From positions 1 to 52,788 of the forward strand of contig JACQSB010000002.1 in the NCBI GenBank assembly GCA_016206175.1: 52,788 nt of DNA, given 5' to 3'. Below the pieces are notes generated by a model. That model had not been told where the DNA came from, searched no databases, and worked only from the letters and a program-made list of their open reading frames with translations. Each line of letters begins with the position of its first letter. Position 1 is the stretch's first letter. Shown here piece after piece: positions 1 through 52,788 of the stretch. The DNA comes from Candidatus Uhrbacteria bacterium (GTDB lineage: Bacteria; Patescibacteriota; Patescibacteriia; JACQRZ01). Both the position numbers and the translations under genes were made by a program.

Positions 1-51
1 CCTGACCCCCACATTGCAAATGTGGTGCTCTACCAACTGAGCTAACGGCCC
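1..51 (-). tRNA. tRNA-Ala(TGC), 3' part cut by window edge
   Basis: Reverse complement GGGCCGTTAGCTCAGTTGGTAGAGCACCACATTTGCAATGTGG...; anticodon stem CCACA/TGTGG, loop TTTGCAA. Confidence 0.9.
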
Positions 52-72
52 TTACATGCATGGCGGAATCTC

Positions 73-149
73 TGGTGGGCGGTAGAGGAGTCGAACCTCT
101 GACCTTTACAATGTCAATGTAACGCTCTAACCAACTGAGCTAACCGCCC
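73..149 (-). tRNA. tRNA-Val(GAC)
   Basis: Reverse complement GGGCGGTTAGCTCAGTTGGTTAGAGCGTTACATTGACATTGTAA...ACCGCCCACCA; loop TTGACAT; CCA encoded. Confidence 0.95.
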
Positions 150-221
150 ATTCTTGTTATAAATGCGATATTTTCTTTTCTAAGAGCCTTACTTTTCTTT
201 AATTATACCGAAAATTACGCA

Positions 222-250
222 TTGTGTCAATCAGATCGCGCTGGTATACT
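222..250 (+). promoter_or_regulatory. sigma70-like promoter for cca (TTGTGT-N17-TATACT)
   Basis: -10 TATACT at 245-250, ATG at 262; very short or no leader. Confidence 0.55.
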
Positions 251-261
251 TCCTTTATTCT

Positions 262-1863
262 ATGGCATCCTTTACTTCTCCAATGGCTCTTCATGCCCAC
301 ATGCGTGCGTTGCGGCGGCGGGAGGCATTTGCTTTTCTCGAAAAGCTGGAAAGAAAGCATAAAAACAGCCAAATCTATCTCGTTGGGGGTGCAATCCGCG
401 ACATTTTACTAGGGCGTCACTGCAAGGACTATGATTTTGTGGTACGCGGCGTACCGGCAAAAAAACTGCAGGCATTTCTTACAACGCTCGGCCGTGTAGA
501 TTTGGTTGGTAAACGGTTTGGCGTTTTGAAATTCACTCCGGCGGGAAGGGCAGGCAAGGATTTTGCCGCTCGCAGCCTCGAGACATTTGATATCGCATTG
601 CCGCGCACCGAGGAGCCGATCCTGCATACGGGGCAGTACCGCGACTTTTATATCATCCAGGATCCATCACTCGCGATTGAAGATGATCTCGCGCGGCGCG
701 ATTTCACTATCAATGCGCTTGCCTACGACATCAAAGCGAAACAGGTTGTGGATCCGTTTGGCGGTCTAGCCGATCTTTCCAAAAAACGCATCCGCACCGT
801 CGGGGAGCCGGACGAGCGGTTTCGGGAAGATTACTCCCGCATGCTGCGAGCGATACGTTTTTGCTGCTCGCTTCGTTTCTCTATAGAGAAAAAAACCTCT
901 GATGCGCTTTCGCGCGACATGCATGCCCTCAATCGGATGGTCAGTGCTGCAGCGCATTGCGTGCATACCGGCGATGAGGAACTGATGCGCGTCGTGCCGC
1001 ATGAAGTGATCTCTCGCGAAATGCTTCGGACATTTGATGTTGATCCTGTCAGGGCGTTTGACCTGTATGATCGCTACCATGTGTTTGATACGATCGTTTC
1101 TGATCTTGTTGCGATGAAAGGCTGCCCGCAGCCAAAACAATGGCATTCCGAGGGTGATGTGTGGACACATACGCGACTTGCGCTTCGCGCGCTGATGAGC
1201 CCCGCATTTTTGCGCGCAAATAAAACATTGCAGCACTACTATCCTGCGCATAAGCTCTCTCTATCCCCCCTTCTGGTTATCGCCGTTCTGTTCCACGACA
1301 TTGGCAAACCATTTGCTCTCAAGACACCCGAGCGGGATGGTGTTGATCGCATTCGCTTTGATGGTCATGATCGCATTGGCGCGGATATCGCAAAAGAAAA
1401 TCTTGTGCGTCTGCGCATTCAGACTGCTCCTGAATATTCGGTTGATCCGGCCGACGTCGCATGGCTGATCCGCCATCATCTTTTGCTTCTGAACGCATCT
1501 GTTGAAGAGCTGCGTAATAATACCATTGAAAAATATTTTTTTCGCAATCCGGTTTTGGGACACACCTTGCTTCAATTAGTATGGGCGGATTCCACAGCTT
1601 CAAAACAGGCGTCGGGCACATCAAGTCTCGGCACGTATCGGACATTTTTGAAAAAAATGGAATCGTTTCTACGCGTTAGTCGCGCGAAAGGCGCGCATTT
1701 GCCGAAGCCGGTTGTCAACGGCATAGATATCATGCGTACACTTTCAATAAAACCTGGCGCGAAAATCGGCGAACTGCTGCTTGCCGTGCGCGAAGAACAG
1801 CTTGCCGGCCGCATCAAAACAAAGCGCGACGCAATTCACTTTTTGCAAACGCTATCATCATGA
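262..1863 (+). CDS. cca: CCA tRNA nucleotidyltransferase / poly(A) polymerase family with HD domain
   Basis: LVGGAIRDILLGRHCKDYDFVV, RRDFTINALAYD, RMLRAIRF motifs; HD-type FHDIGKP. Confidence 0.93.
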   Translation: MASFTSPMALHAHMRALRRREAFAFLEKLERKHKNSQIYLVGGAIRDILLGRHCKDYDFVVRGVPAKKLQAFLTTLGRVDLVGKRFGVLKFTPAGRAGKDFAARSLETFDIALPRTEEPILHTGQYRDFYIIQDPSLAIEDDLARRDFTINALAYDIKAKQVVDPFGGLADLSKKRIRTVGEPDERFREDYSRMLRAIRFCCSLRFSIEKKTSDALSRDMHALNRMVSAAAHCVHTGDEELMRVVPHEVISREMLRTFDVDPVRAFDLYDRYHVFDTIVSDLVAMKGCPQPKQWHSEGDVWTHTRLALRALMSPAFLRANKTLQHYYPAHKLSLSPLLVIAVLFHDIGKPFALKTPERDGVDRIRFDGHDRIGADIAKENLVRLRIQTAPEYSVDPADVAWLIRHHLLLLNASVEELRNNTIEKYFFRNPVLGHTLLQLVWADSTASKQASGTSSLGTYRTFLKKMESFLRVSRAKGAHLPKPVVNGIDIMRTLSIKPGAKIGELLLAVREEQLAGRIKTKRDAIHFLQTLSS

Positions 1864-2780
1864 AAATTACCATTACAGCATCTCAAGCCGGAGCGCGCAT
1901 TGATCAGATCGTACAGCAGAAATTGTCCGATCTGTCGCGTTCACAGATACAAAAACAATTTTTCGATCAAGACCGCGTTATGGTAAGCGGCAAAGTGTGC
2001 ACGAAACATTACCGCGTAAAAAAAGGCGACGTGATTACTGTGGCAACGGAAACGGGGTCAGGTACAGATTTGCTTCGCGAAACTGAACCAAACCCCGTTT
2101 CCCCTCCGACTATCCTGCACGAAACAGATCAGTATGTCATTCTTGACAAGCCATCCGGTCTCTTGACGCATCCGACACAAGACAATACTGAGCCCTCCGT
2201 AGCCGAATTTCTTCTGAGCCGCTATCCTTCCATACGAAAAGTAGGAGACGATCCGACACGGCCCGGCATTGTGCACCGGCTCGATAAAGACGCCTCCGGC
2301 ATCATGGTCGCGGCAAAGACGCAGCAGGCATTTGATTCGCTCAAGCGTCAATTCAAATTGCGGCATGTGGAAAAAGAATATCTTGTACTGGTGTACGGAT
2401 CGCTCCCCCGCGAAGAAGGCGATATCGCCTTTTCTCTGAAACGCGCAAAGCACAGCCCTCGCATTGCGGCGACAAGCGGATCGGGCCGCGCCGCAAGCAC
2501 TCATTATGTCGTAGAAGAGCGGTTTTCACGTTATTCCCTAGCGCGCGTCATGCCCCGAACCGGCCGCACTCATCAGATACGCGTGCATTTTTTTGCCTAC
2601 GGCCATCCGATCGTCGGCGATGCTGTCTATGCCCCCAAACATATCAAGAAAGTCGAAGCAACGCGTCTCATGCTTCATGCGTTCCGCCTCGGATTCCACG
2701 ACATTAACGGGGAATGGCGGGAGCATGCTTGTCCACCCGGTAGTGATTTTGAAAACGTGGTGCGCCGATTGCGCACGTAA
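1860..2780 (+). CDS. RluA family pseudouridine synthase (S4 domain plus catalytic domain)
   Basis: N-terminal S4-like region; GIVHRLDKDASGIMVAAKT and GRTHQIRVHF motifs; ATGA overlap with upstream gene. Confidence 0.93.
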   Translation: MKITITASQAGARIDQIVQQKLSDLSRSQIQKQFFDQDRVMVSGKVCTKHYRVKKGDVITVATETGSGTDLLRETEPNPVSPPTILHETDQYVILDKPSGLLTHPTQDNTEPSVAEFLLSRYPSIRKVGDDPTRPGIVHRLDKDASGIMVAAKTQQAFDSLKRQFKLRHVEKEYLVLVYGSLPREEGDIAFSLKRAKHSPRIAATSGSGRAASTHYVVEERFSRYSLARVMPRTGRTHQIRVHFFAYGHPIVGDAVYAPKHIKKVEATRLMLHAFRLGFHDINGEWREHACPPGSDFENVVRRLRT

Positions 2781-2789
2781 TATCTTGCT

Positions 2790-4037
2790 ATGAGAGAGTC
2801 ACATTCATCCGAACAAATCCGCGCGAAAGAATCAGATGAGATTGTATGGAAAGAGAAGTTGGAAAATATTTTCCCGCTGGAAACACTCAAGCGTTTTTTT
2901 GAGCGTACGGATATTCGCAGGATATTCCTAGCTGCAATCATCGCCATCCCCGCCTGTGCGCCGAAGCTGTCCGAAGTTGCTCCTGTCCAATCGGAGACCG
3001 CCGCTGTCGCTGTTGAAAAAACACCCGCCCCTGCCGTCGAAACGCGCACACCCCTGCCCCTCCTTGGGCCGCAAAATCCGGAAACACCCGTGGCGCAGGA
3101 AAATGCAGACGAGATTATAGCCGGCACATTAGAAAAACAGCTTCCCCCGGATTTCCGGCCCGAATCCAGCGCGCTGCATGAAGCGATCAGTCATTTTACT
3201 GATGAAGAGCTTGCGCGCGCGCATATTTCACGCGAAGAGTTGGCAGCGGCACTTTCACAGTTGCTCCATGTGTTTATTAAATTTGAAGACAACGATATTG
3301 TCTACCCCGCGATAGAGCATCGTCTCTTCCGCGACGGGATACGATATTACGTAGAATGGGATGATGCGCAAGAACGGCCTTTCGGCGAGCAAGACGCCCG
3401 CACTGTCGTGGATGAAGCCATGCAAGAGTTGCACCAGCGTACCGACGAGCTTGTCAAAGTCGAGCGAGTACGCTCGTCTGCTGATGCGAATGTCATTCTT
3501 CGCTTTCGAGATTTTGGCTTGGATGAAGACGGAGTGCCGATCGTATCCGGCGGGAGGACGGGAGTGCTCTATACCCGTAAACAGCTTCCATTAGTCGGCG
3601 AGTACGTGGAGAATATATTTGATACGATACAGTTCAACCTTAACAAAGATCTCATGGGCTCGGAGACGAATAATATCCAGATCGTGGAAAACAAGACCGG
3701 TCGCGAGTTTACCGACTTTGAGTCATTTCCTCGCGAAGCGCAGCGGGATCTGTACGCCGCGTATTTTAAGCGCGCGGTAATCCATGAGACTATTCATCGG
3801 CTTATCGGTTTTGCGTATCATAATGACGAGCTGCCGACAAGCATTATGAATAGCATTGCCCATTTGTTGCTTGCATTAAGCAACGCGGAAACGTCGAGCG
3901 GAGAAAAGAAATTACGCGTCGATATCACGACCGATATGGAAGATCCCGTCGATCCTGTGTTTCCCCTGATCCGCGCGTGCTGGCTCATCCTCTCCAAGGC
4001 GGAAGCATTAGAGAAAGTGCCGGAAGCCGCGGAATAA
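2790..4037 (+). CDS. hypothetical membrane/secreted protein with HExxH motif
   Basis: Hydrophobic FLAAIIAIPAC segment, then Pro/Ala-rich linker; VIHETIHRLIG. Confidence 0.7.
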   Translation: MRESHSSEQIRAKESDEIVWKEKLENIFPLETLKRFFERTDIRRIFLAAIIAIPACAPKLSEVAPVQSETAAVAVEKTPAPAVETRTPLPLLGPQNPETPVAQENADEIIAGTLEKQLPPDFRPESSALHEAISHFTDEELARAHISREELAAALSQLLHVFIKFEDNDIVYPAIEHRLFRDGIRYYVEWDDAQERPFGEQDARTVVDEAMQELHQRTDELVKVERVRSSADANVILRFRDFGLDEDGVPIVSGGRTGVLYTRKQLPLVGEYVENIFDTIQFNLNKDLMGSETNNIQIVENKTGREFTDFESFPREAQRDLYAAYFKRAVIHETIHRLIGFAYHNDELPTSIMNSIAHLLLALSNAETSSGEKKLRVDITTDMEDPVDPVFPLIRACWLILSKAEALEKVPEAAE

Positions 4038-4049
4038 ACCGCGGAACCG

Positions 4050-4078
4050 TTGACATATCAGACCGGTTTTGCTATTGT
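4050..4078 (+). promoter_or_regulatory. sigma70-like promoter for rplS (TTGACA-N17-TATTGT)
   Basis: TTGACA 4050-4055, TATTGT 4073-4078. Confidence 0.7.
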
Positions 4079-4106
4079 CTTTCCTATCATCAATTTACCT
4101 TTATCT

Positions 4107-4436
4107 ATGGCAACAGAACACGCATTTTCCGGAGTGAAGCCCGGAATGACCGTGCGGGTACACCAGAAAATTAAAGAAATCAACCCAAAGGGCGAAGAAA
4201 AGGAGCGCGTGCAGATTTTTGAGGGTTTTGTGTTGAAGCGGAAAGGCGGAGATAGTGCATCGGCGACTATTACCATACGCAAGATTTCCAATGGAATCGG
4301 AGTAGAAAAGATTTTCCCAGTTCACCTGCCTTCGATCGTGAAGGTTGAAAAAGTGAAACAAGCGAAAGTACGCAGGGCAAAACTCCATTACACCCGCACC
4401 TCTAAAAAGAAGCTTAAAGAAAAACCGCTCGTCTAA
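4107..4436 (+). CDS. rplS: 50S ribosomal protein L19
   Basis: [18 protein letters not shown]...[15 protein letters not shown]...[31 protein letters not shown]. Start 4107 preferred over the track start 4050. Confidence 0.95.
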
Positions 4437-4450
4437 ACCGAGCGGTTTTC
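4421..4450 (+). terminator. Rho-independent terminator after rplS
   Basis: AAAACCGCTCG-loop-CGAGCGGTTTT overlapping the rplS stop. Confidence 0.8.
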
Positions 4451-4507
4451 TCTCTTGCATTTCGGAATATATTTCTTTACAATCGGAGTATTCGTTTAGA
4501 TACATAT

Positions 4508-4592
4508 GCCCAGGTGGCGGAATTGGTATACGCGCATGGTTGAGGGCCATGTGCCGCAAGGCTTGGAGGTTCGAGTCCTCTCCTGGGCACCA
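4508..4592 (+). tRNA. tRNA-Leu(GAG)
   Basis: GCCCAGGTGGCGGAATTGGTATACGCGCATGGTTGAGGGCCATGTGC...CTGGGCACCA; anticodon GAG; long variable arm. Confidence 0.93.
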
Positions 4593-4622
4593 AATGAATT
4601 TTACGAAATAAATCATTTCATT

Positions 4623-4979
4623 ATGCCTCTTTTTGGAGAAGGGCGGCCTACGCCGCGAGATATGGGGATGCAGCCAAGAGATTTGGGGATCCAGCCGCGG
4701 GAAGAAGATAAACAATACCATGACCGTGCGGTAGTCAATGGTGTTGAAATCGAAGTACGGTGGGATGATACTAATAACGATTACCTTATACACTTCCCCC
4801 AGATTGATATTGGCGATGAGAATCGACAAAGAGGCATTTACGATAATGTGATACGCATGAATCAAGACCCAAATTCGGCGAAGGAAGTATTTGAGTTTGC
4901 CAAAGAGGTGGCGGAACGATTTAGTGACGTATATGAAGTTTATCCGAGAGCGGAGGGCTATATTAAAAGTTTGCGATAA
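4623..4979 (+). CDS. hypothetical protein, 118 aa, with N-terminal PRDxGxQ repeats
   Basis: The track ORF starts upstream inside tRNA-Leu; first start outside the tRNA is ATG 4623. Confidence 0.6.
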   Translation: MPLFGEGRPTPRDMGMQPRDLGIQPREEDKQYHDRAVVNGVEIEVRWDDTNNDYLIHFPQIDIGDENRQRGIYDNVIRMNQDPNSAKEVFEFAKEVAERFSDVYEVYPRAEGYIKSLR

Positions 4980-4996
4980 CAATAACAACGATTTCA

Positions 4997-5722
4997 ATGC
5001 AATTACATACCCAATCCCAATCGAAACGAAGCACGCAGATTTTCTTTTTATTTCTCTTTGTCGTCGTTGGATTTATCGCCTTGCAGATACCAATTGCAAA
5101 ACTCGCAGGGTCAAAAACTGCGTTCACAGCCTACGATGCTTTTGCGCCGATTGCCGGTGCATTCTTGGGAAGCATACCAGGTATCATAGCAGTGTTTTTG
5201 ATGCAAGTGCTTAATTTTTTCGTCCAAGGAGCTGTCATCCAGGATGCGGGTACGATCATCCGCTTTTTCCCAATGCTATTCGCGGTATGGTATTTCGCTG
5301 ACAAAAGAAAAGCAAATATCATTGTGCCAATGTTCGCAATCGTTGCATTCCTTCTGCATCCGATCGGCAGGCAAGTATGGTATTTCACCCTCTTTTGGAC
5401 GATTCCCATTATCGCGCATGTATTTCGCGAACGGTTTGTATTCGCGCGGGCGTTAGGCGCGACATTTTCCGCGCACGCGGTTGGCGGTGCGTTATGGATC
5501 TGGACGTTTTCCATGCCGGCATCGGTATGGCAGTCCCTGATTCCTGTCGTCATCCTTGAACGGTTTGTGTTTGCCGTCGGTATCACCATTACATTCCTTG
5601 CTGTTTCCAACGCACTGTACCTTGTTGAGAAGCATTTTGCGCTTACCTCCGTGCTTCGGGTTGATACTCGGTTCGTACTTCGCCATCTTCGCGATGCTGC
5701 GCGCGCGCAGAAAATCTCCTAG
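4997..5722 (+). CDS. polytopic membrane protein, possibly ECF-transporter S-component-like
   Basis: About six hydrophobic segments; FAPIAGAFLGSIPGIIAVFLMQVLNF resembles ECF S-component regions. Confidence 0.6.
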   Translation: MQLHTQSQSKRSTQIFFLFLFVVVGFIALQIPIAKLAGSKTAFTAYDAFAPIAGAFLGSIPGIIAVFLMQVLNFFVQGAVIQDAGTIIRFFPMLFAVWYFADKRKANIIVPMFAIVAFLLHPIGRQVWYFTLFWTIPIIAHVFRERFVFARALGATFSAHAVGGALWIWTFSMPASVWQSLIPVVILERFVFAVGITITFLAVSNALYLVEKHFALTSVLRVDTRFVLRHLRDAARAQKIS

Positions 5723-6221
5723 TCCGCGGTACATCGCGTTTGCCGCCATCAGCATTGACGGACGGATCTCGCTTGCAAAAGATCGCCTTCCTGATTGGAC
5801 AAGCAAGGAAGACAAAAAATTTTTCCAAACATCTCTCGCGCATTGCGATGCTGTGATCGTCGGTCGCAATACGTACTATGCGGCGGCAGCTCGGCTGCGG
5901 CGCCGCATCACCTATGTCCTGACAAGCCGTGTGTCGCGACCGCAAAAGAGAGGAAGCGTCACATTTGTAAATCCCGCGATAACAGATATCGCCCCTCTCT
6001 TGAGTGTGCATCGGAACGTCGCCATACTTGGTGGCGCTGCTGTCTATCAATACATGCTGGAACGCGACTTGCTCCATGAGTTCTACATAACAGTTGAACC
6101 TCTTTTGTTTGGCCGCGGCATTCCTCTGTTGGTCGGCGGCACGAGTATGCACACACTTCGGCTTCTTTCTGTGCGCAAGCTCAACTCGCGCGGCACTCTG
6201 CTTTTGCATTACAAGGCATAA
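5694..6221 (+). CDS. RibD C-terminal / dihydrofolate reductase-like protein
   Basis: YIAFAAISIDGRISLAKD, DAVIVGRNTY, NVAILGGAAVYQYMLERDLLHEFYITVEPLLFGRGIPL. Confidence 0.8.
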   Translation: MLRARRKSPSPRYIAFAAISIDGRISLAKDRLPDWTSKEDKKFFQTSLAHCDAVIVGRNTYYAAAARLRRRITYVLTSRVSRPQKRGSVTFVNPAITDIAPLLSVHRNVAILGGAAVYQYMLERDLLHEFYITVEPLLFGRGIPLLVGGTSMHTLRLLSVRKLNSRGTLLLHYKA

Positions 6222-6238
6222 ATCCTGTCACTAACGGG

Positions 6239-6970
6239 ATGAACATAACGCCAATCAAAACTAGCATATTCCGAGAAGGGCAAGACCTTTTTTCTTTCCT
6301 TACGAAATACCTCCCCCCATTGTTATCAGGCACCATTGTTGTCATTACTTCAAAAATCGTCGCGCTAGCGCAAAGACGTACGGTTGTGGCGCGTACAGAG
6401 AAAGAGAAAGAGAACATCATCCGCGCTGAAAGCGACTACGCGATCAAGACTCCCTACGCATGGCTTACGATTAAGGATGATGATGTGATGCCATCCGCAG
6501 GAGTGGATGAGTCAAACGCAGATGGCAAAATTATTTTGTTGCCGAAAAACTGCATGCGTACAGCATCCGAGATACGGCACAAATTGTGCCGACATTATGG
6601 CATCAAAAATCTTGGAGTTTTGATTACTGATAGCCGCACCTTGCCGTTGCGCGCAGGGACTATCGGTATGGCTCTCGGATATGCCGGTTTTCGTGGGATA
6701 AAAGATTATCGTTCCAAGCGTGATCTATTCGGCAGGGCTTTTCGCATCACGCGCGTTGACCTTGCCGACAGTCTTGCGGCAGCGGCTGTCTGTACCATGG
6801 GCGAAGGTAAAGAGTGTCAGCCACTTGCCATCATTACTGATGCGCCAGTGACATTCTGCGTTCGTTCTCCCAAGAGGGAATTGCACATTCCCATCCATGA
6901 TGACATGTATGCTCCGCTCTTTTATCGCGCTCTGCAACACAAGAAGCAGCCCGTCAAGAAAATAACGTAA
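6239..6970 (+). CDS. CofE-like gamma-glutamyl ligase (F420-0:gamma-glutamyl ligase family)
   Basis: IVVITSKIVALAQ, ESDYAIKTPYAWLTIKDDDVMPSAGVDESNADG, LGVLITDSRTLPLRAGTIGMALGYAGFRGI. Confidence 0.85.
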   Translation: MNITPIKTSIFREGQDLFSFLTKYLPPLLSGTIVVITSKIVALAQRRTVVARTEKEKENIIRAESDYAIKTPYAWLTIKDDDVMPSAGVDESNADGKIILLPKNCMRTASEIRHKLCRHYGIKNLGVLITDSRTLPLRAGTIGMALGYAGFRGIKDYRSKRDLFGRAFRITRVDLADSLAAAAVCTMGEGKECQPLAIITDAPVTFCVRSPKRELHIPIHDDMYAPLFYRALQHKKQPVKKIT

Positions 6971-7820
6971 GAGCGCCGATGCCGATCAATGTTATGGCGG
7001 TGCCAATCAGCTTACGCGGGATATCTTCCCGCTCTTGGAATAGTATAATGCCCATTGCGATCGAAAAGATCATCATGCTTTGATAGATCGCCTGTACGAC
7101 ACTGACAGATCCGAGATGCAGCGCGACCGTGTAAAGATAAAATGAGCCGGCATTGATCAATCCCACACTGATTTTTGCTACAAGCCGGTCGTTTGCGAGC
7201 GCACGGATTTTTTTCCGTGGATGCTTTACGAGGAAAGGCAACACGAGAATGCTCGGTATCGACATTGCAAAGATAATCATGGACGGAGAAAACCACGCTG
7301 ACGCCATTTTCATTGTAACGGCAAGCAGCGCCGCAAAAAAGGAAAAGATATACGCATAGCGCACGCCTTTATCACTCTTGAGTTTGTGGGGCGCTCCGGT
7401 TATCAAGAGTCCGGAGAACAGGATGAGGATGCCGATGTATTCATGAGCCTGCAGCGCTTCTCGGAGGAGCAAAAAGGCAAGGATAGGGATCCATATCAAT
7501 CTCATCCGGATGATGACGGCGGATATGGAGAGGTGGGCATAGGAATGCATCTTCATGTACAGATATATGCAAACGATTTCAATAATGCCGACAACGGCAA
7601 GCAGTGCCGCGCCCGATACTGTGATTGACTCTGGTGGATCTGCAAAAACAGCAACAGCAAATATCGTTCCGCGGATCAATTCAAAGAACCACGCAAATGT
7701 CACCGCGTCGTCGCCGTCTTTTAAGGCGTATCGCGTAAGGAAATTAAATATGTTTGACCCAATGCCGCCGATGACAGCAAGCAGTATCCAGAGCTCCATA
7801 GGTAATGACAATGACACCAA
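6954..7820 (-). CDS. EamA/DMT family transporter
   Basis: About ten hydrophobic segments in an EamA-type duplicated layout. Confidence 0.8.
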   Translation of the reverse strand: MVSLSLPMELWILLAVIGGIGSNIFNFLTRYALKDGDDAVTFAWFFELIRGTIFAVAVFADPPESITVSGAALLAVVGIIEIVCIYLYMKMHSYAHLSISAVIIRMRLIWIPILAFLLLREALQAHEYIGILILFSGLLITGAPHKLKSDKGVRYAYIFSFFAALLAVTMKMASAWFSPSMIIFAMSIPSILVLPFLVKHPRKKIRALANDRLVAKISVGLINAGSFYLYTVALHLGSVSVVQAIYQSMMIFSIAMGIILFQEREDIPRKLIGTAITLIGIGALTLFS

Positions 7821-7861
7821 AACACTATCATAGATCTGATCTGCGAGAAATAGCCTGGGAC

Positions 7862-7890
7862 TTTACTGTCGCCACCCTACTTGCTATACT
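7862..7890 (+). promoter_or_regulatory. sigma70-like promoter for pyrF (TTTACT-N17-TATACT)
   Basis: -10 ends 9 nt before ATG 7900. Confidence 0.6.
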
Positions 7891-7899
7891 AGCGGCACT

Positions 7900-8730
7900 A
7901 TGACTAGGGGAAATTTTTTCGATCTTCTCCAGGCACGTTGGGATCGTGGCACAGCTGTCTGTGTTGGCCTTGATGCTGATTACAAAAAGATTCCGGAGCA
8001 TCTCAAAAAAGGTGATGTGCGCGATGCGCTTTTTGCATTCAATACGGCAATTATCGATGCTACGGCAGAGTACGTATGTGCCTTCAAACCACAGAGCGCA
8101 TATTATGAAGCATGCGGACCGGAAGGCATTGCCACACTTCTCGATATAGTAGGATATGTGCAAGGGAAGTATCCTGATATTCCATTGATTCTTGACGCAA
8201 AGCGGGGTGATATCGGCTCAACCAACGATGGGTATGTGAAGGCCGCATTTGAAGTCGGCGGATTTGATGCCATCACGCTTCATCCCTATCTTGGCAAAGA
8301 AGCGCTCAAGCCATTCCTTGACCAAGAAGATAAAGGTTGTATCATCCTGTGTCGCACGTCTAACCCCGGAGCAGGAGAGTTTCAGGATCTTGTAGTGGAT
8401 GAATCCCCTCTCTATCTGCACGTCGCTCGTCGAGTTGCCGATGAGTGGAATACAAACGGAAACTGCGCTGTCGTTGTTGGCGCGACATACCCGGAAGAGC
8501 TTGCGCATGTCCGCGGGGTGATCGGGGATATGCCGATCTTGATTCCCGGGATCGGTGCGCAAGGCGGTGATATTGAAAAAACGGTTCATGCAGGGAAGAA
8601 TAGCAAGGGACAGGGAATGATCATCAATTCTTCGCGTGGGATTATCTTTGCATCGCAAGGAGAGGGTTTTGCCGAAGCGGCAAGCCTTGAGGCAAAGAAA
8701 CTTCGCGATGCGATCAATCAATACCGATAA
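7900..8730 (+). CDS. pyrF: orotidine 5'-phosphate decarboxylase
   Basis: CVGLDADYKKIP, AFKPQSAYYEACG, PLILDAKRGDIGST, ITLHPYLG, IIFAS near the C-terminus. Confidence 0.92.
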   Translation: MTRGNFFDLLQARWDRGTAVCVGLDADYKKIPEHLKKGDVRDALFAFNTAIIDATAEYVCAFKPQSAYYEACGPEGIATLLDIVGYVQGKYPDIPLILDAKRGDIGSTNDGYVKAAFEVGGFDAITLHPYLGKEALKPFLDQEDKGCIILCRTSNPGAGEFQDLVVDESPLYLHVARRVADEWNTNGNCAVVVGATYPEELAHVRGVIGDMPILIPGIGAQGGDIEKTVHAGKNSKGQGMIINSSRGIIFASQGEGFAEAASLEAKKLRDAINQYR

Positions 8731-8807
8731 GGGCAGTTAGCTCAGTTGGTTAGAGCATACGGTTTACATCCGTAGGGTCACAGGTTCGAATCCTGTACTG
8801 CCCACCA
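8731..8807 (+). tRNA. tRNA-Val(TAC)
   Basis: GGGCAGTTAGCTCAGTTGGTTAGAGCATACGGTTTACATCCGTA...CTGCCCACCA; loop TTTACAT. Confidence 0.95.
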
Positions 8808-8816
8808 AGACACACT

Positions 8817-9161
8817 ATGCATCCTCATAATCGGCATGGAGAACAAGGTCCGAGCGACCATGACGTCGAAAAATATAGACTCGCTCAAGAATTAGCAAAA
8901 GAACTATTTAGTGAAAAACTCGATCCGGCACGCGATTACTTCAGCGAGCTTGAGGAGTTTTGTTCTTCCCGCGGCTTTGCTGTCGATGTCAGCTACAAGC
9001 AAGGCAAGAATTTCAAGGAATGCGCCATTACTGTTAGTTTTTCCCAATTTGGGCTACCCCCGATTGTTCATGCAGAACGGGATAAAAGTTTGTCTGTTGC
9101 GAAAAATCGCGCCGCGAAAAAACTTTACGATCAGCTCGAACAAGATTTACACTCATCATGA
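8817..9161 (+). CDS. small dsRNA-binding-domain-like protein
   Basis: DYFSELEEFCSSRGFAVDVSYKQGKNFKECAITVSF...SLSVAKNRAAKKLYDQLEQ resembles a dsRBD alpha-beta-beta-beta-alpha pattern. Confidence 0.6.
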   Translation: MHPHNRHGEQGPSDHDVEKYRLAQELAKELFSEKLDPARDYFSELEEFCSSRGFAVDVSYKQGKNFKECAITVSFSQFGLPPIVHAERDKSLSVAKNRAAKKLYDQLEQDLHSS

Positions 9162-9174
9162 AAGCTTGTGCGGT

Positions 9175-10179
9175 ATGGCAACCATTATCGAGATGACTGT
9201 TACACAGTCGCTTGCGTTCTATACTATCAGTCGCCCATCGAGTGTAGCATGCTATCTCGTTTCCACGCCCCAGACGCGCGCCATCTGTTCCGACCCTTTC
9301 GTTTTTGGCGTTCGCTATACCGATTTGCTTCGTGAGGCAAGCATAGCGGCGCTTCAAAGCCTTGCGCTTTATGGTCGTCAGCGTGGGCTGAAAGAACATT
9401 CGGTTGTCGTGCTTAACATTTTACGCGGCGGCCTTAACTATGGTCTCCGCGATGCTTTGGCGAGAGCCTATGGATGGGATGCGCATCGCACGGCATTTAT
9501 TTCGTCCCAGCGCGCGCGGGACGACAATGGAGAATGGCATATCACCGAAAATCGTTACCACAAAATATCATTGCCCGATAACGCGCATATCATTTTTGGG
9601 GACGTGGTCGCAACAGGGGTGAGCTTACAGCATGCGTTGGATCGTATTGTTGAAGTCGCGCGAGAGCAAAGAAAGTCCATACATGGTTTTACTTTTTTCA
9701 CTATCGGAGGCGCTCGTGCTGTTGAAATCCTTGAAGCAGTAGACTACGAATGTCGCCGACAGTTTTCAGAATACGTCGGCAGCTCAATCGTTTACTATGA
9801 GGGCATATTTGGGGTAGCGGATGACACTTCAAAACTTTCAATCGTACTTCCTGGTACTGATTTACTCCACTCTCCCGCTACACTCACGCCCGAGTTCATT
9901 CAGTATCAGGCAACAGCCCTTCCCTATGCTATCGAACGATGCGCGATCTACGATGCCGGATCACGGTCATTCGACGTGCCGGAATATCTGGATGATGTTG
10001 CTGGCTACTGGCGTGCCATACGCGACCTCGCTGACCATGGTATGACATATCGTGATTACCTCACTGAACGTTTTCCCGAAGATCCGCGCCTTTCTGATAC
10101 AGAGTGGCGCGACACACATGCTTCCGCTAATCTGTTGCGACAAGTCGCAGAGCAGCAGCTTGCAAAGACTTTAGTTTAA
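9175..10179 (+). CDS. phosphoribosyltransferase-fold-like protein
   Basis: VVVLNILRGGLNYGLRDAL and HIIFGDVVATGVSLQHAL resemble the PRTase hood and PRPP loop. ATG 9175 preferred over 8911, which overlaps the dsRBD-like gene. Confidence 0.6.
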   Translation: MATIIEMTVTQSLAFYTISRPSSVACYLVSTPQTRAICSDPFVFGVRYTDLLREASIAALQSLALYGRQRGLKEHSVVVLNILRGGLNYGLRDALARAYGWDAHRTAFISSQRARDDNGEWHITENRYHKISLPDNAHIIFGDVVATGVSLQHALDRIVEVAREQRKSIHGFTFFTIGGARAVEILEAVDYECRRQFSEYVGSSIVYYEGIFGVADDTSKLSIVLPGTDLLHSPATLTPEFIQYQATALPYAIERCAIYDAGSRSFDVPEYLDDVAGYWRAIRDLADHGMTYRDYLTERFPEDPRLSDTEWRDTHASANLLRQVAEQQLAKTLV

Positions 10180-10202
10180 GGGTAGTCTTTTCATGTTTGT
10201 GA

Positions 10203-10276
10203 GGGCCCATAGTATAGCGGTAGAACGGTTCCATGGCATGGAACAGGTCGGGGTTCGACTCCCCGTGGGTCCACCA
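10203..10276 (+). tRNA. tRNA-Ala(GGC)
   Basis: GGGCCCATAGTATAGCGGTAGAACGGTTCCATGGCATGGAAC...TGGGTCCACCA; loop ATGGCAT; G3:U70 identity pair. Confidence 0.88.
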
Positions 10277-10282
10277 GAAAAA

Positions 10283-10320
10283 CATTAAAAAGACTCGAAT
10301 ATGTTCGAGTCTTTTTAATG
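10283..10320 (+). terminator. Rho-independent terminator
   Basis: CATTAAAAAGACTCGAA-TATG-TTCGAGTCTTTTTAATG, near-perfect hairpin with T-tract. Confidence 0.88.
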
Positions 10321-10368
10321 CGCCATACACTACCATGCCCCGCTATGGTATGCTGTAAGAACAATCCT

Positions 10369-10920
10369 ATGCAACCGCAAGCTCGCATCCCAACAATCAA
10401 AGGTCTTTTTGTCATGAGCCATATCCGTGCACTGCGCGCATCCCATGGCCAGCAAGCAGTGCAAGATTTGGAACGCAGGTATGGCAAGTCAATCGCGTTC
10501 GCGCCATTTGAGGAAGTGCCGGTTCGAGAGGAAGTGGCGATACTTGAACACATCATTGCTATCACCACATCCAGTCTTGCTTCCGATCAGCGGGCATACG
10601 AGGCAGGACGCCTTCATTTCCGTAATTTTACCGAAACGCCTTTTGGCCGCATCATCTTTTCGCAATTCAGAACTCAATTCAAACGTTTGATGATGAATGC
10701 AGGATATGTCGCCGGGCACGTGTTTCGCAATGTGCAATTTTCCTCACGCGAAGGAGGTAGTACATCTGTAATCGTCACGATACGGAATAATGACTATCCG
10801 ATCGACCATTTTCGCGGGTTGTTCCAAGCATGGATGGAATACGCCGGCCTTCGAGGGACAGTGAGAGCGCGCGAGATCCCTCCCGATGGGTACGAGTATC
10901 TCATGACGTGGGAAGATTGA
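10369..10920 (+). CDS. DUF2378/TIGR02265-like protein (putative sensory partner of the downstream kinase)
   Basis: IKGLFVMSHIRALR...GRLHFRNFTETPFGRIIF...NNDYPIDHFRGLFQAWMEYAGLRG...YEYLMTWED; family by recollection only. Confidence 0.55.
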   Translation: MQPQARIPTIKGLFVMSHIRALRASHGQQAVQDLERRYGKSIAFAPFEEVPVREEVAILEHIIAITTSSLASDQRAYEAGRLHFRNFTETPFGRIIFSQFRTQFKRLMMNAGYVAGHVFRNVQFSSREGGSTSVIVTIRNNDYPIDHFRGLFQAWMEYAGLRGTVRAREIPPDGYEYLMTWED

Positions 10921-12359
10921 TGCGTATGCCGCAAGCAAACCACACTCCGAAAGATGTTGAACGCATCGTCAAGCGGCTTGAGTCCTTGCGGCCGATTTTC
11001 GCGCGTGCCGCTATCGGTGATTACTCCGCGGATGTGCCGCCCTACGAGACAGAAGATGAATTGACCGAGTTTGCCGTCGGATTGCAGATTATGCTGGAGG
11101 TCATACGCGAAAAGATAGCAAAACATGAAGAGTTGCAGAAGACGCTTGAGGAGAAAATTGTCGAGTACGCGGATACGCAGCGCGCATTGCTCAATGTTAT
11201 GGAAGATGAAAAACAAACACGCGCTCAACTCGAGCTTGTGCGTCAAAGGGAAGCGGAGGAAAAAAAGAAGCTCGAGATATTAGTTGAGAGTGTAGGCGAG
11301 GGCATTATCGCTGTAGACGAAAAGCTGCAGGTCGTGATGGTGAATTCGGCGGCATATGCGATACTAAAAGCTACAGAGAAAGACATCATAGGCAAACAGA
11401 TATGTGAAGTCATGCAGGTGATGGATTCGGACAAAAAGGTCATTCCCGAGAATGAGTATCCGTGTACGCTTTCTATACAGTTAAAAAAGAGGCTCGTGCT
11501 GGGAAATCTCGAATCACCATACTACCTAAAATCGCTTTATCACGATCCCGTGCCCGTATCCCTTACTTCCACGCCGCTCTTGTCGAATGGCACTCGAGGA
11601 GCGGTGATTGTTATTCGCGACATCTCTGAAGAGGTTGCCCATAGCCGCACAAGAAGTGAGTTTATTACGGTAGCCTCCCATCAGTTAAAAAGTCCGATGA
11701 CGATTATTCGATGGATCTCGGAATGGCTAACAGAAAATGAGACTCTGTCCGAAGAAGGAAAGAAGCTGCTCAATGATTTGCATAGCGCGTCGCTGCGTCT
11801 TACCTCTTTAACCGACACATTGCTCAATGTCTCGCGGCTCGAAGAAGGGATGGTGCGCGTTGACGTCACGTCGGTGGATGTCGGCAAGCTCGTATCAGAG
11901 TATTGCAATCTCCTTTCATCGTATGCGAAGGAAAAAGAAGTGACACTCCAATGCGTTTCTCCATCAACGCCGGTAAAAATCAAAAGCGATGCCGCATTGA
12001 TTACCGTCATTGTCCAAGTTTTGTTGACAAACGCGCTGGATTACACGCTCGCCGGAGGTACGGTTTCTATCGCTGCAGCACGCGATGAGAGCCGTACGGT
12101 GATCAAGGTCTGGGATTCTGGCATCGGCATTCCACAGCAAGAACAGCATCACATCTTCACAAAATTTTATCGTGCGCCAAATGCGGTTCCCTATAAGGTT
12201 GAAGGCACCGGTCTTGGTTTATACACGGCAAAGAAAATCACTGATCTGCTCGGCGGTAAGCTTTGGTTTGAGTCACAGGAAGGAAAGGGATCTATGTTTT
12301 TTGTCGAGCTCCCCGAAAAAATCAAAGCGCGGGAAGGAACGAAACAGCTTGTTTTTTAG
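10920..12359 (+). CDS. soluble sensor histidine kinase (HAMP-like, coiled coil, PAS, HisKA, HATPase_c)
   Basis: ESVGEGIIAVDEKLQVVMVN (PAS), FITVASHQLKSPMTIIRW (H box), VWDSGIGIP and GTGLGLYTAKKI (G boxes); no TM segment; TGATG overlap with upstream gene. Confidence 0.9.
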   Translation: MRMPQANHTPKDVERIVKRLESLRPIFARAAIGDYSADVPPYETEDELTEFAVGLQIMLEVIREKIAKHEELQKTLEEKIVEYADTQRALLNVMEDEKQTRAQLELVRQREAEEKKKLEILVESVGEGIIAVDEKLQVVMVNSAAYAILKATEKDIIGKQICEVMQVMDSDKKVIPENEYPCTLSIQLKKRLVLGNLESPYYLKSLYHDPVPVSLTSTPLLSNGTRGAVIVIRDISEEVAHSRTRSEFITVASHQLKSPMTIIRWISEWLTENETLSEEGKKLLNDLHSASLRLTSLTDTLLNVSRLEEGMVRVDVTSVDVGKLVSEYCNLLSSYAKEKEVTLQCVSPSTPVKIKSDAALITVIVQVLLTNALDYTLAGGTVSIAAARDESRTVIKVWDSGIGIPQQEQHHIFTKFYRAPNAVPYKVEGTGLGLYTAKKITDLLGGKLWFESQEGKGSMFFVELPEKIKAREGTKQLVF

Positions 12360-12444
12360 CCCCGTGGCGCGTGATCGCCATCTCTTGCGGTTATCGGCAT
12401 ATATTGTAAGATAGCCGCATAGTATTTTATGTTCAAAGAGGTAT

Positions 12445-13653
12445 ATGCCACGAGAAAAAGCTGGATCAAAAGCATTTGTCGAAGGAGTGAGCGAAGCAGC
12501 ATCCGATCGAAAGGAATATAAGGTCGGATCAATGAGTTTTGACGAGGTGCGGAAAGTAATGCCAAAGCTCGCGGACGAATTTCGTACAGACACGGAGGCG
12601 ATCAGAGGCGCACCCGAGCAATCAAAGCGCGGGATCACTGACGCGCTCACCAAAGACCTGCGGCCCAAAGTCGCGCAAGCAAAGGGCGTTGTTGATGCGT
12701 GGCTGATCATAAAGGAGGCCGAGGTGCGCGGTTTGCTTGCCGGTCGGTCGTTCGATAAGGAATATACGTCTCTTGAGCAGCTCTATTCACGATCTGCAGA
12801 AAATCCTAAGCTTGGATCCTTGCGGGACGTAGATGTAAAAAAGGTTATACCAAACCTCGAAGCCCTTTTCCGTGTTATCCGTTCAGATATCGCGAAAAAT
12901 CTGCCAACGATGAGCGGCGAGGCAGCAGAAAAATATTTATATGAAAAAGTTTCAGTCCTTGCAAATGAGTTGGAGCAAGCAAAAGCAGTTGTGACAGCAT
13001 GGTTTTCAATGTTGCCGCATGAAACATACTCTGATGCTGAATCTGTGTCTTCCGGACGCGCGAGCGGATCAACGATCACTGACCAGCAGACAACTTCTGT
13101 ATACGCAAAAGCGGCAGAACTCCTGCGGGAGCAGCCGCCTTCGCGCGGAACAGCTCCACTCGAGACGCGCGGTACGGCCCCGCTTGTAGAAGGCGAGTTT
13201 GATATCGACAGTAGCAAAGTTACATTGCAGAATTTGATGAGTACGTTGATAAACACTGTTATCCGCGGCCCGGCAACGGGGAGAGGTTTTTTACAGAATA
13301 TTGAAGAAAGCTACGGATTATTTCAAAAAACAGTAAAGCTGTACTATTCATTGCGGGACGCAATGTCGTTGCGGTACCGGGGAGAGCAGTTCCATGATGC
13401 CCAGCGAGAAATGGACTCCTACGGAAATGAACTTCGGCATTTAGTCGGAGGAATTAAATCGTTGATGGTCCTTTCCGAAAGCCGGAAATCAGAAATAGGG
13501 AAAGCAAATGTTCCGATCATTGAAGATCGGATCAAAGCCATCAAAGATGATCTTGATCAAGTCTGGGCAGATATCGGGTATTCTGTCGGGACACAACCAA
13601 GCGTATTTCGCGGATCTCGCCAGTTTTTAACGAATCCGAAGAAAGGCAAATAA
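12445..13653 (+). CDS. hypothetical, largely helical protein
   Basis: Long ORF; AGAGG upstream of ATG; no recognised domain. Confidence 0.7.
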   Translation: MPREKAGSKAFVEGVSEAASDRKEYKVGSMSFDEVRKVMPKLADEFRTDTEAIRGAPEQSKRGITDALTKDLRPKVAQAKGVVDAWLIIKEAEVRGLLAGRSFDKEYTSLEQLYSRSAENPKLGSLRDVDVKKVIPNLEALFRVIRSDIAKNLPTMSGEAAEKYLYEKVSVLANELEQAKAVVTAWFSMLPHETYSDAESVSSGRASGSTITDQQTTSVYAKAAELLREQPPSRGTAPLETRGTAPLVEGEFDIDSSKVTLQNLMSTLINTVIRGPATGRGFLQNIEESYGLFQKTVKLYYSLRDAMSLRYRGEQFHDAQREMDSYGNELRHLVGGIKSLMVLSESRKSEIGKANVPIIEDRIKAIKDDLDQVWADIGYSVGTQPSVFRGSRQFLTNPKKGK

Positions 13654-13665
13654 CAGCGTATCTCT

Positions 13666-14655
13666 ATGGCGCTTGTACCAACACTCACCCAATACTTGAT
13701 TGAACAGTTATCGAAGCATCCGAATCAGCGGGATCTGGTGCTCATCATGTCCGATCTTGCTGCGATCGGCAAGTATATTTCGCGCGAGACAAACCGCGCG
13801 GGGATTGCCGGCGTGCGCGGCGCCGCTGATGCGATTAACGTGCAAGGAGAAGAAGTGCAAAAACTTGATGTATTCTCCAATGAGCTATGTAAAGATTACT
13901 TGTGCCGCACGGGGCATTTTTGCGCCATGGCATCGGAAGAAGAAGACACGGTCGTGGATATGCGGGGCTTTGGCGAAGACGCGCATTATGTGGTCGCCTT
14001 TGATCCACTAGACGGATCATCGAATATCGACGCGAATGTCAGTATCGGTACCATCTTTTCCGTGCATCGCAAGCGCGGTGATGTCGCCCCCGCAAGCGCA
14101 GAACAGTTTTTTCAAAACGGCCTCTCGCAAGTGCTTGCCGGCTATGTGCTCTATGGCTCCAGTACCGTATTAGTCTTCAGCTTCGGCGATGGCGTGCATG
14201 AGTTTACCCTCGACCAAGGCTTAGGTGAATTTCTCTTATCCAACGAGCGCATTATGATCCCCAACACATGTTCGTACTATAGCACCAACGAAGGCAATAC
14301 ATCGTACATTTCGGAAAAAGACCGCCGTTTCATCGAGTATTTGAAAATGGAACAAAAAATATCGGCTCGCTATATCGGCTCGCTCGTTGCTGATTTTCAC
14401 CGCAATCTTGTGAAGGGCGGCATTTTTCTTTATCCGGGCGTTGACAAGTCGGATACGGGTGATTACAAAGGCAAACTGCGTTTGAATTATGAAGCAAAAC
14501 CGCTCGCGTTTCTTGCCCAGCAGGCCGGCGGGCGCGCTACCGACGGGATGCAAGATATTCTTGATATCATGCCATCATCGCTCCATCAGCGCACGCCGCT
14601 TATCATAGGAAACAAGGATATTGTTGATGAGTACATACTCGCAAATAAATCTTAA
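13666..14655 (+). CDS. fbp: fructose-1,6-bisphosphatase class 1
   Basis: SEEEDTVVDMRGFGEDAHYVVAFDPLDGSSNIDANVSIGTIFSV; GGIFLYPG; PLAFLAQQAGGRATDG. Confidence 0.95.
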   Translation: MALVPTLTQYLIEQLSKHPNQRDLVLIMSDLAAIGKYISRETNRAGIAGVRGAADAINVQGEEVQKLDVFSNELCKDYLCRTGHFCAMASEEEDTVVDMRGFGEDAHYVVAFDPLDGSSNIDANVSIGTIFSVHRKRGDVAPASAEQFFQNGLSQVLAGYVLYGSSTVLVFSFGDGVHEFTLDQGLGEFLLSNERIMIPNTCSYYSTNEGNTSYISEKDRRFIEYLKMEQKISARYIGSLVADFHRNLVKGGIFLYPGVDKSDTGDYKGKLRLNYEAKPLAFLAQQAGGRATDGMQDILDIMPSSLHQRTPLIIGNKDIVDEYILANKS

Positions 14656-14664
14656 TAGCATTCT

Positions 14665-15741
14665 ATGTCTCTTGACTACAACGCGATTCGTGAACTCCTC
14701 GGCGATCAAGCCGAGAATTTGTTCTCTTTTAATACGCCTAAAATCCCGCGCGAGCGGCTCCATGTGCCCTCTCCTCAACATGTGCAGGAGATTTTTAGCA
14801 TCTCTGATCGATCGAGCCGCGTACAGGAAAATCTGAAAACATTGTATGCAACCGGCCGACTCGCGAAAACGGGATATCTTTCCATATTTCCTGTTGACCA
14901 AGGCATTGAACATTCTGCCGGCGCGAGCTTTGCAAAAAATCCCGATTACTTTGATCCGGAATACATCGTATCATTTGCTCACGAAGCCGGCTGCAACGCG
15001 GTTGCATCTACGCTCGGCGTGCTTGGGTTGGTCAGCAGAAAATATGCGGATAAGATTCCGTTTATCGTGAAGCTCAACCACAATGATTTTTTGCGTTATC
15101 CGAATGATTACGACCAAAGCATGTTTGCTACGGTCCAGCAGGCGTATGACATGGGTGCGCTTGGAGTAGGAGCGACAGTATACTTCGGATCCCCGGAATC
15201 AAAGCGTCAGCTGCAGGAAGTGAGCCGCGCATTTGCCGAAGCGCACCATCTCGGCCTTTTTACCGTGCTGTGGTGTTACATGCGCAATAACGGCTACAAA
15301 GTAGAAGGAACGGATTACCACACTTCAGCCGATCTTACGGGTCAGGCAAACCATCTCGGCGTTACTATTGAGGCGGACATCATCAAACAGAAACTTCCAA
15401 CAAACAACGGCGGTTATAAAGCGTTGAATGCGGGTGCTTCCAAATATGGTAAGTACGATGAACGCATGTATTCCGAACTATGCTCCGATCATCCGATTGA
15501 CCTGTGCCGTTATCAGGTCGCGAATTGTTATATGGGCAGGATTGGTCTGATCAACTCTGGCGGGGAGAGCGGCAATGATGATTTGCGCGATGCTGTCGCT
15601 ACAGCGGTTATCAACAAACGCGCTGGCGGATCAGGCCTGATCTTGGGCCGCAAAGCATTCCAAAAGCCGCGCGAAGAAGGGATCAAGATCGTACAGGCAG
15701 TGCAAGATGTGTATCTGTGTAAGGAAGTGACAGTCGCGTAG
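14665..15741 (+). CDS. class I fructose-bisphosphate aldolase (FbaB/DhnA type)
   Basis: [54 protein letters not shown]. Confidence 0.9.
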
Positions 15742-15756
15742 CGTTACTTTGTAGGT

Positions 15757-15805
15757 AAATGTAAAAGGAGTAGTACGGCAATCTTGTACGGCTCCTTTTA
15801 CATTT
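15757..15805. terminator. bidirectional terminator between convergent genes
   Basis: AAATGTAAAAGGAG...CTCCTTTTACATTT. Confidence 0.85.
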
Positions 15806-15819
15806 GGCAGTCTCGAGTA

Positions 15820-17367
15820 TTATTCTTTTGGGAAAAGCTTTGTATCGATCTCTTTTGTATCTCCTGAGATACTAATATCATCTCGGAGCTGATATTCCCC
15901 ACTTTGAATACGTGTGAGAAATGCGCCTGGTTTAATGATCCCATTCTCTTGGTTTGCCGATGCCTTCATGCCAGATCGTGGTCGCGGGAAATATCTCACT
16001 TCCATCCCAGGGATATCTGAAGCCTTCTCAACCTCTTTGTGGCGTTTTCTATCGTAGGAAGTGCGCGTTCTTGATATTTTACCCCCACCAATACAAAAAA
16101 TGAGCCGATCATTTTTTGTATCATAGAGTACCTTGCCGATGTACTGTTTTAGTGGTTGTAATTTTTCATCTTCTTCATGCTGTTTTTTTTCGCGTTCATA
16201 TCTCGCTTTTTCATCTTCAGTCATTTTTGTTGTATCCCCTCGTTCCACTTGAGCGTTGCGAATTTCTTCTTTTAAAACACCAAGTGAATGTTGGGCAGCT
16301 GGCGTGAACGCTTCTGGATTTCGAATTACACGAGGACGGATTATGCTTTCAGCCCTTTTTATACTCTCCTCTTTTAGTGTTCCATACTCTTTTAATGCCC
16401 CATAGACTGACTGGCGCAAATCAGAAGCGCTTTCTTTGGGTTTTAATTTTGAACTTTTTAGATAATTAACCGCTCGCCATAAATTCATGACTTTCTCCGC
16501 ATCGTCTTTATAAAGGCTTTGGGCTCGTTCTTGCACCATCGTTGACAAGCGTTCTTCAAGTCCTTTGAGATACGCAAGGTTAAATCCTCGCTTGACTGCA
16601 GTGTCCAGACGCTCATCGCGTGCGCGGTGTGCGTCAGTCGGTGTTTTGGCAGAAAGGAGTTTGTCTCGATACGCATCGCGCGCTTTGTCCGATGAAACGT
16701 AATCAGCGGGCAAGGAAGGATCCATTGGTTGATACTCGGCAAGCAATGCGCGCATCAGCGTGCGTGCTTCATTCGCAAGCATATCAAGTGCGAGCAGGGC
16801 GCGAATTCCATCCGGCACGCGTCCTTCTTTCATATCGTTATCCCGTAGCTGCCATTGCTTTTCGCCGCCATGGCTGATACTTCGCACCAATGTCCGGAGG
16901 AGGCGCATATCAATTGCTCGCGCATCAAAATGAATCGCGAGAAGATCGTGTGTTTGCTCCACGCTACCGGCATCGGATGATATTTCGGGATGTAGACCTA
17001 ACAGCGTTTCTTCTTCTTTGGAGAGAATCATCTCTTCGTCCGGCAGCGGTTTGTGCATGCCCTTGTCGCGCAAATCGCCGTTTTTTCCATCACCGTATGC
17101 CTGGCGTACGTCGGGGTCATTCCATGCGTCGCGGTATGCTTGTTCCAATATGCGCGGCTCACCGCGCTTTTCTCTGCGTTCGTCCCCAAGTTGTGCCGAC
17201 AAAACGAATGATCCTTCGAATAATTCGTTTGCACTCGCGCCCTGCTGTGCGGCGCGTTCGCGCAGCGCGGCAATCTCTTGCGCGATCCTTTGCATTTCCG
17301 GATCATCAAAATATTGTTTTCGGGCAGCTTTTTGCTGATCAATAGGTGTTGCTTCTTCAGTAGCCAT
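15820..17367 (-). CDS. hypothetical protein, 515 aa
   Basis: Intact ORF with its own consensus promoter; charged and helical; no recognised domain. Confidence 0.7.
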   Translation of the reverse strand: MATEEATPIDQQKAARKQYFDDPEMQRIAQEIAALRERAAQQGASANELFEGSFVLSAQLGDERREKRGEPRILEQAYRDAWNDPDVRQAYGDGKNGDLRDKGMHKPLPDEEMILSKEEETLLGLHPEISSDAGSVEQTHDLLAIHFDARAIDMRLLRTLVRSISHGGEKQWQLRDNDMKEGRVPDGIRALLALDMLANEARTLMRALLAEYQPMDPSLPADYVSSDKARDAYRDKLLSAKTPTDAHRARDERLDTAVKRGFNLAYLKGLEERLSTMVQERAQSLYKDDAEKVMNLWRAVNYLKSSKLKPKESASDLRQSVYGALKEYGTLKEESIKRAESIIRPRVIRNPEAFTPAAQHSLGVLKEEIRNAQVERGDTTKMTEDEKARYEREKKQHEEDEKLQPLKQYIGKVLYDTKNDRLIFCIGGGKISRTRTSYDRKRHKEVEKASDIPGMEVRYFPRPRSGMKASANQENGIIKPGAFLTRIQSGEYQLRDDISISGDTKEIDTKLFPKE

Positions 17368-17374
17368 ATTATTT

Positions 17375-17403
17375 ATTATATCACGAAATGATAATTATTG
17401 CAA
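17375..17403 (-). promoter_or_regulatory. sigma70-like promoter for the 515-aa gene (TTGCAA-N17-TATAAT)
   Basis: TATAAT ends exactly 7 nt before ATG at 17367. Confidence 0.75.
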
Positions 17404-17498
17404 TGATACTTTTTCGCACTTTTCACAATTGCTGAAATTTTTTGACACATATTTTGATTTATAATAAAACATTTCAACAGCATATAGTCAAAATACAA

Positions 17499-17527
17499 TT
17501 GACAAAAAAAATGCCAGAACGTATGAT
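17499..17527 (+). promoter_or_regulatory. sigma70 promoter for the trmB-like gene (TTGACA-N17-TATGAT)
   Basis: -10 ends 8 nt before ATG 17536. Confidence 0.8.
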
Positions 17528-17535
17528 CCCGGAAT

Positions 17536-18306
17536 ATGCATACCGATACCGAGCTCAAGCAACTCCTCATTCGCAGCGGCTTTGATGAAAAGGCAGCTCG
17601 CATTTATCTTGCGCTTCTTGCCAGCGGTCCTTCTCCTGTGCGCCGTGTTGCTGACGCAATCGGCGTAAATCGCGGTACGACGCATACCCTCCTGCGTGAT
17701 CTTGTAGCGCAGGGGGTCGTCAGTTATTACCATAAACAGAAGCGCAAATATTTTGTTGCAGAAGACCCGGAAAAAGTCCTCACGTTACTCCAAGATAAAA
17801 TTGCCGATTTTCAAAAGACGTATCGAGAGCTTGAGTCGCGCATCCCCATGCTGCATTCGTTATATGGCCAAGCGGTGGCAAAGACATCTGTTCGTTCATA
17901 TGAAGGCAGGCACGGAGTTCGTATCGTGCTAGAAGACGTGCTTTCTGAAATGCGGCGAAGCAGTGAAAAACTGTATCGCGTGTATTCATCAGTTGCGGTA
18001 CGTGACGCACTGCATCGGTGTTTCCCCTCTTTCACGAAAGAACGCATCAAACACAACATCTTTGTTCGCGTGATAGCCATCGGCGCCGGCGGAGAATATC
18101 AGGAACATGCTGATCGGCGGTGGCTTCCAGCGGAGCGCGGCACGCCCACCTACCGTATTTTATACGCCGGCAATGTGGTGCATATCAGCAAAAGCGAACA
18201 TGCCGACGAATTGCACGCGTTTGTCATTCGCGACAACGAAATCTATAAAACCGAGGTTATTATTTTTGATCAGCTCTGGACAGCTCTCGACCCTCACTCA
18301 TCCTAA
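17536..18306 (+). CDS. TrmB-family transcriptional regulator
   Basis: N-terminal wHTH GFDEKAARIYLALLASGPSPVRRVADAIGVNRGTTHTLLRDLVAQGVV, then coiled coil and sensor-like domain. Confidence 0.85.
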   Translation: MHTDTELKQLLIRSGFDEKAARIYLALLASGPSPVRRVADAIGVNRGTTHTLLRDLVAQGVVSYYHKQKRKYFVAEDPEKVLTLLQDKIADFQKTYRELESRIPMLHSLYGQAVAKTSVRSYEGRHGVRIVLEDVLSEMRRSSEKLYRVYSSVAVRDALHRCFPSFTKERIKHNIFVRVIAIGAGGEYQEHADRRWLPAERGTPTYRILYAGNVVHISKSEHADELHAFVIRDNEIYKTEVIIFDQLWTALDPHSS

Positions 18307-18330
18307 AGCCTAACCCAACAGCCTCCTCCT

Positions 18331-20154
18331 ATGTGCGGAATCGTCGGATACATTGGAACTCGGCACGCAGCCCCTTTGCTCATGCAAGGGTTGCGCCGAC
18401 TGGAATATCGCGGCTATGACAGCGCCGGCATCGCGACACTTGAAAATGGCAGCTTGTTCTGCGAGCGTTCCGTGGGCCATATTGATGCGCTGAAAGAAAA
18501 GATAGGCGACCAGCGTCCGGAGGGCACCATCGGGCTTGCGCATACACGTTGGGCTACGCACGGCGGTGTATCGGAAAAAAATGCACACCCGCATCGCGCA
18601 TGCAACGATTCTCTTGTGATCGTACATAATGGGATTATTGAAAACTATCGCGAACTGCGCGCTGAATTGCAGGCAACGCATACGTTTACCTCTGACACAG
18701 ACTCCGAAGTGCTCGCGCATCTCATCGAAGTTGAGTATCAAGGCGATCTCCGTCACGCAGTCGCTCGCGCTCTCAAGAAGGTGCGCGGAACGTACGGAGT
18801 GGTCGTGATGCATGCCAGTGAGCCCGAACGCCTCATCGCGGCGCGGATGGGAAGTCCGCTGGTGATCGGCATGGGTAAAGGAGAGTATTTTGTTGCCAGC
18901 GATGCTACTCCGTTGTTGCCGTATACAAAAGACGTTACCTATCTTGACGACGGCGAGATCGCCGAGCTGCGTCGCGGTGAAGTTCGCATCTATGATCTGC
19001 TGGAGCAGAGCGTACAGAAAAATATCCACCACATCGAGTGGGACGATGAACAAGCGCAAAAGCAAGGGTATTCTCACTTTATGTTGAAAGAAATTTTTGA
19101 GCAGCCAATCGTATTTCGTGACGCGGTGCGCGGCAGGAAAATCCCGGAAGAAGGCACTGCATACCTCGGCGGACTGAATATGTCAGAACCCCAAATGAGG
19201 GCGGTGTCTCGCGTGCTTTTTGTCGCCTGCGGTACTGCATACCATGCTGGCATGATCGGCAAATACGCCTTTGAGCGGCTCGCACGAATACCCTGTGAGG
19301 TCGAAGTCGCAAGTGAGTTTCGGTATCGCGACTGCGTCTTAGATGAGAATACGTTGGTGTTTGCCATTTCGCAGTCAGGTGAAACCGCCGACACGCTTGC
19401 CGCGGTGCGCGAGGCGCGCCGCAAAGGAGCGATTGTGCGCGGCATTGTGAACGTTGTCGGCTCTACCATAGCGCGCGAGACTGACGGCGGCACCTATATC
19501 CATGCCGGCCCGGAGCTTGCAGTTGCCTCTACGAAAGCCTTTACCAATATGGTTGCCGTCATCCTCCTGTACGCGTTGCAGTTCGGACGACTCAAACATA
19601 TGAGCCTCGCTGCCGGGCAGGAGTTTTTGCAAGCGCATTTTGACATCTCTACTAAGATGGAAGAGGTGTTGCAACAAAACGATGAGGTCGCACGGATCGC
19701 GCAGCGGTATGTGCATTATCGCGATTTTCTTTTCTTAGGGCGCGGCATCAATTATCCAGTAGCGCTCGAAGGTTCGCTCAAGCTCAAAGAAATTTCTTAC
19801 ATCCATAGTGAAGCGTATCCGGCCGGAGAGATGAAACACGGCGTGAATGCGTTACTCGGTCCGGAGCTTCCCGTTCTTGCCGTCATGACAAAAAATCAAT
19901 TGTATGAAAAAATGAGGAGCAATGTTGAGGAAGTGCGCGCGCGAGGCAGTAAAGTGATTCTTATAGCAACAGAAGGCGATACAGATGCGCGCGCGATTGC
20001 CGATGACGTTATCTTTGTGCCGCAGACTATTGAAGCGCTTGAGCCACTACTCAACACGATTCCTCTCCAGCTTTTTGCCTATCATGTTGCAACGCTGCTC
20101 GGTCGCGATGTCGACCGCCCTCGCAATCTTGCGAAGAGTGTAACTGTTGAATAA
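18331..20154 (+). CDS. glmS: glutamine-fructose-6-phosphate aminotransferase (isomerizing)
   Basis: MCGIVGYIG N-terminus; AHTRWATHGG; two SIS domains (SQSGETADTLAA); C-terminal DRPRNLAKSVTVE. Confidence 0.97.
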   Translation: MCGIVGYIGTRHAAPLLMQGLRRLEYRGYDSAGIATLENGSLFCERSVGHIDALKEKIGDQRPEGTIGLAHTRWATHGGVSEKNAHPHRACNDSLVIVHNGIIENYRELRAELQATHTFTSDTDSEVLAHLIEVEYQGDLRHAVARALKKVRGTYGVVVMHASEPERLIAARMGSPLVIGMGKGEYFVASDATPLLPYTKDVTYLDDGEIAELRRGEVRIYDLLEQSVQKNIHHIEWDDEQAQKQGYSHFMLKEIFEQPIVFRDAVRGRKIPEEGTAYLGGLNMSEPQMRAVSRVLFVACGTAYHAGMIGKYAFERLARIPCEVEVASEFRYRDCVLDENTLVFAISQSGETADTLAAVREARRKGAIVRGIVNVVGSTIARETDGGTYIHAGPELAVASTKAFTNMVAVILLYALQFGRLKHMSLAAGQEFLQAHFDISTKMEEVLQQNDEVARIAQRYVHYRDFLFLGRGINYPVALEGSLKLKEISYIHSEAYPAGEMKHGVNALLGPELPVLAVMTKNQLYEKMRSNVEEVRARGSKVILIATEGDTDARAIADDVIFVPQTIEALEPLLNTIPLQLFAYHVATLLGRDVDRPRNLAKSVTVE

Positions 20155-20156
20155 AA

Positions 20157-20804
20157 ATGGCCCCCGCCCTCTTTTCCTCCATCCCCCCCCGTCTGCAACT
20201 GCTGTTTGAATCATTTGATCCCGAACAGCCGTGGCTGATTATTCCAAAGATAGAAGAATACGTGCGTGCAGACGTGCGGCCGGGCAACCTCGGTACGGTG
20301 CAGGGTGATATATGGATTGATGATGATGTCGAAATCGGTGCCGGCACTGTCATCGAACACGGCGCGGTCGTCAAAGGACCCGCGATCATTGGTAAAGATT
20401 GTGAGATACGTGCTCATGCCTACATCCGCGGTGGAGTAGTTATCGGAGATAACTGCGTGATCGGCCATGCGACAGAAGTCATCCGTTCGGTGTTGATGGA
20501 TCGAGTGCGCGTTGATCATTTTAATTATATCGGCGACTCGTTGCTCGGCGCGGGAGTCCATTTTGGAGCTGGCGCAAAAACAGCAAATTTGCGTTTTGAT
20601 GAGAAAGAAATTGTTATCGATGGTACGCAGACCGGCTTGAAGAAATTTGGCGCGATCCTTGGCGATGGATGCCAACTCGGCGTAAATGTTTCTGTTGGTC
20701 CGGGCATTATTTTTGAACCATCCGTTTGGCTTGTCGGCTCCTTGCTCCTTCCTGCTGGCCGATACACGCGAGATTCCCTGAAACAGTATCGGTCGGCGAA
20801 ATGA
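20157..20804 (+). CDS. left-handed beta-helix acyl/nucleotidyltransferase-like protein (GlmU C-terminal-like)
   Basis: Hexapeptide repeats IDDDVEIGAGTVIEHGAVVKGPAIIGKDCEIRAHAYIRGGVVIGDNCVIG; no NTP-transferase domain. Confidence 0.82.
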   Translation: MAPALFSSIPPRLQLLFESFDPEQPWLIIPKIEEYVRADVRPGNLGTVQGDIWIDDDVEIGAGTVIEHGAVVKGPAIIGKDCEIRAHAYIRGGVVIGDNCVIGHATEVIRSVLMDRVRVDHFNYIGDSLLGAGVHFGAGAKTANLRFDEKEIVIDGTQTGLKKFGAILGDGCQLGVNVSVGPGIIFEPSVWLVGSLLLPAGRYTRDSLKQYRSAK

Positions 20805-20805
20805 T

Positions 20806-21816
20806 ATGAATACGTTTCTCCAACAGTTGCGCGCGCGCGCGACGCAAGGGTTTGTGCGGACTATTATTTTCCCGGAAGCGCAGGACGAACGCGTTGTTGC
20901 GGCTGCCGCAATCTTACGCGAAGAAAACATCGTACGCCCCCTGTTTGTGGGTACTTCCCAAGATGCTGCGCGCATACGAGAGCTCGGTTTTGATTGTGCG
21001 CAGATCGAAGAAGAACGCGCCAATGAGCTCGAACATATTCTAGCGGATGCGCGGTCCTCCAAGATCGGCACAAAAGATGAGCTCACCAGTGACGCGGCTC
21101 GGCTATTAGCGCATGACCCGCTTTTTTACGCCATGTATTTATTGAGGCTCGATTCCGGAGACGGCCTTGTTGCCGGCGCTGTGCGGCCTACTGCGGATGT
21201 TGTACGCGCAGGTCTTTGGTTGATCGGAAAGGCAGCAGGCATTCGGACTGTTTCCAGTTCCTTTTACATGGTCCTTCCATCGTTTCGCGGCACTGCCTCG
21301 GAGGAAGTTTTAAGTTTTGCCGATTGTGCAGTTGTGCCTGCGCCAACTGCAGAACAGCTTGCTGATATTGCCATTGCGGCAGCTCGCGCGCGCGAAAAGA
21401 TTGTCGGCGATGAGCCGCGCGTTGCGCTTCTTTCATATAGCACAAAAGGTTCGGGCGGAGACGACTCTTCTATTGCTGTTGTCCGTTCTGCATTGCAGAT
21501 CGTGCGCAAGCGCAGACCGGAGATCATCATCGACGGAGAACTTCAGGTGGATACGGCATTGATTCAATCGATCGCCAATCGAAAAGATCCAGATGGCTTT
21601 CTTGCGGGCCTGGCGAACGTTTTGATCTTCCCTTCGCTTGATGCAGCAAACATCGCCTACAAGCTTGTTGCTCATCTTGTCCCCGGCGCGCAGGCTTTGG
21701 GGCCGCTTTTGCAAGGCATGGCAAAGCCGATGAGCGATCTTTCCCGCGGCGCGTCAGTGCAAGATATCGTCTCTATCGCAACAATGGTCGCATCGCAGGC
21801 AAGCAAGCGCGACTAA
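20806..21816 (+). CDS. pta: phosphate acetyltransferase
   Basis: [90 protein letters not shown]. Confidence 0.93.
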
Positions 21817-21820
21817 TCCT

Positions 21821-24205
21821 ATGCAGAATAGTAAAACAACAAAACAATATCTACCCAAAGATGTCGTGAAAAAAATCGACGAATATTGGCGCGCGGCGAA
21901 TTATTTGTCTATTGGCCAGATTTATTTGTACGACAATCCACTCATGAGGCATCCGTTATCCCAAGATGACATCAAGCCACTCTTGATGGGGCACTGGGGG
22001 ACTACGCCGGGACAGAATTTTATCTACGCGCACCTCAACAGAATTATCAAACAGTACGATCTGGACACGATATACATTTCCGGTCCCGGACATGGCGGAC
22101 CCGCGTTGATTGCGAACACATATTTGGAAGGTACCTACAGTGAGGTTTATCCTCACATCAGCCAGAATGAAGAAGGGATGAAAAAATTATTCAAACAGTT
22201 TTCTTTTCCGGGGGGTGTGCCGAGCCACGTTTCTCCGGAATGCCCCGGGTCAATCCACGAAGGAGGCGAGCTTGGATATTCCTTGAGCCATGCCTTTGGC
22301 GCTGTATTTGATAATCCTTCCCTCATCAGCGCGTGCGTCGTGGGAGACGGAGAAGCAGAGACGGGTCCTCTTGCAACAGCATGGCATTCGAATAAGTTTT
22401 TGAATCCTCAAACTGACGGTGCAGTGTTGCCGATCCTTCACTTGAATGGATACAAGATTTCAAACCCGACACTCTTCGCTCGTATCTCGCGAGAAGAATT
22501 AGATCAGCTATTCCGCGGTTACGGATGGACACCGCATATCGTAGCAGGCGATGATCCTATCGCAATGCATCATGCAATGGCGCGCACGCTGGACGGTTGC
22601 ATTGATGAGATCAGACGCATCCAAAATGATGCGCGACAGCACAATGCTCTGACACGCCCGCGATGGCCCATGATTATCTTAATCACTCCGAAAGGATGGA
22701 CAGGCCCAAAGATGATTGATGGCAATGCAAACGAAGGGACGTTTCGATCCCATCAGGTTCCCTTTGCGGACGTAAAGACAAATAAAGATCACTTCGATCA
22801 ATTCGTTAGATGGTTGAAGAGCTATAAGCCGGAGGAGTTATTCGATGCTGCTGGGGGATTGCGACCGGATCTTCGCGATCTTGTTCCAACGGGTGCGCGG
22901 CGCATGGGCGCAAACCGGCATGCAAACGGCGGACTGGTATTGCGTGATCTTATCTTGCCTGACGGTAGCAACTACGCTGTACAGTTTTCAAAGCGCGGAG
23001 AGCAGCACGAGGGAGCTACGCATGTATTCGCTCGATTTTTGCGTGATATAATTAGGGAAAATGAGGAGCATCGAAACTTTCGTATATTCGGTCCGGATGA
23101 AATACTGTCGAATGGATTGGGAGCGATATTTGAAGCGACAAACCGTCAGTGGATGGCTGAACTGAAAAGCAGTGATGAGTTCTATGCACCGTACGGTCGT
23201 GTGATGGAGGTCTTAAGCGAGCACCAATGCCAGGGATGGCTGGAGGGCTATCTTCTCACCGGACGTCACGGGCTTTTTACCAGTTATGAAGCGTTCATCC
23301 ATATTGTAAGCTCGATGTTCAATCAGCATGCCAAATGGTTGGATACTACTTCTCGTATTCCGTGGAGAAAACCGATCGCATCACTCAATTACCTCATCAC
23401 TTCTCATGTATGGAGACAAGGGCACAATGGCTTTACGCATCAGGACCCAGGATTCATTGACCACGTGTATGTGAAAAAAGCGGATATCATCCGCACCTAT
23501 CTTGTGCCGGACGCGAATTGTCTTTTGGCAGTGATGGCAACGTGCTTTTCAAGCAAGCACAAGATTAATATCGTAGTGGCCGGCAAGCATCCGATGCCGC
23601 AATGGTTTTCAATGGAAGAAGCGATCCGCCATTGCCAAAAAGGGATCGGCGTTTTGGATTGGGCAAGCAATGACGGCGGAGACGAGCCCGATGCAGTGCT
23701 TGCCTGTGCAGGAGATGTGCCGACACTCGAAACGCTCGCGGCAGTTTCAATCTTGCGTGAGCATCTTCCCGAGTGCAAGATTCGCGTCGTCAATATCGTG
23801 GATCTCATGACATTGCGGCCGCGTAAAAACCATCCGCATGGGCTCGAGGATGCAGAGTTTGAAACCTTTTTCACAAAAGATAAACCGATCATCGTTATCT
23901 TTCATGGCTACTCATCGCTCATCCATCGGCTTACCTACCGCCGTCCCAATCATGACAATATGCATGTGTACGGATATCAGGAGGAAGGCACAACGACTAC
24001 CCCGTTTGATATGACAGTGCTCAACGCCATTGATCGTTATCATATTGTCCAGTATGTCGTTGATTCCCGCTCCGATAAGGGTGAGAAGGAGTTGCGCCTT
24101 TCACGCCTTATGGAAGAAAAGATTGCCGCCCATCGTGCGTATGTTGTCGAGCATGGCCAGGACCTGCCAGAGATACGCAACTGGCGGTGGGGTCAGAATG
24201 TATGA
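21821..24205 (+). CDS. xfp: xylulose-5-phosphate/fructose-6-phosphate phosphoketolase
   Basis: [91 protein letters not shown]. Confidence 0.97.
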
Positions 24206-25212
24206 AGACAAAGAAACACATTGTCATCATTGGCGGGGGCACGGGGACATTTACGTTGCTGAAGGGTCTTCATTCGTTTCCTATCAAAATTAGCGTCATT
24301 GTCTCAACCGCAGATAGCGGCGGCTCCACTGGCGTCCTTCGCAACGAGCTCGGCGTCATGCCTCCAGGCGATTTGCGGCAATGTCTGCTCGGCCTTTCAC
24401 AGGCGGATCCGTTGTTGCAGCATCTATTTGGTTATCGGTTTGACCGAGGATTTTTGGAAGGCCACACTATCGGCAATATCATCCTTGCTGGATTGGAGCG
24501 AATTACAGGAAGCAGTGAGGCGGCAGTACGCGAAGCCTCACGTCTCCTGAAAGTGCACGGTTCCGTAGTGCCGGTCACGAAGAAGCCGACGACTTTAATC
24601 GCAATTCTTGAAAATGGACGCCGAATCGTTGGAGAACATTTCATTGATGAACCAAGGCACGATGGCACGTTGCGCATTCGTTCTCTTGTACTTACGCCTT
24701 CCGGTTCCGCAAATCCAGATGCTCTCCGACTGATCAAAACTGCGGATGCCATTGTTTTCGGCCCCGGAGATTTATTTACCAGCACGCTGCCGAATATTAT
24801 TGTTGATGGGATGGCGCAAGCGATTCGTTCATCGCGTGCAAAAAAAATTCTCGTGACCAACATCATGACGAAGTATGGACAGACTCATGGGTTTACGGCG
24901 AGTGATTTTCTAACAACGCTCGAACAGTATCTTACAACAAAAATAGGAGAAAAGATTATCGATACGGTAATCGTGAATACAAAAACGCCGCCGCAATCAG
25001 TGTTGGTAAAATATAAAAAGGAACATGCTCTGCCGGTTGTTGCGGACAAGCATGAATTGGCGCGGCGCGGAGCGGCTGTCATTACTGGCGATTTTCTTTC
25101 TCGTGATCCTATAAAAAAACAGATGGGCGATGAATTAAAGCGCAGCATGCTACGCCACGATTCGGTAAAAACCGCCCGTGCGATCGTATCGTGTTTGAAA
25201 CGTTACCCTTGA
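24202..25212 (+). CDS. YvcK/GlmR-like (CofD-fold) gluconeogenesis factor
   Basis: [70 protein letters not shown] overlap with xfp. Confidence 0.93.
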
Positions 25213-25237
25213 CAAAATCATACTTTTCTGGTATACT
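25209..25237 (+). promoter_or_regulatory. near-consensus sigma70 promoter (TTGACA-N17-TATACT)
   Basis: TTGACA 25209-25214, TATACT 25232-25237, overlapping the yvcK stop. Confidence 0.85.
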
Positions 25238-25309
25238 TTTGCCACTGTTATAAGGTTTTTCGCATATTCGCGAAATGCTTTTACAGATAGATTTGTCCTT
25301 TGAAATAAA

Positions 25310-25365
25310 GTCATCTCGAACGTTCGCTCAAGGCAGATAAACCTCTGGTGGACGTTCGGGATGAC
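25310..25365. repeat. imperfect palindromic repeat
   Basis: GTCATCTCGAACGT...ACGTTCGGGATGAC. Confidence 0.6.
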
Positions 25366-25392
25366 GCACAAGATGTAGAAAGGAATGGATCA

Positions 25393-26520
25393 ATGAAGCG
25401 GGTGCTCGCGACTGCGGTCGCGTTGATCATGGCCCTGGTTGGCTGCCAGCCCAAGGAACCCCGGCGGATTTACGTCTTTTCGGGTTTCAATCCGGTTAAG
25501 GTCGTCGAAGACGACCCGGTCGCGGTTGAGGCCGGAAAGTTTTTCGATTCGTACCAGCATGATGTCGAGGACGATGCCAGCAACAGCTACAAGGATTTCG
25601 TCCGTGAGTACAATTCCTTCGCTGCCAAAGTGCGGCCGTCCATAGCGCTGCCCACGGCTTCCGCGGAGCTCGATCGGGATGCAGCTCTGGATGCCAACGC
25701 GAAGTTGAACGCCTATCTCGCGCCGAAGGGGTGGCTATTCCGGATTGCAGACGCGTATGCGTCGGATTTGTCCGGCGAGCCAATGATAATCCGTATGCTC
25801 ATGATGGGCAAGCTGCACTCGGTGCGGCATGGGAAGCTAACGGATGTTCGTGGTACGACCGTGTCTTATACGGAGTCGATCGTCGCGTACGCTAAGCAGA
25901 CGCGTGCTCGGGAGAAGACGTTCCGCTTTACGGCGTTCACAGAAGGCAGGGAAATCTACCACTTCCTCGACGGGCTCGAGTGGTCCGCGAGGCGAGTGAT
26001 TGATGACTGCCGTGACGGCGCTGCCGATGGTGCGGAATTTTCCCAGCTCGAGTGGGCTGATTACCTCAAGGACGGCACCACGCCGCAGTTCGAGGCCCGG
26101 GTCATGGGCGACCTGCTGCGCAGCGCTTCGGCGCATGAGCGTCAGCATGTCGTTGACCACGAGTTTGGCGAGTTGCGACTAACCAAGGACGACGCGGCAA
26201 TCATGAAGGTGAAGTTTCTCATGGAGACTCGGGGTCTCTTGGCACAGATCGCCAGTGGCGATCTTGAGATCTACGGCCTTGGTCACGCCGCCGAGTGGCA
26301 GGAGTCCAGTGAGAGGCTTAACAGCCTCGCGGGCTGGGCTGTGATGCAGGCGATCGGCCAACTACCCAAAGACCCGGCGATCCGGAATTGGCTGCGCCGC
26401 AAGGCATCCGCCGAGCTCAAGACGAGTGATCTCCTGGTTCTCTCGTCGCTTCGCCACAAGGCCGATCCCGACCCGGTTGGTAGGGCCAAGGAGGAGTACC
26501 AGTACCAGCGCGGTCGGTAA
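25393..26520 (+). CDS. putative lipoprotein with HExxH motif
   Basis: MKRVLATAVALIMALVGCQ lipobox; SAHERQHVVDHEFG; AAAGGA upstream of ATG; high GC. Confidence 0.8.
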   Translation: MKRVLATAVALIMALVGCQPKEPRRIYVFSGFNPVKVVEDDPVAVEAGKFFDSYQHDVEDDASNSYKDFVREYNSFAAKVRPSIALPTASAELDRDAALDANAKLNAYLAPKGWLFRIADAYASDLSGEPMIIRMLMMGKLHSVRHGKLTDVRGTTVSYTESIVAYAKQTRAREKTFRFTAFTEGREIYHFLDGLEWSARRVIDDCRDGAADGAEFSQLEWADYLKDGTTPQFEARVMGDLLRSASAHERQHVVDHEFGELRLTKDDAAIMKVKFLMETRGLLAQIASGDLEIYGLGHAAEWQESSERLNSLAGWAVMQAIGQLPKDPAIRNWLRRKASAELKTSDLLVLSSLRHKADPDPVGRAKEEYQYQRGR

Positions 26521-26546
26521 ATCGCGCTTCCATTCTTTTATTTCGC

Positions 26547-26577
26547 GAGGCGGGCACAGTGTCCGTCTCTTTATTTT
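26547..26577 (+). terminator. Rho-independent terminator
   Basis: GAGGCGG-loop-CCGTCTC followed by TTTATTTT. Confidence 0.65.
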
Positions 26578-26692
26578 AGAAAAAACAGGGAATTAAAAAG
26601 ACCTTGTATCCGGTAGCCCGCGCATCAATTGCTCCTCCTTTACGGATAACGCAAGCGCGGCTCGGAATACAAGGCCATCGAAACGTGCATGG

Positions 26693-27151
26693 TCAACGTG
26701 CAGCTGCTTGCCGCATACTGCCACCAAGGTCGGTGTTGAAGTCAATCACCTCGGGAGAGTTAGTGCGCGTGATGATCTCAACGCGCTGCCCAGCAGTCAT
26801 TTCGAGCACGAGGACAGTCCACGAGTCCCCGTCGTTTTCCTTGGTGATCCGCAACACAGGGGTAGGATTTCCTTTGACGATATGCTCCACCGCACCATGC
26901 GGAGCCGATATTATGAGCAGGGCAACGTGATCAGTTGTCCTGTCATCAGCAGGCCGGAGCTTTAGCTCCGCAAGATCAAGGACTGTGGAATTGCGTTCGA
27001 TGGTGTATGTGCCTTGGTAGAGGACCCGCTGGCCCTCCGGCACCGCGACCGTAAGTGTGTATATCGTGCCATCATCCTTTTGGCCGAGGACGGTCGTGCC
27101 TTCCGGCAGTCCGTGTACCTTTTTCCCGTCGATGTGATAGAAGAAATGCAT
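26693..27151 (-). CDS. hypothetical protein, 152 aa
   Basis: ORF with strong SD (reverse complement GAAGGAGGGAGAATG); beta-rich; no recognised domain. Confidence 0.65.
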   Translation of the reverse strand: MHFFYHIDGKKVHGLPEGTTVLGQKDDGTIYTLTVAVPEGQRVLYQGTYTIERNSTVLDLAELKLRPADDRTTDHVALLIISAPHGAVEHIVKGNPTPVLRITKENDGDSWTVLVLEMTAGQRVEIITRTNSPEVIDFNTDLGGSMRQAAAR

Positions 27152-27162
27152 TCTCCCTCCTT

Positions 27163-27567
27163 CTACACTGCTTGGCTCGGACGCTGCCCAGACTGGAATG
27201 CGTCGAAATCCATGAGGAGCAGACCTTGCGTCTCGTCAAGATAAATGACGTAGGCCGGCCCCGCGACTCCCCTCCACCATTGCAGGGCATCACCAGGATA
27301 CATCCTGACGAAACCGCTGCCACCATACAGTATCTTTCCATCGCCAATGCGAAGCATGCTGTCCTGCGCAACCAGCAGGATCTCGACGTTCAGCAATGCG
27401 TTCCAGTACCCATCCGAGGAGTTGATGTGGAGGAGCACTGATCCATCTTCCCTCACGAATCTCGCGAGATTTCCAAGGAATCTCTGCTCGGCGATGATAT
27501 CTTCCGAGCGTTGTTCGACGTGAATGTCCCGTACAGCAAGAAGCTGCGTGAGTTGCATGTACGCCAT
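27163..27567 (-). CDS. hypothetical protein, 134 aa
   Basis: ORF 11 nt upstream of the 152-aa gene; purine-rich SD-like leader. Confidence 0.6.
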   Translation of the reverse strand: MAYMQLTQLLAVRDIHVEQRSEDIIAEQRFLGNLARFVREDGSVLLHINSSDGYWNALLNVEILLVAQDSMLRIGDGKILYGGSGFVRMYPGDALQWWRGVAGPAYVIYLDETQGLLLMDFDAFQSGQRPSQAV

Positions 27568-27620
27568 TCTTCCTGTCCTTTTCCTTTCGTTTCCATGCGT
27601 TGTTCAAAGAACCAGATGTT

Positions 27621-27680
27621 GCCATCCCAACGAAAATGGGAATCCAATGGATTTGGATTCCTGCTTTCGCAGAAATGACC
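27621..27680. repeat. REP/MITE-like palindrome
   Basis: Arms GCCATCCCAACGAAAATGGGAATCCA and TGGATTCCTGCTTTCGCAGAAATGAC; 18/26 arm identity by hand. Confidence 0.7.
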
Positions 27681-27709
27681 CTTTTTCACTGAAGCTACGA
27701 AGCTCTGAA

Positions 27710-28945
27710 TTACCCGATCTTACTCAATGCTTCAATGCCAGGCAGAGTTCCTTTTTCCATGAACTCCAACATTGCCGCGCCGCCCGTAGAGATATGCGTG
27801 ATTTTATCTAAGTATTCCTTTTTCGATATTGCTGCCAGCGTATCGCCGCCACCCACCACTGATGTTGCTTCCGTGTTCTCTGTAATCGCATAATAAGTAA
27901 AATCTGTTCCTCTCCGATATTGCGGGTTTTCAAAATATCCCACAGGGCCATTCCAAACAATTGTTTTTGCTTTGCTGATGAGCGCTCCGTATTTTGCCTG
28001 GCTTTCCGGACCAAGATCAAGGATTTGATCTTGCTTTGTGAGTTCGGTGATTCGTTTGATCGCGCTTGCGTTTTCAGTATTCTTCGGATCGCCGACAGCG
28101 ACATCCGACGGCAAGATCACTGCGGTATTTTTTTGTGCTGCCAAGAAAAGAAGCCGTCGTGCGTGTTCGATGCGTTCGTACTCGCAGAAGCTTTTCCCCA
28201 CTTCATATCCCTGCGCGGCAAGGAACGTATTTGCCAGTCCGCCGCCGATCAGAAGGTAATCCGCAAGCTCGAGCAGTTTGCCGATGAGCGCAATCTTCGT
28301 GGCAATCTTTGCGCCACCGATGATTGCGACAAACGGTTTTTTCGGCTGCTCTAATAAATGCCCGATCATCTCAACTTCTCGTTTCAGGAGCAATCCGCCA
28401 TAGGAAGGAAGATACTGCGGAATGCCGACGACCGACGCGTCAGTGCGGTGGCTCACGCCGAACGCATCATTGACATACACTTGCGCAAGCGATGCAAGCT
28501 TGCGCGCAAAATCAGGATCATTTTTCTTTTCTTCATTATAGAAACGAATGTTTTCTAACAAGAGCACTTCGTCGGCAGCTTGGTCTTTCGGATATTCTTT
28601 GCGAGATGCTTTCCCTGTTTCACTGCTTTTATCGACTACTAGATCGGTAAGAAAGTCATTGACGAGCCGGACAGAATGCCCCGGTAAGTATTGCTGTAAT
28701 TTGTCCGCAACAACTTGAAGAGAATACGTTTTATCGCGTCCTTCGGGCCTTCCGAGGTGAGAGATAATGATAAGGCGGTTATTGTTTTTCAGCAGGTGCG
28801 TAATTGTGCCAAGCGATTGTTGGATACGCGTATCATCCGCAATCGCGGAGCTTGCGTCGAGCGACACATTAAAATCAACGCGTAGCAGCACTTTCTTGTT
28901 TTTTATCTCCACACTGTCAATATATTCAATTTTCGATCGAGGCAT
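27710..28945 (-). CDS. pgk: phosphoglycerate kinase
   Basis: KVLLRVDFNVSLD, IISHLGRPEG, LLLENIRFY, FVAIIGGAKIATKI, WNGPVGYFE, VGGGDTLAAI. Confidence 0.97.
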   Translation of the reverse strand: MPRSKIEYIDSVEIKNKKVLLRVDFNVSLDASSAIADDTRIQQSLGTITHLLKNNNRLIIISHLGRPEGRDKTYSLQVVADKLQQYLPGHSVRLVNDFLTDLVVDKSSETGKASRKEYPKDQAADEVLLLENIRFYNEEKKNDPDFARKLASLAQVYVNDAFGVSHRTDASVVGIPQYLPSYGGLLLKREVEMIGHLLEQPKKPFVAIIGGAKIATKIALIGKLLELADYLLIGGGLANTFLAAQGYEVGKSFCEYERIEHARRLLFLAAQKNTAVILPSDVAVGDPKNTENASAIKRITELTKQDQILDLGPESQAKYGALISKAKTIVWNGPVGYFENPQYRRGTDFTYYAITENTEATSVVGGGDTLAAISKKEYLDKITHISTGGAAMLEFMEKGTLPGIEALSKIG

Positions 28946-28960
28946 ACGAGAGAAGAATTA

Positions 28961-29797
28961 TTAATTTTTCCATTCTTGCACTGCTTGTTTATAGCTTTCC
29001 GGATCGCCGACATCAAACCATTGTCCGGCAAATAGATATCCTCCAAGCTTTCGGTCCTTTGCCAGTTTTGGAAATACATCCCGCTCTAATCGCCTTGCGT
29101 GTGCAGGAATGGCATCAAAGATTTTTGGCTCACAGATTGCAATGCCTGCGTTGATTACTTTGGAGAGATCTTTGCGGTGGTCGGGTTTTTCGAGAAAAGA
29201 ATAAATCTTGCTTCCTTGTACTCGCACCACACCCCAAGAGGACGACTTGGTGACGGATGTCAGCGCGAGGGTTGCAACGCCGTTGTTTGCGATATGAAAA
29301 TCAAACATATCGTCAAAGTCGATGCGTGCCAGCACGTCGGCATAATACAGGACGAATGGCCCGCTGGACAACAATTTCTTCGCTTGTCGCACCGGCGTTG
29401 CGGTGCCGACTTCTGATGTGCCTTGTTCGAGATACGTGATCTTTACGCCGTAGCGGCTACCATCCCCAACGTGTTCACGTATTTTTTCGCCGTGATAACC
29501 GATCGAAAGGATGATCGAGCGAATGTCATGGCGCCGGAGATTTTCAATGATATGGTCTAATACCGGTCTGCCGTTTACCGGGATTAGGCACTTTGGCATC
29601 TCATAGGTGAAGGGGCGCATTTTTACCCCCTCTCCGCCGGCGAGAATCAATGCCTTGCGCAAACGAGGACCGAAATAGCGAGTAAGGACATACTCGATGG
29701 CGTGCGAGCGGTTGCGAATGCGCGTACCGTCGATATATTCATCGAGCTTACGTAAAATGTCTTTGTTTAGGGTGATCGTCAGTCTTCCTCGATCCAT
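28961..29797 (-). CDS. NDP-sugar nucleotidyltransferase with N-terminal ribbon-helix-helix domain
   Basis: N-term RLTITLNKDILRKLDEYIDGTRIRNRSHAIEYVLTRYF (RHH), then ALILAGGEGVKMRPFTYEMPKCLIPVNGRPVLDHIIENL. Confidence 0.88.
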   Translation of the reverse strand: MDRGRLTITLNKDILRKLDEYIDGTRIRNRSHAIEYVLTRYFGPRLRKALILAGGEGVKMRPFTYEMPKCLIPVNGRPVLDHIIENLRRHDIRSIILSIGYHGEKIREHVGDGSRYGVKITYLEQGTSEVGTATPVRQAKKLLSSGPFVLYYADVLARIDFDDMFDFHIANNGVATLALTSVTKSSSWGVVRVQGSKIYSFLEKPDHRKDLSKVINAGIAICEPKIFDAIPAHARRLERDVFPKLAKDRKLGGYLFAGQWFDVGDPESYKQAVQEWKN

Positions 29798-29821
29798 AGG
29801 GATTTCGGCAAATTATTCTTG

Positions 29822-29853
29822 ATCATACTATATCATACGAAAGTATGGGTCAA
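29822..29853 (-). promoter_or_regulatory. promoter/operator region of the RHH-nucleotidyltransferase gene
   Basis: ATCATAC at 29822 and 29832 (10-bp phase) plus inverted GTATG at 29843; reverse-strand TTGACC at 29853-29848 and -10-like TATAGT/TAGTAT. Confidence 0.5.
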
Positions 29854-29877
29854 GAAGCTCTTGTGGACAATATATCC

Positions 29878-29906
29878 TTGCCCCGTATCTTTTCACAGAG
29901 TACAAT
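29878..29906 (+). promoter_or_regulatory. sigma70-like promoter for the aminotransferase (TTGCCC-N17-TACAAT)
   Basis: -10 ends 6 nt before ATG 29913. Confidence 0.65.
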
Positions 29907-29912
29907 AACCCC

Positions 29913-31124
29913 ATGTCTCGACACCTCGCAGATTACTATTCTCGCTCTGTATCGATCACCCGCGCGTTGGATTGTTTCGTCTTTGACAGATCGGGGAAGA
30001 AATATCTCGACTGCATTGCCGGCTGGTGCGTCGGTACTGTCGGTTGGGGTAATGCCGAAGTGCGTGATGCGATCGTACAGGAAGCGGCGGAAGGAAGGTA
30101 TGTACCTCCGCTTTTTCGTTTTGAAAAACAGGAGGAATTCGCGACGCTACTTTGCAGGCTCGCGCCGCATAAAAAATTAATCAGAGCGTTTCGCTGCACA
30201 TCCGGTTCCGAGGCTGTCGAGTTTGCGATCAAATGCGCACGTGCCACAACGCGGAAAAGCAACATTGTTTCCATTGACGGCGTATATCACGGCCATACTT
30301 ACGGCGCGGCTGCTGTCGGTGAGGCATGCGGCAGAAACTCTGCAATGGCTCCCTGCCCCCCAGGCTTTTTGAAACTGCCGCTCCCTCATCCATTGCACGG
30401 TCCGAGCGAGGATGCTGTTATAGAAGAATTCGCAAAACTTGTTCAGAGCACTGCCGACATAGCCGCTTTTATGAGTGAACCTGTTTGGACCAATGCCGGC
30501 GCAATCGTGCCGTCATCTTCTTTTTACCCGAGGATCGAACGCATTTGCCGCAAGAATAACATCCTTTTTATCATGGACGAGGTTGCTACCGGCTTCGGGC
30601 ATTGCGGTACGCTTTTTGCAAGTGAGTTATGGGGTCTGCAGCCAGATATCCTCTGTCTCGGCAAAGGGATTAGCGGCGGGTATGGGACCATTGCGGCAAC
30701 TCTCGTCACAGAGTCAGTATTCCGTAAAAGCAGATCGATCCCTTCGTACTCAACTTTTGGCTGGGTGCCGCTCGACATGGCGGCCGCGCGAGCAAATATC
30801 GAAATCATTGTTCGTGAAAAATTATGGAAGAACGCTTCTGATGTCGGTGCCTATTTTCTCGAACAGCTTCGCGCAGCGTTTTTATCCCATCCGTGCGTTG
30901 GTGATATTCGCGGCATCGGGCTTGTCCTTGGTATCGAGATTGTGAAAAATAAAAAAAAGAACACACCGGATAAGATCCGAGCATTCCTCATACAGCGCGC
31001 ATGTGAAAAAAGAGGACTCCTCCTTGAGACCATTGATGGCGTACTCTTTTTGACTCCCCCTCTGATCTTTAGCCGTGCTCATGCCGACGAAGCAGTCAGT
31101 ATTCTGAAGAAAGTGCTGCGATGA
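29913..31124 (+). CDS. class III PLP-dependent aminotransferase
   Basis: SGSEAVEFAIKCAR, VYHGHTYGA, LFIMDEVATGFG, PDILCLGKGISGGYG. Confidence 0.92.
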   Translation: MSRHLADYYSRSVSITRALDCFVFDRSGKKYLDCIAGWCVGTVGWGNAEVRDAIVQEAAEGRYVPPLFRFEKQEEFATLLCRLAPHKKLIRAFRCTSGSEAVEFAIKCARATTRKSNIVSIDGVYHGHTYGAAAVGEACGRNSAMAPCPPGFLKLPLPHPLHGPSEDAVIEEFAKLVQSTADIAAFMSEPVWTNAGAIVPSSSFYPRIERICRKNNILFIMDEVATGFGHCGTLFASELWGLQPDILCLGKGISGGYGTIAATLVTESVFRKSRSIPSYSTFGWVPLDMAAARANIEIIVREKLWKNASDVGAYFLEQLRAAFLSHPCVGDIRGIGLVLGIEIVKNKKKNTPDKIRAFLIQRACEKRGLLLETIDGVLFLTPPLIFSRAHADEAVSILKKVLR

Positions 31125-31777
31125 TTTTGTTTCCTATGCTTTTTTACGATCGGCGCGATGCCGCAAACAAATTAGCGGAGGCGCTAAAAAAATACGAAGG
31201 CAAACAAAATACGATTGTTGTCGCGTTGCCTCGCGGCGGAGTAGTGCTCGGTCGCATCGTTGCTGATGCCTTGCATGTTCCTCTTGATATCGTTGTGCCA
31301 CGCAAGATCGGGTACCCCGGCAATGAAGAATACGCTATTGGCGCACTGACCGAGACGGGTGATATCATCTGGAACGAAGAAGAACGTGCGCATGCCAACA
31401 AAGCAGAGCTTGAAAAAATTGTGGAGCGAGAGAAAAAAGAAGCACAACGTCGGCTATCGAAATATCGCGCTGGCATGCCAGATCGAAACTTTACGGGCAA
31501 GACGTTGATCATCGTTGATGACGGCATCGCGACTGGCTTAACCATGTTTGCTGCGATTAAAAGTGTCCGCACGCTTGGCGCTGCACATATCATTGTAGCG
31601 ATTCCGGGCGGACCGGCAGATACGGTTGAGAAGTTGAGGGAAGAAAAAGACATTGATGACGTTATTGTATTAGAAATTCCTTCATTGTTTTTTGCGGTCG
31701 GAGGGCTGTATCAGGAGTTTGGCCAAGTTGAAGATGAAGAGGTTATTAAGTTTATGAAAATAGCAACTAACAAATAA
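31121..31777 (+). CDS. phosphoribosyltransferase family protein
   Basis: VVALPRGGVVLGRIVADAL, DIVVPRKIGYPGNEEYAIGA, LIIVDDGIATGLTM. Confidence 0.9.
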   Translation: MILFPMLFYDRRDAANKLAEALKKYEGKQNTIVVALPRGGVVLGRIVADALHVPLDIVVPRKIGYPGNEEYAIGALTETGDIIWNEEERAHANKAELEKIVEREKKEAQRRLSKYRAGMPDRNFTGKTLIIVDDGIATGLTMFAAIKSVRTLGAAHIIVAIPGGPADTVEKLREEKDIDDVIVLEIPSLFFAVGGLYQEFGQVEDEEVIKFMKIATNK

Positions 31778-31809
31778 CACATGAAGCGAATCGTCATTCA
31801 CGGACCTGT

Positions 31810-32733
31810 ATGGTAAAAACCCTTGTATACACACTTCCGGATCCAACATCATGCGAGCAGTACATTCGCGATCAACTCGCATCTCCTGATTCTCCTTCGG
31901 CATTATGGAAGATGTTTCCAAACGGCGAACATTATGTGCGTCTGCCGCTGGTAGAGAAAGAAGTGGTAATAGTTGGCCGTACTTGGGGCGCGAGCGATAA
32001 TCTTTTTAAAACGCTGCTTTTAGTCCATGCGGCGAAACGGAACGGCGCGAAGCGCATCATTCTTGTCTTAACGTATTACGCATATTCCCGGCAAGACAGA
32101 ATGCGGCTTGAGGGCGAGCCGCTTTCAGGTTGGCTCGTTGCACACATATGCGCACAAGCCGGTGCGAGTGAGGTTATTACGATGGACCTCCATAGCAGGC
32201 GCGTGCAAGAAGAAAGCCCCATCCCTATCATCAGCGTTCCCTTCATCCAAGAACTCGCGCGGGCGTTTTGCGATGCGGAGCCTTCATTTGGGGATGTGAC
32301 AGTCGTTGCCCCTGATAAAGGAGCAAAAGATCACGCAAATGAATTTGCAAATTATTTGAAAGCAGGCAAGGAATGTATTTGGATCGAAAAAGAGCGGGAT
32401 CCGATAACCGGAGCAGTGCGTCAAGGCATTGTTCATGGTCTTGCTCACAACGGCCGAGCAGTATTGCTCGATGATATGCTTGATACCGGAGGCACGATCG
32501 CAGCGTCAGTGAATACGTTACGAGAACGCGGTTTTCATACCGTCTCTCTTTGCGTTACGCACCCCATTTTCTCCGGTGAAGCTCCTGCCCGGATGAGTAA
32601 GCTTGGTTTTTCGCACATCATTGTTTCAGACACTCTACCCCTCTCTGATGCCGCCGCTCACCTGCCAGGCATCCATGTCGTGCCAGCAGGTCCGAAACTT
32701 TGCGAAGTTATCTCCCGATCCCTTCGTAGGTAA
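31810..32733 (+). CDS. prs: ribose-phosphate pyrophosphokinase
   Basis: FPNGEHYVRL, LTYYAYSRQDR, ITMDLHS, VVAPDKGAKDHA, AVLLDDMLDTGGTI. Confidence 0.93.
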   Translation: MVKTLVYTLPDPTSCEQYIRDQLASPDSPSALWKMFPNGEHYVRLPLVEKEVVIVGRTWGASDNLFKTLLLVHAAKRNGAKRIILVLTYYAYSRQDRMRLEGEPLSGWLVAHICAQAGASEVITMDLHSRRVQEESPIPIISVPFIQELARAFCDAEPSFGDVTVVAPDKGAKDHANEFANYLKAGKECIWIEKERDPITGAVRQGIVHGLAHNGRAVLLDDMLDTGGTIAASVNTLRERGFHTVSLCVTHPIFSGEAPARMSKLGFSHIIVSDTLPLSDAAAHLPGIHVVPAGPKLCEVISRSLRR

Positions 32734-34012
32734 ATCCTGCCGCTTCGGCTGCGTTTCGCTCCAGCATATTCATGCCGTCAACGATCAATACTCCTGTTGT
32801 GATTGATCGTATTTCTTTGAGGCTCATTGCCTGAAATTCATCCCAGGCAGTGAGAAGCAAAAGCGCGTCTGCACCGCGCGCTGCATCATGGAGAGATGTA
32901 ACAAACGTAACCTCACCTGATCGAGAAAACATTTTTTTGAATGGTTCATTTGCTACCGGATCATAAGCAGTGATACGCGCACCATGATCGAGGAGTTCAT
33001 GAATGATGCGCAGCGCAGGCGCGCTACGTACATCATCTGTCATTGGTTTGAACGCCAATCCTAATACGGCGATGCGCGCCCCATGCAAGTTTTTCAAGTG
33101 TTTTTGCAGCTTTGTGATGACAATACGGTAGCGCAGATCATTGACGGTACTTAATGCTTTGATGATTTTGAACTCGTACCCATGTTCTTCCCCGCTCAAG
33201 GCTAGCGCTTTGACATCTTTTCCAAAACAACTTCCCCCGTATCCGATACCAGCACGCAAAAAGTGAGAGCCGATCCGTTTATCCAGTCCAATCGCATGTG
33301 CTACTTGTTTGACATCTGCTCCTACTAATTCGCAAAAGTCAGCGATTTCATTGATAAAAGAAATCCGAAGAGCAAGCATGGAATTTGCAGCGTATTTCGT
33401 CAGTTCTGCCGTAGCGATGTTTGTTGCGATAAAAGGAACGCCATCTTCAATCAGCGGGCGGTAGAGTGCGCGTAATCGTTGTTCTGCTTCAGGATGGTCA
33501 ACGCCCACTACAATGCGGTCAGGATGCAAGAAATCCTCTACAGCCGTTCCTTCTTTGAGAAATTCAGGATTCGTTGCGACGTAAAATTGATCGTCTCCGC
33601 GCGCTTTGCTGATCGTCTCGCGGATTTTTTCGATGGTGCCGACCGGAGCAGTTGATTTGTTGATGAAAAGCGTGCCGGTAGCACAAAGAGGAGCAACGGT
33701 TTTTGCGGCATTCAATAGATAGGTGAGATTTGCTTTTCCATACTCGCCTTCCGGAGTGTTGACGGCGAAAAATACTGCTTCGGCATCTTTTACCGCATCT
33801 TTGATGTCAGTGGTGAATCGGATGCGCCCCTTCGAGAGGTTCTCTTTCAGAAGATCTTCAAGGCCAAGCTCATAGATGGGGCAGATGCCGCGCGCAAGCT
33901 TTTCAATTTTTGCAGGGTCGATATCGGCACACACTACCGAGTTGCCGAAATGGGCAAATCCTACTCCGGCAGTGAGGCCCACATACCCGCTTCCGATTAT
34001 TGCAATTCGCAT
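32708..34012 (-). CDS. UDP-glucose/GDP-mannose dehydrogenase family protein
   Basis: MRIAIIGSGYVGLTAGVGFA, FINKSTAPVGT, GIGYGGSCFGKDVKAL, AVLGLAFKPMTDDVRSAPAL. Confidence 0.95.
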   Translation of the reverse strand: MRIAIIGSGYVGLTAGVGFAHFGNSVVCADIDPAKIEKLARGICPIYELGLEDLLKENLSKGRIRFTTDIKDAVKDAEAVFFAVNTPEGEYGKANLTYLLNAAKTVAPLCATGTLFINKSTAPVGTIEKIRETISKARGDDQFYVATNPEFLKEGTAVEDFLHPDRIVVGVDHPEAEQRLRALYRPLIEDGVPFIATNIATAELTKYAANSMLALRISFINEIADFCELVGADVKQVAHAIGLDKRIGSHFLRAGIGYGGSCFGKDVKALALSGEEHGYEFKIIKALSTVNDLRYRIVITKLQKHLKNLHGARIAVLGLAFKPMTDDVRSAPALRIIHELLDHGARITAYDPVANEPFKKMFSRSGEVTFVTSLHDAARGADALLLLTAWDEFQAMSLKEIRSITTGVLIVDGMNMLERNAAEAAGFTYEGIGR

Positions 34013-34034
34013 AAGATAAATAGAGTTTCAACAA

Positions 34035-34063
34035 ATCGTATCACAGGGGATTCTTTTGTACAA
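34035..34063 (-). promoter_or_regulatory. sigma70-like promoter for the sugar dehydrogenase (TTGTAC-N17-TACGAT)
   Basis: Reverse strand, about 22 nt upstream of ATG 34012. Confidence 0.5.
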
Positions 34064-34159
34064 TAACACAGTTTCTCCTCTTGTATTTCCTCTGTTTCCA
34101 TGATAAAATCTCATCATCCAGTTTGAAGCAACCAGCATCTGTTTCTTAACATCTATGTT

Positions 34160-34786
34160 ATGATCTTTCAGTGGTATGGCCACGCCTGTTTTCGCCTTCA
34201 AGCAAATGGGCAAGACGCCACAATTTTGATCGATCCGTATGACGCCAGTATTGGATGGAAATTACCGCGCATTTCGGCAGATATTGTGCTTGTTTCGACT
34301 GACATAAAGGAACATTCTGCCATTGATACCGTGAAAAAGACGGGAGATGCGGAGCCGTTCATCATCAAAGAGGCGGGTGAGTATGAAGTGCGGGGAGTAT
34401 TATTGCACGCGCTGCCAGTGGGGAACACACGCATTTTTGTCATTCGCGCAGATGACATGGCTATCTTGCACTGCGGCACATTGAATCGGAGTTTTACTGA
34501 AGAGGAACTCGACAGCATTGGCCGCGTTGATATCCTTATTGTTCCGGTAGGCGGCGGAGCGGTGCTCGATGCGCGGAAAGCTTCAGACCTTGTTAATGAG
34601 CTCGAGCCGCGGGTGGTCATTCCCATGCAGTATCGTCTCGCCGGTTTGAAAAAGACAGCAGATCCTCTTGATCCGTTTCTCAAGGAGCTCGGCATGAAGC
34701 GTCCCGAAGCAGTTGATAAATTCAAAATATTGAAGAAAGACCTGCCAGCGGAAGATATGCTTTTGGTCGAGTGTAAACCTGTTTAG
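34160..34786 (+). CDS. metallo-beta-lactamase-fold protein (UlaG-like), degenerate metal motif
   Basis: MIFQWYGHACFRLQ...ATILIDPYDASIGWK...VLVSTDIKEHSA in place of SHxHxDH. Confidence 0.75.
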   Translation: MIFQWYGHACFRLQANGQDATILIDPYDASIGWKLPRISADIVLVSTDIKEHSAIDTVKKTGDAEPFIIKEAGEYEVRGVLLHALPVGNTRIFVIRADDMAILHCGTLNRSFTEEELDSIGRVDILIVPVGGGAVLDARKASDLVNELEPRVVIPMQYRLAGLKKTADPLDPFLKELGMKRPEAVDKFKILKKDLPAEDMLLVECKPV

Positions 34787-34797
34787 CGCGTTATGCC

Positions 34798-35172
34798 ATG
34801 CAAGATTCACCAGAGAAACGCGCGAAGGCAGTAAAAATCATTGTCGGCATTTGTTTTGCATTGATTCTTGTCGCATATCTTCCGCTCGCATTTGGCCGCA
34901 TAAAGGCACTGTTTCATTCATTGGGTCAGGCGAGCGCAACAGCAGAAGAACGCACGCAGCAGTTGTGGGGCGGAGGCGTAAGTGAAAAATTCAAGGCGGC
35001 AGCGCAACGGACGCAGGAACAGTGGAGTGCGTTTCAGGAATTTCAAGCAAATCAAAAACAATCGCAGAGCGATGAAACTTCACCGAATGAAATCATAGAA
35101 TTCACACAAGAAGTGCAACGCGCGGTAGCTGATCAGACAGCCAGCAGTTCCGCGACGTCCACTCAACACTAG
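34798..35172 (+). CDS. hypothetical single-pass membrane protein
   Basis: One TM segment ([19 protein letters not shown]) then charged/Q-rich tail. Confidence 0.6.
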
Positions 35173-35185
35173 CGCCCTTTATAGT

Positions 35186-37699
35186 ATGAAAAAAAAGCCA
35201 ATCAATAAAAAAAATTCGTCGGGTCAGGAAGAAGAAAAGCAGCCTGAAATTGTTGCGACCGGCAAAATCATCCCCGCCAACATTGTAGATGAGATGCAGG
35301 AGGCGTATCTCGACTACGCTATGTCTGTAATTGTTTCCCGCGCATTGCCCGACGTTCGTGATGGGCTTAAGCCTGTCCATCGCCGTATTTTGTATGCGAT
35401 GTGGGATATGGGACTGAAAGCGGGTGCGAAATTCCGCAAGTCAGCAACCGTGATCGGAGATGTGCTTGGCCGTTTTCATCCGCACGGCGATACACCGGTC
35501 TATGACGCGCTGGTGCGCATGGCGCAGGATTTTTCGATGCGCTATCCACTCGTGCATGGCCAAGGAAACTTTGGAAGCGTTGATGGTGACTCCCCTGCCG
35601 CCTATCGCTACACAGAGGCAAAGCTTGCACGCATTTCCGAAGAGCTCCTCTATGACATCGAACGCGAGACAGTTGATTTTGTTCCCAACTACGATGGTAC
35701 GCACAAGGAGCCGGTTGTCCTTCCGTCAAAGCTTCCTAACCTTCTGCTCAACGGGACCGTCGGCATTGCGGTTGGCATGGCGACAAATATCCCCCCGCAC
35801 AATGTCGGTGAGCTCTGCGATGCAGTGATTCACCTGATTGATAACCCTCATGCGAGCGTTGACGACCTTCTCGAATTTGTGAAGGGACCGGACTTTCCTA
35901 CGGGAGGAATCATCTATGATATAAAAGCATTGCAGCAAGCGTACACTATGGGCCGTGGCGGCATTGTCATGCGTTCGCGCGCCGAGATCGTCGAGACGAA
36001 AAACAACATGTTTCAGATCGTGGTGACCGAGATCCCCTATCAAGTCAATAAGGCGAATGTATTGGAAAAAATAGCGGAATTGGTGCAAACCAAAAAAATC
36101 GAGGGAATCAGAGATTTGCGCGACGAGTCAAACAAAGATGGCATTCGAATGGTGATCGAATTAAAAAAAGACGCGTATCCAAAAAAGATTCTCAACCAAC
36201 TGTATAAATCGACGCAACTGCAAGACACGTTCCATTTTAACATGGTGGCGCTCGTAGATGGTATCCAACCGCGCACACTGAATCTTAAAACCGTTCTTGA
36301 GGAGTTTATCAAGCATCGCGAGAACGTGGTGCGCCGCCGCGCTGAATATGACCTAGCCCGCGCGAAAGATCGTGCGCATATATTGGAGGGTTTGAAAATC
36401 GCATTGGATTCGATTGATGCTGTCATTAAAACAATCAAACAGTCACGCGATAAAGATGAAGCGCGCGTGAACCTCATGAAAAAGTTTAAGCTCTCCGAGC
36501 GGCAGGCGGTTGCGATTCTGGAGATGCGCCTCCAGCAGCTTGCCAACCTCGAACGCCTCAAAATCGAGCAAGAGCTGAAAGAAAAGCGTGCGCTCATTCG
36601 TGAACTGGAAGCATTGCTTGCTTCAGTGAAAAAAATCCGTGGCGTGGTGCGGGACGAGACCATAGCCCAAAAAGAACAGTATCACGATGAACGGCGTACG
36701 CAGATCGTGAAAGGCGCAGTGGGTAAGTTTGAACAAGAAGATTTGATACCGAATGAATCGACGATCGTAGTGATAACGCGCGATGGCTACATCAAGCGTC
36801 TGCCACCCGATACGTTCCGTACGCAGGAGCGCGGCGGCAAAGGCGTGCTCGGATTGACGACAAAAGAGGAAGATACTGTCGAGCATCTCTTTGGCTGCAT
36901 GACACACAATGATCTGCTGTTCTTTACGACGCGCGGGCGCGTATTCCAGTTGAAAGCGTATGACATACCGCTTGCATCGCGTACTGCCAAAGGCCAAGCG
37001 ATCGTAAACTTTCTCCAGCTTTCGCAAAATGAAAAAATTACTGCCGTGCTTTCGCTTGCCGGTCTGACGAAATACAAGTATCTCATGTCGGTGACGCGCA
37101 ATGGGCTCATCAAAAAGACTGACATTGAAGATTTCAAGTCCGTGCGGCGCTCCGGTTTAATCGCTGTCACGCTCAAAGGAGATGATGCGCTTGAGTGGGT
37201 GCGGCCGACATCCGGCAAGGACGAAGTGTTGCTCGTCACAGCGCAAGGACAGGCGATCCGCTTTAAGGAAACTGACGTACGCCCTATGGGCCGTGTCGCT
37301 GCCGGCGTACGTGCGATCCGTCTCAAGCGCGATGATGTTGTTGTCGGCATGGACTTGCTTCCCGGATCGCAAAAAGATGCCCATGTGCTTATAGTGATGG
37401 AAAACGGGTACGGCAAGCGTTCGAGCGTCAAGAGTTACAAGACGCAAGCTCGCGGCGGAAGCGGTTTAAAGACCGCAAAGGTTACCCCGAAGACCGGGAA
37501 GATTGTCATGGGTAAGGTTGTTGACATGACCAATCTGCCCGAAGGCGAAAAAGGCGATATGCTTATCATCTCTGAAAAAGGGCAAGTGATCCGCATCACC
37601 TTAAAAGGGGTTTCCGTACTCGGCCGCGCAACGCAAGGCGTACGGCTCATGCGATTCAAAGAAGACGGCGATAAGGTTGCGTCCGTGACATTGATTTAA
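35186..37699 (+). CDS. gyrA: DNA gyrase subunit A
   Basis: [82 protein letters not shown]; GyrA-box-like QERGGKGV. Confidence 0.98.
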
Positions 37700-37715
37700 C
37701 CAAATCCGCCATAGC

Positions 37716-37814
37716 ATGGATCGCCGTGCGCACGCGATGCTCGCGACTGTTCCTCTTTCGGGATGGAGAGCATTTGAGCGGCGGTTGGCGATCAAAGCAA
37801 AAGCGCTAGAGTGA
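37716..37814 (+). CDS. possible small ORF, 32 aa (MDRRAHAMLATVPLSGWRAFERRLAIKAKALE)
   Basis: ATG to TGA ORF in the gyrA-otsB gap; below the track length cut-off. Confidence 0.25.
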   Translation: MDRRAHAMLATVPLSGWRAFERRLAIKAKALE

Positions 37815-37856
37815 TTCTACAATTGGACATATCTAAGTATACAGTTCGTTTCCTCT

Positions 37857-38678
37857 ATGATTCTCTTATCCAATCATTTTACGGAAATTAAAAAGAGATT
37901 TACGGGGAGAAAGGTTGCTATTATGCTTGATTTCGACGGCACTCTTTCATCGATAGCTTCGACTCCTCAACGCGCTCGGATTCATGTCGGCATCAAAAAA
38001 GTACTGAAAAAGCTTTCTCAATCCCCCCATACTATGTATATCGTGAGCGGACGATCCGTTGCTGATGTCAAAAAAAAGATTGGCATAGCCAACGTGACAT
38101 ATGTAGGCAATCACGGTATGGAATGGGAGATGGGCGGTAGACGCAAAACCATTCCATTGCCACGTACCATAAAACAAGCTATAGGGAAAGCAAAACAAAA
38201 ACTGCGCATTATTCAAAAAAAGTTCCCCGGGATCCTCATTGAAGATAAACAGTTGGCAGTAGCGTTGCACTATCGCGGTATCAGGAAAACGGATGCAAAA
38301 TCGTTTCAGACACAGACTGCATCTCTTCTTGGCGAGCTGACACGAGATGAACACTTGAAGATCGGCAAGGGAAAAAAAGTATTTGAGCTGCTTCCGAATA
38401 TTGCGTGGAATAAAGGGTTTTTTGTGCGAATGATGGTAAAAACGGAATTAAAAAATATGGCACAGAAAGATATTATCTATATCGGTGACGATCAGACAGA
38501 CGAGGATGTTTTTCGTATTTTACCAAAAGCACTGACAATACGCGTTGGGAAAAATAAAAAAAGCGCGGCGCGTTATTATGTGCGTTCGCTGCAAAGTGTG
38601 TATCAGATTCTCACAATGCTGGTTTCCCGTTACCCGAGCGAGAGAAGTATTTTTAGAAACTCGGCTGACCAACGGTAG
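37857..38678 (+). CDS. otsB: trehalose-6-phosphate phosphatase
   Basis: IMLDFDGTLSSIASTP, IVSGRSVADVKKKI, YVGNHGMEWE, IYIGDDQTDEDVF. Confidence 0.92.
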   Translation: MILLSNHFTEIKKRFTGRKVAIMLDFDGTLSSIASTPQRARIHVGIKKVLKKLSQSPHTMYIVSGRSVADVKKKIGIANVTYVGNHGMEWEMGGRRKTIPLPRTIKQAIGKAKQKLRIIQKKFPGILIEDKQLAVALHYRGIRKTDAKSFQTQTASLLGELTRDEHLKIGKGKKVFELLPNIAWNKGFFVRMMVKTELKNMAQKDIIYIGDDQTDEDVFRILPKALTIRVGKNKKSAARYYVRSLQSVYQILTMLVSRYPSERSIFRNSADQR

Positions 38679-40846
38679 ACATTATATCCACGAACAACCG
38701 CCCGGAGTTTTTTCATCCGTTTGTGTTGTTCGGATTGCGGCATACAGAGCGCGGCATGGATTGCGTCTGCCGTTTGTTCTCCATTATACGGATTTACGAT
38801 CAGCGCGTCCTTCAAATCTCGCGATGCGCCGGTGAATTGGCTTAAGATAAGCACGCCCTGTTCATCGTTTCTGCTTGCGACATATTCTTTGGCAACCAAA
38901 TTCATGCCATCATGCAACGATGTGACGAGGCAGACATTCGCCACGCGATACAATTCGTAAATTTCTTCATGCGTATGGTGGCGCTCCAATAAGGTGACGG
39001 GCCGCCACGTTCCTTTTTGAAAACGGGCATTTATTCTTTCAACTTCAGAGCGAACATCTTCGGCGAATTCGCGGTATTTTTGCACCGTTTCCCTGCTCGG
39101 GGAAGCGACTTGGATGAAAGAGAATTTTTCTTGATATGCAGGATACTTCGTAAGAAAAATTTCAATCGCTTTTAAGCGTTCAAGAATCCCTTTTGTGTAA
39201 TCCAAGCGGTCGACACCGATCCCGATAAACGTTGCATCGATATCCAACTTATTGAGCAGACGTTTGCGACTCTGTGTGTAATCCGCCTCCGCTTCATTGC
39301 CGTTAAAGAATGCAATGCTGATCGGGAATGTCCTGATAAGCGATGTATGGTCATGGCGCGTGATGGTAAACTGTTCGTAGTCGATCAGAGATTCGAGTTC
39401 TCTTCCGACCGTCTCGATAAAATTATTGCAATGCTGTTGCGTATGGAATCCTAGTAGGTCCGCGCCCAACATTCCTTCTAGCATCTCTTTTTTCCATGGG
39501 CAAATGGAAAAACTTTCCGGACCGACCCATGGGATGTGCCAAAAGATTCCGATCTGCGCATCAGGCCTACTCTTTTTGACCATGCTGGGGAGAAGGGCGA
39601 GGTGAAAATCCTGGACGAGCACGATTGGCTTTTCCTTTTTTTGTATTGCGTTTAACACCGTCTGCGCAAACTTGCCATTTACTTTCTTGTATTCAATCCA
39701 ATCTTCTTTCCTAAAAATTGGCCGCGTGTGCGCATGATGGAAAAGCGGCCAGAGGCCCTCGTTGGAAAATCCCCTATAGAACCCTTTATTTTCTTCCTCT
39801 GTCAGCCAGATGCGTTGGAGGACATATTTCGGATCATTCGGCGGAACAAGGATTTTGTTTTCCGCGTCAACTACCTCGCGGTCAGCTTCTCCGCTTCCAT
39901 AGGCGATCCAAGTGCCACCACATGCTTGCATGATCGGCTCAACAGCAGTCACCATGCCGCTTGCAGGCACATGATATGTGATTTCATTCCCCTTTTTTGT
40001 ATGGATATACGGTTCGCGATTTGATATTAAGACGATCGTTCTGTCTTTGGCGTTTTCAGTAACAAATTCTTTCAGCCGCTCCGCTGTCCACGGTGAAGCG
40101 AGGCGTTCAAGGCTTGATCTCGCTTCCTCTTGGGCGGCATGTCGCGCTTCCATAAGGTTGCGCCGCATTTTCGTTATTTCTTTTGTGATCGGAGAGAAAA
40201 ACCAAGATGCCGCTCCTCCTTTCCCATCATTGGTTTCTGACGGCGACTGTAAGGAACGGGCGATGCTTTTAATCGGTACAAAAATCAACCAGCGAAGAAT
40301 CACCACGACAGCGGCGACGATCAAAAAAATTTGTACTCCCAAGCGGAGTAGATTCCGTTTCCATATCTCATCCAAACGTGCGGCGATGTAGTCTGCATTT
40401 TGTACAACCATTACGGCGCCGATGACGCTCTGATCTTCGTGCATCGGCGAGGCGATGAGATACATTTTTTTTCCATCGATTGTTGCAAAACCGCCTCGCG
40501 CCGTATCTTCATCCATCGCAAATGGCGCGAACTGCTGCTCTGCTAAAGACTCTTTTGTAAGGTTTGGCGAAAGCAGAAGAATGGAATCTTGGTTATCATA
40601 AATGACAAGTCCCGCCAACCGTTCCCGATTCGCAAATTTTTCGACAATTTTTTGTAATGCTTTTTCCGACTTGTTGATGTTTGGTTCGATCGCTTCCTTA
40701 AATGATTCCGCAAGCAAAATTGATCGATATTCCAAGTCGCTCTTAAGGCGCTTTTCTTCTTGCTGTGCTTGGCTGATAGCAAGCGCGATACTTACTCCGG
40801 CAGCAATGAGCACAATAACGGAGAGTGCAGCTAGAAATTGTTTCAT
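38630..40846 (-). CDS. otsA: membrane-anchored sensor/HAMP-like trehalose-6-phosphate synthase (GT20)
   Basis: TM1, extracytoplasmic domain, TM2 plus HAMP-like linker; then VLISNREPYIH, GFSNEGLWPLFH, VQDFHLALLP, GVDRLDYTKGI, SLHDGMNLVAKEYVASR. Start 40846 preferred over 40912. Confidence 0.9.
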   Translation of the reverse strand: MKQFLAALSVIVLIAAGVSIALAISQAQQEEKRLKSDLEYRSILLAESFKEAIEPNINKSEKALQKIVEKFANRERLAGLVIYDNQDSILLLSPNLTKESLAEQQFAPFAMDEDTARGGFATIDGKKMYLIASPMHEDQSVIGAVMVVQNADYIAARLDEIWKRNLLRLGVQIFLIVAAVVVILRWLIFVPIKSIARSLQSPSETNDGKGGAASWFFSPITKEITKMRRNLMEARHAAQEEARSSLERLASPWTAERLKEFVTENAKDRTIVLISNREPYIHTKKGNEITYHVPASGMVTAVEPIMQACGGTWIAYGSGEADREVVDAENKILVPPNDPKYVLQRIWLTEEENKGFYRGFSNEGLWPLFHHAHTRPIFRKEDWIEYKKVNGKFAQTVLNAIQKKEKPIVLVQDFHLALLPSMVKKSRPDAQIGIFWHIPWVGPESFSICPWKKEMLEGMLGADLLGFHTQQHCNNFIETVGRELESLIDYEQFTITRHDHTSLIRTFPISIAFFNGNEAEADYTQSRKRLLNKLDIDATFIGIGVDRLDYTKGILERLKAIEIFLTKYPAYQEKFSFIQVASPSRETVQKYREFAEDVRSEVERINARFQKGTWRPVTLLERHHTHEEIYELYRVANVCLVTSLHDGMNLVAKEYVASRNDEQGVLILSQFTGASRDLKDALIVNPYNGEQTADAIHAALCMPQSEQHKRMKKLRAVVRGYNVYRWSAEFLKILLSLG

Positions 40847-41025
40847 GTGCAAAAGCCTAGCATGTGTACGCCACTTTGTCGATCCTCTTCTACTTATTAT
40901 ACAAGCATCCACTTCCTCTTGATCTTTTCAAAGAGCCGTGGTAAGATTCATTTTGCTTTTTGTTCTTAACACAATCTAGGGAGCGGATACTACCTCTTCG
41001 TCCCTCTCCCCTAGAACCATATTAT

Positions 41026-41244
41026 ATGGGATTACCTGGAAAACGGTTATCTCGGTCATCGAAACGGAGACGAGCATCTCACTTTGCGCTCTCCAAACGG
41101 GTCTTTGTCAAATGTTCGCACTGCGCCAAGCCGATCATGTCCCACCGCGTATGCGCGTACTGTGGACACTACAAAGAAAAAGAAATCGTCCCGCTCCGCG
41201 TACGAAAAACGGCGGTAAATGCCGAAGAACCAAAGACCGAATAA
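41026..41244 (+). CDS. rpmF: 50S ribosomal protein L32
   Basis: SRSSKRRRASHFAL...KCSHCAKPIMSHRVCAYCGHYKEKEIV (CxxC pairs). Confidence 0.88.
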   Translation: MGLPGKRLSRSSKRRRASHFALSKRVFVKCSHCAKPIMSHRVCAYCGHYKEKEIVPLRVRKTAVNAEEPKTE

Positions 41245-41256
41245 CACCACGAGTGT

Positions 41257-41751
41257 ATGGCCAATCGCTATCTCTCTCGGTCGTTAGCAGTACAGACTTT
41301 GTACGAATGGGATTTCCGTTCCTACGATCGAGAGAAGGCATCCGAGCTCATTACTTATAACTTCCAAGAGTTTGCGCCCGAGTTCAATGACGATGGATTC
41401 GCGCGCCATCTTGTGGAGGGTGTCCTCGAACATCAGGAGCCGATCGACGCTTTTATTGTGCAATACGCGCCGGAGTGGCCGCTTGCGCAAATCACAACCA
41501 TTGACCGCAATATCTTGCGCCTTGGGATTTATGAAATGGTCTACGACCAGGACATCCCCGCGCGCGTTGCTATCAATGAGAGCATAGAGCTTGCCAAAGC
41601 CTATGGAGGACCCTCATCTTCCAAGTTTATCAACGGCGTGCTTGGTTCGCTCTATAAAGATATCCTTCCGCAGATCCAAGAAAAGGAACTACGGCTAGAA
41701 AAAACACAAAAGGAAAAGAAACAGCCCAAAGAGAAAAAGGAAACTGAATGA
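41257..41751 (+). CDS. nusB: transcription antitermination factor NusB
   Basis: [14 protein letters not shown]...[58 protein letters not shown]. Confidence 0.95.
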
Positions 41752-42449
41752 GCATGGACAAGAATTTTAAGCTGCTGCAAAAAAAAATTAAGGTTTCATT
41801 TAAGAACGCTGATCTTTTGCGTCAGGCAATGGTGCACCGTTCTTATATTAACGAGAACCCAACGTTCCCTCTCGAACATAACGAACGCCTGGAGTTTCTA
41901 GGCGACGCGGTGCTCGAGCTCGTTGTCACTGATTATTTATACCGTACGTTTTCAACCGCGGCAGAAGGAGAGATGACAAATTGGCGCGCAAGTTTGGTGA
42001 ATAGCAAGATGCTTGCCGAGGTGGCGCATGAGCTTGAGGTGGAGCCGTTGCTGTATTTGAGCCGCGGTGAATCAAAAGGTTCGACGAAAGCGCGCAATTA
42101 TATTCTCACCAATTCGTTGGAAGCCCTCATTGGCGCAATCTATCTTGATCGCGGTTACGGAGCAGCGGAGAAATTTATTTCCGCCTTTATCCTCACCAAG
42201 CTGCCGATGGTTTTTGAGAAGCGTCTTGATGTGGATCCGAAGAGCAGATTTCAAGAGCTCGCGCAGGAAAAAATGAAAATAACGCCACGCTATCAAGTGT
42301 TGCACGAAGAAGGTCCTGATCATGCAAAGATATTTCAAATCGGAATATTTCTTGGCGATAAACTCGTTGCTCAAGGGCAAGGCTCAAGTAAGCAGGAAGC
42401 GCAGGAACAAGCCGCTACACGCGCGCTGGAAGCGAGCGGCTGGGAGTAA
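41748..42449 (+). CDS. rnc: ribonuclease III
   Basis: [23 protein letters not shown]-terminal dsRBD; ATGA overlap with nusB. Confidence 0.96.
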
Positions 42450-42500
42450 ATGAGAACGCAATGTAATGTGCGGGAGCGGAGACAGACTGTGTCGTGCCAA

Positions 42501-42531
42501 CTTGTCCTCCGAAGCCTTGGCAAGGAGGGAG
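42501..42531. repeat. palindromic element between convergent genes
   Basis: TCCTCCGAAGCCTTGGCAAGGAGGGA nested hairpin. Confidence 0.5.
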
Positions 42532-42533
42532 CT

Positions 42534-43055
42534 TTACGCGGAGTCTGATCGTTTGCGGTCCGCCTCGAGCGTTTTAAGGATCTGCGCTACGATCCCGTAA
42601 GGATCCGGCACTTGGCGGAACGCGAAACGTTCATGAGTTCCGGCGGTCTGGATATACACGTTGCCATAATTGAAAATCGTGGGGAGGACTCCTTTCACTT
42701 CGGCAGTGACGTCTTGAATGCGCGAAATTTCTTGTTTTGCTATGACGCGAAAGAAGAGCGCTTTTTGCTGGATGTCGACAATATGCTTGTCTGTGACAAT
42801 CCAAATGTCGAGGAAATAGTCAAAGAATGAATACAAAATAAAGAGCAGAACATAAGCGTAGTAGACCGTGCCAAATAATTTGACAATCAGTTGTAGCGCA
42901 TCGCCGCTCGGCAGAGGGTAGTCAAGCAATTTTGTTACGAGCGCAAATAGAGTGGGAAGCGAAAGGAGCACGAGAAACATGAAGATATGGACCAAAAATG
43001 TGATCGGATCCCGTCGTACTTTGAGGATGGTATGTTCGTTGTTGAATAGAGACAT
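42534..43055 (-). CDS. bacterial PH (YdbT-like) domain membrane protein
   Basis: Two TM segments; YFLDIWIVTDKHIVDIQQKALFFRVIAKQEISRIQDVTAEVKGVLPTIFNYGNVYIQTAG. Confidence 0.78.
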   Translation of the reverse strand: MSLFNNEHTILKVRRDPITFLVHIFMFLVLLSLPTLFALVTKLLDYPLPSGDALQLIVKLFGTVYYAYVLLFILYSFFDYFLDIWIVTDKHIVDIQQKALFFRVIAKQEISRIQDVTAEVKGVLPTIFNYGNVYIQTAGTHERFAFRQVPDPYGIVAQILKTLEADRKRSDSA

Positions 43056-43067
43056 ACGAATAGAGCG

Positions 43068-43304
43068 CTAGTAGTCAAAAAAAATAGACGGGCGGACAAA
43101 ATCCCACTTTACTTTACTCGTTGCGGCAGTAGTGATTCCTGATACAACGATCGGCAGAGATATCAGGAAATATCCGATGATGACTATCCATACGGTCAGA
43201 GACAAGCCATTGTACTTTATTAAAAAAAAGATAGTGAGGATACTCAAGAGCAGCCAGAAGAATAGCATTACTCCGAAGATGGAAAAAACGATTGTTCCGA
43301 TCAT
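43068..43304 (-). CDS. hypothetical two-TM membrane protein
   Basis: Hydrophobic ORF; start 43304 avoids overlap with argS. Confidence 0.5.
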   Translation of the reverse strand: MIGTIVFSIFGVMLFFWLLLSILTIFFLIKYNGLSLTVWIVIIGYFLISLPIVVSGITTAATSKVKWDFVRPSIFFDY

Positions 43305-43317
43305 ATTTCTTGCGATG

Positions 43318-45141
43318 TTACATTTCTTCGAGTGTCTTGATGCCGAGTAAAGCAAGTCCGTCTTTTAATATCCTGGCGATCGCAACGACGATACAGAGTC
43401 GTTGATCGCGTATCTGCTTTTCGGCAGCAAGGATTGGGTGCGAGTGATAGTATTCATTCGCCGTTTTTGCGAGCTCGTACAAGTAGCGGGCAAGTTGCGA
43501 TGGATCGTAGTGTTCGGCAGCTTCTCGAAGCGTAGTCGGATATTTCGCAAGAGAGATGATGAGCCGTTTTTCTGCACGCCAATCATACTGTGTCGATATG
43601 CTTTTTTTTAGAATGGCTGTTTCGGCAGTTTTTGATTTTTTGATAATACTTTTGAGGCGCGCATAGGTGTATTGGAGATAGGGGCCGGTGCGTCCCTGGA
43701 ATGAGAGCGATTCTTTTGGATTAAATACCATGTCTGAACGAGGCGTCACTTCAAGAATAAAAAATTTCAACGCGGCAAGTGCGATGATCTGTGCTCGGCG
43801 CGCACGTTCTTTTTTTGAAAGGGATGTCCGTTCATCAAGCTCTTTCCCCACCATATCGGCAAGCTCTGCTAAAAGATCATCGATATCTACAACAGTACCC
43901 TCTCTCGATTTCATTCGGCCTTCCGGAAGATTGACGATGCCATAGCTGATGTGCGCAAGACCTCGCACCTGTTTTGGATCAATGAGTTCAAGCACCTTGA
44001 AGAGTTGCTTGAAATACAAATCCTGTTCTGATCCCACAACATAGAGTGTTGAGTGTGCTCGGAAGTCTTTCTGGCGTTTTTGGGCAAGATACATATCTTG
44101 CGTGATATAGAGGCTTGTCCCATCGCTTCGGAGGAGTACCTTGTCTGGCAGGTCGTGCTTTTCAAGTCTCGCGATAACTGCTCCACTCACGTCTTTTGCG
44201 AGGTGGCCATCCTTTACCGCGCGCTCAATAATTTCTTTCCCCTTTTTATAGATACTGCTTTCGAAATAGATTTTATCAAATGATAGGCCGAGCGAAGCAA
44301 ATGTTTCCTTGAATCCTCCGAGCACCCACGTATTCATTTTTTTCCAAAGCGCGCGTGTTGCTTTGTCGTCTGCTTCCCATTGCAAGAGGCACTCTTTTGC
44401 ACGGTCTTCTATTTTTGAGTTTTCTTTTCTAAGTGTTTCATATAATACGTAATAATCTCCAACGAAATGGTCTCCTTTTTTCTTTGTGCTTGCCGGTGTC
44501 GGCAGTTTTTGTGTTTTGAGTTTTGTATTTTCAAGGTATGCCACCATCGATTTACAAATGTGGATACCGCGGTCATTGACCAAGCAAGTCTTGATTACAC
44601 GTTTTCCCGCGGCTTTCAAGAGCCGTGCTATGCTGTCTCCCAAAAAGCCATTGCGCGCATGTCCGAGGTGGATCGGTTTGTTGGTATTCGGAGACACATA
44701 TTCAATAACGACTGTTTCGTACCCTCCTTCGCGCAAGACTTCGAAGGGCACGTGGCCGAACTGTTTCGACGCGGTAATTTCGTCCAATACCCGTGCTGCG
44801 GTTAAGGAGGGTTGCAGATAGATATTGAGGTACGGTCCCACAGCTTGCACATTTTCGATAAGCGGATGAGAGATTTCTCTTTGGAGTAATATTGCGATTT
44901 GCGCGGGGTTTTGTTTGAAAGCGCGCGCAAGGGTAAAACAAGGAATAGCGATATCGCCGAACTTCGAGTCTGGTGGTATTTCAAATGTAATACTGTCTGG
45001 CGAGAGCGGTATTCCTTGCATGGAGCTTGCAACGCGGTGGATCGCTTCTGCTATCTCGCGCTGCAATTCGGAAAAAGGCTCTGAAAATCGTTGACATCGC
45101 TCCTTTTTATCCTGTTTCTTGCTTTTTTTGTATGATATCAT
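43318..45141 (-). CDS. argS: arginyl-tRNA synthetase
   Basis: VIEYVSPNTNKPIHLGHARNGFLGDSIARLL; GRMKSREGTVV; DALR-like C-term. Start 45141 follows its promoter. Confidence 0.95.
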   Translation of the reverse strand: MISYKKSKKQDKKERCQRFSEPFSELQREIAEAIHRVASSMQGIPLSPDSITFEIPPDSKFGDIAIPCFTLARAFKQNPAQIAILLQREISHPLIENVQAVGPYLNIYLQPSLTAARVLDEITASKQFGHVPFEVLREGGYETVVIEYVSPNTNKPIHLGHARNGFLGDSIARLLKAAGKRVIKTCLVNDRGIHICKSMVAYLENTKLKTQKLPTPASTKKKGDHFVGDYYVLYETLRKENSKIEDRAKECLLQWEADDKATRALWKKMNTWVLGGFKETFASLGLSFDKIYFESSIYKKGKEIIERAVKDGHLAKDVSGAVIARLEKHDLPDKVLLRSDGTSLYITQDMYLAQKRQKDFRAHSTLYVVGSEQDLYFKQLFKVLELIDPKQVRGLAHISYGIVNLPEGRMKSREGTVVDIDDLLAELADMVGKELDERTSLSKKERARRAQIIALAALKFFILEVTPRSDMVFNPKESLSFQGRTGPYLQYTYARLKSIIKKSKTAETAILKKSISTQYDWRAEKRLIISLAKYPTTLREAAEHYDPSQLARYLYELAKTANEYYHSHPILAAEKQIRDQRLCIVVAIARILKDGLALLGIKTLEEM

Positions 45142-45158
45142 AGTGTAAGCGCTACCCC

Positions 45159-45187
45159 ATTGTATCCTTTCAGTGGTGAGAGGGCAA
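45159..45187 (-). promoter_or_regulatory. sigma70-like promoter for argS (TTGCCC-N17-TACAAT)
   Basis: Reverse strand; same hexamers as the promoter at 29878-29906. Confidence 0.6.
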
Positions 45188-45202
45188 GACGATCCAAATG
45201 AT

Positions 45203-45934
45203 ATGTCTACCGTTTCCGTTTCACATCTTACGAAAAAATTTTCTCGCATCGTAGCGGTTGATGACATTTCTTTTTCTATTGAGGAGGGAAGCATCACCGG
45301 TTTTGTCGGTCCTAACGGAGCTGGCAAGACGACGACGATTCAAATGATGCTTGATCTCATTACACCGAGTAGCGGGAATATCAAAATATTCGACAAAGAA
45401 CTGCATTCGCATAGGGAAGAGATTCTCCAGAGAATGAATTTTTCTTCGCCGTACATCAATCTACCGTATAACCTTACGGTGCGCGAGAATCTTCTCACGT
45501 TCGCTCGGTTCTATGGAGTGAAGCACCCCATGAGGCGCATCCAAGAGCTCGCGGATTTTTTTGATATCACATCGCTGCTTGGCATGATGACGCGTTCACT
45601 TTCTAGTGGGCAGCTTGCGCGCGTCAATCTTACCAAAGCATTACTCAACAGCCCTTCCCTGCTGTTGCTCGATGAGCCAACGGCATCGCTTGATCCTGAC
45701 ATTGCGGATAGGACTCGTGCGATGCTGCGCGATATTCACACAAAGCATCATATCACCATGTTGTATACTTCTCACAACATGGTTGAGGTGGAAGAAATGT
45801 GCGATCGGGTACTATTTATCAACGAAGGAAAAATCGTCGATGACGGAAGTCCGCGTGCGCTTGCTGCCAAGTATGGCCGCCGAGACATGAATGAAGTATT
45901 TTTAACGATTGCCCGTGGCAACTCCTCTGTATGA
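45203..45934 (+). CDS. ABC transporter ATP-binding protein
   Basis: Walker A GPNGAGKTT, signature SLSSGQLARVNLTKAL, Walker B LLLLDEPTASLD. Confidence 0.95.
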   Translation: MSTVSVSHLTKKFSRIVAVDDISFSIEEGSITGFVGPNGAGKTTTIQMMLDLITPSSGNIKIFDKELHSHREEILQRMNFSSPYINLPYNLTVRENLLTFARFYGVKHPMRRIQELADFFDITSLLGMMTRSLSSGQLARVNLTKALLNSPSLLLLDEPTASLDPDIADRTRAMLRDIHTKHHITMLYTSHNMVEVEEMCDRVLFINEGKIVDDGSPRALAAKYGRRDMNEVFLTIARGNSSV

Positions 45935-46719
45935 AACTCCATCGGATCACGGCAATCATCATACGGCATTTATATCTGTATAAGCGGAGTTTTCCTCGGC
46001 TCATGGACTTGCTGTATTGGCCCGCACTTGATGTCTTGCTCTGGGGATTTATCAGTATGTATCTCGGGTCTGTTGCCGGCTCGGTACCGAATGCGCTGAC
46101 ACTCTTTTTGGGCGCACTCATTTTATGGAATCTATTGAACCAAGCGCAGAAAGGTGTGTCGATTACGTTCCTCGAAGAAGTATGGGCGCGCAATTTGCTT
46201 AATATGTTCGTCACACCACTGACTGTATCGGAATTTTTATCCGCCAGTTTCCTGCTCGGTGTCATACGCATTGTGATCGTTACGGTCGTTATGGCGGCAC
46301 TGTCGTTTCTTTTCTATGCGTTTAACCTTTTTCAATTTGGGCTCTTCCTCATTCCATTTATTTCACTGCTGCTCGTTTTTGGATGGGTGCTGGGCGTGTT
46401 TACGACCGGCTTGATTTTACGGTATGGGTCTGCCGCACAAGTGTTGGCGTTCGGATTTGTTTTATTGATACAGCCATTCAGCGCCGTATTCTATCCGGTG
46501 TCTGTCATTCCGGAATCAGTACGATGGATAGCATACCTTGTGCCATCTACGTATGTATTTGAGGGCATGCGAGCTGTCATCGCCTCGGGAATAATCCCCG
46601 GCTCCTTGTTGTTCGGCGCCGTGCTTTCTACATCGATATTCTCCGTACTGTCGTGGCTTTACTTCTTGCGTATGTTTGCACACGCGAAAGTGAACGGTGC
46701 GCTTATGAAGTTGGACTAA
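45931..46719 (+). CDS. ABC-2 type transporter permease
   Basis: About six TM segments; ATGA overlap with the ATPase gene. Confidence 0.9.
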   Translation: MKLHRITAIIIRHLYLYKRSFPRLMDLLYWPALDVLLWGFISMYLGSVAGSVPNALTLFLGALILWNLLNQAQKGVSITFLEEVWARNLLNMFVTPLTVSEFLSASFLLGVIRIVIVTVVMAALSFLFYAFNLFQFGLFLIPFISLLLVFGWVLGVFTTGLILRYGSAAQVLAFGFVLLIQPFSAVFYPVSVIPESVRWIAYLVPSTYVFEGMRAVIASGIIPGSLLFGAVLSTSIFSVLSWLYFLRMFAHAKVNGALMKLD

Positions 46720-46733
46720 CGGACCTCGGAACT

Positions 46734-47393
46734 TCAGCGTGCCCTTTTTGGAATTTTTTTGATAAATGGAGTGACGAACTCCGCGTTTTGTTCCGCTTTT
46801 CCTGTGCGATCGATAATGCCACGGAAAATGATCGTGTGATATCCTTGCTGCCGTCTTTGCAGGATAAAATCCTGCAAAGCTTCGTTTTCCTTTCTGATGG
46901 TATTGAGCATATTTGCGGGAAACACACTCGGGTCGGCAATGTGATCTCCCCATGCAGTGAATCTGAACTCCATTTGCACGGGCACGTACCCTTCTTTTTG
47001 CAGCGCAGAAACTGGCTTGTTAGCAAAAAATGACCCGAGATTAAACCGGCGAAAAACAGCTACCCCATGACCTTGCTTTAAGGTTTTTGTAGTGGGATTA
47101 TATTCGCCGCGCGCAAGACGCACGTCATACCCATTGCGGATTGCATCATGGATGTAGTTTCGGATTGTCTGCGCATAGCTTAACGAGGGATCGTTATCGG
47201 TTTGGATGCCTACTGTTTCGAGCTCTCGCTCCTTTCTGTAATAATGCTTATCGTAGGGCGTACTGCCTGCGAAATCATCTTTTCTGTTTCCAATAAAATA
47301 GTATCCGCGTGCAAGAAGCTGCTCTGGCGAGTATTTCGTATAGGGCCGCTCCCTCATCTCGACAAAGATGGGTTCGCGTCTTTCATGTGGCAT
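46734..47393 (-). CDS. hypothetical protein, 219 aa
   Basis: Intact ORF between genes; no recognised domain. Confidence 0.6.
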   Translation of the reverse strand: MPHERREPIFVEMRERPYTKYSPEQLLARGYYFIGNRKDDFAGSTPYDKHYYRKERELETVGIQTDNDPSLSYAQTIRNYIHDAIRNGYDVRLARGEYNPTTKTLKQGHGVAVFRRFNLGSFFANKPVSALQKEGYVPVQMEFRFTAWGDHIADPSVFPANMLNTIRKENEALQDFILQRRQQGYHTIIFRGIIDRTGKAEQNAEFVTPFIKKIPKRAR

Positions 47394-47406
47394 ACCAATG
47401 GAAAAC

Positions 47407-48591
47407 TTATTCCCCGAGCGTTACTTTTACAAAACTGCGCTTCCCCTTTTTGATGAGTGAACCGTTTTTTGTGAGTGTAAGAATCTCATTCGGATTTTTT
47501 ACTGGCGTATCACCAACTGTAACCCCGCCTTGCTCGATAACGCGACGCGCTTCCGCTTTGCTTGACACGAGTTTTGCAAATATAAGGATTTCCGCAAGAA
47601 GCATCTTTTTTTGTGGGATCACAACGAGTGGAATCTCGTCAGGCATGCCCTTCTGTTGAAACACTTGGATAAACTGCAGTTCAGCCTCCTGCGCGCCCTT
47701 TGCAGAATGGAACAGTGTGACGATTTCACGAGCAAGCATCATCTTTGCGTCGCGAGGATTAAGTGTTTGTGTCTTGATTTGCCGCGACATGGTCTGCAGC
47801 TCCTTTTCGTCGATGCGTGTGAGGTATTCAAAATATTTCCAGATCAACGCATCCGGGATCGACATGATCTTGCCGTACATATCATGAGGGTCAGTTGTGA
47901 GCGAGATGTAATTGTTGAGGGATTTACTCATCTTGTCTTTGCCGTCGAGCCCCTCGAGGATCGGCACCATGAGAATATTCTGTGGTTGCTGGCCATACCG
48001 TTCCTGCATTTGCCGTCCCATCAAAAGGTTAAACTTTTGGTCTGTCCCGCCGAGCTCAACGTCTGCTTGCAGTACCACTGAGTCATACCCTTGCAGTAAG
48101 GGGTAGAGAATCTCAGGTACTGATATTTCATCGCCGCGCTTTACCCGATCTTTGAACTCTGCACGGTGCAGCAGCTGTGTCACGCTCGTCAATGCGCTCA
48201 CGCGAATCAAATCGGTCAAGTCCATTTTTCCATACCATTCAGAATTGTATCGCACTTCTATCTTATCTGTATCAAGTACTCGTCTCGCTTGCGCAAGGTA
48301 TGATTTCATATTTTGCTTAATCTGTTCGTCAGAGAGCGGTACGCGCTGTTTGTTGCGTCCCGAAGGATCACCGATGCGTGCGGTAAAATCACCAATGAGA
48401 AAGATAACGGTATGGCCGGCGTCCTGAAACTCTTTGAGTTTGAGTAGGACTACCGCATGTCCGAGATGCAATAAGTCGCCGGTGGGATCAATACCAAATT
48501 TAACCCGCAGTTTTTTGCCGGACTGCAATTTTTTTTCAAGCTCTTTTTTTACGATAGCTTCCGCAACTCCGCGAGTAAGGATGTGAGGCAT
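47407..48591 (-). CDS. tyrS: tyrosyl-tRNA synthetase
   Basis: FGIDPTGDLLHLGHAVVL, DKMSKSLNNYI, C-terminal S4 domain. Confidence 0.95.
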   Translation of the reverse strand: MPHILTRGVAEAIVKKELEKKLQSGKKLRVKFGIDPTGDLLHLGHAVVLLKLKEFQDAGHTVIFLIGDFTARIGDPSGRNKQRVPLSDEQIKQNMKSYLAQARRVLDTDKIEVRYNSEWYGKMDLTDLIRVSALTSVTQLLHRAEFKDRVKRGDEISVPEILYPLLQGYDSVVLQADVELGGTDQKFNLLMGRQMQERYGQQPQNILMVPILEGLDGKDKMSKSLNNYISLTTDPHDMYGKIMSIPDALIWKYFEYLTRIDEKELQTMSRQIKTQTLNPRDAKMMLAREIVTLFHSAKGAQEAELQFIQVFQQKGMPDEIPLVVIPQKKMLLAEILIFAKLVSSKAEARRVIEQGGVTVGDTPVKNPNEILTLTKNGSLIKKGKRSFVKVTLGE

Positions 48592-48593
48592 AG

Positions 48594-48908
48594 TTATTTT
48601 TTGGTTACCGGAAACCGCTTTGCGTTTTTTTCCATCTTTTTTATCATTGCTTCATCTAAGGAGACCCCAAGGGTATTGGCAAGGCAGAAAAGGTAGAGGG
48701 CTACATCGGCAAGTTCTTCACCGATTTCATCTTTATGATGAGCGGCGTAGCTTATCGCTTCTTCGGTGTTGATCCACTGGAAGTGCTCCATGACTTCCGC
48801 TGCCTCGATCGCGATTGACATCGCAAGATTTTTAGGAGTGTGATGCCTCCCCCATCCACGCTCTTCATCAAATGCTTGTATTTTTTTTGTGATCTCTTCG
48901 AACGTCAT
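48594..48908 (-). CDS. MazG-like nucleotide pyrophosphohydrolase
   Basis: NLAMSIAIEAAEVMEHFQW...DEIGEELADVALYLFCLANTL. Confidence 0.9.
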   Translation of the reverse strand: MTFEEITKKIQAFDEERGWGRHHTPKNLAMSIAIEAAEVMEHFQWINTEEAISYAAHHKDEIGEELADVALYLFCLANTLGVSLDEAMIKKMEKNAKRFPVTKK

Positions 48909-48909
48909 A

Positions 48910-51603
48910 TCATGCAGTGAATTTTTCTTGCTGTTCTTGTAAATGCGTTATCTTGTCCTGCAACTCGGCAAGATGCTCCTGCTCTTTTTTTACGATGTTT
49001 TTGGGCGCCTTGGCAAGAAACTGCTGGTCGGCAAGCCGCGCGCGCAGCGACTCAATCTGGCTTTGAGTTTCAGCAAGCTGTTTTGCTATTTTTGTTTTTT
49101 CTTCCTCGATTCGCATGAGTCCAAGCGGAAGATAGACCTCTACGTCAGCGATTTTGAGAAAGATGGCGTTTGACGGCCGATCTCCCTTGTCGATGATTGT
49201 GACAAAGTCGAGCGAGGCGAGCCGTTTGAGGTGCGGCTCATGTGTTTGGAGCAGCTCGGATCGAGCCGGACTATACAACACCGCCTGAATCTTCTGCGAA
49301 GCAGAAATGCCATTCTCTACGCGCGCGTTACGGATTGCCTGAATGATCGTACGGATGAGAGTAAAATCTTCCTCTGCTTTTTTGTCGGTGTATTTTTTCT
49401 GCACGTGCGGCCATGGGTGCGTGATGAGAAGCGGCGGCTGCTCTGTCTTTTCGTCCAGCAGATCTTTTGCTGCCTCGCGATACTGCTGATACAGAACCTC
49501 TGTGACAAACGGGATGAAAGGATGCCAGAGCGCGAGCACGGCGCGCAACAGGGAAAAAAGAATCGGCCGTTTGCCGCCTTCTACTTTCGCGCACTCCACA
49601 TACCAGTCCGCGAGTTCATCCCATGTGTAGGATCGCAAGGCTTCGGCTGCTTGGGAAAAACGGTACTGTTTGATATGCGTCGTCACTTCTTCCACTACCA
49701 CGTTGAGACGACTGATGATCCAGGCATCTGCCGTGGAGAGTCCTTGTTTTGCGCTTGAGGAGGCAGGCTCCTTTTCTGAGAACTCTATGATGTAACGGCC
49801 GATGTTCCACAGTTTGTTTACAAAATTGCGATAGCTTGCGATTTTTTCTTCATTGAGCCGCAAATCATTTCCCGGTGTTACGCCAACCACCATGCTTGCG
49901 CGCAGTGCGTCCGCGCCGTATTTCGGAATAACATCGAGCGGATCGATGAGAGTCTCTTCTTTTGTTTTGCTCATCTTTTTGCCTTCGATATCGAGCACAA
50001 GGCCATGGAGGTATACTGTTCGAAACGGCTCTTCTCCAAGAACATACTCCGACATGAGGATCATGCGCGCCACCCAAAAGAAAAGTATGTCATAGCCCGT
50101 TTCCATAACAGATGTCGGATGAAACGTCGCAAGATCACCGGTCTTTTTTACCTTGCCTGCTTTTTCTTCTGCGGCGTCGGGCCAGCCGAGCGTGGAGAAT
50201 GTCCAGAGTCCGGAGGAAAACCATGTGTCAAAGGTATCTTCATCTTGTATAAGCGTTTCCTTCTTGCACTTCTGGCAGAAATCAGGCTTATCAGCGCTTA
50301 CGACTGTTTCTCCGCACCCGCCTTTTTCTTTTTTGCAGTAATACACCGGCAGCTGATGGCCAAACCAGATTTGTCGCGAGATGCACCAGTCACGCAAATT
50401 GTCGATCCAATGATAATATATTTTTTCAAACCGGTGCGGGATGATCGTGATACGCTTTGACTCCACTGCCGTGCGCATGAGTTCTTTGAGTGATTTTTTG
50501 CCCCGCGGTGTTGGTGCGTTGACGTTGACAAACCACTGGAGGGATGGCAACGGTTCTACAGGCGTATCACAACGATAGCAGACAGAGAGATTATGCTGGT
50601 ACTGTTCGTCGATATGGTCTACTACTCCTTTTGCCTTGAGCTTTTCTATGATAGCTTCGCGACTCTCCCGAGCGTTTTTGCCGGCAAAATCTCCCGCTTC
50701 CTTTGTGAGATTTCCGTCTTCGTCAATGATCTTAACTACGGGCCGGTGATATTTTTTTGCTAAATCAAAGTCCTCAAAGCTGTGGGCGGGGGTGATCGTC
50801 ATGGCGCCGGTGCCAAATGTTTGGTCAACGATTGGATCCGCAATCACATGTGCCGATATCGGACCTTCGATCCATTCTGTCATAAATTCTTTTCCAATAA
50901 GATCTTTGTAGCGGGGATCGTCAGGATGCACGACGATTGTTTTGTCTTGGAATTTCGTCTCCGGGCGCGCCGTGCCGATAATAACCGGACCAAATTTGAA
51001 ATAGTAAAATTTTGTTGTCTCCGGTTTGTATTTCACTTCGTCATCGGATAGCGTTGAATGGCAACGTGGACACCAGTTCACCATGCGATAGTCTCGATAG
51101 ATCAGCCCGTCGTTATACATTCTGACAAAAACCTCGTTCACTGCACGCGACAATCCTTTATCCAGCGTGTAGCGTTCGCGTGACCAGTCACAGCTCGCGC
51201 CAACTTTTCTGATCTGCGTGCGGATGCGCGCACGCGATTCCGCCACGTACGTTTCCACATGCGCGATGAATTGTTCTCTTCCGAGTTCATGGCGCGTACG
51301 TCCTTCTTTCGCAAGCATTTTTTCTACCTTGTTTTGTGTAGCGATCGATGCGTGATCAGTGCCAGGGAGCCAGAGCGTCTTGTCTCCGATCATGCGGTGA
51401 TAGCGGATCATAAGATCCTGGAGCACGAGCATCATCGAATGTCCGATATGCAGCGTGCCGGTTGCGTTTGGCGGTGGCATGGCGATGGAAAACGGTTTGG
51501 CCCCTCGGTCGGCGCTGTCAGGATTAAACGCGCCTGATTCCTCCCATTGTTTGTACACGGAGTCTTCGTATTCACTTGCGTTGTAAGTCTTTGAGAGGGG
51601 CAT
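48910..51603 (-). CDS. valS: valyl-tRNA synthetase
   Basis: PPPNATGTLHIGHSM, WLPGTDHASIATQ, KMSKTKEETLIDPLDVI, C-terminal coiled coil. Confidence 0.97.
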   Translation of the reverse strand: MPLSKTYNASEYEDSVYKQWEESGAFNPDSADRGAKPFSIAMPPPNATGTLHIGHSMMLVLQDLMIRYHRMIGDKTLWLPGTDHASIATQNKVEKMLAKEGRTRHELGREQFIAHVETYVAESRARIRTQIRKVGASCDWSRERYTLDKGLSRAVNEVFVRMYNDGLIYRDYRMVNWCPRCHSTLSDDEVKYKPETTKFYYFKFGPVIIGTARPETKFQDKTIVVHPDDPRYKDLIGKEFMTEWIEGPISAHVIADPIVDQTFGTGAMTITPAHSFEDFDLAKKYHRPVVKIIDEDGNLTKEAGDFAGKNARESREAIIEKLKAKGVVDHIDEQYQHNLSVCYRCDTPVEPLPSLQWFVNVNAPTPRGKKSLKELMRTAVESKRITIIPHRFEKIYYHWIDNLRDWCISRQIWFGHQLPVYYCKKEKGGCGETVVSADKPDFCQKCKKETLIQDEDTFDTWFSSGLWTFSTLGWPDAAEEKAGKVKKTGDLATFHPTSVMETGYDILFFWVARMILMSEYVLGEEPFRTVYLHGLVLDIEGKKMSKTKEETLIDPLDVIPKYGADALRASMVVGVTPGNDLRLNEEKIASYRNFVNKLWNIGRYIIEFSEKEPASSSAKQGLSTADAWIISRLNVVVEEVTTHIKQYRFSQAAEALRSYTWDELADWYVECAKVEGGKRPILFSLLRAVLALWHPFIPFVTEVLYQQYREAAKDLLDEKTEQPPLLITHPWPHVQKKYTDKKAEEDFTLIRTIIQAIRNARVENGISASQKIQAVLYSPARSELLQTHEPHLKRLASLDFVTIIDKGDRPSNAIFLKIADVEVYLPLGLMRIEEEKTKIAKQLAETQSQIESLRARLADQQFLAKAPKNIVKKEQEHLAELQDKITHLQEQQEKFTA

Positions 51604-51609
51604 AGGGTG

Positions 51610-52140
51610 CTAGTATTTTCTGCTCGCGTCGTATAGTTTTGTTACAAAGCGATTTACTCGTTCATGTGCTTTTGCGCCAAGGAGGGCATAGGAGGTAATG
51701 AGGGTGTCAATCATCCGGATAGTACTTGAATTCCCGGATTGCCAGCTGCTGGCCTGCCGTTTGTCCTGTGTTAGCATTTGAGTCAACGCATTTTCAAATA
51801 GCTTCCCAAGCTCCTCCGGATCAGTTTGTTCCTCGAGTTCAGTGTTGACAGTGCTCTCCTCAATTACATCGGCGCGTATCGCGGCCCATGATTCTACCAT
51901 GTTTGCGAGGTATGCGTTCATATTTTCTAACACATCCTTGAGCGGATATTTCCCAGGCTCTTTGAGCAGCCTGCGGATCGCTTTGGTGAGATTGACGATA
52001 TTCTGTTTGTCGTCGATTTCCAACCCTTCTTGCTCCGCTGCGCTTGAACGGTCAAGAGGAGTAATGAACCTACTCTTATCAAGTGGTGCGGTTTCCGCGC
52101 CCTGGCGGTACATTCTTGCAAGATCATCTGGTCTTTTCAT
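51610..52140 (-). CDS. hypothetical protein, 176 aa
   Basis: Intact ORF 6 nt upstream of valS; no recognised domain. Confidence 0.6.
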   Translation of the reverse strand: MKRPDDLARMYRQGAETAPLDKSRFITPLDRSSAAEQEGLEIDDKQNIVNLTKAIRRLLKEPGKYPLKDVLENMNAYLANMVESWAAIRADVIEESTVNTELEEQTDPEELGKLFENALTQMLTQDKRQASSWQSGNSSTIRMIDTLITSYALLGAKAHERVNRFVTKLYDASRKY

Positions 52141-52342
52141 ATAGTGAAATATATGCTCTAGCGTACAATATGCTCTCCTCTAGCGCAAGACTCCTGTGCT
52201 TGCCTATTCTCTGCATTGATAGCAGTGTGCGTCTCTCGGGGTAGTCCCCTGCGGCCGCATTCAGAGGCATGAGATATGTTTGCTGACTTAAACCAGAGCC
52301 AGAGTAGATTTTTTACGAAATCCCGCTATACTATGGCAATAT

Positions 52343-52418
52343 GCGCCCATAGCTCAGGGGTTAGAGCAGTCGTCTTATAAGCGACCGGTCCCTGGTTCAA
52401 ATCCAGGTGGGCGCACCA
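52343..52418 (+). tRNA. tRNA-Ile(TAT)
   Basis: GCGCCCATAGCTCAGGGGTTAGAGCAGTCGTCTTATAAGCGACCGGTCCCTGGTTCAAATCCAGGTGGGCGCACCA; anticodon loop CTTATAA; full 76-nt cloverleaf. Confidence 0.9.
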
Positions 52419-52740
52419 ATACAGAACTGAATGGTTTTTAGTAACTGCAAGTAGAGCGTTAGCTATCTTTTTCTACATACAAATCAACTATCTCTGATCG
52501 TCCACTATCAACATGGCGTGATTTTTTGGTATTGTTTGGGGAACGCTTGCGGCTTACGGCTTATCGACGCTTTATTCCCTCGCGCTTTCCTATTTTCTCA
52601 ACAGAAAAGAATATAGGAGTGTAGCTGTGAGGCAGTGAAATAACCTGACGGCTATTTCTTTTTCTGATACTTAAGTCGCACAATATAATTTTATAACACG
52701 AAAAAAAGTAATTACTTTGAATTGCGAAATACCTTATAAT

Positions 52741-52775
52741 GTCATTCCGACAGACTGAAAGGAGTGGAGGAATCT
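52741..52775. repeat. partial REP-like element at window edge
   Basis: GTCATTCCGA...GGAGGAATCT. Confidence 0.4.
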
Positions 52776-52788
52776 ACCTATTCTAAAA

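Follow-up and report, generated by a model that had tools for sequence, protein, structure and literature searches.

The window, that is, the whole 52,788-nucleotide stretch analyzed here, comes from a draft genome of 0.93 Mb in 29 contigs (77% complete) and carries on its minus strand, at 28961–29797, a gene for a 278-residue protein with an ATG start, as defined by the open reading frame (ORF) listing, Pfam and full-length homologues. Residues 3–42 (29672–29791, minus strand) form a ribbon-helix-helix (RHH) domain resembling that of NikR, as judged by Pfam RHH_1, a profile match to NikR (1q5v) and residue conservation. Residues 48–275 (28973–29656, minus strand) form an NTP_transferase domain, assigned by PF00483 and by alignments to PDB structures. 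When the whole protein was compared with Pfam, PF00483 scored 137 bits over residues 48–275 and covered 241 of 245 positions; PF01402 (RHH_1), at residues 5–41, scored 20.5 bits, exactly its curated cut-off of 20.5. Chance was excluded as the source of this marginal score because 33 of 36 N-terminal domains from homologues of the protein also matched RHH_1. The nearest named relatives of the genome are MAGs of Candidatus Uhrbacteria, which places it within the Patescibacteria. The preliminary description of an RHH–sugar nucleotidyltransferase fusion at this position was borne out in its coordinates, strand and two-family architecture.

On the same strand, 15 bp downstream of the fused gene, lies a phosphoglycerate kinase (PGK) gene (27710–28945; Pfam PGK, E = 2.5e-131), which is probably co-transcribed with it. 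Beside PGK we found three ORFs with no significant Pfam match: one of 390 residues on the plus strand (25348–26520) and two short ones on the minus strand (26693–27151 and 27163–27567). On the other side, a divergent class-III aminotransferase gene (29913–31124, plus strand; Pfam) has its own promoter, predicted by the promoter scan as TTGCCC-17-TACAAT at 29878–29906, and is not among the candidate targets given below. The region next to it (31121–34012) holds a phosphoribosyltransferase gene and a PRPP-synthetase-like gene; a UDP-glucose/GDP-mannose dehydrogenase gene lies there on the opposite strand.

Of 381 genomes of the window's class, 41 had a full-length homologue of the fusion beginning at residues 1–5, two of them truncated at a contig or match end; in a sample of 380 genomes from the phylum the number was 44. 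We aligned 75 distinct fused proteins together with 12 homologues that have no RHH. Identity to the window protein was higher in the RHH than in the nucleotidyltransferase domain in 65 of 65 comparisons (means of 64% vs. 49%), which rules out a mis-set start codon. Across the 75 fused proteins the stretch RLTIT...IRNRSHAIE was near-invariant, with N29, R30 and S31 invariant and R5, T7 and T9 nearly so; a start downstream of the RHH, the alternative that the preliminary description had itself raised, was effectively excluded. Because the RHH is consistently the more conserved domain, the comparison says that the constrained function of the fusion protein would be DNA binding. Viral contigs yielded no relative of the fusion protein, and plasmids yielded ordinary nucleotidyltransferases only, with no fusion. 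One apparently full-length plasmid match, from Haloterrigena, was rejected: the protein is GlmU, whose gene begins at the nucleotidyltransferase domain, so that the N-terminal part of the alignment was spurious. In the open-access papers searched, we found no description of an RHH–nucleotidyltransferase fusion.

A profile of 36 RHH domains was compared with PDB chains, and E. coli NikR ranked first (1q5v, E = 3.3e-6), followed by CopG and Pyrococcus NikR. In the window protein the strand reads R5-x-T7-x-T9, and N29-R30-S31 opens the second helix; the matching residues of NikR, R3, T5 and T7, are presumably those that contact bases. Structure prediction agreed with an RHH in the order of its elements and left the fold unproven: from a shallow alignment, AlphaFold modeled the domain alone as an extended segment (residues 1–11) and two helices (12–24 and 30–42) at a pLDDT of 62. 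A Foldseek search with this model gave no significant match, and the full-length protein, modeled from an alignment of four sequences, reached a pLDDT of 40, with no confident model. We attribute the weakness of the prediction to the shallow alignment.

Upstream of the fused genes we recognized a motif of the form GTATGAT-N3-GTATGAT or GTATGAT-N3-ATCATAC. In the window, motif scans and the comparison of upstream regions placed two candidate operator half-sites, both GTATGAT on the minus strand, at 29832–29838 and, 10 bp further on, at 29822–29828. The stretch proposed earlier for a gel-shift experiment (EMSA), 29798–29912, indeed holds this conserved candidate operator (29822–29838). A promoter scan predicted a −35 element TTGACC (29848–29853) and, after a 17-bp spacer, a −10 element TAGTAT (29825–29830), both on the minus strand, the latter overlapping the second half-site. 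Sites with at least 12 of 14 matches were found in 43 of 73 upstream regions, compared with 0.47% of random windows from the same loci and 0.34% of shuffled promoters; in 30 of the 73 no recognizable operator was present within 200 bp of the fused gene. Exact direct pairs within 45 bp (n = 26) were spaced by 10 bp in 23 cases and by 20 bp in three. Exact sites numbered 22, in 21 of the 41 fusion genomes, and 16 of them lay at most 200 bp upstream of the fused gene; 41 fusion-free genomes contained three. Fusion-free genomes, same-locus windows and shuffles were used as controls in place of the reversed motif, which is not independent because AGTATG-N3-TAGTATG matches the operator too.

Some loci showed other arrangements. 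Inverted half-sites (GTATGAT-N3-ATCATAC) with the same 10-bp step were seen at the fused genes L077, L178, L181 and L187, and three half-site repeats at L039 and L050. We considered and dropped a third half-site of the window promoter, in inverted orientation (CATAC before TTTCGTATGAT), since neither of the related genomes G001 and G005 keeps it. At locus L120 (G228:C38:20959) the exact operator is found not upstream of the fused gene but just downstream, where it precedes a protein-kinase-like ORF; related kinase-like ORFs also come after the fused gene at L199.

These pairs could, in principle, be mere promoter −10 elements, with the RHH serving as a dimerization or autoregulatory remnant. 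TATGAT differs little from TATAAT, the window's site and its predicted −10 overlap, and in 10 of 36 cases TTGAC precedes the site by 15 bp; however, the distance of TTGAC varies, and in 14 of 36 cases there is none within 40 bp. The G inside TATGAT is near-invariant (35/36 and 36/36) where the −10 consensus has A, and the leading G is conserved as well; because of this near-invariant G, the motif is more than a promoter box. The promoter reading is also at odds with the three repeats at L039 and L050, with the inverted pairs at L077, L181 and L187, and with the rarity of the motif elsewhere and in fusion-free genomes. Moreover, the motif equals the half-site of the closest characterized RHH protein, the operator of E. 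coli NikR being GTATGA-N16-TCATAC (PMC7055735). The GTATGAT half-site had been recognized upstream of the fused genes before the NikR match was noticed, so that the agreement was reached independently. We regard a pure promoter origin of the pairs as very improbable.

Three sites with at most one mismatch were found in the window's genome: in the fused gene's own promoter, before two tiny ORFs, and 33 bp upstream of a glutamate dehydrogenase (GDH) gene that is followed by the gene for PEP carboxykinase (PEPCK). This last site was also present in both close fusion-bearing relatives, G001 and G005. PEPCK occurred in 3 of 11 genomes of the family, exactly the fusion carriers, and in 13 of 381 genomes of the class, nine of them with the fusion (Fisher p = 4e-7, relatedness uncorrected). 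The PEPCK promoters of fusion genomes in other families had no site, which limits this target to the window's own family. In another family, genome G111 had sites upstream of an alpha-amylase gene and of a 446-residue ORF without a Pfam match. A scan of the window's genome for the inverted motif revealed no clear extra target; the genome being a draft, the target list is incomplete. As for the tiny ORFs, the operator-like site was seen before them both at L086 3404–3419 (G000:C28) and at L129 (G001:C45:4321). The second ORF ends in ...KLDPSVPRDEGINIDGGYFPLN in G000 and similarly in G001, and what lies downstream is tRNA-Phe in G000; in G001 it is a phosphoglycerate mutase-like ORF.

A core gene of glycolysis or gluconeogenesis stood beside the fused gene in 22 of 51 loci (~6 kb read at each), where a few percent would be expected by chance on a rough estimate (~10 such genes in ~1000). 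The neighbors included PGK (12 loci), PfkB kinase (8), class II aldolase (FBA; 8), GAPDH (6) and GlpX (4). This setting bears on the idea that the protein is an ordinary cell-envelope sugar nucleotidyltransferase whose N-terminus resembles an RHH incidentally. The 137-bit score over the whole length of the nucleotidyltransferase domain and a UDP-glucose dehydrogenase homologue at 32708–34012 would suit such an enzyme, but the neighboring genes belong to glycolysis and not to envelope synthesis, conservation is stronger in the RHH than in the enzyme domain, and the protein reached no NCBIfam equivalog cut-off (best 142 bits vs. a cut-off of 292). We consider this explanation highly improbable.

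The nucleotidyltransferase domain itself appeared to have lapsed. Active relatives carry the loop G-x-G-T-R-(L/M)-R-P, in which the Arg is required for catalysis, as established for RmlA and GlmU. In the window protein the nucleotide-binding loop is degenerate (residues 54–69, GGEGVKMRPFTYEMPK; 29591–29638, minus strand): it reads GEGVKMRP, with Val58 for the Thr and Lys59 for the catalytic Arg, in alignments to active enzymes and to the 75 fused and 12 RHH-less homologues. Of the 66 fused proteins of this kind, 63 had the Arg replaced or deleted, the position being occupied by Lys (35), a gap (10), Asn (6), Gln (4), Tyr (3) or others, including Thr, His and Asp; in the three that kept Arg, the loop was otherwise degraded. 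The residues for metal and sugar phosphate were kept in the same 66 proteins (D154 in 66, K204 in 64, D262 in 62 and E203 nearly always), and the pocket of the window protein also retains K69. Because the Arg was lost in 63 of 66 while the sugar-phosphate and metal residues were kept, the window protein is more likely a ligand-sensing pseudo-enzyme than an active enzyme. Residual activity is possible, since exchanging Arg for Lys is a conservative change, and one that is common there.

The preliminary description had proposed a trigger enzyme, and this part of it stood only in half: an enzyme-type domain does sit on an RHH, with putative control of its own gene and of other metabolic genes, but the loss of the Arg speaks against a working enzyme. 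On the trigger-enzyme account, Lys59 would suffice for catalysis, and the protein would alternate between nucleotide-sugar synthesis and gene repression, much as PutA does with proline. The retention of K69, D154, E203-K204 and D262 and the prevalence of Lys among the replacements (35/66) are what one might expect from it, as is a sister clade of fused proteins with GGEGTRLRP. It fits poorly, however, with the Asn, Gln, Tyr, Thr, His, Asp or deletion found at the Arg position of other fused relatives, and with the Arg present in 12 of 12 RHH-less homologues and 9 of 9 fused proteins with an intact loop. We also built a tree without the loop columns, by a quick method with a short search; in it the window protein fell in a well-supported group of nine, and one member of that group, L045, has the loop deleted. 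A true trigger enzyme at this locus thus seems unlikely to us, though less so than the promoter-only or cell-envelope explanations.

In the same tree, most of the fused proteins with an intact loop shared one supported group with RHH-less relatives. GGEGTRLRP is retained by a separate clade (L163, L164, L167, L170, L174 and L182), and these proteins may be true trigger enzymes, judging from the loop. L163, L164, L167, L170 and L174, which come from the phylum genomes, have the strand EKLTVT, with Lys replacing R5, and four of the five lie near aldolase and PfkB genes. None of the five has a GTATGAT pair. CGTAT repeats occur upstream of L164, L170 and L174, and they are perhaps a different operator.

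We concluded, with a probability of about 0.7, that the window protein is a one-component regulator of central carbon metabolism, controls its own gene as well, and has a sugar phosphate or nucleotide sugar as the ligand it senses. The reading moves away from an enzyme with a second, regulatory role and towards a regulator derived from an enzyme. The NikR-type RHH would dimerize, each dimer reading one GTATGAT half-site, and on GTATGAT-N3-GTATGAT two dimers would sit one helical turn apart on the same face of the DNA. Because operator and −10 overlap in the promoter of the fused gene, binding there would be expected to block RNA polymerase and so repress the fused gene and the downstream PGK gene; it is this position of the site, and only this, that suggests repression over activation. 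The GDH-PEPCK operon of the window's genome would be repressed likewise. The nucleotidyltransferase domain would no longer make a sugar nucleotide, yet could still bind a sugar phosphate or nucleotide sugar, a ligand class to which the retained pocket residues and the metabolic neighbors point. Ligand on this domain might alter the spacing of the RHH dimers or their oligomeric state, and with it the affinity for DNA.

More broadly, we lean slightly towards the view that the fused proteins form a large, undescribed family of glycolysis and gluconeogenesis regulators in Patescibacteria, in which the enzyme decayed stepwise while the sugar pocket was kept as a sensor, with a related active clade perhaps made up of trigger enzymes that use a different operator. 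The decay series, within the fused architecture, would run from an intact loop through Arg to Lys and then other residues to deletion of the loop. Little is known of how central metabolism is controlled in Patescibacteria, whose genomes are near 1 Mb. Here a single gene family offers a candidate regulator together with the DNA site it would read, its probable targets and the probable class of its ligand. Within one fused architecture it also displays clear successive stages on the way from enzyme to sensor, and the DNA target sequence of a putative sugar-metabolism switch can be read from genomes.

Comparison with known systems places the fusion protein among several partial likenesses. With NikR it has in common the N-terminal RHH, the R-x-T-x-T strand, the NRS opening the second helix, the GTATGA half-site and, putatively, a ligand-binding C-terminal domain. 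However, it cannot be counted as a NikR: its C-terminal domain is a sugar nucleotidyltransferase fold (NTP_transferase) in the place of the nickel-binding domain, which is absent, and its half-sites recur at a 10-bp step, mostly as direct repeats, whereas the NikR operator is the palindrome GTATGA-N16-TCATAC. The Omega repressor of pSM19035 is an RHH protein that acts on heptad repeats, direct or inverted, as the fusion half-sites are; it has no ligand domain, and its heptads are contiguous rather than spaced by 3 bp. Arch_glmU, mannose-1-phosphate guanylyltransferase and MurU have the fold and the residues on the sugar and metal side in common with the fusion protein, which differs in its degenerate GxGTR, its added RHH and its failure to meet any equivalog cut-off. 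Human GMPPA, the catalytically inactive paralogue of GDP-mannose pyrophosphorylase, has a nucleotidyltransferase fold that no longer catalyzes but still binds its nucleotide sugar and serves as a sensor (PMC11228364), a state that is putative for the fusion protein; GMPPA, however, controls a partner enzyme and lacks any DNA-binding domain, whereas the fusion protein has the RHH. Trifunctional PutA also carries an N-terminal RHH on an enzyme domain and shows autogenous control (PMC5293562), as predicted for the fusion, but it is an active proline-oxidizing flavoenzyme of an unrelated enzyme family, whereas the fusion protein has lost its catalytic Arg. One-component regulators with an enzyme-derived sensor domain are a known kind, on which this fusion would be a new variation.
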